From NCBI GenBank assembly GCA_946699065.1, contig CAMPDV010000373.1, forward strand, positions 248,001 to 312,000: a stretch of DNA of 64,000 bases, in the 5' to 3' direction. Both the position numbers and the translations under genes were made by a program. Positions 1 through 64,000 of this stretch are shown here, piece after piece. A model generated the notes under the pieces. The model had not been told where the DNA came from. It made no database searches and saw only the letters and a list, made by a program, of their open reading frames with translations. The DNA is from Loxodes magnus. Its lineage: Eukaryota > Ciliophora > Karyorelictea > Loxodida > Loxodidae. Position 1 is the stretch's first letter. The number at the start of each line of letters is the position of its first letter.

Positions 1-126
1 TTTAGTCTTTTTTAATTAATAATTTACAAATTAATTTAGCTAAATTAAGATATTTATGAAATTAATTATTATTTACTATTATAGTTTAATAATGCCAGTA
101 ATATAATTAATATTCTAAATTTCATT

Positions 127-558
127 AAATAAATAAATAAATAAATAAAAATGATTATAGAGCTCGTATTGGCACGCAGCTCTTTCAATATTAATATTTA
201 ATATTAAGAAAATGTTCTCATGTTTCTTTTTAAAATTCTAGAGGTCCGATGAGTCATGTCAGATTCTCCAAATGGGAAATCTTTTTATTAAAAATTATTC
301 TAAAATCTTGAGTCAAATGCTTCAGTCTTCTTGAATAAGGTCCAAATAAGAATTAATTATTAAGTCGGTAATTAGAAGGCCCATCAGTTAAACTTTCATA
401 TTGCTAGAGAGAACCCTCGGGGTAAGTTAGGCATGTCTCAACAGAGCTTATCCACCCTTCCCCGTGATGGCATCTAGTGTGAGATTACTCGCAATGCAGT
501 ATAAACTGCACCAGATTACCTACTAGTTTGGGTGACGCGGCCGACATCCATTTTATAA
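127..558 (-). mobile_element. SINE-like retroposon, copy 1 (3' hairpin and TTTA tail)
   Basis: A GC-richer island (about 340-558) sits in AT-rich DNA. On the minus strand it leads into a terminal hairpin at 155-185 (stem GAGC/GCTC) followed by a (TTTA)n tail at 127-150. The same hairpin-plus-tail ends six other elements in this window, with heads that differ, which is the usual picture for SINEs that borrow the 3' end of a LINE. The head contains several short stems and may derive from a small RNA gene, but I do not recognise it. I saw no clear target duplication. Confidence 0.6.
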
Positions 559-1144
559 TATATATTTAATAAATAGTGTATTTAATTTGTATTACAGCTT
601 TTTATTAATAATTTTAATTTTTATCTTTTTTATATAAAAGCACTAAATTAATATAAAAGTTAAAGAATATCATCTCATATTTTTTAAACTTGCAAAGCAT
701 CTTAATTTAAGTTATTTTTATTTTTATTTTCTTATTTAAACTGAAAAATCCTATTTTTAACTAATTTTGTTAACTTAATTTTTTTCAAATACATTTAAAT
801 TAAAAATTTAACTATGATTATATATTAAAATATATTTCAATATTAGATATATAAACTATACAATTTTTAAATAATAGGGAAATAGTTAAATTTTTAATAA
901 AATTATTAATATTTTTAAAAAGCTTTGGGAGGATAGATAAGCAATAAAAAGATCTTAAGTAAAGTTTAAATAAATAATTAATATAAAAATATAAAATTTT
1001 AATCTACTTATATAGAAAAACTAGTCTTTCAACTTTAAATTTACAAATTTATTTAATAAATTAACTTTAAGAGTAATCATTTTTATTTAAAAATTAGTGA
1101 TTTATTAAGAATTAATTATTTAATTTTTTTAATTTAATTTTAAA
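559..1144. other. AT-rich spacer, nothing recognised
   Basis: Very AT-rich, low-complexity sequence between the retroposon and the RNA-like element. I see no conserved motif, repeat or convincing reading frame. Confidence 0.5.
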
Positions 1145-1412
1145 CTAAAAGAGTTTTTGGACTGCAACTTCTTCCAGTTTAACGACCCCAACACTCCCTT
1201 CATGGGATAACGGGGATATCCTGTTGCTTTCGAAAAGCAGCTGCCAGGCTTCAAGCCCCTACCAGGAGTGGATAATCAAAAGGAAGGCGTTCCCTTGCAA
1301 AGGTTGACTTTGACCAGGGACTTTCTCAGCGACAAGAAAGGAACTTGTTCCTAGCCATAAAGCCAGAAAGTATGATTCAGAAGGTCAATCTCAGCTCCCA
1401 CCATCTTTTTAA
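1145..1412 (+). ncRNA. Structured RNA-like element, copy 1 of 2
   Basis: A roughly 265-bp island of balanced base composition with a diverged second copy at 59994-60292. Both copies start CTAAAAGAGTTTTTGG and end CCACCATCTTTTT. They share blocks such as ATAACGGGGATATCCTG, CAGGCTTCAAGCCCCTACCA and GAACTTGTTCCTAGCCATAA. Between conserved blocks a hairpin changes in both sequence and length (a short CTTTCGAAAAG stem here, a longer CTGCT/AGCAG stem in the other copy), as expected for an RNA held by structure. The T run after CCACCATC would suit RNA polymerase III termination on the plus strand. The class is unknown; I could not match it to SRP, RNase P/MRP, U snRNA or telomerase RNA. Confidence 0.5.
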
Positions 1413-1676
1413 TTATATTTATATTTAATTTTTTTATAAAAGTTAAATATATTTATGCTAGAAAATTTTTTATATTAAGTGTAAAAAACAAATAAATTAA
1501 AAAAGATTGTTGGGCAATAAATTATAAAAATTATTTAATTTCATTTTCTTAAGATTTTAAATATAGTAAATCGTTTTTTTCTTCATCTAATTAGTTAAGA
1601 AATATGAGATTCAAAAAAATTTTGAATTATTCATATTATATAAGATAAAAAAATAGCTCCTAAGAAATAACCCTGA

Positions 1677-2555
1677 AGGAACTAGCAGAATATATATATA
1701 TATATAGTAAACTAAAAGTAATTAAAGTTTAGCATTCCCTGGATTTTCAACCAGGTTTTTGCTACCATTTTTTTAGCGTGGATGGATACCACGCCATTTT
1801 TTTTTGTGGATGGAACCACTGAGAATCTTCTGTCTTTTATAAGAATATCTTCTTCTTGTAAATTCCCGTTTCGGTGATTCAGAGTCTGCTAAGCATTCTT
1901 AACGTTCTTTGTTGTTCTTTCATCTAAATTTATCTCCACTGATCGCAATTTTGTAATAGGTGTCACTTTGATTTGCAATAATAGCAATTTTTGATTGGTC
2001 TTTTCTTGAATCTCTTCAGAAATACTTTTTTTTCAAGTTAATCGATTCTTTGGAGTAATTCTATATTAATCTTTTCGTCATTCTATTTTTCTTGGATGTT
2101 TGTTTATGTAGAAACTTTTTCAATAATCATATTTTGTTCTTGCTTAAAATTCGATTGAGATTATTCATATAGTTACTATTCCGTGACTAAATTATTTTAA
2201 ATTAATTGTCGTCTTATTATTAGTAGCTCGTTGTTTTAATCTTCGATAGTATTCATTAGTTCTCTTATTTTTTCCCCTTGATTGTAAATTGTTTCCTAAT
2301 AATTTTGTATTATTGTTTTCATTTAGTCAATTTATATTTAGATTTCTGATTATTTTTGTACTTTTACTGGATTCGTCTCTATTGTTCCAATTATAACTTT
2401 TCCTTCAGATGAGGAACTTGATTTATCTTCTTCTTGTTATTGTTTCTGCATTAGTTTCGCAGCTTTCCTTTTTGCGTTCTTAATTTGGTTTTTGGAAAGG
2501 CGAATAGATTATTCCATTTTTTTTTTTATATATCTTTTAGGAACTAGCAGAATAT
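1677..2555 (-). mobile_element. Gag-only retroposon with 17-bp target-site duplication
   Basis: The sequence AGGAACTAGCAGAATAT occurs at 1677-1693 and again, identical, at 2539-2555. The 845 bp between them carries one intact minus-strand gag-like frame (1747-2517) with only a few bases of leader, and ends on the minus strand in a TA-repeat tail. A long target duplication plus a simple-repeat tail is typical of target-primed reverse transcription. There is no reverse transcriptase, so it must have been moved in trans. The insertion lies inside a plus-strand reading frame. Confidence 0.75.
1747..2517 (-). CDS. Gag-like protein: coiled coil plus CCHC zinc knuckle (copy A)
   Basis: A single uninterrupted frame of about 256 codons from ATG 2517 to TGA 1747-1749. 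The N-terminus is basic (MEQSIRLSKNQIKNAKRKAA), followed by a Ser-rich patch, a long Gln/Glu coiled coil, then a perfect CX2CX4HX4C knuckle at 1945-1986 (CYYCKSKWHLLQNC). Zinc knuckles of this spacing bind nucleic acid in retroelement Gag/ORF1 proteins, and three more copies with identical spacing occur in the window. The last third overlaps three short hairpins (1738-1757, 1778-1797, 1806-1819) that may act as the RNA 3' signal. This is the best preserved of the four copies. The retroelement role is inferred from the knuckle and the flanking duplication. Confidence 0.7.
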
Positions 2556-3564
2556 CGACTAATAAAATTCACTCATTGAAATTTACTCCTTTAAGCAGCA
2601 AATAAAAACTTTAGCAATAATTTAAAAACTTAAATTAACGAATAAATTCAATAAACTATATTATAAAAAAACTACAAAATTAAAACAAATGATTAAGAAC
2701 GGAAATTAATTCTAAGACATCAATGTCGCAAGTTAATTAAGAACTGTAAAAAATTATAAAATTTAAAATGTCGAAAATATCTAAAAATAGATCATGACTA
2801 AAAGAATTTAAAAGCATGATGCCTCTAATGTTAGGAAATTGAGTTTATTTTTAGAAGAAATAGAACTAAATACTTAAAAGATATTAAGTAATATGATTAA
2901 ATTATACTGCTCTCCAAAAGGAAAGATCTACAAGAAAAATATATTCAGGGGAAACTAATTACTATTAGATATATTTTATGCTCTAAAAAGAAGAGAAAAA
3001 TAAATGTTTGGATTAGATGAGAATGAAGCAAGATTCCTGTGATCAAGAAAGGTTAAATTTGCGCAAGTCGTTACGTAATAGAAGAAGACTGCAATGATCC
3101 TATGAACGCATGAAATAATCCTCTCATCTTATAAAAAAACTTAAAAACTTATTAATGATAAACCTAATAATGGAGATATCACTTTAATTATCGCAATTTT
3201 GAAAGATATTTTTACTAAAAGCTTATTGCAAATGATAAATTTATCTTCTAAAATAACTTAAAACTAGATTTTATATATGTATAATAACTCTGATAATTTT
3301 TAAATATTTTATAAGTTCTTAAAAATTATTAAAGCAAATGTAAATAATTAATTATCTAATCTTAGAATCTTCTCTAAGTATTTATACTAAATTATTATTC
3401 TGATATGTATTTAATTAATTTAAAATCTTAGAAACTTTTAACATAAATAAGGAATAAATTACATTTGGTTTAAATATTTATAAGTTTAATATAAAAAAAG
3501 ATTTCTCAATTAAAATAATTTAATTTTTATCTTAAGTGAAGTATTAAAATATTTGACATATATC

Positions 3565-5799
3565 TCTAGTAGAAGATTTTTTTAAGCATCTGCAATACCA
3601 TTTTGCCATTCTTTTAATTTCATTATTTTAATTTTGCTCTGCAAAATCTTTTTAACTCTAAACTTATTTAATTTCTGCTCCAAAAATTTTATTTTTATCT
3701 TCAGTAAGAAAATCTATAATATCCATATCCTTTTCTCCTACATTTTAAGTGTATTTTTAAGATGAAACTTTTTAAGTTGTCTTTGCAGAACTTTCACTTT
3801 CTAAAGATTCTTCAAAATCCATAACAAAATTAAAAATCTAATAAGAATAGTAGAAAGATTCTCCAAATTATGTATCTTATGCACTTAACTTTCATTCATG
3901 CTTATATTATCCTGGATATTTTTCCACAGTAATTAAACATTTAATTATCTTACTTTCTTTTGGTAATACTTCTCCAACATCTACATTTTTTGAAAAATTG
4001 TCTAGACTTTATAAGATAGTGCTTTAAGGTCATTTATCTTCTCCAGTATTCGTTACTTCTCATTTTATTATAACTTGTTCATTTGTAGAAAATTTTTATA
4101 TTTCTTGTAATAGCTTAACTGAAGCTTAAAGGAAAGATTTTATATATATAGTCATACTATATTCTTATGAAATATCTATTTCTACATTCTTTCTGAGTAT
4201 AAACGTTTGAACCAATTTCAACTCTTAATATTGTTAGAGATCGAAAGGTATTTTTACTATGGTATTTTCATTTTGTTTTAGTACTTAGCTGATAACGAAT
4301 TCCTTACTTATTTCTTTTCAAAATAAGCTAACACGTTCTTTCCATACAGTCTCTCCAATATTATAAATTTTACTATATAATAAAATTACAACTCTATATC
4401 AACTTTTTGGCCTTTATAAAACTATTGGTTATTTTAAAGGCATTCTACTTTTCCCTGTATAACAATCTTACTATATATTTTTCATTTGTTTCTTTTTATT
4501 CTAATAACTAATTATATTGACTATTAAGTTCTTTATTTTCTTTTTCAAAGCTTTGTAGTTAATTAATTAATTAAGCAATTTAACTTTCATACTCTTGCTC
4601 TTTTATTTTTCTTTCTTAATCTATTTTCTATCTTTTTATATCATCCTATTTTTAAACTTAGTCTTCCTTATTTTATAAAGCTTGAGGTTAAATTTATTGC
4701 ATTGAATATTGGTTAATCTTATTTTCAGTTTATGTTGGCAATTGATTATAACTAAAATTGTTTTGGCAGTTTTCCAAGTCTACCACATTTCGAAATTAAA
4801 ACTATTGACTATTTTAACTATAATTTTCTTGAAACTACGCAGATAGCTGATTTTTCAATTGAAGCTATACTTGCTATTGCTATTTATCTTAGATATTATC
4901 TAATGTAGGAGTGAAAATCATTTAGAAGTTATAATTTTATTCTTAAGCATTTTTTATTTCTTCTCTATACTTTTCTTTTAATGAAATAATTATTCCAGGT
5001 TTTCTTGAAGAATAATGTTCTATCACTTTTTCATATTTATGCTTGTAAGCTGTTGCAAGCTTTTATAGAACCATTTTTTCTTTTTCAAAAACCTCGATAG
5101 ATTTTGTTATTTTTACTAGATCTCTGTTAAAAAACGCTAGAAGTTAAAGTAACAAGGATTAAAAATTTTCCAGTTATTTTGCTCTCTAGCATTACTGATC
5201 CATTAGGTCTAAACTTTGCTTATAATTTTACTCCTTAGAAGTAATTTTTAAGTTCCTATCTAATACATCTAAGTCTCACTAAACTTATTTCACTAAATCA
5301 TAATCTTATCTAGGCTCTAATATTTTAGCTATTAGTTCTCTTTACTTAAGCTATTAAACAATATTCAGTATTCTACTAGTTTTTTCATTAATATCCTCTA
5401 TATCAGATCTTGATATTTTATCAAATTATGCAATGTTTGATGCTATTTAAGTGTAAATATTATAGCAGCGACTTTAAATTACCTCATAAACTGTATAAAT
5501 TATACTAGCATTCTAGCACTCTTTATTTATTTACTCAAGCTATTTCTTTCCTTTCCCAAATTTATCTACTTAAATTTCTCCTTGCTAGTTATTGAAATTA
5601 TCAATCATAGTTGATATATTATTTATTTCAGAAATTCACTCATTAAATAATCCAAGAAATTTAAATTTATTTTATTCAAAGCTAATACAAGCAAATCTAA
5701 TCCTTTTATAAGAATTTAGGTACAATATTTAAATTATCTTCAAGGTAAATAGCAACTTAAATGAAATATTTAAAGAGAACTATAAACCTTTAATTTCAT
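3565..5799 (-). CDS. Coiled-coil protein with NBR1-type FW (Ig-like) domain
   Basis: The N-terminal two thirds (about 5700-4450) is a long Gln/Glu/Lys-rich coiled coil. The C-terminal third (about 4110-3810) reads as an FW domain, with the family signatures IIKWEVTNTGEDKWPQS, then a GEVLPKE turn, then YPGQYKHEWKLSAQDTQFGE. In other eukaryotes FW domains occur in selective-autophagy receptors (NBR1) and ILRUN, where they bind partner proteins; a matching role here is inference. I see no PB1, ZZ or UBA domain. A 31-nt intron (4373-4403) restores frame between coil and domain. A possible 33-nt intron (3566-3598) would lead straight to a TGA at 3565. The start (ATG 5799) needs a ~32-nt intron to be in phase and is uncertain. 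Confidence 0.6.
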
Positions 5800-8700
5800 A
5801 AGAGTATTCAAATCTTTAATTAGAACTAAATAAATAAAACTAACTTTTTATCTTCTAACCTAGATTTTTCCTTATAAGAGTTTAATGCTTTAATTGGATT
5901 AAGCTAGTATTTAAGCAAATTTATTATTATTTTATAAAATAACAAAAAGACAAGCAATCTAAAATTCAGCTTAATACTAACTGAAAACTCTCATTTTCCT
6001 TGCTCAAACAAATTTCATGTATTTTTATTATGCTAAAGTAAATCTTCAGCTTATTTTGAGAATTAATCTCTGTTAAAATAAATGAAAATAAAAAAGATAA
6101 GGATTGTATTTAAAATTTGAATTATTTGAATAAAACTAAAAAGAAATAAAATATAATAATAGCCTAAAATATATAAGATTAAAGAGCTTTAAGGATTTAG
6201 TTATCTTTATTCTTAAAAGTAAAATTAATAAAAATAAGACTTTTAATTATAAATTATAAATAATAAATAGAAAGCTATTTACTAAGATTTCTTAATTATT
6301 TTCTAAGAAACTTCGTTTGAATTAAAAATGATTGTTTAGTTTTAAAGCTTTAATGATTTTTATATTAAATTAAATAAAAATTTAAAAAGCTATATGATCA
6401 GAATAAGAGTACTTATTCAAAGGTTAATCAATTTCTTACATTATAAAATATTCATAATCAAACCTAGAGATTCTACTTAGTTATTCTAAATTTTGAACTT
6501 TTCTTAAAAAAAATTAACTTAGAATTACAGTTTTTATTAAGTTTGCTTTAGTTAATATTAATTGAATAAAATCCTTAAGTTAATTTACCAGATGCTAGAT
6601 TAAAGCTTTATTAATGATTTTTTAAATAAAAAACTTAGCTCATAAGAGATAAATTAAGCAATTTTCCTATTATGCTTTTTATGGAAATTTTGAGATAATA
6701 AATTTAGGAAATCCCCCAAATATTACGAATTAAGAATCTGATTTTGCTGAAAAAGATAAAAAATAATTTATCATTACTGTTTTTTTATTTTTCCTCACTT
6801 TAATTTAATAGTACACAAATCAAAGATATCCTTTAATTTTTAATTTTTTAAGTAAATGGAGCAACAAAAGAATAAATTTTAACTTTTTAGAGCTAAACTC
6901 TAAATTAATAATTCTAATTTAAATTTGCAAAAGCATATAAGATACTTATTATCATCTTCATACTAATATCTTAAAATAATATTTCTTAAATCATCATAAA
7001 ATATAAATAAATTATATAATTATCCTATGTAATGTTGATAATGATAGAAATTATAAATACTTTCAAAGAAGATAAAAATTCATTTTTTTAGAAAGGTTTA
7101 TATTTAACATTTTATAACTAAAGAATTTAATAATTAATCCTTATTGTTAGTTATAAGTATCCTCCTTTATTTTTCTATTGTAATAAATAATTAAAAGTTT
7201 GATTTAATATTGTTATTTCTTTATATTATGTAGATTTTTAAGAATATAGTAAAACTTATACTAGTGAGAACCATAAATACCACTTTTAAATTTTTTTCAT
7301 AAGAAATATTATGTATAAGATAGATTTATAAGTCTACAATCTTAGTAATTTGTATATTATAAAGGTTTCAGTCTTAGCTTTTTCATATTTGTAAAATTCT
7401 TAATTTTTAACTATTTGGATTTATTAATAAAATACATTGAAATTAATTCTTTATTACTAATGAAAAAATACTTTTTATCCTTTTATTCTGCATAAATCCT
7501 TAAAAATTATTTTTTATATTAAGATTAGATATTTTCAGCATTAACTACCTACACATAGTAAGTTTCTAAATGAAAAGCTGTCCCTTTATTTATATAGATT
7601 TAATTATTATTCTTATTATTTTTAATATAATTTACCATAAAGTCAGTATCTATAAATTTTCAGAACGACAAAAGTTTAAAAGGGATAAATTCATAAAGTC
7701 TATTAAAGCATAAAAATATTAATATTAAGCTAGGATAATTGACTTAAGCTACTTGTCTTATAAGTTGCTTAATTATTAATAAAATAAGACTAATTAAGGC
7801 TATTTAATTTTATAAATCTAATAAAAAGCTCTCTTTTAGTTAATTATTTAACTAAATTGGAAACTTAATTTAGTTAAAAGTAAATTTAAATCTGATTATT
7901 TACTATTTTTATCAAATTCTAACTAAGTTCGTATTTTAGTCTATGACATCTAAAAGATCTTAAACAGGAGTGTGTTATAATGTCAAAAATTTAGGTTGCT
8001 TTAATGTATTAAAAATAAATTTGATATAGATTTTGAAGTTTAGCTAACAATATAAAATAAAACATTTCTTAGAATAGCTATCTAAAATAAATAAGCTTCG
8101 TTAATTTCATTGATTTATAAATTTAAAAATTAATTATCTTTATTCTCACTCAATCAATATAATAACTATTCTTTAAACTATCTGAAATATTGACAGGATA
8201 TCCTAAACACATTTCACATTAAAATGATTTAAATTTATTTTTTGGTTTCATTTAGATTATTAACTTGCTTAATATAATTAAAGAAAGCCTGAATAAAATC
8301 TTAGTTATTAAGCCTTTATTTATATTTCTTTTACTCTTATTATATTTATTTCTATCATAAATTATTTGACTAATTTATATTAGATCTATAAAATCTCAAT
8401 TTTATTCAGTTCTACTAATTTAAAATTAAGATTATTATATAATAAATATAAAGTAGCCTATTTTAATTTTGTTGGGTTATAATTTATTCTTTAATTTCAC
8501 AAGCTATTAAATAGCAAAAATCCATTTAAGAATCCTTGCATGCTTTCATTAAAAATTATTTTATTATATTTAGTTAATTAATTTCATTAATAAACTTATT
8601 TTAATGTTTAGCTATATAAATCATCTTAAAAGCAAGCTAGCATTTATTATTTTTTATATCTTAGTAGTTTTCTACATCCCCACCTATTAAACATTTTATA

Positions 8701-10144
8701 TAAAATTTATTTGAAGTGCTTATAAAAGATTTTAGTTAACTTAAGCAAACTATTTTATTATTAAATTTTATCTACCAAATGAAATAAAATATCGAGATAT
8801 CAAAGAAATGATTTAATTTCATAAATAGCATAATAGCATTATTATTCAATTACTATGCTTTATATTCAATAATCAAATAAATTTAATACTTTATTCCAAC
8901 AATCAAGCTATTTGCTGCTATGTATTTACAATATTTGTATTTAATATCTTCCTTTTTTTAAATATTTGTAGTCAATTATTATAAAGAAATAAAAACTAGA
9001 AACTTGATAGAGCAGAATTATATAGAATATGGCTCTGTATATATGCTTATCTTTAAATCATCAGCAATATAAGTTTACTTAATCAATGTTTCTTTAGTCT
9101 CTTCTCTACTAACTCTTCTTTTTTATTAATATTAAAGCAAATATAACTATCACTTTATTCCTCAAATATCAAATTAAATTAGATGACTACTAAGTTAATT
9201 AAATGTTGGAAATAATTAATAGATTTATTAAATTGCTAAACCCTTTTATTCTAATACCTTAAGAATTCTTTAACTGATTTATACTATTAATCCTAAAGTA
9301 TAGGAGATAATTGGATTTAATAGTTTCTACTAATTACTCTTAGTACCTATCCAAAGAATTATGAATAAGATAAAATTAATTTTTTGATATTTGATGCATC
9401 GAAATAATTCTAAAAGCTAAATATCTCCAGAAAAACTTTTATAAGATAAACATATGACTATCTATTTCTAAATATATCGATATATAGCAAAGATTAAAGA
9501 CAACTTAGTTTATATTAATTTAAATTGCTTTATGAGGAATTAAAATAGAAAAAATAAAGATAAGCATTTAAAAATATCCTGTCATCTTTACCCATAAAAG
9601 AATGTAAATCTCTTAAAATCTAGATAATCCTTACTATAAAAAGAACCTAAGTAATTAGCTTTAAACTTTTAAAATTTATCATATTAAAGTATATTTCATA
9701 GTTAATTCTATATTTGCTTAAGTAATAAATCATCTTAAATCTTAGATTTTAGAACTAAGTTAAATTAATAAAAGAGCTCACAACATACCTTATTAAAAAG
9801 AACTTAGGTAAATTAAATATAAACTAAAATATATGCTCAGTTATATAAAAATGGCAAAGTAAAGTTGCTATTAGGATTTATAATCTTATTTAAACTATAA
9901 TGAATAAGTTATTTCATATCAGTTCTTACCAAATTTATAGCTAGTTATATCTAATTAAATTTTAGTATCTAGATGCATTAATGTTATTTATTGTATGTTC
10001 AGAGATAATTAAAATATATTCCTAACACTTATATTTTTTTAAAGGGCTTATTAATAAAATGCTTAGTATGAAGAAATTAATTTTAGGTGTATAGTGTGAT
10101 TATTTTAAGTTAGATCTTTTATATTTATTCATATCTAAATAAAT
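5800..10144 (-). other. Long AT-rich stretch, possible minus-strand gene
   Basis: On the minus strand one frame can be followed from about 10.1 kb to 6.4 kb. Some segments have normal charged residues (LIGGDVENYQDIKNNKC near 8650-8700, RRVSREETKETLIKQTY near 9065-9115), which suggests a helical Leu/Gln-rich protein of more than 1,000 residues. Other frames are also open because TGA is a sense codon, and some segments look equally good in another frame. I recognise no domain. An ATG at 10132 would put its start 12 bp from the divergent receptor gene, which is very tight. I treat this as an unassigned candidate rather than a gene. Confidence 0.3.
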
Positions 10145-13100
10145 ATGGGAATTACTCTAATTCTCCTATTATCAATTCTTTGTTGCTCTTAATCTTTCAA
10201 CCTAGGCATAGTGTACAGCAAAGATACTTAAGTCACTTAAATTTAAACATAAGAAGTGAATAGCTTTTTCAGCTCTAGTAAATATAGCTTCAACACTTAA
10301 GAAGTGTATGTAAGTAATTTTACCGAAATTTAAGGAGCAATTAACTTCTTTAAAAAGTAGAAAGTATTACTCTTTATTGACTTTACTTTCTAAGAAGAAT
10401 TCACTTATTTACTCTCACATTTAGCAGAAGAAGCTCAGATTGTTCATTATGCTTGATAGGAAGAAGAAGTTTAATAAGGAAAATTTACTCATAACTTCAT
10501 GCCTTCTGAACAAGAAACAGCCTAGTGTATGATTAACTTCATAAATTATTGAAATTGAAGTACAGTTGGATTCTTCACTAATAATGAGCAATATAAGGAA
10601 GCTAAGATGATTAAAAATAAAATTAAGCTCTCTAATCTTTTCTAGATAGTTAGTAACTATCCTAACTACAATACTCTAAGATAAGCTTTACCTCTTTATT
10701 TCAAATCTTTTGGAACTTCTATTTTTTACTTTGCCTCTGAGGAACTTTTATTGTAAGCTGTACAAATAGCAGAAGAAACTTAAAACTATAAATAAGGAAT
10801 AGCTATAATAGCAAGCTTCAGGAACTCAAGAATTTTAATAAAAAGCCAGGATAAAACAGATGGCTTATTAGGCTTTGTTTTTGGAGATAAAGTAACTTTA
10901 ACAGAAACTGAATATATTCTGTACTGTCTTGAACTAGTCTTTAATAAAATAAACATGTGAATAGATGATGAACCTGACTCAATCATTTTAAACTAAAGAA
11001 TTATAACTTACCTTACCCAAAATAAATCTCTCATAGATGTATACTTTCAAGTTATTAACATATAAGATAAATAAATCGTTCAAGTAGGTAAAGTGGACTA
11101 AAAATAGTTTATATAAACTAGAGATATCTTATGACCAGGAAATTCACATATAAGTCCTGAAGGTGGTGAGTTCGTTATTAATATTAGTATGTCTAACGAT
11201 TCTTATGATCCAGATGGATAATACAACGAATGAGTTACTCATTATTATAAAGGTAGACTGTTTGGTCTTAAATATATCGAAGATCATCCTGAACTTCTAC
11301 CTTTCTATAAATATAAGAATTTATTAACTTATACAGGAGCTACAGTTTATAATTAAGATTACGTTTATAAAGATTGAATTACTAACTATAAAGAATATGG
11401 ATTACTACATTTCGTTCCAAGTGCCAGTGGAATCAGTATAGGACTTCACCAATTCTTTAAGGAACAAAATCTCTCAGTTTAAACAATTTCTGGAGCTAAC
11501 AAATCTCCTGTTTTATCAAATCAATAACTCTACCCTTATTTCACTAGAACTACTATGAGTGATGCATTTTAAGGTCTTTTAATAGCAAGACTTTGTTTAA
11601 GCTAAGGATGATAAAATCTAGGAATGGCTTACGGAAATATAGCATGATCAATAGGATTAATGGAAGCTTTTGTGAAGGCAGCTTAACATTTCAACATTAA
11701 GATTATTAACAAAAACAAAATGCTACCTGAAACGGTAGTTTCAACAAAGACTTCGGAATGAAGTTAAGTAATGGATGAAATGTATTGCTGCACTCGTGTT
11801 ATGGTAATTTTCCATTATTTGGATGATACTTATATTTTAGCTAATTACTTATATTCTCAAGGAGCAAAAGCTGGAGATTTAATAATAGTAGGAGCAGAAT
11901 GAATAACAATGTCATGAGATATAGGAGATTAAAATGATTAATTTAAAGAAGTAGTATAAGGAGCTATTTAATTCTTTACAGCAGCTTGAATTGGAGAATG
12001 AGGATAATAAACTTATATCTAGTATGAAAAATATTGAGGAACTAAACCGACTGCAGGATCAGCTTTCGAGTTTGATGCTGTATTTTTAATGAATAATGCT
12101 TTAGCGAATTTAATCAAAAGAGGAGAAGACTATGAAAAACTTGGAGTTCTTACAAATGAAATGAGACACACAATTTTTATAGGAGCGACAGGTAAAGTAA
12201 CTTTAGATAAGAAAGAAAATTAAAGATCCTAAATAGCTTATTAAATTTATAATTACAGATAATAACGGAATAAAGAGTGAGAAGTGGAGGTAATAGGATA
12301 GTATTGTGCCTAATGTGACGTAATATTTTAGTATAACAAATAAATAATGTGAGGCGACGGATCAACTGGAGTATTTGATGATCATTGAAAATTAAAATGT
12401 CCATTTTTAGAGAGAAACAGAAAATATTTTAAGCCTGGCAAGGTAGTAAAATATATAGTTCTCACTATATTGCTTATTTTATTTTCATTAGTAACATTAG
12501 CTGCTGCAAGACATTGAAGATAAAATGACATTTAGGATCTAGATAAGCAAGTATTTATATCAGTATAAGATATACTCTAAATATCTTACTTGCTAGTAAT
12601 AATCATTCAAATATTTTTATAAGGTCCAAAATTTTCCTGGTACGGTGACTAAGCTATGATATTAGGTGATTTCTTTTTAGGAAATTTCGTTTAAGCTGTA
12701 AACATAACAGAAAAAAACTCTTACATAACTTCGTTATTTTCAAGTTTAGTATGCTTTGTTTGAGTTTTAATGTTAGTTTCCATTTTTTGCAAGTGAGAGT
12801 TTTCTTAAAGAGCTGTTTTTTAAAAATTTGGGATATTTTCCTATTTCATTTTACCACCCCTAAGTTATATGCTTTTCTAGCCTCTGATTATTAATCTTAC
12901 AGATACATTTATTTGTACCGAAGCTAGTGATTTTAATGAAGATGGATAGCTTACTTTCAAAGAGTCTATCTACGTAAAGACATGCTGACAAAGATGCTGA
13001 TAAGAAAACCATTTGCTTAGTTTAATCTTAGCTTGCTTTATGATTCCTATTTTCATGCCTCTGGCTATTTTTTTTAGACCTATTTGGCAAATACTATAGG

Positions 13101-14153
13101 GAACTCAATTACACATAAAGCTAAATTATCAATACTTGGTATATTTGGGATATTTCTAGTTGATTATAGTTCTGTCAAGTAAAATTGAGAAAGACTCTGA
13201 GATTTCCTATGGAGTGATCTACTTTATAAGTTGTGTCTGCTTTCAATTAATAACATACAAAATGAAGCCCTTTTCGTATATAAAAATCTACATTCTATGG
13301 TAATGCTGCCTTTCCATATTAGTAGTGCATGGATTTTTGAGTATGATAATAATAATAAAAAGCATAGAAGTAACAAATCGCTATTACTTAATGGTAGCTT
13401 TAATAGTATCCTCTATCATTATCTTTTTCTTTGGATTCTTAAAATAAAGAAAGTTTGAAAGTTTATTGAAGTTCAATACTAAGAATGCCTCAGGACTTTT
13501 TAGATGAGCTTATTAGATAAAAACTAGAAAGGAATATTTAGATTAGCATAGAGAAGATTAAGTTTACTTATATAACAGAAATAGGTATTTCACAGACATT
13601 TAGTTAAGAGATCCTTTACATCTCTTCAAGCTTAGAAGCATAAAAGAAACAAATGAAGAATTCGATTAAGTAGTGCAAGCTTATGAAAAGGCAGGGAAAG
13701 TTAAATCATTTAAACACACTCCTGTTGGTAGAACTTTGTCAATTATAGAGAAAAACTAATGTTTATCATAAACTCTAATGTATGTATAAAGTAAGCTTTT
13801 TTATATTTCTAGGCTTCGAACAGAGTGTTGAAAATGCTTATAAGTCTACTACTTTATAAAATATATAGCAAAGAAGTTTAGACTAAACTTAAGATTTTGA
13901 AATGATTTCTAAGAAAGAAGATAAAAATGAAAATGCTAAGTAAGAATATTTCCAAGGAACAGCGGTATATAAACAAAAATCTAAGTAGCAAAAGCTATCC
14001 AATAGATTTATGTTTACTAAGAGCATTCTAAAGTAAGGAGAATTACAAATGAAAGAAATAGACTAAATTTCTATCCTGGAACAAAAGGAGCAAGATTAAT
14101 CTAAGAGCTCTTTACAAGCAGAATAGAGTATATCAGAGAATTTAGAAAAATGA
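10145..14153 (+). CDS. Family-C-GPCR-like receptor with periplasmic-binding ectodomain
   Basis: 1,328 residues after removal of one 22-nt intron (13791-13812); stop TGA 14151-14153. Residues 1-17 are a signal peptide (MGITLILLLSILCC). Residues 18 to ~750 form an ANF-receptor/type-1 periplasmic-binding ectodomain, probably two lobes or repeats: INYWNWSTVGFFTNNEQY near 140, then FVPSASGISIGLHQFF near 425 and RTTMSDAFQGLLIARL near 466. From ~767 come about nine hydrophobic segments, so it is not a textbook seven-helix protein. A Cys-flanked loop at ~929-940, DFNEDGQLTFKE, matches all EF-hand ligand positions. The ~220-residue tail is Gln/Glu/Lys-rich and probably cytoplasmic. Role inferred: surface sensing of a small ligand, possibly calcium-tuned. 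It is closely related to the gene at 37.6-42.7 kb. Confidence 0.85.
13791..13812 (+). other. 22-nt spliceosomal intron in receptor gene
   Basis: Starts GTAAGC and ends TTTCTAG. Removing it changes frame by one and joins two well-formed stretches (TLMYVQ|SFEQSVENAYK). The same intron is conserved in the minus-strand paralogue near 37985-38015. Confidence 0.85.
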
Positions 14154-16593
14154 TTTGAATAATATTCATAAAATATTTTAAATATTATATTTCCTCATAT
14201 CTAAAGTTATTAAGCAGCCATACAAATTCTCTATTTTTAATACATCTCTAAAACTAAAATCAGGTAAAAGTATTAATATAATACAATAAATTGTATGAAT
14301 TTATTAAAGACAGGCTTTTAATTTTAAGCTAAAAGTTTCTCAACTAAATATGTGATAAAAAAATTTAAATTATGGAATATCTAGAACATAGCACAACTTT
14401 TAAGTTCCATTATATAATTCCATCTATTTTTTCATTTTATTTTCAAAGAGCATTATTATTAAAATTGTATAGTATTTAACTATCTCTATTATAGAAATAA
14501 TCAAATAAATAAGCTTTAGCATTTAATTTTTATACTAATACTTATATATAGAAACTAAGATATTGAAGTTCCTAGAAATTATTCTTTATTATTTTCTCTT
14601 TTTAATATCCTTTAAGACTTAAAAATTTGATTTGTTTTTCTAATTTAAAAAATAGTTAGGAAAAAAGATTGAGAATCAACAAGCTAAGGAATGTATTTTA
14701 ATTTCTTCTCCATAAGGATTTATTAATAAGTGGTTTAAATTATAGTTGAATTATTAGACTAGAAGTTAATTATATTTCTTAGGTAATTAACTAGAAAATA
14801 GCAATAGTAGTTTTTATCTTTTGATTACCTCTAAATTATTTCAAATAAGTATTGATCAGCATTCTAGCTAGTGATATATTTTGGAATAAATGGAACCATA
14901 CATTTTGAACTTATAAGCATTAATTAAATCTTTATTATAGCTTTGATGGCTTTTGCTCTTATTGAAGTTATAATAACTAATAAATTATTTAAAATAGTGT
15001 CTTTGAAAAGAGGTATCAAGTTAATAAATAAAACTTTAATTAGTGTTGATTAGTAAATTAATAGTTATCATTAATTTGGAATATTTTAGAACAGCTAAGA
15101 TCTTCATGTTGTTTAATCATATGAACTTGGCAAACATTTTACATGGATATTCTGATAGCCGTTTCTAAAGACAGACACTATTAAGACCAATGAAGACATA
15201 CTCCATAATCATAAATTTCAAGATTGCAAAGACAGAATTATCTTTAAAAAGCATTAGCGTCAAGATTTCGCATTCAACTGGAAACTTTTTTAGAACTAGA
15301 AGTATAATCTAAATATAATCAATCTTTAACATTGCCTCTGCCAGTTTTGATTATATGAGTAAAAAATAATGAATAACTAGAATAATTGTAGATTAAGGTC
15401 TGAGTTAAGACATAAGGAATAAAAATTTCTTTTTGATTGTATTTGACTAAAAGATTATATGAATCTTATGTTAAAGAACTTTTATACTTATTACCTAACT
15501 TAGTAACTTCGCTTTCCTAACTCTCTCTAATATTTTATTTTAAATATTTAGAGAAGATAGTTAACATTATATGATATACATCACTAAACTTACTATCTAT
15601 TCCTGGCATTATTTCCTAAAGGATAAATAAGATCTAATTTTATAACTATCTCGACTATCCTAAAATTTACATTTATAATATTCTAATATTGTGTAGCTTT
15701 TAGAAATATTAGCTTCTAAAACAAAATGATAAAATGAATGCATAGATATAGCAGAAGTATTTAAGCAAATCACTTTAGCTATATACAGAATTTCTAAAAT
15801 TAAACTTATTTAAATTTAATTACATAGTGATATATATTAAGCTTAAACTAATATACTTACAATTTTATGCTTATAGCAAATAGTTATAGTTATCTACTTT
15901 ATTTTGTAATGAAGTATTTGTTAAAGAATGTATATCACATTTAATAAAAGTATCAACTATAGTTATATTTTAGCTTTTCTTTTAAGTTAGTAACTATATC
16001 ATTGTTAACTCTTAAAATTATAGTTAAATGTATTTTAATTTTACTTATTTATATGATCATCTTAAAAAATGCTTACTCGATAAAAAGCTTAAGAAACTTG
16101 CTTAGCGTTATTAAGACAATATGTAAGGCTTTGCTAGTATCATGATGAAAATAACTAGTATTTTGATTTATTTGAAAAGGATTGACTTAAGTTAGTTTAA
16201 TATTCTTAACTACTATTAGATATATACTTAGAAATTAATTGCTTATGCTTAAGAAGCGCTATTGCTTAACTATAAAGGCCTTTTATTATTCTTCCTATGT
16301 AAACATAAATAGCCTAAGATGCCTAGAATTGGTAGTAATATTTTTCTTAATGATATAATAAAAAAGGTATAAATGAATTTAGATTTATAAATGTAAATAT
16401 AAATGATAATTAACTTAATATTAATAGCCATCTTTTAATAGTGCTTATATAGATTATATAACTTAGAACTTTCTAAAGTTTAGTATCATTAGTTATAACA
16501 AATTTATATAGCTGCTTTATTATAATTTAGACATCCTATAACTTTAATTATATATTAATGTAATTAATATCTAATATCATATATATTTCTTTA
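14154..16593 (+). other. AT-rich stretch, possible plus-strand gene
   Basis: From an ATG at 14372 one plus-strand frame can be read to the retroposon at 16594 without an obvious stop. Parts look like protein (LKKLAQRYQDNMQGFASIMM near 16090-16150; LLFFLCKHKQPKMPRIGSNI near 16285-16340). Acidic residues and glycine are scarce, and the other frames are also open around 15.1-15.5 kb. After the retroposon, from about 18.06 kb, a comparable frame (DKIANIDQAADIQLTIIS near 18230) could be its continuation. I recognise no domain. Confidence 0.3.
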
Positions 16594-18049
16594 AAACCGC
16601 CATAGTTGTTCGAAGGTGAACAACAAGGTCATCTTCATCAGAGGTTGGGGAAGTTAAGTACCCATAATCGACTTTATGTCTTCCTTTGCTTTGGTTTGGC
16701 CTCGAGACATAAGTTTCTTAGACCTTCGACGTTGGCTTGACTTGGTTTCGTTTATTTTTAATTCTGGAACGAAAAAGAAATAATATTGCGAGCTTCATCA
16801 GAGGTGGGGAATTTAAGTACCCATAATTGACACATGTCTTCCTCTGCTTTGGTGATGCAATGAGATACAATCCTGCCATGTCCTTGGACCTCCAGCAAGT
16901 ATTAAAGATTACGAGTATTCTAAAATTATATCAGTATTGAACATTTTTATCAGTACTGAATAATTATACCAGTATTGAACAAGGTTTATCAGTATTGAAT
17001 AATTATACCAGTATTGAACAAGGTTTATCAGTACTGAATAATTATACCAGTATTGAACAAGGTTTATCAGTACTGAATAATTATACCAGTATTGAACAAG
17101 GTTTATCAGTACTGAATAATTATACCAGTATTGAACAAGGTTTATCAGTACTGAATAATTATACCAGTATTGAACAAGGTTTATCAGTACTGAATAATTA
17201 TACCAGTATTGAACAAGGTTTATCAGTACTGAATAATTATACCAGTATTGAACAAGGTTTATCAGTACTGAATAATTATACCAGTATTGAACATTTTTAT
17301 CAGTACTGAATAATTATACCAGTATTGAACATTTTTATCAGTACTGAATAATTATACCAGTATTGAACAAGGTTTATCAGTACTGAATAATTATATCAGT
17401 ATTGAACAAGGTTTATCAGTACTGAATAATTATATCAGTATTGAACAAGGTTTATCAGTACTGAATAATTATACCAGTATTGAACAAGGTTTATCAGTAC
17501 TGAATAATTATATCAGTATTGAACAAGGTTTATCAGTACTGAATAATTATACCAGTATTGAACATTTTTATCAGTACTGAATAATTATACCAGTATTGAA
17601 CAAGGTTTATCAGTACTGAATAATTATACCAGTATTGAACATTTTTATCAGTACTGAATAATTATACCAGTATTGAACAAGGTTTATCAGTACTGAATAA
17701 TTATATCAGTATTGAACAAGGTTTATCAGTACTGAATAATTATATCAGTATTGAACAAGGTTTATCAGTACTGAATAATTATACCAGTATTGAACAAGGT
17801 TTATCAGTACTGAATAATTATATCAGTATTGAACAAGGTTTATCAGTACTGAATAATTATACCAGTATTGAACATTTTTATCAGTACTGAATAATTATAC
17901 CAGTATTGAACAAGGTTTATCAGTATCTGATAATTTTATCAGTAACAAACATTCTTGCCAGTATGAAACATTTTTTTTAAAGAGCTGCGTACCAACGAGA
18001 GTGCTACGCGCTCTATAATCAAATTTATTTATTTATTATTTATTTATCA
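16594..18049 (+). mobile_element. SINE-like retroposon, copy 2, with expanded internal minisatellite
   Basis: The first ~310 bp (16594-16905) match copy 6 at 32935-33240 closely. They contain an internal duplication (CATCAGAGG...GGGGAA...TTAAGTACCCATAAT occurs twice) and several complementary arms (CAGAGG/CCTCTG, CATCA/TGATG), so this head is probably a structured RNA. A tandem array (16922-17945) follows, then the shared 3' hairpin AGAGCTGCG...CGCGCTCT and a TTTATTTATT tail. In copy 6 the array is only two or three half-units long, so this copy grew by tandem duplication after insertion. Confidence 0.7.
16922..17945. repeat. ~39-bp minisatellite inside the retroposon
   Basis: About 26 tandem units of ~39 bp, each made of two related halves with cores CCAGTATTGAACA and TCAGTACTGAATAA. 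Variants (GAACAAGG against GAACATTT; ACCAG against ATCAG) recur in blocks, showing higher-order duplication. The unit length is divisible by three, so one strand has an open repeat peptide in the standard code. I regard that as a by-product of the period. Confidence 0.9.
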
Positions 18050-19240
18050 AAATGAGGTAGAATAATTCTCTTTATTTTATATCAATAGTATGAGATATAA
18101 AGCTATTAATTTAAACTATAATTATATAAACTTAAAGACTAATCCATACATACTTTTCTAATTATATCAGTCACTCTATCTAATAGATGTTTAAAAATAG
18201 GAATATTATATCTATTTAATAGCTAAGTAATGATAAAATAGCTAATATAGATTAAGCAGCAGATATATAGCTTACTATAATATCTTAGCTATATTTAGTA
18301 TAATTATATTTTCTTATTTAAATTAGTTATCGAAAACTATTAAAGTGATAGAAGATAATAAGCCTGTAGACTAAATAGAACTTTTACTTTATAATAATTC
18401 CTTAAAAGTAGTTAACTATTTGAAATGCACTACTTATTAAGCAAATCTTTATTTAATCCTTTGAAAATGTAACCTATTAAGATGACTTTAAAAGATAGTA
18501 ATATAATAAAATAATATTTTCCTCTAAATTTTAAACCATAAAATCTAAAGGTTTTTTCTTGTTAAGATTAAGTCAAATAATTTTATCTTAAACGAGGGAA
18601 TAAAAAGGATAGGTGAGTTAAGGAAAAATAAGAGATAATAAGGATTAACTAACTGCTTGATTATTTAAACTAAATAGAGAATTCTAATGTAAAGACAAAA
18701 TGATTTTTATCATAATCTCAAATATAATTCTACAAAAAAATAAGCTAAGTAATTAAGATTTAATTGGTATACACTTAATCATTATTCATCCTTTTCAACT
18801 AAATTACCAACTTATATTTATATCAAACATAAATAAACAAATTACTAATATTCAACTAATTAAAACTTTTAAAGACTCTATTTGCTCAAATGAAATAAGG
18901 AGTTACTTAGTATATAATTAAGAAAAATAAATAAGATTTATCTAATATAAATAACTAAAGCATATCTAGTTTTAAAATTATAAACTTTCATATATCTAAT
19001 TTCTTTTAATAAGAATACTTATTTACTATTTAAAGATAAAATAGATTCTAACTAAGTCTATTTTCAATGCTATTAAGCTTCTTACTTAAAATTCTGAAAT
19101 AGAAGGATAAAAGTCTACTTAATTTAAAACAAATTTAAATGAGGTATAAATCGTTAGAATAAATAGATTTTAATAAATAATAGCAAATTACTTCAATGAT
19201 TATTAAATGAAGCAAAACTTTCTAACTTTTATAGGTGATT
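18050..19240. other. AT-rich stretch, nothing firm
   Basis: AT-rich DNA between two retroposons. A plus-strand frame around 18060-18530 looks mildly protein-like and may continue the disrupted frame upstream of copy 2. I find no domain, repeat or RNA. Confidence 0.3.
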
Positions 19241-19592
19241 ATGTAAAAATAGTGTTATTATATATATAATTTATATAGGGAGAAGCAATCTTCCAATGTC
19301 ATTTATTTAAACTCTGATATCAAGAAGTATCCAATTAAAGAACGAGCAAAAACCTTAACAGGATTGGACGGAGCAAGATAGAGGCATATTGTAACGTCAT
19401 GTTGAACAATACCAGATATTAAGTTTCTTAGAGCAGCATTCAGATAATTGGAATTATAGAAGAAAAGAATTTTCAAAATTCTAGCCTTGGGTAAGAATTT
19501 AATGTAGATCCTTTTTAATATTTAGAGACTTTAATTTAAAAAATACGCGCCATTGTGGTGCTACATGCTCTATAATCAATTTTATTTGTTTA
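19241..19592 (+). mobile_element. SINE-like retroposon, copy 3 (diverged)
   Basis: Ends in a degenerate form of the shared 3' hairpin (ACGCGCCATTGTGGTGCTAC then GCTCTATAATC) with a TTTATTTG tail. The body shares a head with copy 7 at 62520-62860: GAGAAGCAATCTTCC here, GAGGAGCAATCCTCC there, an arm around a GCAA loop. A short frame starting EKQSSNVIYLNS is present, and copy 7 begins EEQSSN in the same place, so a small protein remnant is possible. Confidence 0.5.
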
Positions 19593-19659
19593 TTCCTTAA
19601 TTTTTTTTAATTTTTTAAATTATATTAACTTTAAAGAAATTATGGAACATGATCGATAT

Positions 19660-20556
19660 GATGAAGACTAAATTAAAAGTTTAAAAAGTTTCATAGATTT
19701 AAGAGGACTTAAACTTCTAAGTCACAGGACCGGTTTTTCTAGTGGCTGCAACCACTCTCTTCTCATCCTTTCACCTTACTTATTATATCATTTTAGTTTC
19801 TAAATTTTTTCTCTTCTATTTTGGTTTAATTTATTACAATAGAAGTTCCTTTCCTTTATGGTTCATTTTAATTCCTATTTATTTTCTTTCTTTCCTTGTT
19901 GTATTATTCTTTTTCCTCTTGAAAACTTTGCATTTTCTGTACAAATGGTAAGTACTTTTGCACACGTAGCATTTTCCCATTGCTAGGTCTTAGTTTAGAT
20001 CTATAGCATTTGTTCCTCCAGTTCCATCATAGTTTGTTATTTCTCTACATATTATTATGTTTGATATTATTCTAATCATTGTCCTCTTTCCTAAAGGTTA
20101 TCCTAATTCGGAATCTTCAAGATTTTTTCAATATTAATGACATTCTAGTTGGTAGCTCCAATTTCACGAAATAATTCATCAAGATCTCTTTCATGCGCTT
20201 ATTGGAAGCTCTCCTTTCATTCCTTAATCTCAGCCTATTAAGTTCCAAGGTTTCTGTTCTCCAATCTGAAATTCTTGGGCTTTCTTCCTTCAGCTCCATA
20301 ATGTCACAAGCATTTAAGCTTTCCCTTCCTGGTATTGTGGCATTAAAAATTATCTCGCTGTTGTAGCTTCCTCCTTTTGTGTACCCTTCCTTGGATATTC
20401 ATCCTCAATAGGAGTTACTTGAATCTCTTTGTAAAATTTTATTCCCATTTTTTATGTGGCTTTAGGAGTTTCCTATGTATAGTACCTTCCAGACTTCTGC
20501 TTTTTTGTCTCTTCCTCAGATATGTTTTAGTATCCCTTTAGCCACTTGGAAGCCAT
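19660..20556 (-). pseudogene. Gag-like CCHC protein, degraded copy B
   Basis: Minus strand from ATG 20556 (MASKWLKGYQNISEEETKK). A Gln-rich coiled coil (LFREIGATNQNVINIEKILK) is followed by a CX2CX4HX4C knuckle at 19930-19971 (CYVCKSTYHLYRKC). At least two frame changes separate N-terminus, coil and knuckle and I find no matching introns, so this copy is probably decayed. A short hairpin, AGTGG/CCACT, lies at 19741-19756 near its 3' end, as in copy A. Confidence 0.55.
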
Positions 20557-20646
20557 ACTTATTTTTTTAATGTATATTTTTATATGATCGATGCTAATTT
20601 CTAAATAATTTGCTTAAAAAATATAAAGTGCTATTATTATTAAAGA

Positions 20647-21022
20647 TATAAATAAATAAATTGGACTATAGAGCGCGAAGCACTTTCGTTGGTGCGCAGC
20701 TTTTTAAAATAATTTTATTTAATGTCGAAAAATAAAATTTTATGGGTCTCTCTATCCTTGTATTCTCTTCCTGCAGTACGTCCCTTTAATTTTTCCTTCC
20801 AAAGCGTGGGATGTAATATGCGATTACGGGTACATCTTTCTTCGACCTATTATGAAGAAGGTTTTCTCCTGACATTCAGAGTTCTCCAACTTGTCGAATC
20901 TTCCTTCTCTTGTTATTGGTTTCTCTTTCTCTGATTTATCCTCCGTCCGCGCTCATTTTTTAGTTGCCTTGCTGGGCCTCCAAGCAGCATCAAAAGGAAA
21001 GGGTTTTCCACCCTATTTAAAA
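20647..21022 (-). mobile_element. SINE-like retroposon, copy 4
   Basis: Minus-oriented element ending in the shared hairpin (GCTGCGCACCAACGAAAGTG...CGCGCTC) and a TTTATTTATT tail at 20647-20660. The head includes CTTGGAGGCCCAGCAAGG, which resembles CTTGGACCTCCAGCAAG in copies 2 and 6, so the heads are related. No target duplication was identified. Confidence 0.6.
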
Positions 21023-21357
21023 TATTTTTTATATATAAATAAATAAAAAATTTGCTTATTTTTTGGAATTTTCAACCCATTTGCGAGAAGCTGATTTCTC
21101 TCGTAATCGGGACAACCTTAATTTCCACTCCACTTTTCTCTTATGTTTTAATTCATAATCAGATGTCCATTACTTCTTGTAAATAATACCCAAGAAAGAA
21201 CAGAACCTTTTCCTGATCCTAGAGATTTTCAGATGCTACTTTCTCCTACATTTTGGGAGCATGAAAGCTTTTGCATATTCCTTCCATCTATTAATATTGT
21301 TTGACAAGCTATGAATAAATAAAAAGGCATTTAGTTATTATTTTAATTAATTTAATT

Positions 21358-22171
21358 CAAATTATTGAATTTGCTTAAAGAACTTAGTTGATTGCAAAAG
21401 ATTAAAAAAATTTTCTTTCTATAAGTTTCATTGTCTTTAAGCCATTGCTTAAATATTATTGACTAATTAATTAACGTGATTTCACTTTATTTGGTTAATC
21501 ACAAATCAAAAGTTTAATGTTTAATAAAAGAGACTTCATATTTGCTTGGATCTTGTTTATCATACGTTCTAAGATTTTTAATATATTTTTTCTAAGAGTT
21601 TCTGATAGATCTATTCCCATTCATTTCTTATTAAATTCGTTAATTACATGCTATATGTTTGAAACTTCTTTGCTTAGCTGAAGTTTATTTTCCTGTAGAG
21701 TTTACCTTTTTTATCGCAATAAATCCGGAAATATTTCCCATTAGTTTTCTACTATTTTCTTTTATTTTAATTAGAATTGGAAGCAGCTTCTAATTTTGTG
21801 CCCTGGTCGCTTGCAGTATCAACATCTCATCATTTTCTAATAGGGAATATATTTTGTTGTAGGCTGTTACTCTACATCCATCGGATCATTCATCTACATT
21901 TTTTACAATAACAAGCTTTCAGTTAACTCTGCGAATTGATTAAGTTTTGTTTCTAATTATTCTATACTAATAATTCCTAACTATTTATTTTCAATTTTTT
22001 TCTTATGAATTAGTCATCAGATGTTCAATTTTCTTCGAGTTCTTGTACAGTTCTTAAAAGTTTAAAATTTTCTAATTTCATGACTTGGAGTTCTTAAAGA
22101 ATTTTTTATTAATCGTAATTTGACTAAGATGATTCCTTTTGAGAAGAGATTTTTTACAAGTAATTTTCCAT
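21358..22171 (-). pseudogene. Gag-like CCHC protein, copy C (one frame break)
   Basis: ATG 22171 to a TGA at 21358-21360. It has an N-terminal coiled coil (LQELQVMKLENFKLLRTVQE), then a second coil, then the knuckle CWYCKRPGHKIRSC at 21783-21824 with CX2CX4HX4C spacing, and a basic Gln/Lys-rich tail. The reading needs one extra base in a run of seven A (minus strand, near 22000), so it is either a recent pseudogene or a homopolymer length error. A structured block at 22337-22446 lies just upstream and could be its 5' leader. Confidence 0.55.
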
Positions 22172-22336
22172 TTTATATATGACAATAATTTTGCCAGATT
22201 CTTCTAAATATAATTATTTTGCATTATTTAAAAATGTAGCAATCTAAATCTCAAAGACTCATGCAAATAATAATTTTCTAATTTTATTCTTAATGAATCA
22301 TACTTTTCAATTATTAACTTTCTTTCATGACCACTT

Positions 22337-22446
22337 AGGTCCAATCAAGTCTACACCATTCCTCCCTAGCTTACAATTCCGAAAATTTACAAGTGGGCTT
22401 TGGCCACTTCACTAGCCGTTATTGCATAAGGATGCAATTGTGTTCA
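22337..22446. ncRNA. Structured RNA-like block
   Basis: A GC-richer island closed by complementary ends (TCATGACCAC near the start, GTGTTCATGA near the end) with inner stems AAGTGG/CCACTT and TTGCAT/ATGCAA. It lies upstream of gag copy C on the minus strand, so it may be a retroposon 5' leader rather than an independent RNA. No known family recognised. Confidence 0.4.
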
Positions 22447-25400
22447 TGAGCTTTTAGTTAAATTAACAAATTGATTAAGAAAATCCAGATTATGATATTT
22501 ATTTTATTTTTTAAATATACTATCACGATTTAACATATTAGAGGTATTGAGGAAACACATTTAACTTTATAAGTTTATGTTCACTAATTTCATAATTTCC
22601 AATAAATCAAAAAGCATCTCATTTTTTAAATTAAAAGGGATTCTTCTAAGGACTACGCACATACTTACATCAAGATTAATATATCAAATATAAAATAATT
22701 AAAGTGCTTTTCCTTAAATTTCGTATACTAATATGAGTAAATACCTTATTCAGAAGGTTATTTTAGTTTATATACTGAGAATTTACTCTTATAACTCTAA
22801 TATGAATTCTGCTAACATCATATTGATACAAAGAAAGTACAATCTGTTTATGTAGTTAAAAATTTTACGCATTCTTAGCAATTTTAGATCTATAACTATA
22901 GAAAGGCAATATAGTAATTTTCTAGCATTTAGCTATTTTTGGAAAATTCTAGAAGAAACCAACTTTATTTGCTTTGAATATAATAATTTAAATTCTTCAA
23001 GTACCTAACTTTTAAATGTAGATAAGTTAGTTTTAATCTTATAAAGGTAATTTCTTAAGTGATGTTATGAAATGTTCAAATTTAAAAATTAAACATCAAT
23101 AGTTTTATTAAATCGAAAAGAGGATAACTTTTTCTAGGTTCTTTGGAAAAAAGTTTTAGAAAAGAGTCATGAATGTTTTTATAATATATTTGCTAAGTAT
23201 ACATAATTTGTATAATGTATTTCATCATAATTATGTATGCAATTATGGTCTAATATCCAAAGTATGAAAACTATTCCGTTCACTTCTATTTTAAATTCCA
23301 ATAATGAGATCTAAAGATTTAATTGCAAAGCTCATATGTAGATTTCTTATCAATATCTCCTATTTTTGTATTTTCTTAGTTAGCCTTTAAATTTAAAAGG
23401 CTATTTTGCTGGATGAATAAGTCTTAAAACGTTAAATGAAGTTAGCTTTTCTCTTATTAATAAGAGTAGATGATTATAGAGAGATAATAGGTAAATAAAG
23501 CTATTATTTAATTAGGTTTAATTATCATTATTTTAAGTTAAAAACTAAGCTATTATTAAATGGCTATATAAGGTTAAGTACTCTATTGAGTTTATTAGTT
23601 TAAATAGGAATATGTTTAAAGTCTATTTCTCATAAAGCAAGCATAAGAGTTAATTGATGCTAAAACTTTTAAATTATAGGAAAATTCTTAATTAAAAGTA
23701 AGATAAAGATCATTGTTCTTCTGTTTTCTGCTAAATTTATGGAGCAAACAATTTTCGAAGAAACAAAAAGGAAGTTCTTCTTTGGATAAAAAAGCATTAA
23801 GATAGTGGAAAAATGAAATATCATAATAATAGAAAAAATGTATAAATTTAAACTGAAGAAAGTTAGCAATAAATAGATTAATTTAATATAAGATACAATA
23901 AGCAGATGGAATCCAATATCAAGCAGTTGGAGTATATTAAATAAAGTAAAAATAGAAATAAAAATAGCAGGCTAGGACTTATACAATTAGATAATAGCAA
24001 TCATTTTATATAGATATCTATAATTTAATTATTATTTTAATTTAAGAATAAAAAGCTATTAATATCTAGTAAATTGCTCAACTAAAATAATAATATAAAG
24101 AAAGAATCTTAGATGAGTAATAAATTTCCTTATATAAATAATAAATTAACTCTAATTGTTTAAATGAGTTCATAGAGTAAAGAAAAGATTTTATAACTCA
24201 GAGGTCTTAAAGGTTGCATTTCTATTCACGTAATTATATATTTTCAATAAGTATACTTAGATTTCATGTCATTAAATCAATTCTTAGGATTAGTTTTTAG
24301 TGTTGTAGTATTTAAATTTAAAGTATTTAATTTTCTTTGTTTTTTTATTTTATCTTGGCGTTTTTGAGAAGCTTGCTTTATGTTTCGTTAACATTGTAAA
24401 TTTCATACCAAACTTATTTGTTTAAATACGAAAGAATTTCTATATTAAAGATAGTAAACTGGGCTATTAATAAAATCTTATTCTTAATGCTAAATTTTAT
24501 CGATATATCGATTAAAGGATTCTTGATTATTTTTAATTTGTTGATTGCAAATTATTATAAAAGCTCAAGTTTATAGATTAATTTCACTATTTATAGTCGC
24601 TTTTGCTAATTTTATTCCTTCTAGTTTCAACAAATCCCAGATTATTGTAATGACTCTATCCTTAATCATTGAATACTTCAATTCTCTTTTAGTAACTGAA
24701 ACTTTAAAGGTTAAGTAGATTAATATGAGAAACCAGGAATCTCTATAAGGTGAATTTTCTTTGAATTTCCTTTATAATAAAACAAATAAAGCACTGATAG
24801 TAGATTATACCATCTTAAATCTAACTAAGCTACAAGCTTCTTTTTACATGATTATACTAAAAATATAATTTATAGAGAAAAAGGTTAACTACATTAGACT
24901 ATCAACGCACTTAAGAATATCTTAAGCTTCAAATTAGTAAAAGTGGTTATTTAAGGGAGCCTTTTTTAAATAGCGTCTTAGCTAGTATTTTATCTTATGG
25001 ATAAATTAATTTTTTTAAGCAAGCCTTATAACTAATTGTAAAAGCAAATAGATAAATCCATCTATCTGTTAAAATCAGCCACTTAATTAAGAAAAACCAC
25101 CAATAAGATTTTCTAAGCTAACTTTGCATTTTGAAATGGAAATTGCTCCTTGAGCACTAATTAATTTTTAGAATATTCATATTATAAATGAATTTTATGG
25201 AAGAGATGTTATTTGTATATCATATTTAGTAGTTACTCTTAATAACCTACATTACATGAACTACTCTTATAAATAAAAATAAAATTTAGTAAAGGCTATA
25301 ATTATAAATATCTCTTAAGAGATATTTCATTATGAAGATATAGCCTAATTATAATACAATTATACATTTTATATTTTTATTAATTTCACAGCTTTTTATT

Positions 25401-25482
25401 TATTTAAATATAAGATTCTTTATTTTTAAAGCTAGAAAAGAGATAAGTTATTATGTATTTTTGGTGTCCTAAATTGCTTTTT
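22447..25482. other. AT-rich stretch, nothing assigned
   Basis: About 3 kb of very AT-rich sequence with frequent AGCT tetramers. Several frames are open under the reassigned code, but none carries a motif I can name. No repeat array or RNA seen. Confidence 0.3.
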
Positions 25483-28400
25483 TCAAGTTTTCTTTTTATT
25501 CTCTTCAAATTTTGATTCCTGAAAAATGTTGGCATTATTATCTTCTGAAATATCTTCTACCTCGAGGCTTTAGTTACTCCTCTCTCTTATTTGCTTATAT
25601 TCCATAGAGAAACTTTAACTGTCTAATTAATTAAAATTTATTACCTTCATGTGAGCTTAGATTTAAATTATAGTTCTCTTCTTTCTTCACACTTTCACCT
25701 TTTTTATCTTTTCTTAATGTTAGACTCTAAACTTTGAAGACTTGGATCTCTTCTTTATGTACTTTTCTTTCTGACTTAATATATTATTCTTACAAGGAGG
25801 AAATGATTGTTGATCTATTTGGTAATTTTTCTTAACTTTCTTAGTAAAAGAAAGTTTCTACTTTCACTTTACTCAACTACTTACTCTTAATACTGATTAG
25901 CTAATTCTGCTTAGTAGCTCTTAATGCTAATTTATGCTTTTCATCTAATGAAAATTCTTAGTTTTGCTCTAAATTCTACTTTATCTGCTCTACTCCTATT
26001 TGAATCCTTTTCTACTACATATTCACATGCTCATCCAATAGATCAACGTTATCTTTCAACCTAAAAGCAAATCTAAACAAAGCTACTTTGTCAGGCTCTA
26101 TTTCTATTATTCAAGTTTTAAGCTTCCTTTGTTTTAGATAACTCAATACTATAATCACCAATAATGATCCTCCTAACACTACCAAAAAGGCTAGCTAATT
26201 AGTATCTGAGTTTAGCATGAAAACATTTGAAATAAGAGTTGTAACGAAAATGGAGACTAAGATGGTTAGATAAATGAAGTTAAATTTTTCATAAGTAATA
26301 GGCTTTTTCTTATAGATCACTATAATTAAGAGTAAAACCTAAAGCTAATATAGCGAGGTATTTATCTCTGGGTACTTCTCTTTGAATACTTTACTAGATA
26401 GAATCATCAATACCTATATAAAAGACTTTATTTAGGTATACTGAGGCTGCTCTTTTATATGCTAATTGTCGGATAAAAATTACCATTAAGGCCTGCAAAG
26501 AATCATTGAAGGAATGTAGAAACTTAGAACTATAAACGATAAGATAAAGATTATAGCATGCAAGTTAGAAAAGCAACTGCTCTAGCAATCCTGGAAAAGA
26601 AAACTCTCAGATAATTCTATTTCTCCATCTATATTACTATCTCTTCCATAAAGGCATTGAAACACTGAGTTCAAATTATATATTATAGGGACAAAAAGAA
26701 CTTCGTTTATCACTAAAGAGCAATTGAAGGAAATCTTTCCTAGAATTCTTAATAAAAAGACTTTAAATCTGATTTCAAATTTCAGCATGAAGAAAATAAG
26801 AAGTAATATGGAAATAAAAGCAGCAGCAAGGAATATTTCGTTTATAATTCAGAAGACATAAATTTTGAAATAGTTTAAAAGAAAATTTATGTCTAAAATA
26901 CTCATTCTGATACCCATATTTACTTCATAATTTATAAAATCTTCATAAACTCCTAAGGCTAGAATTTACAGGCATTGTGCCATTAAAATTAGTTTGAAAA
27001 GTCAATCTTCATCTGACATTCATACTTCTTAGTTTACTACCTCAAACTTATTATTTTTTCAGACTTTTATTCCAACTATTAGGGAAACTAAAGATACTAG
27101 AAGAAACCAAACTGATACAACTATTACTATCTAATATCCTAGGGTAAAATCTTAGACTCTTCTCTCAGTAAAATCACATTGATCATCATAAATATCGAAT
27201 GAATCTTTTGGAATGTTAGTTGAATTATCATTTCAGATAATCTATCCATTGACTTATAATCAAACAATAGAGCAAGTCACACAATAAATTTCTTTATTTG
27301 TTACATTTGATTCTCCTTCAGAATCGAATATTTCATTATAAAAGAAGAAACTTACTGCCTCTCTAAAATTACTTTTAGAGTCAAACTTTATAGCTCCTGA
27401 GCAGCCATAAAGTTTTTTCTTTCTGATACTTTTAATTAAATCATCTGCATTATGATAATCCAATCCTGCATTAATAGCTGCATCTATTCCGTATGCAATT
27501 ATCAAAGGTAATTCTAATGTTTAGCATATAGCAGTAGTTTAAATATCACACTATTACTATACCTTAAATAGTTTTTCCCCTCTTTCTCCTGAATATTCTT
27601 CTTGCTAGACTATTATCTATCCATATAGAAGCTTCTTCACTTACTTAATATTTTAAATATCCAATTGAGCAGAAAAAATAGTACTGCTAGTATATAGAGT
27701 TATGAAGTTGAAATCTCCTTTCTTATAGCCATAATTGGATAATCCTTTAGCGATATCTGGTATTTAGTTGCCTGGGAACATAATAATGATTTTTATTTCT
27801 TTGTCTAGTATTTCCTTACAAATTTCGTCTACTTCTCCAGAATCTACTCAGCTAGTTAGATTTAGAAAAAAGAATTAAGTCTTTGAGTTCATAATAACTT
27901 TCCCCGTTTAATTAGCCCATTAAACTATTTTCTCATAAATTTCTCTATATGAAGTTAAATCTACGAGAGCAAGCAATCCAAATTTGTTTCAACCTTTTCT
28001 TTCTATAAATCTGGTAATAGCGGAAGAATATCTTTAGTATGAAGCAAAGTTAATCAATACATTTCTGAATTCAGTGTGATTGCCTAATTAATTTTGTAAA
28101 GTAACTAGTAAATAAGGCAGATGTAAATTCATTTGCTCTAGGATTTAGTAAACAGGATAGAATGTAATTGGTATTATAGTACCAAAATGAGATATTCCCA
28201 AATGAGTGTAATTTTAAGCTATTGTATTTATAACGTAGTCTGCATCAAAATATAAGCATCCATAAGAAAAAGGATTTGCTATTAGATTGTAGTTTTGTAG
28301 TATATCACCATGCTAGTTTATATAGTTTGCTATACAAGGGATAAATTAGCTTTGAATTACTGGTGGTAAATAATCTGACTTATTGAATGGCTCTTTACGA

Positions 28401-29554
28401 TGCGTAGCATAACTGAATTCTATACTTAGCTTGTTAGGGGGAAGAGAAAATGAACCTCCTGGTCATTTTATATGTTTCAAAGAAACAACTTTAGATAGCC
28501 CAATGATTTACATAGCCTCGACTAATTATCCTTCTTATATGTTATAAACTGAAAAATCAGGTACTAGCTAATTTTTATCGAACAAAAGGTAACTATACTT
28601 TAGAAAGCTTTCTATAAAATTGCTATTTTCCTTTGACTTAATCACTTCTTAAATAAAATCCAAAACTTTAGATATGTAAAAGAATGTGAAATCTAGGTAG
28701 CTTTTAAAAACGTATTGCAAAGGAGTTAAGGCTATTAAGCCATCTTCCAGGATAAGTAAAGGAATTTTTGAATTTTACGAGATAAAAGTGCTAATTTCTG
28801 GATTTACTAAGTTAGATGCTTCTAACGTCAAGAATCAACCATATTAATTCCCTGTAAATCTGTTAATTGTTCCAATACTCAAAATATAAGCTTGCCAGCA
28901 AATATCGCTTCCAACTACGATAATAGGAGTTCCCTCCATTCTTATAGATTTTGGAAATTCCGACAAAAGTCTTTCTTTATAATAAGTAGCTTCACAACTT
29001 CCTTGGTTAGTTCCTAAATGAGAGTTGACAGGAATATTTAAGTTAACTTTAACTTTCATTTATGTTTATTAGATGAATTCTTCCAGAGGTTTATAAAATC
29101 TTTTTTCGTTCTAAGAAACAAAAGCAAGTTTATTAAACCCAAAATACTAAATCAGTGCTACTAAAGCTTTTCCTTCCTACTAGAAACTAGGTAAAAGATT
29201 GAATGTTTATTTGTTTAAGTAGTTAAGGCTATTTCTATAAGCTATTAGGAAAATAAAATTAGGATTATTTCGTTAGATAATCCTACTATACACTTCACTG
29301 TAGCTGATATCTATTATCACCTTTATTCTTCTATCTTCTCATTCCTATATTAAAGGTCGTATTTTAGATAAGTCTTATATTTACTGCATGACTGGATAGA
29401 AAGAAGTGTCCTGAAATTTTTACTGCATAATTTATTGAGCTAAATAAATAGAAAGATAAGGGGGAGTTAGCTAAGAACTCAGAATTCCTATTTAGAAAGC
29501 AGAGGTAAGGGTAAGACATAGAGATGAATAGAAAATGAACTAAACTATATTCAT
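25483..29554 (-). CDS. Receptor of the same family (periplasmic-binding ectodomain, multipass)
   Basis: 1,349 residues from ATG 29554 to TGA 25483-25485 with one 22-nt intron. It begins with a signal peptide (MNIVQFIFYSSLCLTLTSAF). The ectodomain carries ANF-receptor features: FNLLPSFQQEGKALVALIQY then FGFNKLAFVSQNEKRFYKPL near 120-160, and GIDAAINAGLDYHNADDLI near 690. Several membrane segments follow (about 27135-26150). Between two of them a Cys-flanked loop, DSNIDGEIELSE (26606-26641), fits the EF-hand consensus exactly as in the 10.1-kb receptor. The tail is a long charged coiled coil (LLDEHVNMQQKRIQIGVEQI) with a Ser-rich end. It is much more diverged from the other two than they are from each other. 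Ligand unknown. Confidence 0.85.
25623..25644 (-). other. 22-nt intron in second receptor gene
   Basis: On the minus strand it begins GTAATAAA and ends TTAATTAG. Splicing it switches from a frame that becomes unconvincing to one that ends EDISEDNNANIFQESKFEE before the TGA. Confidence 0.8.
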
Positions 29555-31540
29555 TTATTAGTTTGATTATATTGTTTAAATATTCCCTTTCAATAACTAG
29601 ACTTAACTATATAAATTATATAACCTCAGATGTAGGCTAATATCCCTATCTTCTATTTCTATTTTTATAGCTACTCTAAAAATTTATTTCAAACTCTTTT
29701 TTCTTAGTTTATACCTAATCAATTATTAGATATCTGGCTTTATAAGTATTGAGCAAGCGAACGAGAGCTGTTTGAGTGGTTTGAAAAATAAGTTTGATTT
29801 AATTTAATTCTTTTTGCTAACTGGTTAAGCATAATATATACTACCTTCTTGATACAATTGTGCTTCTAGAGGTATATTTGTAGATGATTCTTAATAGTTT
29901 CATAATGATTTATTAATATGCTATTTAATTAAACTTAGCTCTATAAATCTTGCATTTAATTATTGTCTAAGCTAATATTAATGACTCTATTAGCATCTAT
30001 TATAAAGATAGGTACTAAAGGATTGCAATAAGCTGGTTCTAACTATTTTTAGTGTTTTAATTAATTATTTTATCTTTAGCTATAATTAATTTATTTATAA
30101 CTTTATACTTCTTCTGTATAATTTCCGAGACTAATTAGAGTGATTAAAAGTCTATTAGATTGTCATAATTATATACTTAAATATCCCTATTGTTTCTTTA
30201 TTTATATTTAGTTAATTTAATTATAAACTCATTTATTATATATCAATACCTTAATAGCTTCGATATTTAGATATCATTAATTATATTCAGTACATAGCTG
30301 AATTTGATATCTAAAATATTAGAAAATAATCTTTATATAGCTTCTAATTTAAATACTTTATAATTTTATTTTAAAATGCAATACCAAGCATTCCTGCTAT
30401 ATCATAAAGTACTTACATACAGAAATAGTTATATTAAATAACTAAATAAACAAATGTTCTTTAAGTACCTTTTACTATAATTATCAGCAATCAAATATTT
30501 AATAACTTTATAATAAGCCTACAACTATACAATAATCTAGATACCTTTGCTTTTAATTTTCTCATTCTTTTTCTTTAAGTATAATATAAAATTTAGATAA
30601 ACATACAATTATAAATAATCTTCTAATAAAATGATGCTAAATAGCTTATCTTTTTAAACTAAAAATATTAGTTAAAGTTATTAGTATTATATCACTATAG
30701 CATTATAATTTAGTTTAATGTAGCTTAGCTTATAATTAAACTGACTACTTTTTTAATTAATTAATTTCTATTAATTAGAGTATTCTATTTATTAAGCTTT
30801 ATTATTAGGTTAATATCTAAATATTTGTTTAAGGCTATACATTTATCTTAATATATCTATACATCATTTTTTATTTATTTTAGTGTTCTATAGATAAAGT
30901 TATCTATTTAGTGACTTTTATGAGAAACTACTATCTTATAATAAGCAAAGGGATAAATTTGAATGTATAGATAGACTTAGAGAAAATAGATGGTATTATA
31001 CACTTTATAGAGATATATAAATTATATAATTTGAAGTGCTATTATCTAGTCTTTATATAGCTGCTATTATTCATTTAATTCTAAAGTTATTCTAATTATA
31101 TAAGCTTTATAAAAATAATGGATCTAGATTAATATTTATTTCTTATTTAAACTGTATATAACTCTACTAGCTTAAAATAAAGAAGCTAGGATTAAACTAT
31201 AAACATTTAATTAGAGATACTAAATTAATAGAGTTACCTATCTATAAATAAATAGAAAGGTATAATACAGATATAGCATAAATAGATATCTATTGATAGT
31301 TTTATATTTATAGCTTTTATATTTCTACATTAAATAAGCTTAAGCATTTACTTTAATGCTTTAGTACTTTAGTGCTTTAACTTTATAATTATTTATTATT
31401 TAAATATTTAAACCTTACATTAATACTTAGCACTATCTTTATATTTATCCAAATAATTCTACAACGCTATTAATTAAGTAGCCAATTTACCAAGTGATTC
31501 CCTTTAGTTACTAAAAGTAGTAAAGATATATAGTAATGGT
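29555..31540. other. AT-rich stretch, nothing assigned
   Basis: About 2 kb of AT-rich sequence upstream of the receptor gene and downstream, on the minus strand, of the LINE fragment. No motif, tandem array or structured block stands out. Confidence 0.3.
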
Positions 31541-32640
31541 ATAAATAAATAAATTTGATTTTAGAGCGCGTAGCACCTCGTTGGTGCGCAGCTCTTTACA
31601 TATCTCAATATATGTGTTTCTTCAAGTAAGCCTTCAGGTAATAGAAATTCTTCTCTTACTAGTTACATATCTTCCTCACCTTCCTCAATGTTAACTCTTG
31701 TTCTTCTGTCTTCTATCTATCTACGCTTTATTATATCTTTATTGTAAGCTTAATTTATTTTTTCTTACATATCTTACTAATTTTTATTTTTATTTCTAAT
31801 TCTTTTCTTCTTAATCAAGCTTTTATACACTCATAAAAATTATCCTTTTCCAGCTCTGAAGTTTTTTCCTATTTCTTTTTTCTATTCAATTTTCTTTCTT
31901 ATATATCCTCTTTTCCTTTTTTCTTATATATCTTTGATATAATCTTTATTATCAAGTCAGCTTTTGATCTTTTTAACTCTTCTTAGTGGCTAATAAATTT
32001 CTCTATTTTGTCCGTACCTCATATTTTATCAATTAATTTCATTCCTTATCTTCTACTCCTATTGCTCTTAGGTTTCATATACATATTTATCTTCCTTCTT
32101 TGTATTTAGAACAATTTTCTAAGATATGCCTTTCATTTTATCATGCATCATTGCAGAAAAGGTATTGGCTTGTCATAACTAAGTGTCTTTCTTTTAAGCA
32201 ATCCTATTCCCATTACATCTCGTTCAAATTCTAGATATGTAGCATATTTCTTCTTTTCAGTTTTTATTGTATATCAGGTAGTTGGGTGGTTCTACTACAT
32301 ATTCATCAAATCATGTTTTTCTATACAATAATTTTATTATTATTTAATCCATTCTTTCTCTATCTTCTACGTATACTCTATATTCTCATATTGCACGATT
32401 AATGTTTTTCTTTCCTTTTTAATTGTTATTACCATCATCTATAAATATTTCTTTGTCTTCAATTTTTAATTCTATTTTTATTGCTGTGCAGTATTATTCA
32501 AATATAAAATTCTCTTCTTTACTTAGGTCAAGCAATAATCCGTCTACGGTTTTTCCTTTGTTTCCTATTAATTTGCCTCTTAATCTCAACGTTTTTTGTC
32601 ATAAGTAATGCTTAAATTTCATAAATTGCAATTCGTGTTA
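31541..32640 (-). mobile_element. 5'-truncated LINE: C-terminal part of reverse-transcriptase ORF
   Basis: On the minus strand a coding-like stretch includes YLFCNDA..NERHILENCSKY (about 32100-32170), matching the C-terminal Cys/His motif (C..C...H.L..C..Y) of non-LTR retrotransposon ORF2 proteins, with one Cys missing. A Lys/Glu-rich tail follows, then the shared 3' hairpin and TTTATTTAT tail at 31541-31597. The frame is not continuous, so it is dead. It explains where the SINE-like copies get their 3' end: they share it with this LINE. Confidence 0.55.
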
Positions 32641-32934
32641 TAACATCTCATTTTGCAGTTAAAAAGGGGCATCTATGATTGTTCATAAATAATAATAGTT
32701 ATCTAATAGTTAGATTTTCTTTATAGAAATAAGTAGCTCTTTATTATTTTACTATCTTTACTTTTTATTTTCTTATGTTTTATTTATTTATTTATCATTT
32801 GAGAAAAATTGCTTAATACTTAAAATTAATTTATCTAGTATATGATAAAAAAGAAGAGCTAGAAATTAATTTTATCTCTTTAGTTATTAACTTTATGCTT
32901 CTTTATATATTTTTATATTATTTTTTTTAAATCG

Positions 32935-33391
32935 TTATAGTTGTTCGAAGGTGAACAACAAGGTCATCTTCATCAGAGGTTGGGGAAGTTAAGTACCCAT
33001 AATCGACTTTATGTCTTCCTCTGCTTTGGATTGGCTTCGAGACATAAGGTTCTTAGACCTTCGACACTGGCTTAATTTAGATTTAATTCTGGAACGAAAA
33101 AGAAATAATATCGCGAGCTTCATCAGAGGTAGAGAATTTAAGTACCCATAATTGACACATGTCGTCCTCTGCTTTGGTGATGCAATGAGACGCAACCCTG
33201 CCATGTCCTTGAACCTCCAACAAGTATTAAAGATTACGAGTATTCTTAAATTATATCAGCATTAAACAAGGTTTATCAGTATCTGATAATTTTATCAGTA
33301 ACAAACATTCTTGTCAGTATTAAACATTTTTTTAAAGAGCTGCGCACCAACGAGAGTGCTACGCGCTCTATAATAAAATTTATTTATTTAT
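32935..33391 (+). mobile_element. SINE-like retroposon, copy 6
   Basis: Starts TTATAGTTGTTCGAAGGTG and matches the head of copy 2 over ~300 bp. Only two or three half-units of the minisatellite follow (33250-33330), then the hairpin (GAGCTGCGCACCAACGAGAG) and a TTTATTTATTTATC tail. It lies tail-out beside the minus-oriented LINE fragment, so the pair looks like a 1.85-kb element with inverted ends. I interpret them as two separate insertions. Confidence 0.7.
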
Positions 33392-36300
33392 CTAAAACTA
33401 ATTTTAGCTAAAATAAATATGGAATGCTTTTAAATACTTAGGTATAAAATTTAAGAATATATATCATTATTTTCTATCTTCGCTATATAATGTATAAAGG
33501 TTTATTTACCTATTTAGTTATCATACAAGTAACTTTATGTAGATAGAATAGAAAAAAAGCAGGTAATATTAGATTAATAAACAGTTGAATAATAATAAAG
33601 CCAAATTATAAGCTTTTTATATTAATTAATCTTAATAATAATCGCTTTAATAAAGATGCTAATGAAGTTCAAGAATCCTTCTTTACATCCTCAACCCTAT
33701 TGCTTCTTGTAGCTTCCTGTTGTTCTTCCTTAGGTTCCAATTTTAATTAATCTTAATAATATAGCAATAATTAGATTATCTAATAATTAACTAAAATAAT
33801 TTGTGGAGATTTAATTAAGAAATGCATAGATGAGCTACTTTTTCTTATGTTGATGTAATATCAGATTAACAGGAATTGGAGTTGATAAATAACTAAATTA
33901 TAATTAATACTAATAAGCTTTAAAGACTTACAGCTAAAAACTTAAACAAAGCTAAATTTTCTTCTTTTGAAGTATTGATATAGGATGAAATTATATTAGA
34001 AACTTTATAAAATAAACTAAATTTAACTAGCTTATACTTAATATTTCTCACTGAATATAGAATAGATATATTAGGATAAAGTAAATGAAATAAATATATA
34101 TCAAGAAATTAGATAAAAACTTATGAATTTGTATAGAATAAATTAAATATAGATTAAAGAAAATTAATAGAAGTTAAATACTTTAAGCTTTAGAAAAATC
34201 TACTTTCTTAGTTCTAATTACCAATTTCTAAAAGAGAAGGGAATAAGGAACAAATCTATTTTAGCTAATTAACTAGATGGATGAATAATCTATTTATAAC
34301 TTGTCAAGCTTTGAATGTTACTTTAGGAAAACAATTAAGCTAGAAATTTAAATTATGATGTCTGCTTTTAATATACTTCCAACTTTTTGCCAATATTGGC
34401 TTGCGCATAAAATCCAATAGAGTTTTTCGAAATCTTAGGTTATGCATAATTATGAAAGTCAACTAAAAGGTTCTTAATGGAATTATGATTTTTTTTTAAA
34501 TAAACTAAATCTTTACGTCAAACCCGGTTAAAAATTAAGCTAACTAAAACAAATAAAAATTCTAGATCATTTTAATAAAGGAGGATGCTATACTGGTTAT
34601 AAAGGAAAAATGATATCTCACAAAAATATTTCTAGCCTCAATTTATAAATACTTTGATTCCATTAAATAATCAAACTCTAAATTTATAATCATTTTAAAT
34701 TTGAATACTCACTAATTTAATTTAAGAAATATACTATATAAATACAATATTTTCACATCTTAAAACCATAAAATAACCCTTTCATTTCTCATTCTTCTCT
34801 ATTAATTAATAAATATAGATTAAATAAGAAAATGAATAAAGTAAAGCTATTAATAGAAATAATAGCCTATACTATTAAAAATAAACTACCTACATTTATT
34901 TTTCTAAATAACTATGTAATATCATTGAATATTAAAAGACTTAGTTTACCTATTAAATGTTTATGCTATCATAATATAAATTAAATAATTGCATTTATAA
35001 AAGCAAAGTTAATAAGAATATCTTTTCTACTAGTCATATGTTAATTTAAATTTTAAGCTATTTTACTATGTCAGGAACTAAGCAGATGTTTTTTAAATAA
35101 ATAGAGAGATTTAAATAAAGGTAATAAGCAGTTGCTATAAAAAACTATCTGATCAGATGTTTATTTATTTTATAAAAATTGGTAAGTAATCTCATTATGA
35201 ATAATTCCATTTAGCAACTTTTACATTCCATTAATCAAGAAATTTAATTAACTCTTTATTTTTACTTAAATAAGATTAAAGAAATTAAAATATAAGCTTT
35301 TACTAAGTTTAAGCCTAAGTTACTAGAAGCAATCAATTTCATAAATTTAGATAGTGATAAAATTAAAATAAATTTAATAGAGAAAATTGTTTAGTTACTT
35401 TTAAAAAAGGTTGCTACTTAAATATTTATCATATATAGCAGATTTATTACTTAGAAGACTTTTAACCTAAAGAAATTAAAATGCTTATTTGCATATTGAC
35501 ACTAACTAAACTTTGCATTCTATCTAAATAATGCTTAGTCAGCTGAATAGCTTTTGTTTTTTATTAGAGAATAAGTCTATTTATTTAGGAAATAAGTAAA
35601 AGTAAAAATATTGAAGTTAATTTAAAGATGAATGAGTAACTTTACATTTCATGGATATAAATAAGTAATCATAGAAAGAATAGCTAAATATATAGCTCTA
35701 GCTTTCATTTTTTAAATAGTATAATACACTCTTCATGAGGTTTATTATTAAAATTATAGTTAAACTTATCTATTTGACTGAGTAGCTTAATACTAGAAGT
35801 TAATAGTATAATGATCAATTTTTTATAGCATTGTTTAAACTAAAACTAATTCATATAATACTTTATATAACTTGAGGGATTTTCTTTAAGGAAATCTACT
35901 ATATTTATTCATTGATTTAATAAATTTTATTGTGAAGCTGGTAAAATTAAAAAACTAGGATAATTAAAAAATAGGATAATGATCTATAAAAGTTTATCAT
36001 AGGATAGCTTAAATAGCTATAAAGTAAGAGTAGCTTAATAATTTAATTATAGGATAAATTATCTTAGTTTATTACTTAAGGAGAAATAATATCATTCCAT
36101 AACATCTCAATTATCTTTAGAACTAACTTTATCAGCATTCATTTATTTTGATTTAGTTCCTTTAAATAACAGCTTCTTTTTAGTGATTAATAGAAGACAC
36201 TATACATACTTATTCTTTGGAAAATAATACCATTAAAATATAATTAGATAATTTAAGCTATATATCCCTAAAAGCTAACTATTTTCTCTTATTATTTAGA

Positions 36301-37641
36301 ATAAAAGTAGGAGAGAACATTAAGAAGTTTAACTACTAAATAAGATAAGAAATAGAATAGCTCTAAAGCAAATAATATAAAGTAATTAATTAGAATACAA
36401 TTAAAAGCAATCTTTTTGCTCTTTTATACCTATATTAAGCATTCAGTTGGTTCAAAACATTCACTATTTTTACTTTTCTCTCTTAACTGGATTTATTGCT
36501 TTTTAATTATTCATATTTTATCAAAAATTATTCTCTAAAATTATCTGTTTATTATTATAACTTAACTTAGAACGAAAAGCTTGAATTAAAAAGGCATAAA
36601 TATTTAGTAAATGTTAATTAAGTCTAGGATTAAAAGATTTAATTTTTGACTAACGTAATGAAAAGCCTAATAAAAATAAGCAATAAAAGCTGCTAACTAA
36701 TTTGAAGAATTATATTTAGCTAATTTATTTCATTTAGCTTTTTAGTTAGGAGTCTCTCTGAAGGTTACCTATTTACATATTAATTTTAAATCTAAAAAGT
36801 GCTTCTAATAAACGATAAATTTAAATAGTTATGATAATTTAAATTTTTTTAGATGTATAGTATGTGTAATTCATCAAATATATAATAGAAATTAATCCTA
36901 AAATCAAAAAGGTTAAGAATGCTTAATAGGAACTTATTTGAAGCTGATTTGAGGTGAACAAGGTCAATTACTTGCATTATTTTGAAAGCTGCTATCTAAG
37001 CTATGTTAGCTTAATTATAACTTTAATTAATTTAAATTTAAGCAATTAAATTAAAAGTTCCTGATAGATAAAAAATAAAAAGATGTTTCTTTAGCATATT
37101 ATACCTCAAAATGTTTTCCTTAAAGATTATTAATAATTATTAAAAATAGATTCTAATTTTAAGCTGTAAAGGATAAATAAAATTACAAGTGATAACAAAT
37201 AAAATTTAAATACTTTTATTCCTAAGATTTGATTCACAATTGTTGGCATAAGAATGAAATTAAAATATAGCATTATCTATTTAATTCTTTTAAAAAGAAA
37301 TAATTAAATGATATACTCTATTATAATATTTATTATACGCTCATAAATAAACCATAAAATTAAATTTATGCTTTTATATTAATAAATATTCTTAGCTTTT
37401 ATTATTGCTGAGACGTTTCTTAATACCAAAAATGTCTCTTATTTTGTGTTAGAAAGTCTATAAATTAAATTTTAAAGCTTATTTTATATTATTTTCATAC
37501 GTTTGAATGTATTATATTTATGATTTCGCTATACTTAGTTATTAAAGATGTAATTAAATGGATATTGTAAGGGTTTCTAATTATTATATTTATATAAAAA
37601 TGAAATTTAAAAATCAAAAGAGTTGAGGGATTATTTCTAAA
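33392..37641. other. AT-rich stretch, nothing firmly assigned
   Basis: About 4.2 kb of AT-rich sequence. A short minus-strand fragment near 33665-33740 (EPKEEQQEATRSNRVEDVKK) and a plus-strand stretch near 34180-34470 look coding, but I could not extend either into a gene. No repeat or RNA recognised. Confidence 0.3.
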
Positions 37642-40600
37642 TCAGTTTTCCAAATTATCATATGTGTTCTATTCTACTTGTAAAGAGCTCTTAAATTAAT
37701 CTTGCTCCTTTTGTTCCAGGATAGAAATTTAGTCTATTTCTTTCATTTGTCATTCTCCTTACTTTAGAATGCTCTTAGTAAACATAAATCTATTGGATAG
37801 CTTTTGCTACTTAGATTTTTGTTTATATACTGCTGTTCCTTGGAAATATTCTTACTTAGCATTTTCATTTTTATCTTCTTTCTTAGAAATCATTTCAAAA
37901 TCTTAAGTTTAGTCTAAACTTCTTTGCTATATATTTTATAAAGTAGTAGACTTATAAGCATTTTCAACACTCTGTTCGAAGCCTAGAAATATAAAAAAGC
38001 TTACTTTATACATACATTAGAGTTTATGATAAACATTAGTTTTTCTCTATAATTGACAAAGTTCTACCAACAGGAGTGTGTTTAAATGATTTAACTTTCC
38101 CTGCCTTTTCATAAGCTTGCACTACTTAATCGAATTCTTCATTTGTTTCTTTTATGCTTCTAAGCTTGAAGAGATGTAAAGGATCTCTTAACTAAATGTC
38201 TGTGAAATACCTATTTCTGTTATATAAGTAAACTTAATCTTCTCTATGCTAATCTAAATATTCCTTTCTAGTTTTTATCTAATAAGCTCATCTAAAAAGC
38301 CCTGAGGCATTCTTAGTATTGAACTTCAATAAACTTTCAAACTTTCTTTATTTTAAGAATCCAAAGAAAAAGATAATGATAGAGGATACTATTAAAGCTA
38401 CCATTAAGTAATAGCGATTTGTTACTTCTATGCTTTTTATTATTATTATCATACTCAAAAATCCATGCACTACTAATATGGAAAGGAAGCATTACCATAG
38501 AATGTAGATTTTTATATACGAAAAGGGCTTCATCTTGTATGTTATTAGTTGAAAGCAGACACAACTTATAAAGTAGATCACTCCATAGGAAATCTCAGAG
38601 TCTTTCTCAATTTTACTTGACAGAACTATAATCAACTAGAAATATCCCAAATAAACCAAGTATTGATAATTTAGCTTTATGTGTAATTGAGTTCCCTATA
38701 GTATTTGCCAAATAGGTCTAAAAAAAATAGCCAGAGGCATGAAAATAGGAATCATAAAGCAAGCTAAGATTAAACTAAGCAAATGGTTTTCTTATCAGCA
38801 TCTTTGTCAGCATGTCTTTACGTAGATAGGCTCTTTGAAAGTAAGCTATCCATCTTCATTAAAATCACTAGCTTCGGTACAAATAAATGTATCTGTAAGA
38901 TTAATAATCAGAGGCTAGTAAAGCATATAACTTAGGGGTGGTAAAATGAAATAGGAAAATATCCCAAATTTTTAAAAAACAGCTCTTTAAGAAAACTCTC
39001 ACTTGCAAAAAATGGAAGCTAACATTAAAACTCAAGCAAAGCATACTAAACTTGAAACTAACGAAGTTATGTAAGAGTTTTTTTCTGTTATGTTTACAGC
39101 TTAAACGAAGTTTCCTAAAAAGAAATCACCTAATATCATAACTTAGTCACCGTACCAGGAAAATTTAGGACCTTATAAAAATATTTGAATGATTATTACT
39201 AGCAAGTAAGATATTTAGAGTATATCTTATACTGATATAAATACTTGCTTATCTAGATCCTAAATGTCATTTTATCTTCAATGTCTTGCAGCAGCAAATG
39301 TTACTAATAAAAATAAAATAAACAATATAGTGAGAACTATATATTTTACTACCTTGCCAGGCTAAAAATCTTCTCTATTTCTCTCTAAAAATGGACATTT
39401 TAATTTTCAATGATCATCAAATACTCCAGTTGATCCGTCGCCTCACATTATTTATTTGTTATACTAAAATATTACGTCACATTAGGCACAATATTATCCT
39501 ATTACCTCCACTTCTCACTCTTTATTCTATTACTATCTGTAATTATAAATTTAATAAGCTATTTAGAATCTTTAATTTTCTTTCTTATCTAAAGTTACTT
39601 TACCTGTTGTTCCTATAAAACTCGTATGCCTCATTTCGTTTGTAAGAACTCCAAGTTTTTCATAGTTTTCTCCTCTTTTGATTAAATTCGCTAAAGCATA
39701 ATTCATTAAAAATACAGCATCAAACTCGAAAGCTGATCCTGCAGTCGGTTTGGCTCCCCAATATTTTTCATACTGAATATAAGTTTATTATCCTCATTCT
39801 CCAATTAAAGCTGCTGTAAAGAATTGAATAGCTCCTTATACTACTTCTTTAAATTAATCATTTTAATCTCCTATATCTCATGACATTGTTATTCATTCTG
39901 CTCCTACTATTATTAAATCTCCAGCTTTTGCTCCTTGAGAATATAAGTAATTAAGTAAAACGTAAATATCATCAATGTAATGGAAAATTACCATAACACG
40001 AGTACAGCAATACATTTCATCCATTACTTAACTTCATTCCGAAGTCTTTGTTGATATTATATTTTCTGGTAGTATTTTGTTTTCATTAACTATCTTAATG
40101 CTGAAATGCTAAGCTGTCTTCACAAAAGCTTCCATTAATCCTATTGATCATGCTGTGTTTCCATAAGCCATTCCTAGATTTTATCATCCTTAGCTTAAAC
40201 AAAGTCTTGCTATTAAAAGACCTTGAAATGCATCACTCATAGTAGTTCTAGTGAAATAAGGGTATATTTTTTGATTGGATAAAACAGGAGATTTGTTAGC
40301 TCCAGAAATTGTTTAAACTGAGAAGTTTTGTTAGTTGAAGAATTGGTGAAGTCCTATACTGATTCCACTGGCACTTGGAACAAAATGTAGTAATCCATAT
40401 TCTTTATAGTTAGTAATTCAATCTTTATAAACGTAATCTTAATTATAAACTGTAGCTCCTGTATAAGTTAATAAATTCTTATATTTATAGAAAGGTAGAA
40501 GTTCAGGATGATCTTCGATATATTTAAGACCAAACAGTCTACCTTTATAATAATGAGTAACCCATTCATTTTATTATCCACCAGGATCATAAGAATCGTT

Positions 40601-42710
40601 AGACATACTAATATTTATAATGAACTCTCCACCTTCAGGACTTTTTAGAGAATTTCCCGGTCATAAGATATCTCTAGTTTATATAAATTAGTTTTAGTCT
40701 ACTTTTCCAACTTGAACAATTTATTTATCTTATATGTTAATAACTTGAAAGTATACATCTATGAGAGATTTATTATGGGTAAGGTAAGTTATAATTCTTT
40801 AGTTTAAAAAAATTGGGTCAGGTTCATCATCAATTCACATGTTTATTTTATTAAAGACTAGTTCAAGGCAGTACAAAATATATTCGGCTTCTGTAAGAGT
40901 CACTTTATCTCCGAAAGCAAAGCCTATCAAACCATCTGTTTTATTCTGACTTTTTATTAAAATTCTTGAGTTCCTGAAGCTTGCTATTATAGCTATTCCT
41001 GGTTTATAGTTTTAAGTTTCTTTTGCTAGTTATACAGCTTACAGTAAAAGTTCCTCAGAGGCAAAGTAAAAAATAGAAGTTCCAAAAGATTTGAAATAAA
41101 GAGGTAAAGCTTATTTCTGGAAGCATTGTATTGTTATTAACTATATTAATTTTAAAATGGTCAGCTGCTATTACAAAAGCTTACATTAACCCTATTGATC
41201 ATGCTGTGTTTCCATAAACCATTCCTAAATTTTTTCATCCTTAGCTGAGGCAAAGTCTTGCTATTAAAAGTCCTTGAAAAGAATCACTCATCGTAGTTCG
41301 CGTATAATATGGATATTATGTTTAATTAAGCAGTATGGGTGACTTATTCGCTCCAGAAATAGTTTGAATGACAAATTTTTACTAATTAAAAAATGAATGC
41401 TTTCCAATGCTAATTCCACTCGCAATAGGAACAAAATGAGCTATTCCATATTCTTAATGGTTAGTAATCCAGTCTTTATATACATAATCATAACTATAAA
41501 CTGTTGCTCCTGTGAAAGTTAAATAGTTTTAATATTTGTAAAAAGGTAGAAGTTCAGGATGATCTTCTATATATTTAATTGCATATAATCTTCCAAGGTA
41601 ATATTAGCTAACCCAGTCTATTTAAACTCCATTAGGATTATAAGAATCATTTGACATACTTATTTTAATTATCACATCTCCTCCTTCTGGAGCTTTAGTT
41701 GTATAGCCTGGTCATATAATATTCCTAGTCTGAACAAAATTGGTTTGGTCAACAATTCCTACATTGACAACTTTCTTATCTTGAATGTTAATAACTTGAA
41801 AATAAACTTCCACTAATGATTAGCCCTGGCTTATGTCATAGAGAATTTTTTGATTTAAATCAAACGAAGTGAGTATTCTATGCTAATATATCCACTAATT
41901 AATCTTGCTAAGAAGTATCTCAATGCAGTATAGATTATATTCTTACTCTGTCAAAGGCATTTTATCTCTAAAGCTGAACCCTAAAATTCCATCTATTAGA
42001 TCTTTTTACTGCATCATCAATCTAGAGTTTCTAAAACTTGCTATAAAAGCTATTCCTTCTTTATAGTTTAAAGTGTCTTAGGCTAATTTTGCAGCTCATA
42101 AGAGCAGCTCTTCAGACGAAAAGTAGTAAATAGAAGTTCCATAGGATTTAAAGTAAATAGGGATGATTTTGCTGAGCGTGTTATAGTTAGGATAGTCGCT
42201 TATTATTTAAAAAAGTCTTGAATTCTTAACTTTCTTTTCTACTATTTGAGTCTCTTTGCTTTACTAAAGATTAGTAAAAAAGCCAATTGTCCTTCAATTC
42301 CAATGACTTATAAAGGTAAACATACATTTTGCTACTTATTCATTTGAAGGAAGGAATAAATGAGTAAAGTTTCCTAAAGACATAATAGTATCTTCCTAAA
42401 GTACGAAATGAACTATGTGATCATTTTCAGTTTAATATGAAAATGCATTGGTATAATCCTCTTAAAAAGTGGCATCTATGAAAAATAGCGTTTAGACTCC
42501 CTTGAAGTATTTTATAGCCTGTTAAACATCTAGTAAGCTACCTACTTAATATTCGACTAATTTCAAATTTATGTTTTCAAGCTTCAAAAATTTCTAAATA
42601 TCTTAAGCTAGATTCTTTTATTAACTTAATCCATGATTGTAAGCTAAACCGATATAAAGAGCTTAAGAATAAGAAAAGAAAGCCCCAACAATAAATAAAA
42701 GCATTTTCAT
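37642..42710 (-). pseudogene. Chimeric receptor paralogue, fused out of frame
   Basis: From ATG 42710 (MKMLLFIVGAFFSYSQALYI) the minus strand encodes a receptor N-terminus of the 10.1-kb type up to the second ectodomain motif block. At ~41105-41120, after MLPE, it switches to sequence matching the 10.1-kb gene from ~10680 onward and continues to TGA 37642-37644. The join sits at ATAAGCTTTACC and is out of frame. As a result about 430 codons of ectodomain are present twice, and the downstream two thirds is nearly identical to the plus-strand gene, including its 22-nt intron. The simplest reading is two tandem paralogues collapsed by an unequal deletion. The 3' part alone still has an intact frame. 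No intron restores phase at the join. Confidence 0.75.
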
Positions 42711-45700
42711 TTTTATTAATAATGATTCTATCTAAAAATGTATAATTTAAACTACACTACTTCTAACTTAATAGTCTATTCTAAATCAGCACTAATACTT
42801 TACATTGCAGATCAATTTAAACTAGAGATTACCTTATTGTTATGCATTTAATATATATCAGATTTTATTTTCTTAGGAAATAAGCTTTAAGTATTACCTA
42901 TACAACTTATTTATTTCAGCTTCTTTTAGTTGCTGCACTATTCTAATATTAACTTAAGCTTATTAGTAACTTTATTTTTTCTATATATCAAGCAAATTAT
43001 TCTAATCTTGTCTTGCCTACTACTTGAAGAATAATACTTACATAAATATCAAAATTAAATAAAAGCAATGGCTCTATATTAGCTAAAATAGAATTAACAA
43101 TAAAGGAATTATTAATAATTAAAAATACAGGAAAATTAAGAAAAATGCAGGATTAAGATGAATCTACATATCATGAGCTTTAATTTGAAGTATTGTAAAA
43201 TATTTCAAACATTCATCTTAAATAATTTCACCTATTTCAAGTTAGATTTATCTTTAAATAAGTAAATAAAGCTTTTGTTAGCTGCACTATAGGTTTATTT
43301 ATATAAGTATATTGAAAATAATTATCAACTTCTGTTTTACTTTATTTAGATAGTCATATAACTCATTCTTTTAAGTAAAGTTTTAGGAATTTATTAATGA
43401 ATTAGAGTTTACTTGTCACATAAAAGGATTTTATTATATAAAACTGCTTAGCAGTATAATAGTGTCTTATTGTTTAAATGACTTTTGGTGCATTATATAA
43501 ATCTAGATGCATAGGACTTATATGAAGACTTAAATTATTTTAAGCTGATTTATCAGAAAACGAAAGAATGGTTTTTACAATATAAGTAAGATATTTTCTT
43601 CAGGTAAATGTATATCTAATAAAAGAAGAATCATAATTAAATGAAATTTTACAGTACTTTAAATTTTAAAATATAAAAATAACTTTTTAAGGTCTCTTTA
43701 TAACCCTTATTTTATTTATTTTAATATACTTAACTAAAAACACTCAAACACACCTATATCATTTTATTTGGAAAATGGAAGTTTTATCCTTTAGAATCTG
43801 TATATTTATAATGTTCATCAATTTCATGTTTTATACTTTAAAAATTATTTTTTACTATTTTATTAGTGTCTCATTGAAATTGAAAGTAGCTATAAATTTA
43901 TTTAAAACAAGTAACCTGAAACTTCAAAAGGGTTCATCATAAGTTAATTTCACGTTAAATAAGCAAGCTTAGTTTAACTATTATTAATCCTTTTCACTTC
44001 AAATAAATTTTAATCTCCAATGAACCTAAAATAAGATAATTCAACTATAGATAAAATTATATTAAATGCTTATTATTTAATCTATCTAATAACCAACTTA
44101 GTTAATTCCTAAAAATCATCTTTTGTAAATTAATTATTTGATAACCTGTAAAAGGCTCATAATCTCTAATAGATACATTCAAATAAAGTTTATTTTATTC
44201 TATTTTAAAATTTAGATAAAATCATTTAATTTTCTTACAATGATTCATTATTTTAACAAGCATTAGGCTAAATAATTATTTTAAAATCTCCAGTCTTATA
44301 TTTTTTTATTACGAGAACTGTAAAAAAGAAAAATAATTCCTAAAGCAAAATAAATTTAGCTACTAAAGTATAATCTTTATTTATTTCTAATTTTTATATT
44401 TTTTGAATAATAGTTAATATAGTTTTCGAATATCTGCCAAGCATTCCTTTTTTATTCATAAAGTTTTTAAATTTTCTACTTATATTTAAATAAACTAGGA
44501 ACTTTAATATCTTAAAATCTGTAAGTTTTAAATTATTTTATTTTATACCTTAGTAAGCTAAATTTTTATTTCTTAGAATACTTGTAATAAAGAAGCTTGA
44601 TTATTAAAATACATTTATTTTATCTTGATTCTCTACATTTATCAAAAGTATTGTTTTCTAATTTTTATCAATTTCTTATATATATTTTAACTTTAGTAAT
44701 TCCAGTTTCTTATATAATTAGATTAAGTTTTAGGATTATAGAAATATTTGGTATATTTATTAAAGCTATGCAAATCTTCATATATTTACTAGTTATCTCT
44801 TATAGTTCTTTAGTTCTTTTATTGTTATATAAAAGTATAACTGCAAATAAATGGATTATAGATTACAGCTTTAGTCGTAAAAAATTACTAAAACTTTAAG
44901 AAATTTTCTTTTAATAAGTTATTTCTCTCAAAGTACACTTCAGCTTTTTAAAATTATCAATAATAGCTTAGATAGTCATAGTATGAAAAATATTTTGCCA
45001 TCAATTCAGTTTATTAAATTGACTACGACAAAAACTATTCTAACGTTAAATAAGCTATTGCATTTAATAAGGCCTATATAATTATAGCTTGTAGTAATTA
45101 AATGAAAAAGCATATACTTAAAAATAGGTTTTATCTTAATTTAACTATGATTTAATTATTTATGTTTAAGTTTAGATGCATAATCTCTATTTTACTTTAC
45201 TATGCATTCATTTTGTTTCTACATTTATATTAAAAGAATTTAAGAAATTAATTACCTAGAAAAATTGTTTAAATGAAGCTAATATTTTAATAAGTAGTAT
45301 GAGATTATACCTATTTTCTATTTTCTAAAATATATATCTGGCACTCTTAAAGAATATTAGTAGAAAGTGAGAAAATAAGCAAATGCTTAGCATATTATTA
45401 TAAATATGATATATACAGCATCATTCTATTTTATATTCATTTACTTTTTTAAAGTATCCTACATACTTTTTCAATTCTTTCCTCTATTTGCTTTATTGCT
45501 TTTTTCTATTTTACCTTAATTTTAGTTTAATCGTAATAATATAAGCTATTTAATAGAGGATTGATCTTAATAGTGCTATGTAGTTATTAGCATACTAACT
45601 AAACTAGTTTCATCTAATTATTTAAAATTAAGAAGTTTCTTATTTAACTAGTTTCATATCTATTACCCTTAAGTTAGTCTCTATTATTAACTATACTTAA

Positions 45701-46050
45701 ACTAGTTGCTCTTAATCTTAATCATAGTTTTTAAGTTCAAATACTAGATACAAATGTTTAGTTTGTCTACAAGATTTTAAAACCTCAAGCAATATAAAAG
45801 AAAATTATTTCAAGCAGCACATATAATATTTTTTCGCTTTCTTTAAGCGCATAAAAGATAAAGCAGCCTAGAAAACTATACAATGGTATAAAAATGAAAC
45901 CAAAATAAATAAATAAACAGTATAGGTTATATAAATATCTAAGTAAAATTAAGAGAGTAAATTATAGGTATTTAATATATTCATTTCCTTTAAAAATAAT
46001 CTTAAGCTTATCTAGTTTAAATATCTTTACTCATTTACTCTTAATAAAAA
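42711..46050. other. AT-rich stretch with one hydrophobic frame
   Basis: Mostly AT-rich with nothing recognised. At 44597-44899 (plus) a 100-codon run lacks all three stop-type codons and encodes a very hydrophobic peptide (IYILTLVIPVSYIIRLSFRI) with two or three membrane-like segments. Lack of TAA/TAG is odd for a gene here, since Gln normally uses them, so I do not call it. A near-repeat containing ACTAGTTTCAT occurs twice around 45603-45660. Confidence 0.3.
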
Positions 46051-49000
46051 ATGTTAAGAGGGAGAGTAATTTTATACCTTATTTTATTTCGTATTGTCGC
46101 TTTTACTTTCTAGATAGATACAATGGAATTTTATATTACGACGCCAGAAATTCAGAGTCAGTTAGGGAATAAGGAACCTTTAGGAAATTTAGAAAATCCT
46201 TACACTTCGTTAGAAGAAACGTTGTATAATTTACCTGAAGGAAAAGAGAGCCTACTATGACTATCTCCTCATAACCATAGTCTAAACTGCTTATCATAAG
46301 AAATATGCTAATAATGTGATTTATGTGATATTTTGAGAGCAGGTTCAACTAAGAAAAGACCTATGAAAATTACGATTTAGAAATTTGACTGCCAAAATAA
46401 GGATAAATATCAGGCAATTTGCTTAAATTATTAGAGAGAAACAATTATACTAGTAGAAAACCCAAACTTATAAATAGCACTATTAGAAGATAAGCTAGTA
46501 ATGAGGGATATCATATTAAGCGGTTAGTTATTATAAAGAGACTCCTTATGTGAAGAAAATTAATGCATACCATATGAAAAAACATACTGGTTAAAGCTGA
46601 AAGAGCCATAATAAATTTTTACTTCACAACAATAAGTAACTTTAGGCTATATTTTTAATGTTACCTATAAATTAGTTCCGGCATAGTAAATTTCTATAAA
46701 TTTAACTTAGTAAATAGTAAAGCTTCAACAGAGTTATATATGCATAGAATAGCACTATTTCAATAGAAGACAGCTAATTCATTGGAAATACAGGATCTGT
46801 TTTTTATAGCTTAGAAAGTTGAATATCTATAGACTAGACACTGATTAAGTGGAACTATGCTTTTTAAGCAATCTGTGTCGATTAATAATACTCGACTTTA
46901 ATTGAACTAAATTCGAAATTTGAATAGAACTCTGCAGCTGACAAGGAGGGAGTACTTTTTTCAGGACATTCATATTCTTATTTTGATGGATGGTAATTTA
47001 GAAACAACACTTCTCAATCTTAAGAAGGGGTATTGGATTCAGAAGGATTTTCCAACTATTCATTCATCAGCTGGGATTTCATTTAAAATGAAGGTTATTT
47101 CGGAGGTGCTCTAGACTTCATAAACGATAATGTAGAACTTATTGTTAACTGTACATTTAAAGAAAATAAGGCTTATTATAGCAGTACAATCTCATTTTAT
47201 TAGTCAAGTACTGATTTAATTTTGAATTCTAATTTCATCTAAAATAAAGCTGGCCAAGCAGGTGGATGTTTTTGGATAGAGTTTACGACTATAAATAAAA
47301 TAGTTAACAATAAATTCTTACAAAATTACGGAAACTAAAAAGCAGGAGCATTTAATACTTTATAAACCTCCTATATCCACTCTATTGAAAACTGTACCTT
47401 TGCTGGAAATACTGCTTAAAACGGAGGAGTATTCAATATTCAAGATTAGTCTTTCGTTAAATCTATTAAAAATTGTCTGTTTACTATTAATTAGGTAGAA
47501 GAAGGAGGATGCTTTCGTTTTTTGACTAAGCTTCATTTGAAAACGGAGATAAAATGATAATCTCTAACTACGTTTTTTATAATAACAAGGCTAAAAATGG
47601 GGCTGTCTTTATGTTTTCTAAAGTTCAAGTAGAAATAGATTAGATAAAAGGCAACTAGAATATAGCTACATATAGAGGGTTCATTAAGTCAGAAATAAGT
47701 AATATAAAAATTATATTCTCAGAATTTAGCCACAACTAAGTTACTGAAGGAGCTGTTTTTCATATTAAGTTTTCTTAACTGTAATTCTACAAAATATTTT
47801 GCGGTTATAACTTTGCATAAACTAAGGGAGGCTAGGTTTAATGGATACTTCCAGTATATTTAAAGCAGAAAACACTAATTTTACTAATAGTACTGCAAAC
47901 AAAGGATCTTTCTTATATGCTTAAGACTCTTAATTCCTGATAGAAAATTCAAGAATTTATTATAATTATGCCACTTCAAATACAACCATTAGTTTACAAA
48001 CTTCACAGCTTTAAGAATCTAGATTAATATAAGATACTCTAATTATAGGAAACTATGCTTATGTATCAACAATTTCTTTATACAAAAGTAACTTAATTTT
48101 GAAGAGAGTTATTATAAGCGACAATCAAGGCCAAGACCTCACTTCAGGAATTTAAGCCAAAAACTCAGAAATTTATATTTAGGATTCTATTTTTTAGAAT
48201 TAATCAACATAAGAAGGAGTTTTCATTCTTTGTGATTTCTAAGCCAAAGTAGAAATTAGTAACTCTCTTTTCTAAAATGGAGAATGATAGAAAGAAGGGT
48301 CTATTAACTTGTTTTATTCTGAATTGATCCTAAATGATGTAAGCTTTATCAATATGAAAAGTTAGGAAGAAAACTTAATTCAAGCCAGCGATTTTATACT
48401 AAGGATTAATTCAATTTTGGTAAGTAACGCAACGTCGGAACATTTTTATGGTTCTATTTTTTACCTGTAAAATTTCGAGATGCAAGTGAAGAAAAGCACA
48501 TTCATTAATTACATAAATACAGCTATAGTCTTAGATCACAGTTATCTAAACTTAACAAACTCAAATTTTACTCAAGACTCAAGTAAAAGCTTTTACGGAT
48601 CCGCTATATTCTCTTAAAATTCTCAGTTGATCATGTCGTTTGTATCTGCTCTCATCAATAAGCGAAGTCAGGAGCTTGTTTTATAATTATCAATGATGAC
48701 TCAAGCAAGCCAAATCTAATAAAAAATAGCATCTTTTAATAATATACTTCAGTATAAGAGGGAGGTGCTGGGTATTGTCTGAATACTAATGTTACGTTTA
48801 AAGAAAACTTATTTGTTAGCAATAAAATAGAAGGAAACTAAGCTTATATTTAAAAAGGAGGATCCTTAAGACTTATATGTAGCAATTCTTTTAACTGTTC
48901 GTATTTAGTAGAAAATAGCTAATTTATAAATAATAAAATAGTTAGCTAAATAAACGAAGGAGGAGCTATTTCATATAAGGGAACTTTAATTACTCTAATT

Positions 49001-51742
49001 CCTGACGTTTTAAGCAAAGAAATCTGTCCTCTTTTTTAAGAAAATTAAGCTTTTTATGGAAATAACTTGGCTGCTTTTGGTTATTAGTTTAGCAATAGCT
49101 CAATTTAGGATATTTTGTCTCATTGCTACTAAAATGTTACTGTCAGAAGTTGCATTACAAACATACCTGGTTTTCCTATTAAGGAGTTTTAAATCTAAAT
49201 TACAGATATTTATGGGTAGATTATTAATAGCGATTCTTAATCAGTAGCATAAGTTTTTTCAGAAGATGCCGAGCTGTCTTGAAAGACTAGATACTATGCT
49301 GATAAAGGAATATTTGAAGTAAAAGATATTATAATAAAGGCATAGCCATGGAACTTTGGTACACTTATAACTAGAAACGAACGCAATTGATAAAAGGGAT
49401 TTACCATTTGACAAAAAAATGACTAATAAACTGAAAATGGAAGTGTGAAATTAGGAATTTCTTTAGGAGCAAATTCTAATAAATGACAACTTATGCTAAA
49501 ACTGTCTCTATGGATAATATTCTTTGGACTAAAAAAGTAGAAGCTGCAAAGAGTGCATTAAAAATGCTAAATGCTATGGTGGAGATATAATAGCACCAAA
49601 TTAAGGATACTGAAGAGAAGACTTTAATTCAGAAACAATTATCAAATGTCCTTTTTAATAAGCTTATTTAGGGACTTTTGTTAATAATAGCTGACTTGAA
49701 AAATACTTTTAATCATCGGATAAAACAGAAAGAAACAATTATTTATAAGCTATAAATTGAAAAGGTAATTGTGCTTTTGGATATAAAGGGGTTCTATGTG
49801 ATGTATGTGAGGAAAATTGATAAAAAAACGAAAAAAATGAATGTAGGGAATGCATAAATAAGCAGATAAAAATTTTATTAGCTTTGATAATTTTACAACA
49901 TTTGTATTGTATGTGGCTTTTATAGTTTGGCAAACCTTAAAATAATAAAAGAAATCTTATTTCTCAGCTTATTTTAAAATCCTTACCAATCATATGCAAT
50001 ATTCTTCTTTAATTACCAATTTCAAATTTAACTGATCAAATGTGTTTTAGTAGTTCTTCAAAGTTAATTAAGGATACGTGGTAGCTACCTCTACCGTTTT
50101 TGATTTTGATTGTCTCTAAGAGGAAGAAGGAGAAGAGAGATTTTACAGTAAGGTTAAAATAATGATTCTGATTCCTTTTATAATCTGAGGGTTAACTATT
50201 GTTTTAGTTTTTATTTGGTCAATGATCAAAAGGAAAAAATGTGAAAAATCAGTAACTATAGTTATTATAACAATTACATACTTCTAAATTTACTCCAACT
50301 TGATTCAAACTATTTTCAATACTTTCAGCTGCTATAAAGAAAGGAAACTTCATTTCTTAATTAATACACAGATATTCTTTGTTGATAAGGAAAACACAAG
50401 AAATTTACTTTGACTCTTGCATTACCAGGCTTTCTCTTTTTTGCAATCTTAGTGTCTTTTTTCATCTTTCTATACCTATATAAAAATAGAAATTCTTATC
50501 AACTTAGAGAATAAAAGACAAATTTGGTTTTCTAACCAACGGGTTTAAGTAAGAATTTTTCTATTGAGAACTCTTCAAGCTATACTAGAAACTAGCTATA
50601 TCCTCAATTATAGTTTTCTTTTAAAACTCATCTATTATATTTTAATGCGTGTGCTTGGCTTTTATCATATTAACTTGTATATTTCTTTAGCTAATATTAA
50701 TGCCTTATAAACTAATAGAACTAACTAACCTGGAAGCTTATTATTTAATTATTTCCTCTTTTACACTGTATATAGGAATATACTTTGAATCAGGTGAGTA
50801 GTATAAGTGATTGATATACTTCTATTCATTTTTTCGCTCCTCGCTAATTTATTTTTTATAACACGATGGATTAAATGGATGACCAAAGAGATTGGATACT
50901 CAGTTCAGAATAAAACAATACTGAAGCTATTTTATATGTTCTTTAGATAGTAAAAATGGTAGATCTTAAATAGTGTGGAAAAATGATAGTAAATAAAGAA
51001 GATTTAAAAGGATTAAAAAAAGAATGAGAAAGCTGCAATTAAAAAAAGTAAATCTAAGAGACTTCTAAGCAGAAATACTTTGTAAGATTATCAGACTTAA
51101 GAAGATATTTTATTAGATTTGAACTTAGAAAACAAGCACAGCAAGAAACTATATCAATAGTTTGAAAATAGGGAAATAGTAGCTCTTTTAAAATAACTAG
51201 AAAGAAGCATTCTATTAGATCATAGTTTAATAGACCTTTGTAATTTAAACAATTTTAGTTTTTGCTTATCATGGAAAGAATATAGAAACAATTAGATATA
51301 ATTTTACCTTAATAGATACCAAGTTTTTGAAGATTAGTAAAAATGATATCAAGCAAATAGAAAAGAAAATTTAGATAGAAACAAACTTGAAAATAATTCA
51401 GATACTTGAGATCAAAATAGTAGCTAAAATAAAACTGATGTTAAAGATACTTAGCAAGAGATAACAACTTAAATTAATAAAAAAGTAAATAGCCAAACTT
51501 ATTTAGATATAACTACCCTTAATAATTTTAATAAAATTAATAGAAATAAATAGATCCCTTTCAAATATAATCATCATTTATAATCAATTTAGGAAATTCA
51601 AGAGGAAGAAAAGTCTGAGGAAATTGTGAAAAACTCTAATGAACAATCTATTACACTAGATAGAACCAAATTTGATATTTAAGATTAAAATTATTCTTCT
51701 CAATTTTCTGAGTCAGAGGAAAACTATGAACATATAGCATGA
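46051..51742 (+). CDS. Large beta-helix surface protein with GCC-type Cys motifs and multipass C-terminus
   Basis: From ATG 46051 to TGA 51740-51742. After a short hydrophobic start the body (about 46700-49050) is a run of parallel beta-helix repeats with an NxAxxGG(A/C/V)F signature: NKAGQAGGCF, NTAQNGGVF, NKAKNGAVF, INEGGAIS. Then come CxxC motifs in an ephrin-receptor/GCC2-like order (LCQNCLYGQYS, CKECIKNAKCYGGDIIAPNQ, GYWR), several membrane helices, a FGFLTNGFKQEFFYWELFK motif seen in ciliate multipass proteins, and a long Gln/Asp/Glu-rich cytoplasmic tail. Likely introns are at 46686-46710, 49445-49466 and 49909-49925. Six further frame changes, all of the same sign, have no convincing intron, so the gene may be decaying, frameshifted, or wrongly sequenced. 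Function unknown; a surface or adhesion role is inferred. Confidence 0.7.
46686..46710 (+). other. 25-nt intron in beta-helix gene
   Basis: Begins GTAAATTTC and ends AACTTAG. Removal joins NVTYKLVPAY to KQQSFNRVIYAQNST in phase. Confidence 0.7.
49445..49466 (+). other. 22-nt intron in beta-helix gene
   Basis: Begins GTGAAATT and ends TTCTTTAG. It is needed to reach the frame encoding LCQNCLYGQYS. Its exact 22-nt length matches three other introns in the window. Confidence 0.6.
49909..49925 (+). other. Candidate 17-nt intron in beta-helix gene
   Basis: GTATGTGGCTTTTATAG lies in the first membrane segment. Splicing gives LALIILQHLYFWQTLKQQ and restores the downstream frame. An unspliced frame change a few codons earlier is almost as plausible. 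Confidence 0.45.
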
Positions 51743-53639
51743 AAAAGACTTTAATTAAGACTCTAAAATTAATTTTTGTATAAAAGAGTGTATTACTCTT
51801 ATTAATTATATCTTTATGATATTCTTTATCCTAAGAACTTTTTATTATCTTTAATATATTCTACTAAATTATTATTTATATTAAAATCATTTTCATATCG
51901 TTAGAGAAATCCAATAAATAAAGCTATCTGATTTGGTTTATGAATGATAATAAAAATAGGACTAATAATTAATTTAAAGGCAATATTTAGAAAAAAATCT
52001 GAGTAAATGCTTTTTTAACTTAAACTGAAATTAAAATTTAATAAATAAGAACTTAAACTTGTAAAACTAAATAGCTATAATGCTAGTTATAAGCTAGTTC
52101 AAATTAATAAGTAGTTTATACCTAAAGAAATAACTATGGTAGATAAATAAATTAAATTAAATAGAAAGAAATTAATTTTTTAGAGACAGTTTAATAGCAA
52201 AATATAATGATTACATATATCAAATAAATAATAGTAACTATACATTAAATTAAATTAGTTAGCTTATATAAACCAACTTATTAGAAGAATCTAATATTAA
52301 GTTTATAATTTACTAACAATAAACATTTAGTTATATAATGATAAACTTATTAATAACTGTATATCACATCTAATTTTTACAAAAAGTGTTATCAATTAGA
52401 ACTTTTAATTCATATGGATAAACAATTTACATCTAACCAAAATAACTAGAATTACTAATATTTAGCCTAAAGAAAACTTAAAGTTAATAAGTGAAAATAG
52501 TTCAGATCATAATTTAATATCTATATAAGATTATAATTATTTTTTTGGTTTAGATATATCCATAAGGCAATTTAAATTTTAAGATATAATTGCTTCTACT
52601 TCTAGTTAATCTCTAGTGTAGGATTTCTATAATCACTTGATAATTTTATTTCAATTTTATTATAAATCACATAACTATTTCCTTTAATTAAATATACCTT
52701 TTTGCTTATTTTCTATTTTTCAGGTTTGTCTTTTATTAATTTGAGGATATTGAGATAAATAAAATACTTTTATAAGTTTATTTCTAAATACCAGATACAA
52801 TCTCCCAATAAAGCAATTTAAATTAAAATAAACCAAAAATAATTGCTTACTCTAATTGAACTATAGTAATGATTTATGATTTTAACTTATAGCAATAATT
52901 ATTTTCTTGATTATAACTTTTAATTATTGTTCTAATGTATACCATTTTATATTTTTATAGTTAACTGTTTTATAAATAGAAGTATTTGGTTTAGATTAAT
53001 TAAATTCTTCTTCAACTTTTTCTTAAAATTCATTTTCTTTTTTTTATTTCTCTTAAGTAAAAAGTTTTCTTTAATATTGTAGTTGAAGAAATTTTAGAGC
53101 TTTACTCAAAAATAACTTTTTCATTTTAAAAATTAGATCTTAATTTTCAAACTTTAGCAACTATTTCTTTATCTCTGTTTTACCTACACTAAGAACACAA
53201 AATTAAACTTCCTTATTTTTCTAACAATTATAACTTTAAATATCAAAAGATATTAAAGTACATATCAAGAGATAGATTAATGTCTCAATAGCTAAGTTCT
53301 CTTAATAGTTTTCTTTAATTAAATATCTAGCTATTTTATATTTAATTTTGCTATTAAAGAGATATTTGGAGTTTGGCTTGTTCTGCTGAAATATGTAGCT
53401 AAACTCTTCCTTATCCTACCTTGAAAAATTATAATGAAATAGAGAAATGTGTTCAACAATAACGTAAGAATCCTTTTATATAAACTGAGACTAAAAGGAT
53501 TAAAATCTGCAATATCTGCTGTATAATAATTAACTTGCAATATAAAAATAGACCAAATAGAAAGAACTTTATACTAGCCTTATAGCAAATCATATAATGA
53601 ACAAATCTCTTTTTAGGATTGTAAAATATTTAAATACCC
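51743..53639. other. AT-rich stretch, nothing assigned
   Basis: AT-rich DNA after the beta-helix gene. The frame after its TGA stays open for a while (RVYYSYQLYLYD) but with no stop I can define. No repeat or RNA seen. Confidence 0.3.
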
Positions 53640-54560
53640 TACATTCAAGAAAGGGTATATTTATAGAGTGATATGCAACTTGAGGAAATTATAAACATTT
53701 TTAAATAAAGAAGTATTAGAAGCTCTAAGTGCTAATATTAGAATATGAGATTATAAAGCATTAGATCCTAATAAATAGTTCTTAATTGACTTTAAAAAAT
53801 TGATAGAAGGATATTTGGGTAAGTCTTTGCTATTAAACTCGAAGTTATAGATTATGATCTTGATTTAGAGAAGAGAAATAGGATAATAATTGCTCATCTG
53901 AAACTTCTATATATAATGCTTTCATCTCTATGTATTATATCTAACGTTCTAAAACTTCAGGGAAATTCATTTTTTAGGACCAATATAAGGAGACTCTAAC
54001 ATTTTGCACTCTTACTATCTATTAGTAGAAAGGAAATTTAAAAAGGTAATTAATCAAAGAAACCTTTCCTAGAGGTAGCAAAGTTTCAGTGACTAGATTT
54101 ATTAAGAAATTTTGGTTATTGGTGTAAATAGCTAATGGAATTCAATCGATTCATAAAATTGGTATTATTCGAAAAATATTAAACCTCAAAATATTCTTCT
54201 TGACATGTATGATATTTCTAATGTATCTGATGTTGAGATTGTAAGTGACGAAGTAAATTAAGTACTAAACAAGCTAAGGAAAACGCTCAATAAATTCTCC
54301 TGAAAAATTCTATCATAAGTGAAGTCTAGCAAGCGATTATGGGCACTTGCTTGCATAACTATTGAAATACTCAAACAAAAACGTTTATTTTTCTAATTAC
54401 AATATCTTTCAAGTACTAAATACTACATCTACTATTAGAAAAAAAATTTCTCAATACTAACTGGCAAACTAATTATCTATCTTTAATGGAGTGATTAATC
54501 GGATAAACCTTTCATTCAAGTTACAAAATCAATCTATGAAAAAAAATTGGAATATAAAAG
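53640..54560 (+). pseudogene. Protein-kinase-like pseudogene
   Basis: Pieces of a kinase catalytic domain appear in order but in different frames. They are a hinge and D/E-helix stretch (TLTIYQQKGNLKRQLIKE, then LLVQIANGIQSIHKIGII), a catalytic-loop region RKNIKPQNILLD (54160-54205), and an activation-segment end plus F-helix SPEKFYHKWSLASDYGHLL (from ~54293). The HRD motif has become RKN, no DFG is visible after NILLD (IVSDEV instead), and single-base frame changes are needed, one of them in a run of five A. A dead kinase or old pseudogene is the simplest reading. The start and end are approximate. Confidence 0.5.
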
Positions 54561-55837
54561 CTATGCTAAAGAATTTTAGAGTATAAAAGCTTAAAAAAAT
54601 TATTAAAATCTACGTGATAATAAAGAAGGAAATAAGTAATCAAACCACTTTAAAATGAAAAATTGAGTGCGTAGAAATAAAATACATATTATTCAATTTA
54701 AGGATAAAGCATTAGGAAGATGCTAAACAATCTGAAAAGCTAAAACTAAAATAAAAGATACTATTTATTTTTGTATGCTTAAGTTAAAATGTATATAATT
54801 AGTTTAAACTAGGTATATTTAATCTCATTTATCTATTTAAATAGTTATATTTAGCTAAAGCATAAAGAGCTTCTCTATTTAATTAGAGAGTTGAAGGAGA
54901 ATATTAAATGAAATTAATTAAAAGTTTAGCAATGTAAAAAGAAATTAGGGATGGAGAAACTATTGTCAATGATTTATCATAAATAATGCTTGATAGAGAG
55001 TACAATAAAGAAGTAGTTTTTCTATTGTAAATGCAAAATTATAGAAATTTTATTTACTAGACTAAAGTTTTAATATAGGCAAGAAAATGCTCTAGAAATA
55101 AATTTAAGCATAATAAGTTAAATAAAATAATCTTTTAAATGAAAAATTAACCTTTCTTAAGCTTTAATCATTTATTAAGAAAAAAACTATTTATTAAAGG
55201 TAAATCCTTAAATCATAATATATGCTAAATTTATTTTATTCTAAACAAAGGGATTGCTAAAGCATTATAAAATATAAAAATTACAATAATTATAAGAAAT
55301 TAATATGAAAATGCCTATGAAATCGCATTCCTAATGATTAAAATATATGAATAATGAAAAGATAATTTAAATTAATATCACTATGGAATATTTATAAGGG
55401 AAGTCGATTTTATTTACTTTAAAAAATTAGAAGAAAATGCTTCTTGCTTTATGATAAAAGTTCATTTTATAATAGTCAAAGAAAATTAACTCTAGATCAC
55501 TATATTTAGGTAAAATTTTAAATTTAGAATCTAGTTTTCTAATTAACTTAAAAATATTTTAGTATAAATGCAACATCATACCAAATATTTTTTTGTCCCT
55601 TTCTGACTTAAAAAATTAATTTATTTAAATATGCTTAGAGTTAAAATTTTAAAGTTGACTCTAAAGTTTTCATCTTTCTAAAATAATTTTATTAATTATA
55701 CAATAAGTAAATTATAGCTTTGAAAATAAGAACCTAATCATTTTTTTCTAAGCCAACAAAAGTTATTTAGATAGATAGAAGAAATTACTTTTATAAAAAA
55801 GTTAATGAAATTAAGTTATTTATATGAGTCAGATATT
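54561..55837. other. AT-rich stretch, nothing assigned
   Basis: Region between the kinase-like remnant and the convergent minus-strand gene. Short Lys-rich fragments follow the kinase on the plus strand. Nothing else was recognised. Confidence 0.3.
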
Positions 55838-58532
55838 TCATTTAAATATTATCATAAAGTTAGAGTATCCTTCCTTTTGTCTTACATCATTTCACCGTAA
55901 TTTCTTATATTATTTAGGCAGGATAGCAAAGTATCATATAAAATAGGAATAAAATAAAAACTTTATTATATGAAATCTGAAATATCTAGAACTAATCTTT
56001 TATGAAAACACTAAATTAGAGAAAGCTATTTATAATTATTCCAGCAGTAGAATATAGCTTAAACATATTAAATTGAAGGAAATATTCAAATTGTATGACT
56101 TTTACTTTTTTTCTTCTTTTATTCTAACTTTTTTTCTGGATTTAAATTCTAAAGATAATTAAATAAAAATATAATAGCTTTGGTTTGATTATAGAAATCA
56201 TTTGATTTATTAGAATATTTTAATTTATCTATCTATATAGTTGAAAGGATAATATCTTGTTTACAATTTTTTTTAAATTATTTTTATCTTTAAAGCAACT
56301 TAAGGTTCCAAATAGCTTAATATTTCATATTCTAAACTTATATTTAATAATAAATTTAATTAGTATTTACTAAATCATTTATATTTTCTATCTAGAGATA
56401 AAATACAATCTATATTAATTTTCGATTGGATAAATTATATAGCTTTGATAAAAATAATATAATCTATTGTCTTCCATCAGATAAATCATATTATTATATA
56501 ACTTCATCTAACTAGTCGCTTACTATAGCTAATTTAATTTGAATGATTAGCAATTTAAAGGAATTTTAGAAACATTTTTAAAGAGTCTTCTTAGCGCTTA
56601 GCTTATGTAAAATTTTATCTCGCTATTTATTTAATAAATCAAAATAATTTAAAAATAAAGCTTTTTTAAGCATAATATTCAAGCTCCATAATATATTTCT
56701 TTAGTTCAGATCATTCATTAATTCTTGAACTATTGTTAAAAGGTCGCTTAATAGATTTAAACTTTTTATATTTCTAAAAATTTTGTTTCTCAACTTCTTT
56801 CAACTCAGTCTTAAAAAACGCTACTTTCCTCAGCTTTAAATTTTTTGCTATTAATAATATTTGGAATATAAATATCTAAGCTCTAGATTAGAAAATGAAA
56901 ATAATTAATTAAGTTTATATATTTAAATGTTTTGGCCATTATAATAAATCATATCTAGATCTACTATACAATGAATCGAAACACATTACATTCTATATTT
57001 TTTAAATTCCGTACCAATTGATAAAAGTTTAAAAGTTCTCTCAATGCCATAACTAAATCATATTTATGAGATTACTTCACCCTACAAAGAATTTAAAAGT
57101 CTAACTACTATATTCTTATTAAAGCATTACGCACTAAATTCTTATTTTCTTACTCTCTATAATATTTAGTCTAAATTACAAACTTTTGATATTAGAAAAA
57201 ATTACGCGCTGTTTTTAATATGTTACATTCTAATAAAAATTAAGATGTGTTACTTGCTAAAAATATAAAAAATTACTTGCTAATAATGATTTATAAAGTA
57301 CTTTCTAATTATATAATTCATATTACCACCTAAATAAATAAGATTTATTACTCACTAATTAGTAATAAATATAGTACTTGCTTTAATTAAGTTATTTAGT
57401 TTACAATCTATATAAGTTCTAAATATCTTACTCTCTATAATAAAACTTTTTTATACGAACTAAAACATTTAATTTTCTTACTAACTAGGAAGTTAAAGTT
57501 TTACCTTCTGATAAATATTTAAGTATCTACTCACTTTAAATAATAAAATTGTTTACAATCTATATTAGAAATTTACCATCTAAGAATTGTAAATCAAGTA
57601 CCATCTTCATTTAACTTCTTACTCACTTTAAGTAATAAAAGTTATACAAGCTGAAGTATTTGAATTATTACAATCTATAAGTATTTAAGTATATACTCTC
57701 TGTAAATTTCTAATTTATTGTACTATCTAAAATTAAAAAGTTTACTATCTATAAAATTTAAAAAACTACCCTCTAAGTTTAATTTAAATCATTTACAATC
57801 TATAAAGTATTGAAAGGCTTACTAGCTAAATTTAATAGGATACACTCTTTTATAAGATTTAAATATAATACCCTCTATACAAACTTTTAAGTTTTACTTG
57901 CTATTAAAATTTAAAGTATTACCAACTAAAAATTATTAACTTTACTTTCTATAAAATTCTAAATGTAATACTATCTATTAAGAAAGTTCTTAAAAACTTA
58001 CCATCTAACATGATTTGAGAGTTTTACTTACTAAAGTATAATAAAAGCATTACAAACTATAATAGAAAATATTCTTACACTCTTATATAATTTAAATCCT
58101 ACTTTCTTATTATATTTAATGTATTACGCCCTATATTTATACATGATACAATCTATTTTTAAATGATACTTTCTATAAAAATTATTATTCTTACGTACTA
58201 AAAGGTTTATCAGTAAATTACATTCTATGAAATCAACATTTTACCCTCTATAAAGTAAAAAGGTTACAAACTATAATAAAATAAGTACTTACTCACTATA
58301 ATGTTTTTAAATATGTTACTTTCTATAATTAAGCAAATTACTCTCTAAGATAAAATGCTTTACACACTGCAAAAGTTTAATTAAGTTACACTCTAAAAAT
58401 TTTATTTATTACGCTCTTTTATTTTTAAAAATTACATTTTTATTCCTCAAAAACGTCCACTAAAATGAAATGTATTACCATCTTGTAATTAAAAGAAATT
58501 ATACTATCTAAGCAGGAAATAAATTAAATTAC
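55838..58532 (-). CDS. Putative gene with about 55 single-codon micro-exons
   Basis: Model on the minus strand. Exon 1 ends with ATG at 58532-58530 and is followed at once by GTAATT. From there to 57128 the strand alternates 3-nt exons with introns of ~17-27 nt. One longer 24-nt exon (58436-58459, encoding WTFLRNKN) lies near the start. Two 6-nt exons (AATATA, GGTGAA) and a 38-nt exon (57015-57052) follow the array, then AAT (56990-56992). Keeping phase 0 throughout gives MIMWTFLRNKNSSCRKWFRN and so on, reaching ELWHWENFQTFINWIRSRYD. The same phase arrives at the convincing stretch KTELKEVEKQNFQKYKKFKS near 56810-56750 and KYIMELEYYAQKSF beyond. The stop is uncertain (two TGA near 55829-55840). 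No domain recognised. The downstream part is more secure than the micro-exon part. Confidence 0.45.
57128..58532 (-). repeat. Regular array of TACNNNCT(A) motifs, ~25-bp period
   Basis: On the plus strand, TAC + 3 variable bases + CT(A/T/G) recurs at 58502, 58476, 58410, 58387, 58361, 58339, 58317, 58290, 58265, 58242, 58219 and so on down to 57151 and 57128: 55 clear units with steps of 20-30 bp, mostly 23-27. The sequence between motifs is AT-rich and not conserved, so this is not an ordinary satellite. On the minus strand each unit is (T/A/C)AG|NNN|GTA, with CTA giving TAG in most units. Period minus three equals 22, the standard intron length in this window. Confidence 0.9.
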
Positions 58533-59993
58533 CATGAGATATTTCTAACTAAGGATCAGCTAAAAGTTATAAATTATTAAGCTTTTTGTCTTTTATTTCT
58601 AAATTGATATTTTGGGGATTAACAATCTATTATTGTGGTTCGGGCTTTGGCTTTGGCTTTTATTAAATTATTTAATTTTATTATTAATTTAAATTGGCAG
58701 AATCCCGTTTGGACTTTAAGCAACCCATTTTATTAGAAAGTAGTTATAAAAAATTAGTTAATTTAAATTATATTGAAATAAAAAATATATTAGATAATAA
58801 ATTTCTTAATAGCTAAATACTTAATCACTCTAAAGCACATACATCTATAATAGCAAAATATTTTAAATATGGAAATAAAATTTCTTAGAATATAAAAAGT
58901 TAAATATATATCTCTGCTTTAAAAAGGGATATAAAAATTATTTTAATTTAATATAATTTTAGCACTTAATACTATTAACTAAATTATTTACTTTTAAATA
59001 TAAATAAATTAAATTATTAAAAATAATATTTTACTTAATCTTAAAATAATATAATATGTGGATTAAAATTTGAAAACATTTCTTCTAAAATTATAGAATT
59101 TTTATTAAGCAAAAATAGAAAATAAATATTTTTCAGGAATAAAAAATGAATTAATTATTTTCTATGGATAATGTAATATATTTATGATTTTATAAAATAT
59201 TATTTGATTAAAAGTAAGATTTTAACTAACAAAAATTTATATTTAGATTGTAAATTAAAATTAATTTTTGAATTCTAAAAGAATTTATTTTTAAATTAAA
59301 ATTAATTGTTAGTCTTCTAGTTGGTATCAATTTAATTATAATTATTATATATTAATACTGTTTGAAAGATCTAAATTAAAACAAATGTAATTTAAATTTT
59401 GATGTTATATAAATATCATTTAAATTTAGGCTTATTTTATTTACTTTTAAAAGTTTGTAAAACATAGTTATAATAAATTTAATTCTACTTAAAAAAGTAT
59501 ATAAATATAGCAAAATAACCTTAAGATTATAAAATAGCTTTTTCATAAGTTGATAATTTTAATTTTGTTTCAATTAGATAAAGAATTGCGAACAAAATAT
59601 TATAATTAAATTTAATTATTTTAACTAATAACATTTTTATAATTGGATAAACTTTGAATAATATTAAATTAGTAATATTAAAATAATACTTTTAAATTAA
59701 ATTTTTATAAATTAAAGATTACAAAGATTCTAAAATAACTACAATCTATTGAAAATTAAAATTTTCTAATTTTAATTAAAAAATGCTACATTAAAATAAT
59801 AATAAAAATAATCTTTTAATTAAAGAAAAATTAAATCTACCATTTATAAAATATAATTCCCATTTAATATAACTAAACTTCATTTTTGAATAAGAACTTT
59901 TGTTTTTTAGTTTTTATTTTTTTTAATATATAAAAACTTAGCTATTAACAATAAATTTCTATAAGGTAAAGCTTTTTAATTAATTAATTTTAA
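58533..59993. other. AT-rich spacer with a small GC-richer patch
   Basis: Upstream of the micro-exon gene. A patch at 58620-58735 contains a GGCTTT direct repeat and GGCAGAATCCCGTTTGGACT, which could be a promoter or leader of the minus-strand gene or an RNA fragment; it does not fold as a tRNA that I can see. The rest is low-complexity A/T with nothing recognised. Confidence 0.35.
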
Positions 59994-60292
59994 CTAAAAG
60001 AGTTTTTGGGACCGGAAATTCCCTTCATGTATACGACCCGACGCTCTCTTTTTAAGGAATAACGGGGATATCCTGACGTGCTCCTGGCACAACTGCTAGG
60101 AAGCTCCATAGCTATGAGCAGTCAGGCTTCAAGCCCCTACCAAGAGTGGATAATCTCAAAGGCAGCGTTCCCTTCAGAAAATGACTCTGATCATTGACAT
60201 TCTTAGCGAAAGGAAATGAACTTGTTCCTAGCCATAAAACCAGAAAGTGTAGTCAAGAAGGCAAATATCAGTTTCCACCATCTTTTTAATTA
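59994..60292 (+). ncRNA. Structured RNA-like element, copy 2 of 2
   Basis: Diverged partner of 1145-1412, same orientation, same ends (TAAAAGAGTTTTTGGG... CCACCATCTTTTT). The variable hairpin is longer here (CTGCT...AGCAG around 60106-60130). The T run at the 3' end is kept, and both copies sit in low-complexity DNA. Unknown class. Confidence 0.5.
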
Positions 60293-60585
60293 TTAAGGTA
60301 AAGCTTTTCATAAATAAAAAGAATTAGCCATTAAACTATAATATTTTTCTTATTTAAAATTAAATTTTATTTATAATTTAGTTTAATAAACATATTATAG
60401 CATAAATTTTGCATAGCTATTTGTATATTAACTAAATATTATTAATTTTTCAAGTCTATGAATTATCTGTTTATTTTAAATTAAAGAAATTCATGCATAT
60501 AAATTATTTCATTTAGAAGGAACAAATAATTAGACTAATAAAATAATAATAATTAATTATAGTTATTCCACCTTTGTTAGACTCA

Positions 60586-61273
60586 TCACTGTTTTAAAAT
60601 TTATTAATTCAATATAATTTTATATTTAAAATCTTCTTCTGCATAATCTTCTTCTAATGCATATCTCTCAGTACTGTATTAGTCTTTTTTAATTATAGAT
60701 ATCTTGAGTTAGTCTAGTTCGATTCCAATTATTTTTAGATTTCTTTGTTGAGCAAATACAGTATCCCTCAATATTTTACTTTCTTTGTATATTTTTCTAT
60801 ATAAAAAACTTTCTGGAGTGCAATCAAGATTATTTATTTATTTCCACATCCTAAAGCTTTCTAATTCTTATTTTGTTTGAATCTTCAGTATTATCTTAAA
60901 ATATTTCCTTATGTTCTATAACGCCAGTTTTATTTTCTCTTTTGAATAAAGGAATTTTTGCTTGTTGAATATTCCGCTCCACGTCCATAAAGTTTCTCGT
61001 TGATACATTTTTAAGAAACTAAGATTTTAGTTAACTTGGGTAATTAATTAAATTTTATTTCAATTTATTCAATTCTTATCTTATCTGATTGTGAATTTTT
61101 GTTCTTAAATTTTAAGATTTTTTAAATAAGTTTTTAATTTTTTCTTCAAGTTATTGTAATTTTTGCTAAATTATATCCTTTTCATTTTTAATCTTTTAAA
61201 GGATGATTTGCTGATCTCTGTTTTAAGGAGAATTTTCCTTTTTTTAGAAAATTTTTTTAAAAAAGTTTACCAT
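60586..61273 (-). CDS. Small coiled-coil protein, function unknown
   Basis: ATG 61273 to a double TGA TGA (60588-60583), 221 residues after removing one 22-nt intron (60961-60982; GTGGAGCG...TCAACAAG). The N-terminal half is a coiled coil (KIKNEKDIIQQKLQQLEEKI). After the intron the protein continues MDQKFLYSKEKIKLALQNIR, KQELESFRMWKQINNLDCTP, RDTVFAQQRNLKIIGIELDQ, and ends acidic (RYALEEDYAEEDFKYKIILN). The clean frame, the tandem stop and the intron that exactly restores phase make this one of the more secure genes. No family recognised. It lies between the RNA-like element and a decayed gag copy. Confidence 0.7.
60961..60982 (-). other. 22-nt intron in coiled-coil gene
   Basis: On the minus strand it starts GTGGAGCG and ends TTCAACAAG, an AAG acceptor rather than TAG. 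Splicing restores the frame that reaches the tandem TGA. Confidence 0.65.
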
Positions 61274-61479
61274 TTTATTTTTTAATGATTACAACTTGCA
61301 GATAGCAGTAATATTTAATAAAGTCAAAAGATTTAAAATATAAGACAACTTTTTTATAAGAATTTTAATCATAATATTTAATTTCAATGTAACAGTTTAT
61401 TGATAAGAAGTTATTTTGGATTATATATTTTCCATTATAATAATAAGAATAATTAATTAGAATTTAAATTAATGCATGA

Positions 61480-62447
61480 TCCTATCTTATTCCTTTAATT
61501 TCAACTTCTTTATAATTATTTTTAAGTATTTTAACCCTATTTAAATACTAATGCAAATAATAAATTAAATGTTTGACGTTCTTGGAGATATTTCAACCTC
61601 TTTCCCATCAATCTCTAGATTGCTTTAGAAGCTAATCATAAAAGTTTAAATGTTTCTACAATTATTCTTCTTGTTATACATTTTGTCATTGAGGAATCCA
61701 TTTGCCTGGATAAAGATTGGTATTTTTCATCTTGTATATTTTTCCAAATTTATTGCAATATAATTTTTCTCTTTTTAATTTTAGTTGTTGCTGTAACTTC
61801 TTTCTACTCTTTAACTACTTCTAGTAGTTTCAGTATTCTTATTTAAAGTTTTGAAATTTCTAACATCTTTTCCATAGATGCTCTTGAGAGTTACAATAAT
61901 AACATCTTTTTGATTATCTTTTAGGCTTAAATTTTGAGTTCTTTTCTCCTTCGATTATAATTGGGTTATTTCCTTGTTCTTTTAGTTCCATTTAACGCTG
62001 AAATTTGTACTATTTTTCTTCTATTTTCCCAATATTTTTGGTAAATTCTTTCTGCTTATAATGCTAGTTTTGAGATTAAATTGCCTAGTCTTGTGAAATA
62101 TTTCAAAATGAGTTAAGGTCTCATTTTTAGGTCATGAGTCTCGATTCTATTTTCTCTGCAAACTCAAGTTTTTCTTTAATTTCTCATTATCTTTCTTCAA
62201 CTTTTTAGTCTCTTCCAGGAGATCCAGCACCACTTTAATCACCTAATCATAGCTTATTTACTTTTATATGTTGAGACTTCCTGGCACATTATATTTTTAG
62301 CCTATTTCTTAGGTTTTTCTTCACAGATGGGAGATTCATCCTGATGGGAGATATTTTTGGTATCTTTTTCATGATTCTAGCCTTTCTAGGATTTCGTTAA
62401 CTCTTGTCTTTTTGAGCCGCGAAGAATCCTGCTTTGAATCCTTGCAT
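61480..62447 (-). pseudogene. Gag-like CCHC protein, degraded copy D
   Basis: Minus strand. N-terminal basic and coil segments are spread over different frames (DESPICEEKPKKQAKNIMCQ; VLDLLEETKKLKKDNEKLKK), so several indels have occurred. The C-terminal part is intact: IIEGEKNSKFKPKRQSKR, then the knuckle CYYCNSQEHLWKRC (61863-61904) with CX2CX4HX4C spacing, then a Gln/Lys-rich tail. It has the same architecture as copies A-C. The ATG at 62447 is a guess. Confidence 0.55.
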
Positions 62448-62519
62448 CTTTTGACTTTATTCACTTTTTAAATACTATAATTAAATTTCTTTGATATTTT
62501 CTTTATATTATTCCTGGCT

Positions 62520-62860
62520 ATTAAATTTTTTAAATAGAGAGGAGCAATCCTCCAACTGAGATTAATTTAACTCAAGTACCAAGAAGTACTTCAGTTGTAA
62601 CAAATTTAGCAAGAATTTGGCAGGAAACAAGAGGAAAGAGCTGGAGACATTGTGTAAAGGTTTTTTAAAGATCCCAGTGGATTAGGTCTCTTGAAGCATC
62701 ACTCAGAACATGTCCTATTAGAAGAAAGAATTCCCAAAGGAGTAAAGCACTGGAGTAAATTTCCAAGGAGAAATTTATTAACTTTAAATAAAATTAATTT
62801 AAAGAGCTGAGCACCATCGAGAGTGCTACGCGCTCAATAATTGAGTTTATTTATCTATAT
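62520..62860 (+). mobile_element. SINE-like retroposon, copy 7
   Basis: Head with GAGGAGCAATCCTCC (arm around GCAA) related to copy 3, a ~270-bp body, then the shared 3' hairpin AGAGCTGAGCACCATCGAGA...CGCGCTC at 62803-62835 and a TTTATTTAT tail. Orientation is opposite to the neighbouring gag copy D. Confidence 0.6.
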
Positions 62861-64000
62861 AGCTTATTTACTAGTTTTATATTTTTTATTTATAAAATTA
62901 AATAAATATAGTAAAATAAGATGGAAGCTATTATCATTACTTTATTAACTTAACATTTTCTTGCTCACATATCTAAAAAGATTTATATTTTATAAAAGAT
63001 AAAATATTTAAATTATTATCTTATTTTAAATGTAAATAAAGGATTTTGTAATATCTATAAATATATTAAAATAGCATAAAGTATTTTTAATAAAATTACT
63101 ATTATTTTTTCCTAAGAAAATTGAAAAAACTTGATTAATTATAGTGACAGATTTTGAACCCACCTACTTAAGTTCTTATAAAATAAAATTCTTTAAGGAT
63201 AATTATACCTTACAGTATTACTGACTTATAGTATCTGAATGTTTAGATTAACTAATATTTTAATTAATTTAATAATCTATTTTTAAAGGAAAATAATAAT
63301 GTAAGATAAAAAGTAAAATTCAGAGATTTAAAATAATGAAATATAATTATGGCAAACAAGACAACTTTAAATTGCTTCTTTTATTTTTTCCACTATTAAT
63401 AAAACTTAAACTAAAGAAAAGTTTTAATTAAATTAAATTTATTTCATTAAGAGGAATTAAAGTAATTAAAATAAATAACTATTTATATTAAATTTTTATT
63501 TTTATTTCTCATTTTAATTATTATATAATACTACTTTTCTTAGATATATATTCTAATTTATATTTCTAAGCATAATTTTTTAATATATTTATTTTAATTA
63601 AAAATTTATTAATGTTGCATCTTTTTTTTTGAAGCAAAGTATATAATTTTAATTAAAAGCCTCCCCCTTGATTTAGAGAGTTTTTCAGAGTTTAATTAAA
63701 ACTCTCTACTATCTATGAATAGAATATTGAAAATTATTAAGTTTAATTTTAAAGTAAATTTAAGTGAAGCTTGCATAATTGAAACCTAAAAACAAAGAGT
63801 ACTTTTATAGGTACGATTAAATCTTAATGAATGCTTTATAAAAAGGTAAGGAATTGTAAATATATTTTAGTATAAATATTAAGATAGAAGCATAAAAGAA
63901 CTTTTTACTGACGATCAAATTTAATAAAGCTTCTTTAAAGCAGATTTATAAAATGAGCCTTAAAGACAATCATTCAGTACTTTCTTCATTTTTATGTTCT
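62861..64000. other. AT-rich end of window, nothing assigned
   Basis: Low-complexity A/T sequence. A stem AGAGAGTTTT/AAAACTCTCT occurs at about 63675-63708. No gene recognised. Confidence 0.35.

Follow-up and report, generated by a model that had tools for sequence, protein, structure and literature searches.

Whether a protein-coding gene can be cut into single triplets by dozens of consecutive introns is the question raised by a locus in the genome of the ciliate Loxodes magnus. A preliminary description of the window, a stretch of 64,000 nucleotides (C373:248001-312000), had proposed a coding gene in which introns of about 22 nt follow one another in tandem with 3-nt exons between them; comparison of paralogues and counts over the assembly (705,730,643 bases searched) strongly support this proposal, while several of its details had to be revised. 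The underlying series of AG-NNN-GTA on the minus strand was readily reproduced: between 57120 and 58540 (1421 bases) AG-N(k)-GTA occurs 57 times with k = 3 and at most 11 times with any other k from 0 to 12, and dinucleotide shuffles (n = 500) contained on average 3.2 and never more than 10 units with k = 3. Outside the array, where the window holds 62 such units on the minus and 46 on the plus strand, neighbouring spacings gave 40-64 and 29-65 matches, and k = 3 is unremarkable. A chain search joined 53 consecutive units with none missing (58415-57131; Table 1). The 52 spacers measure 17-27 nt with 22 nt as the commonest length (13 of 52), and all of them run from GTA to AG, ends which are fixed by the way the chain was built. 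They resemble spliceosomal introns of Loxodes, characterized by GT...AG ends and about 17-25 nt. RNA-seq introns of L. magnus have a mean of 19.3 nt and a mode of 17 nt, with 93% not exceeding 25 nt (PMC11441545, available sections), and the match in length was counted in favour of spliced introns. Four further introns of exactly 22 nt had been cited from the same window; when GT-N18-AG beginning at most 3 bases from each cited position was looked for, the only length and offset range tried, it was detected at 13791 (GTA...TAG) and 49445 (GTG...TAG) and not at 25623 and 60961. TRF reported the array merely as short pieces instead of one array, as expected from its high divergence. The window also carries a 39-bp tandem repeat at 16924-17944 (26 copies, 95% matches, higher order 310 bp).

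Table 1. Features of the array gene (window positions) as read from the sequence
Feature	Position	Strand	Remarks
Putative first coding exon	58533..58728	-	196 nt, ATG at 58728; MGCLKSKRDSANLNQQQNQIIQQKPKPKPEPQQQIVNPQNINLEIKDKKLNNLQLLADPQLEISH plus 1 nt, phase 1 exit
First intron (putative)	58532-58508	-	between the 196-nt exon and the ATA triplet exon
Two single-triplet exons and the intron between them	58479..58507	-	ATA 58507-58505, ATG 58481-58479
24-nt exon	58436..58459	-	in phase 1 the paralogues read D[V/A/P]F[E/V]EQK (alignment, by eye)
Array of 53 3-nt exons and 52 introns GTA...AG	57131..58415	-	phase-1 product QLQKMIQELQNWQKFLNDKIAKESNQDNKNSLNDDLKVIQNSMSETTKSLQM
Probable exit exons	57015..57107	-	2 nt (57107-57106), 6 nt (57081-57076), 38 nt (57052-57015)
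Open frame downstream	56089..56799	-	code 27, 237 aa; possibly part of the array gene

A DNA search for copies of the window gene led to C188 (97%), C373:109866 (79%) and C373:58463 (73%), and ATGGGTTGC is kept in exon 1 of all three paralogues (MGC family). Their chains comprise 53 (L040), 52 (L041) and 48 (L042) AG-NNN-GTA units, and the triplet columns of the window align ungapped with those of L041 and L042. The introns differ from the window in length at 27 of 52 positions in L041 and 31 of 52 in L042, in 23 and 27 cases by a number that is not a multiple of three. Change relative to the window amounts to 0.03 and 0.05 at GTA, 0.04 and 0.04 at AG, and 0.25 and 0.32 in the intron interior for L041 and L042, respectively. 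The length constraint sits on triplets and splice sites, with intron interior and intron length free. These observations bear on the alternative that the array is kept in the transcript and translated through, or skipped as a single intron of about 1.4 kb. As code 27 stops at TGA only, unspliced TGA-free runs indeed reach 305 aa in the 1.4-kb window array and 421 and 289 aa within the 4.5-kb loci L041 and L042; long runs are, however, expected for AT-rich DNA with one stop codon, the length differences that are not multiples of three stand against read-through, and the phase-1 peptide described below is conserved only after removal of the spacers. A single skipped intron would not preserve some 50 internal splice-site pairs, and we regard both variants of this alternative as very unlikely.

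The preliminary description had placed the start of the gene at an ATG directly followed by a donor (about 58532) and had taken every triplet as a whole codon. The likely start is instead the ATG opening the 196-nt exon that ends at this donor in phase 1, and the introns are best read in phase 1, since the phase-0 peptide SSCRKWFRNYK... showed no conservation. In this rejected phase, NCN codons are absent (0/53), GNN codons are rare (2/53), and changed codons are without conservation. In phase 1, the triplets of the window run on from exon 1 (MGCLKSK...LEISH) into DNVDVFEEQKQQLQKMIQELQNWQKFLNDKIAKESNQDNKNSLNDDLKVIQNSMSETTKSLQM, those of L041 and L042 read DAFVEQKKNVQKSIEDLKKQQKFLKDKIAKESNEDNKKSLNENLKVIEEQITITEKSLSM and ILRKMIDDYEQQRKNLNEKISNENDEENKKSLREDLNVIEEQIALTQKS, and peptides such as DLKVIQNSMSETTK and YWKYYETR are predicted to span the joins. 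A gene parser, which over-predicts on 10-kb loci by translating intergenic DNA and was used for array and flanking exon calls alone, continued from exon 1 into the array with phase 1 kept when no start was forced. With a forced start it yielded models for L041 and L042 but for neither the window nor L040, and in L041 with an exon 1 frame other than the MGC frame, so that the join from exon 1 to the array was obtained for the window alone.

Codon changes within the MGC family agree with phase 1 in part. Substitutions read in phase 1 are conservative, with mean BLOSUM62 scores of the changed codons between +0.55 and +1.20 (6 of 6 pairs) compared to -0.51 to +0.42 in phase 0 and values below zero in phase 2 (6 of 6), with pairs that are not independent, as the four copies, like the seven genes of the second family below, are related. 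The phase-1 permutation fraction was 0.0015, 0.0095 and 0.032 for the pairs including L042 and 0.0985, 0.189 and 0.9735 (not significant) for the other three; the window/L040 pair lies below its own null (z -2.0), which counts against the coding reading. Triplet change at positions 1/2/3 relative to the window is 0.15/0.28/0.23 in L041 and 0.25/0.36/0.40 in L042, the L041 values being inflated by a few units aligned off by at least one base. As this rate is not below that of the introns, protein constraint in the MGC family must be weak. Triplets drifting at about the spacer rate would also be expected from a non-coding satellite whose 25-27-bp unit contains GTA...AG by accident, with no splicing and meaningless triplets; it is at odds with spacers that differ in both sequence and length between copies in which GTA, AG and the length of the triplets hold. 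Between the arrays of the window and L040 the triplets changed even faster than the introns (7/159 vs 7/1126, Fisher p 0.0006, about 7-fold), and all seven changed codons are nonsynonymous, which again counts against coding; faster triplet change was absent in L035/L036 (3/183 vs 14/1166) and in L037/L038 (no difference in either). In these two copies, 97% identical overall, the first approximately 20 codons past MGC (window 58728-58640) are strongly divergent by eye, and divergence is confined to exons, judged by eye for the start of exon 1 and by count for the array triplets. Some units of other copies have GTT or GC donors, which counts against the splicing reading. At positions 5390-7410 of L029, GC, GTG and GTT donors are scattered among GTA units, as if splice sites had decayed.

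Less clear is how the gene leaves the array. Exons of 24, 6, 6 and 38 nt had been proposed, with one phase kept into a convincing downstream frame; the 24-nt exon was found again, upstream of the array, and exons of 2, 6 and 38 nt are possible downstream, whereas the exit joins no single clear phase. The frame continuing the array through the exit exons meets TGA inside the 38-nt exon in 4 of 4 copies, and the gene may therefore end there. Scores for the three frames over the 38-nt exon and beyond do not discriminate; the frame ERTFKLLSI... is the best by eye, yet out of phase with the array. The lack of a join to a clear downstream frame counts against our preferred explanation of a spliced coding array. 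Just past an AAT exon downstream of the array, L040 lacks one base that the window has, and either the gene ends before this deletion or the L040 copy is broken.

Stronger indications for constraint on the triplets come from a second family, in which several other arrays sit downstream of coding sequence that resembles RING and ubiquitin. Pfam analysis of two N-termini gave matches below the cut-off to ubiquitin (E 1.4e-4 and 5.4e-4) and RING_UBOX (E 4.7e-4 and 1.7e-3). For the ubiquitin-like part the genome search gave at least 294 matches, including, among those listed, the loci of L035, L036, L049, L050 and L052, and it was seen by eye in the parser translations of L029, L030, L032 and L037. 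Its frames contain several TAA and TAG and hardly any TGA, which fits code 27, where TAA and TAG encode glutamine. The family is dispersed (C76:882879, C251:242889, several sites on C156, C298, C262 and others), with many members equally similar across contigs, and may be carried by a mobile element. Seven of its genes share an entry block with up to 14 single-triplet exons, which reads VLKKYWKYYETRE, RSLKRYWKYNEAREE and FWRYFEIRDEQ in phase 1, with W encoded by TGG in some genes and TGA in others. L. magnus uses code 27 with UGA as stop or tryptophan (PMC11441545, available sections).

When L035 was aligned with L049, L050 and L052, triplet bases were kept at 37/42, 39/42 and 34/36 positions (0.88-0.94), compared to an interior identity of the introns of 0.67, 0.68 and 0.66 (shuffled 0.56, 0.60 and 0.61), and intron length differed in 5/13, 4/13 and 4/11 cases. 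This alignment is independent of motif choice and hand anchoring; otherwise, chains of the second family were chosen by a triplet motif, with L029 and L037 anchored by hand, which favours triplet identity. No triplet excess was found for L029 and L031 (triplets 0.67, introns 0.65), and among L031, L049, L050 and L052 intron similarity about equals triplet similarity because these are recent copies. In 10 pairs drawn from 5 genes, the 64 codons changed in phase 1, of which 18 are synonymous, scored a mean of 2.53 (z 5.4; reached in 0 of 1000 permutations), compared to z -1.0 in phase 0 and z 2.3 with a fraction of 0.013 in phase 2. Free drift of the triplets among homologues, named beforehand as an argument against the coding reading, was thus found by half in the window family and not in the second family. 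For an accidental satellite one would expect neither this excess of triplet over spacer identity nor the conservation of one phase as amino acids, including the exchange of TGG and TGA for tryptophan, nor the position of several arrays downstream of RING- and ubiquitin-like coding sequence.

The window array is not unique, and similar arrays recur throughout the genome. The three-unit pattern TAGNNNGTA-N13..21-TAGNNNGTA-N13..21-TAGNNNGTA, for which overlapping matches were accepted and units rather than arrays are counted, led to 14,880 + 15,279 = 30,159 matches with a 3-nt exon, some simple repeat included (C6:517092), compared to 489 + 304 = 793 for the reversed pattern. With the first triplet fixed as TGG, 741 + 613 matches were obtained vs 0 + 0. 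A 4-nt 'exon' gave 265 matches (517 reversed) and a 2-nt version 293 (99 reversed); the 4-nt matches listed all fall into one 8-bp simple repeat on C13, as do all but one of the 2-nt matches listed. Among exon lengths of 2, 3 and 4 nt, the recurrence is specific to 3 nt. Simple repeats at C13:788338-789187 and C6:517092-517525 (8-bp and 10-bp) mimic the pattern and inflate the raw counts. The chain in L044 is unbroken over 160 units.

How such arrays arise can be addressed from the young ones. In L049-L053 and L031 the introns share the consensus GTAAGATATTTTAAATATTTATAG, one array of L051 being one base off. Introns of the commonest length in young chains diverge from the consensus by 0.002-0.071 per site (at most 0.061 in long chains), whereas the triplets deviate from the commonest base by 0.14-0.67 per position, mostly about half. 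The exact 24-nt intron flanked by AGNNN and NNNGT occurs in 24,965 copies (control 0), a multitude of near-identical introns as in introners. The arrays of L049-L053 consist mostly of a 27-bp unit repeated head to tail with higher-order repeats, as in minisatellites with their units of 10-60 bp, and the higher-order repeats indicate that blocks duplicate as units. Introns of the window aligned to the young consensus with a mean score of 8.00 vs 5.31 for shuffled interiors (sd 0.29), a difference that shared splice signals could raise; from this resemblance, the window may carry an array of the same kind that has aged. Tandem repetition with so little divergence of the introns and with higher-order structure is what a satellite would look like, and L053 (18000-25999 of the 43.9-kb contig C3460) is array over the whole 8 kb examined, mostly with the five triplets GGA, TGA, ATT, AAT and ATG. 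Some arrays may well have turned into satellite; as an account of the arrays as such, given the constraint on triplets and splice sites, a non-coding, unspliced satellite appears improbable to us. Many array matches were also observed on C3460, C3879, C6012, C5090, C5453, C5687 and C3071, in both orientations on C3460, C5090 and C5453, and these array-rich contigs look like array-derived satellite or assembly products of arrays.

If units duplicated and then mutated in the ordinary way, introns and triplets should diverge to the same extent, which conflicts with the young arrays; their low intron and high triplet divergence is not explained by tandem duplication with ordinary mutation. Either existing sequence received an intron at each codon, or the triplets were specifically diversified, or introns were homogenised separately. 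The puzzle points to serial intron insertion in one-codon steps within a pre-existing coding sequence or to a strong diversification of the triplets alone. Tentatively, the arrays might be viewed genome-wide as 'intron-codon minisatellites', formed by a process that sets down copies of a single intron at intervals of exactly three bases and in a constant phase.

The predicted product of the window gene was compared to known proteins. Its N-terminus MGCLKSK is hydrophilic by eye and begins with MGC and lysines, a motif for lipid anchoring; the product may thus be lipid-anchored at a membrane. The array would code for a charged, helix-like segment (by eye). Pfam searches with four peptides of the window product (the first being the wrong, phase-0 version) and later with two MGC-family peptides detected no family at the cut-off, with EAD9 as the best match (E 0.0079, 16.4 bits vs 25), and a PDB sequence search returned E 0.11 and weaker. 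None of ten further open frames in the window (0 of 10) matched Pfam at E 0.01, leaving no conserved gene there usable as an intron control. A protein search for intronless or retro-copies in the same genome returned none, an empty answer that shows nothing without a known positive; L041 was missed with its own spliced peptide too, which 3-nt exons would lead one to expect.

Taken together, we consider it highly probable that the locus is a protein-coding gene whose charged, coiled-coil-like segment is cut at every third base by spliceosomal phase-1 introns of 17-27 nt. We infer that the gene is transcribed, spliced and translated as follows. Each 3-nt exon would complete one codon with its first two bases and open the following codon with its third. 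Tiny introns are recognised whole, by intron definition, and each GTA...AG intron would be recognised across its own length and removed singly, joining at least 53 three-base exons in frame. Skipping of one exon would change one residue, and retention of an intron whose length is not a multiple of three would shift the frame. The array would grow like a minisatellite with one intron plus three coding bases as the unit; an added unit would extend the protein by one amino acid, and since the remaining 24 bases or so would be spliced away, growth would be tolerated. In a ciliate, excision of the spacers from DNA, as for internal eliminated sequences, instead of from RNA also has to be considered: the elements are short and AT-rich, and elimination would keep the three-base remainder equally well. 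Their ends are, however, GTA...AG and not a TA repeat, and their lengths match those of RNA-seq introns. Moreover, the assembly of 705.7 Mb fits the macronuclear (706 Mb) and not the micronuclear genome (848 Mb), and extensive elimination was not detectable in L. magnus (PMC11441545, available sections). We regard DNA elimination as extremely improbable.

If true, splicing of the array would amount to a novel gene architecture and would test the splicing process severely. Dozens of times in succession, 3 nt would separate a 3' splice site from the 5' splice site that follows, so that exon definition would have no space at all and two simultaneous spliceosomes would have little. It would test minimal exon size, splicing order and intron definition, and likewise fidelity, as errors multiply across 50 to 100 events. 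It would also be a living case of intron multiplication in which arrays of different age coexist, young ones that are near-identical and old ones that have diverged, next to satellite-like blocks. Standard mappers would hardly align 3-nt exons, and such genes could escape annotation. Hisat2, set to introns of at least 10 nt, served for the annotation of L. magnus, and tandem introns spaced by one triplet are not mentioned in the available sections of PMC11441545. As 3-nt exons would hardly anchor alignments and the word 'microexon' is absent from the main text of PMC11441545, these genes may have gone unseen. Titles and abstracts on Loxodes introns, tandem or 3-nt exons, ciliate introners and micro-exon genes revealed no such arrays, in a literature search with most subscription journals and preprints outside its scope.

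Among known systems, the tiny introns of ciliates (15-16 nt in heterotrichs, mean 19 nt in Loxodes) resemble the window introns in length, AT-richness and GT...AG ends. Ordinary ciliate tiny introns separate exons of normal size. Introners, known from Micromonas and Amoebophrya, likewise form thousands of near-identical introns; they are dispersed with one per site, whereas the Loxodes introns stand head to tail, 3 nt apart. Introners are further marked by insertion at sites that were formerly intronless, as orthologues show, and by target-site duplications or terminal inverted repeats. Splicing of exons no longer than 3 nt is documented, in the accounts available, by single microexons of 1 and 3 nt in Arabidopsis and Drosophila homothorax, which are isolated, in contrast to the dozens in series here. 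SNHG14, with 48 introns for SNORD115 in the available description, shares many consecutive repeated introns with the Loxodes array; in snoRNA host arrays the intron product is the function, and the exons are not single triplets. The nearest known kind is the schistosome micro-exon gene, as far as described in the available sections of PMC10526429. Like the Loxodes arrays, these genes of Schistosoma consist of runs of tiny exons, mostly multiples of three, and form a multigene family poorly handled by automatic annotation, and with 53 tandem exons of 3 nt the window array resembles them. Secreted products with a signal peptide are a further feature of micro-exon genes. Micro-exon genes have 10-20 exons per gene of 6-81 bp (3-81 bp according to the abstract), mostly 15 bp, and introns of 0.1-5 kb (PMC10526429, available sections), whereas the Loxodes arrays have exons of 3 nt, 53 of them unbroken in the window and up to 160 elsewhere, and introns of 17-27 nt that are themselves tandem repeats.
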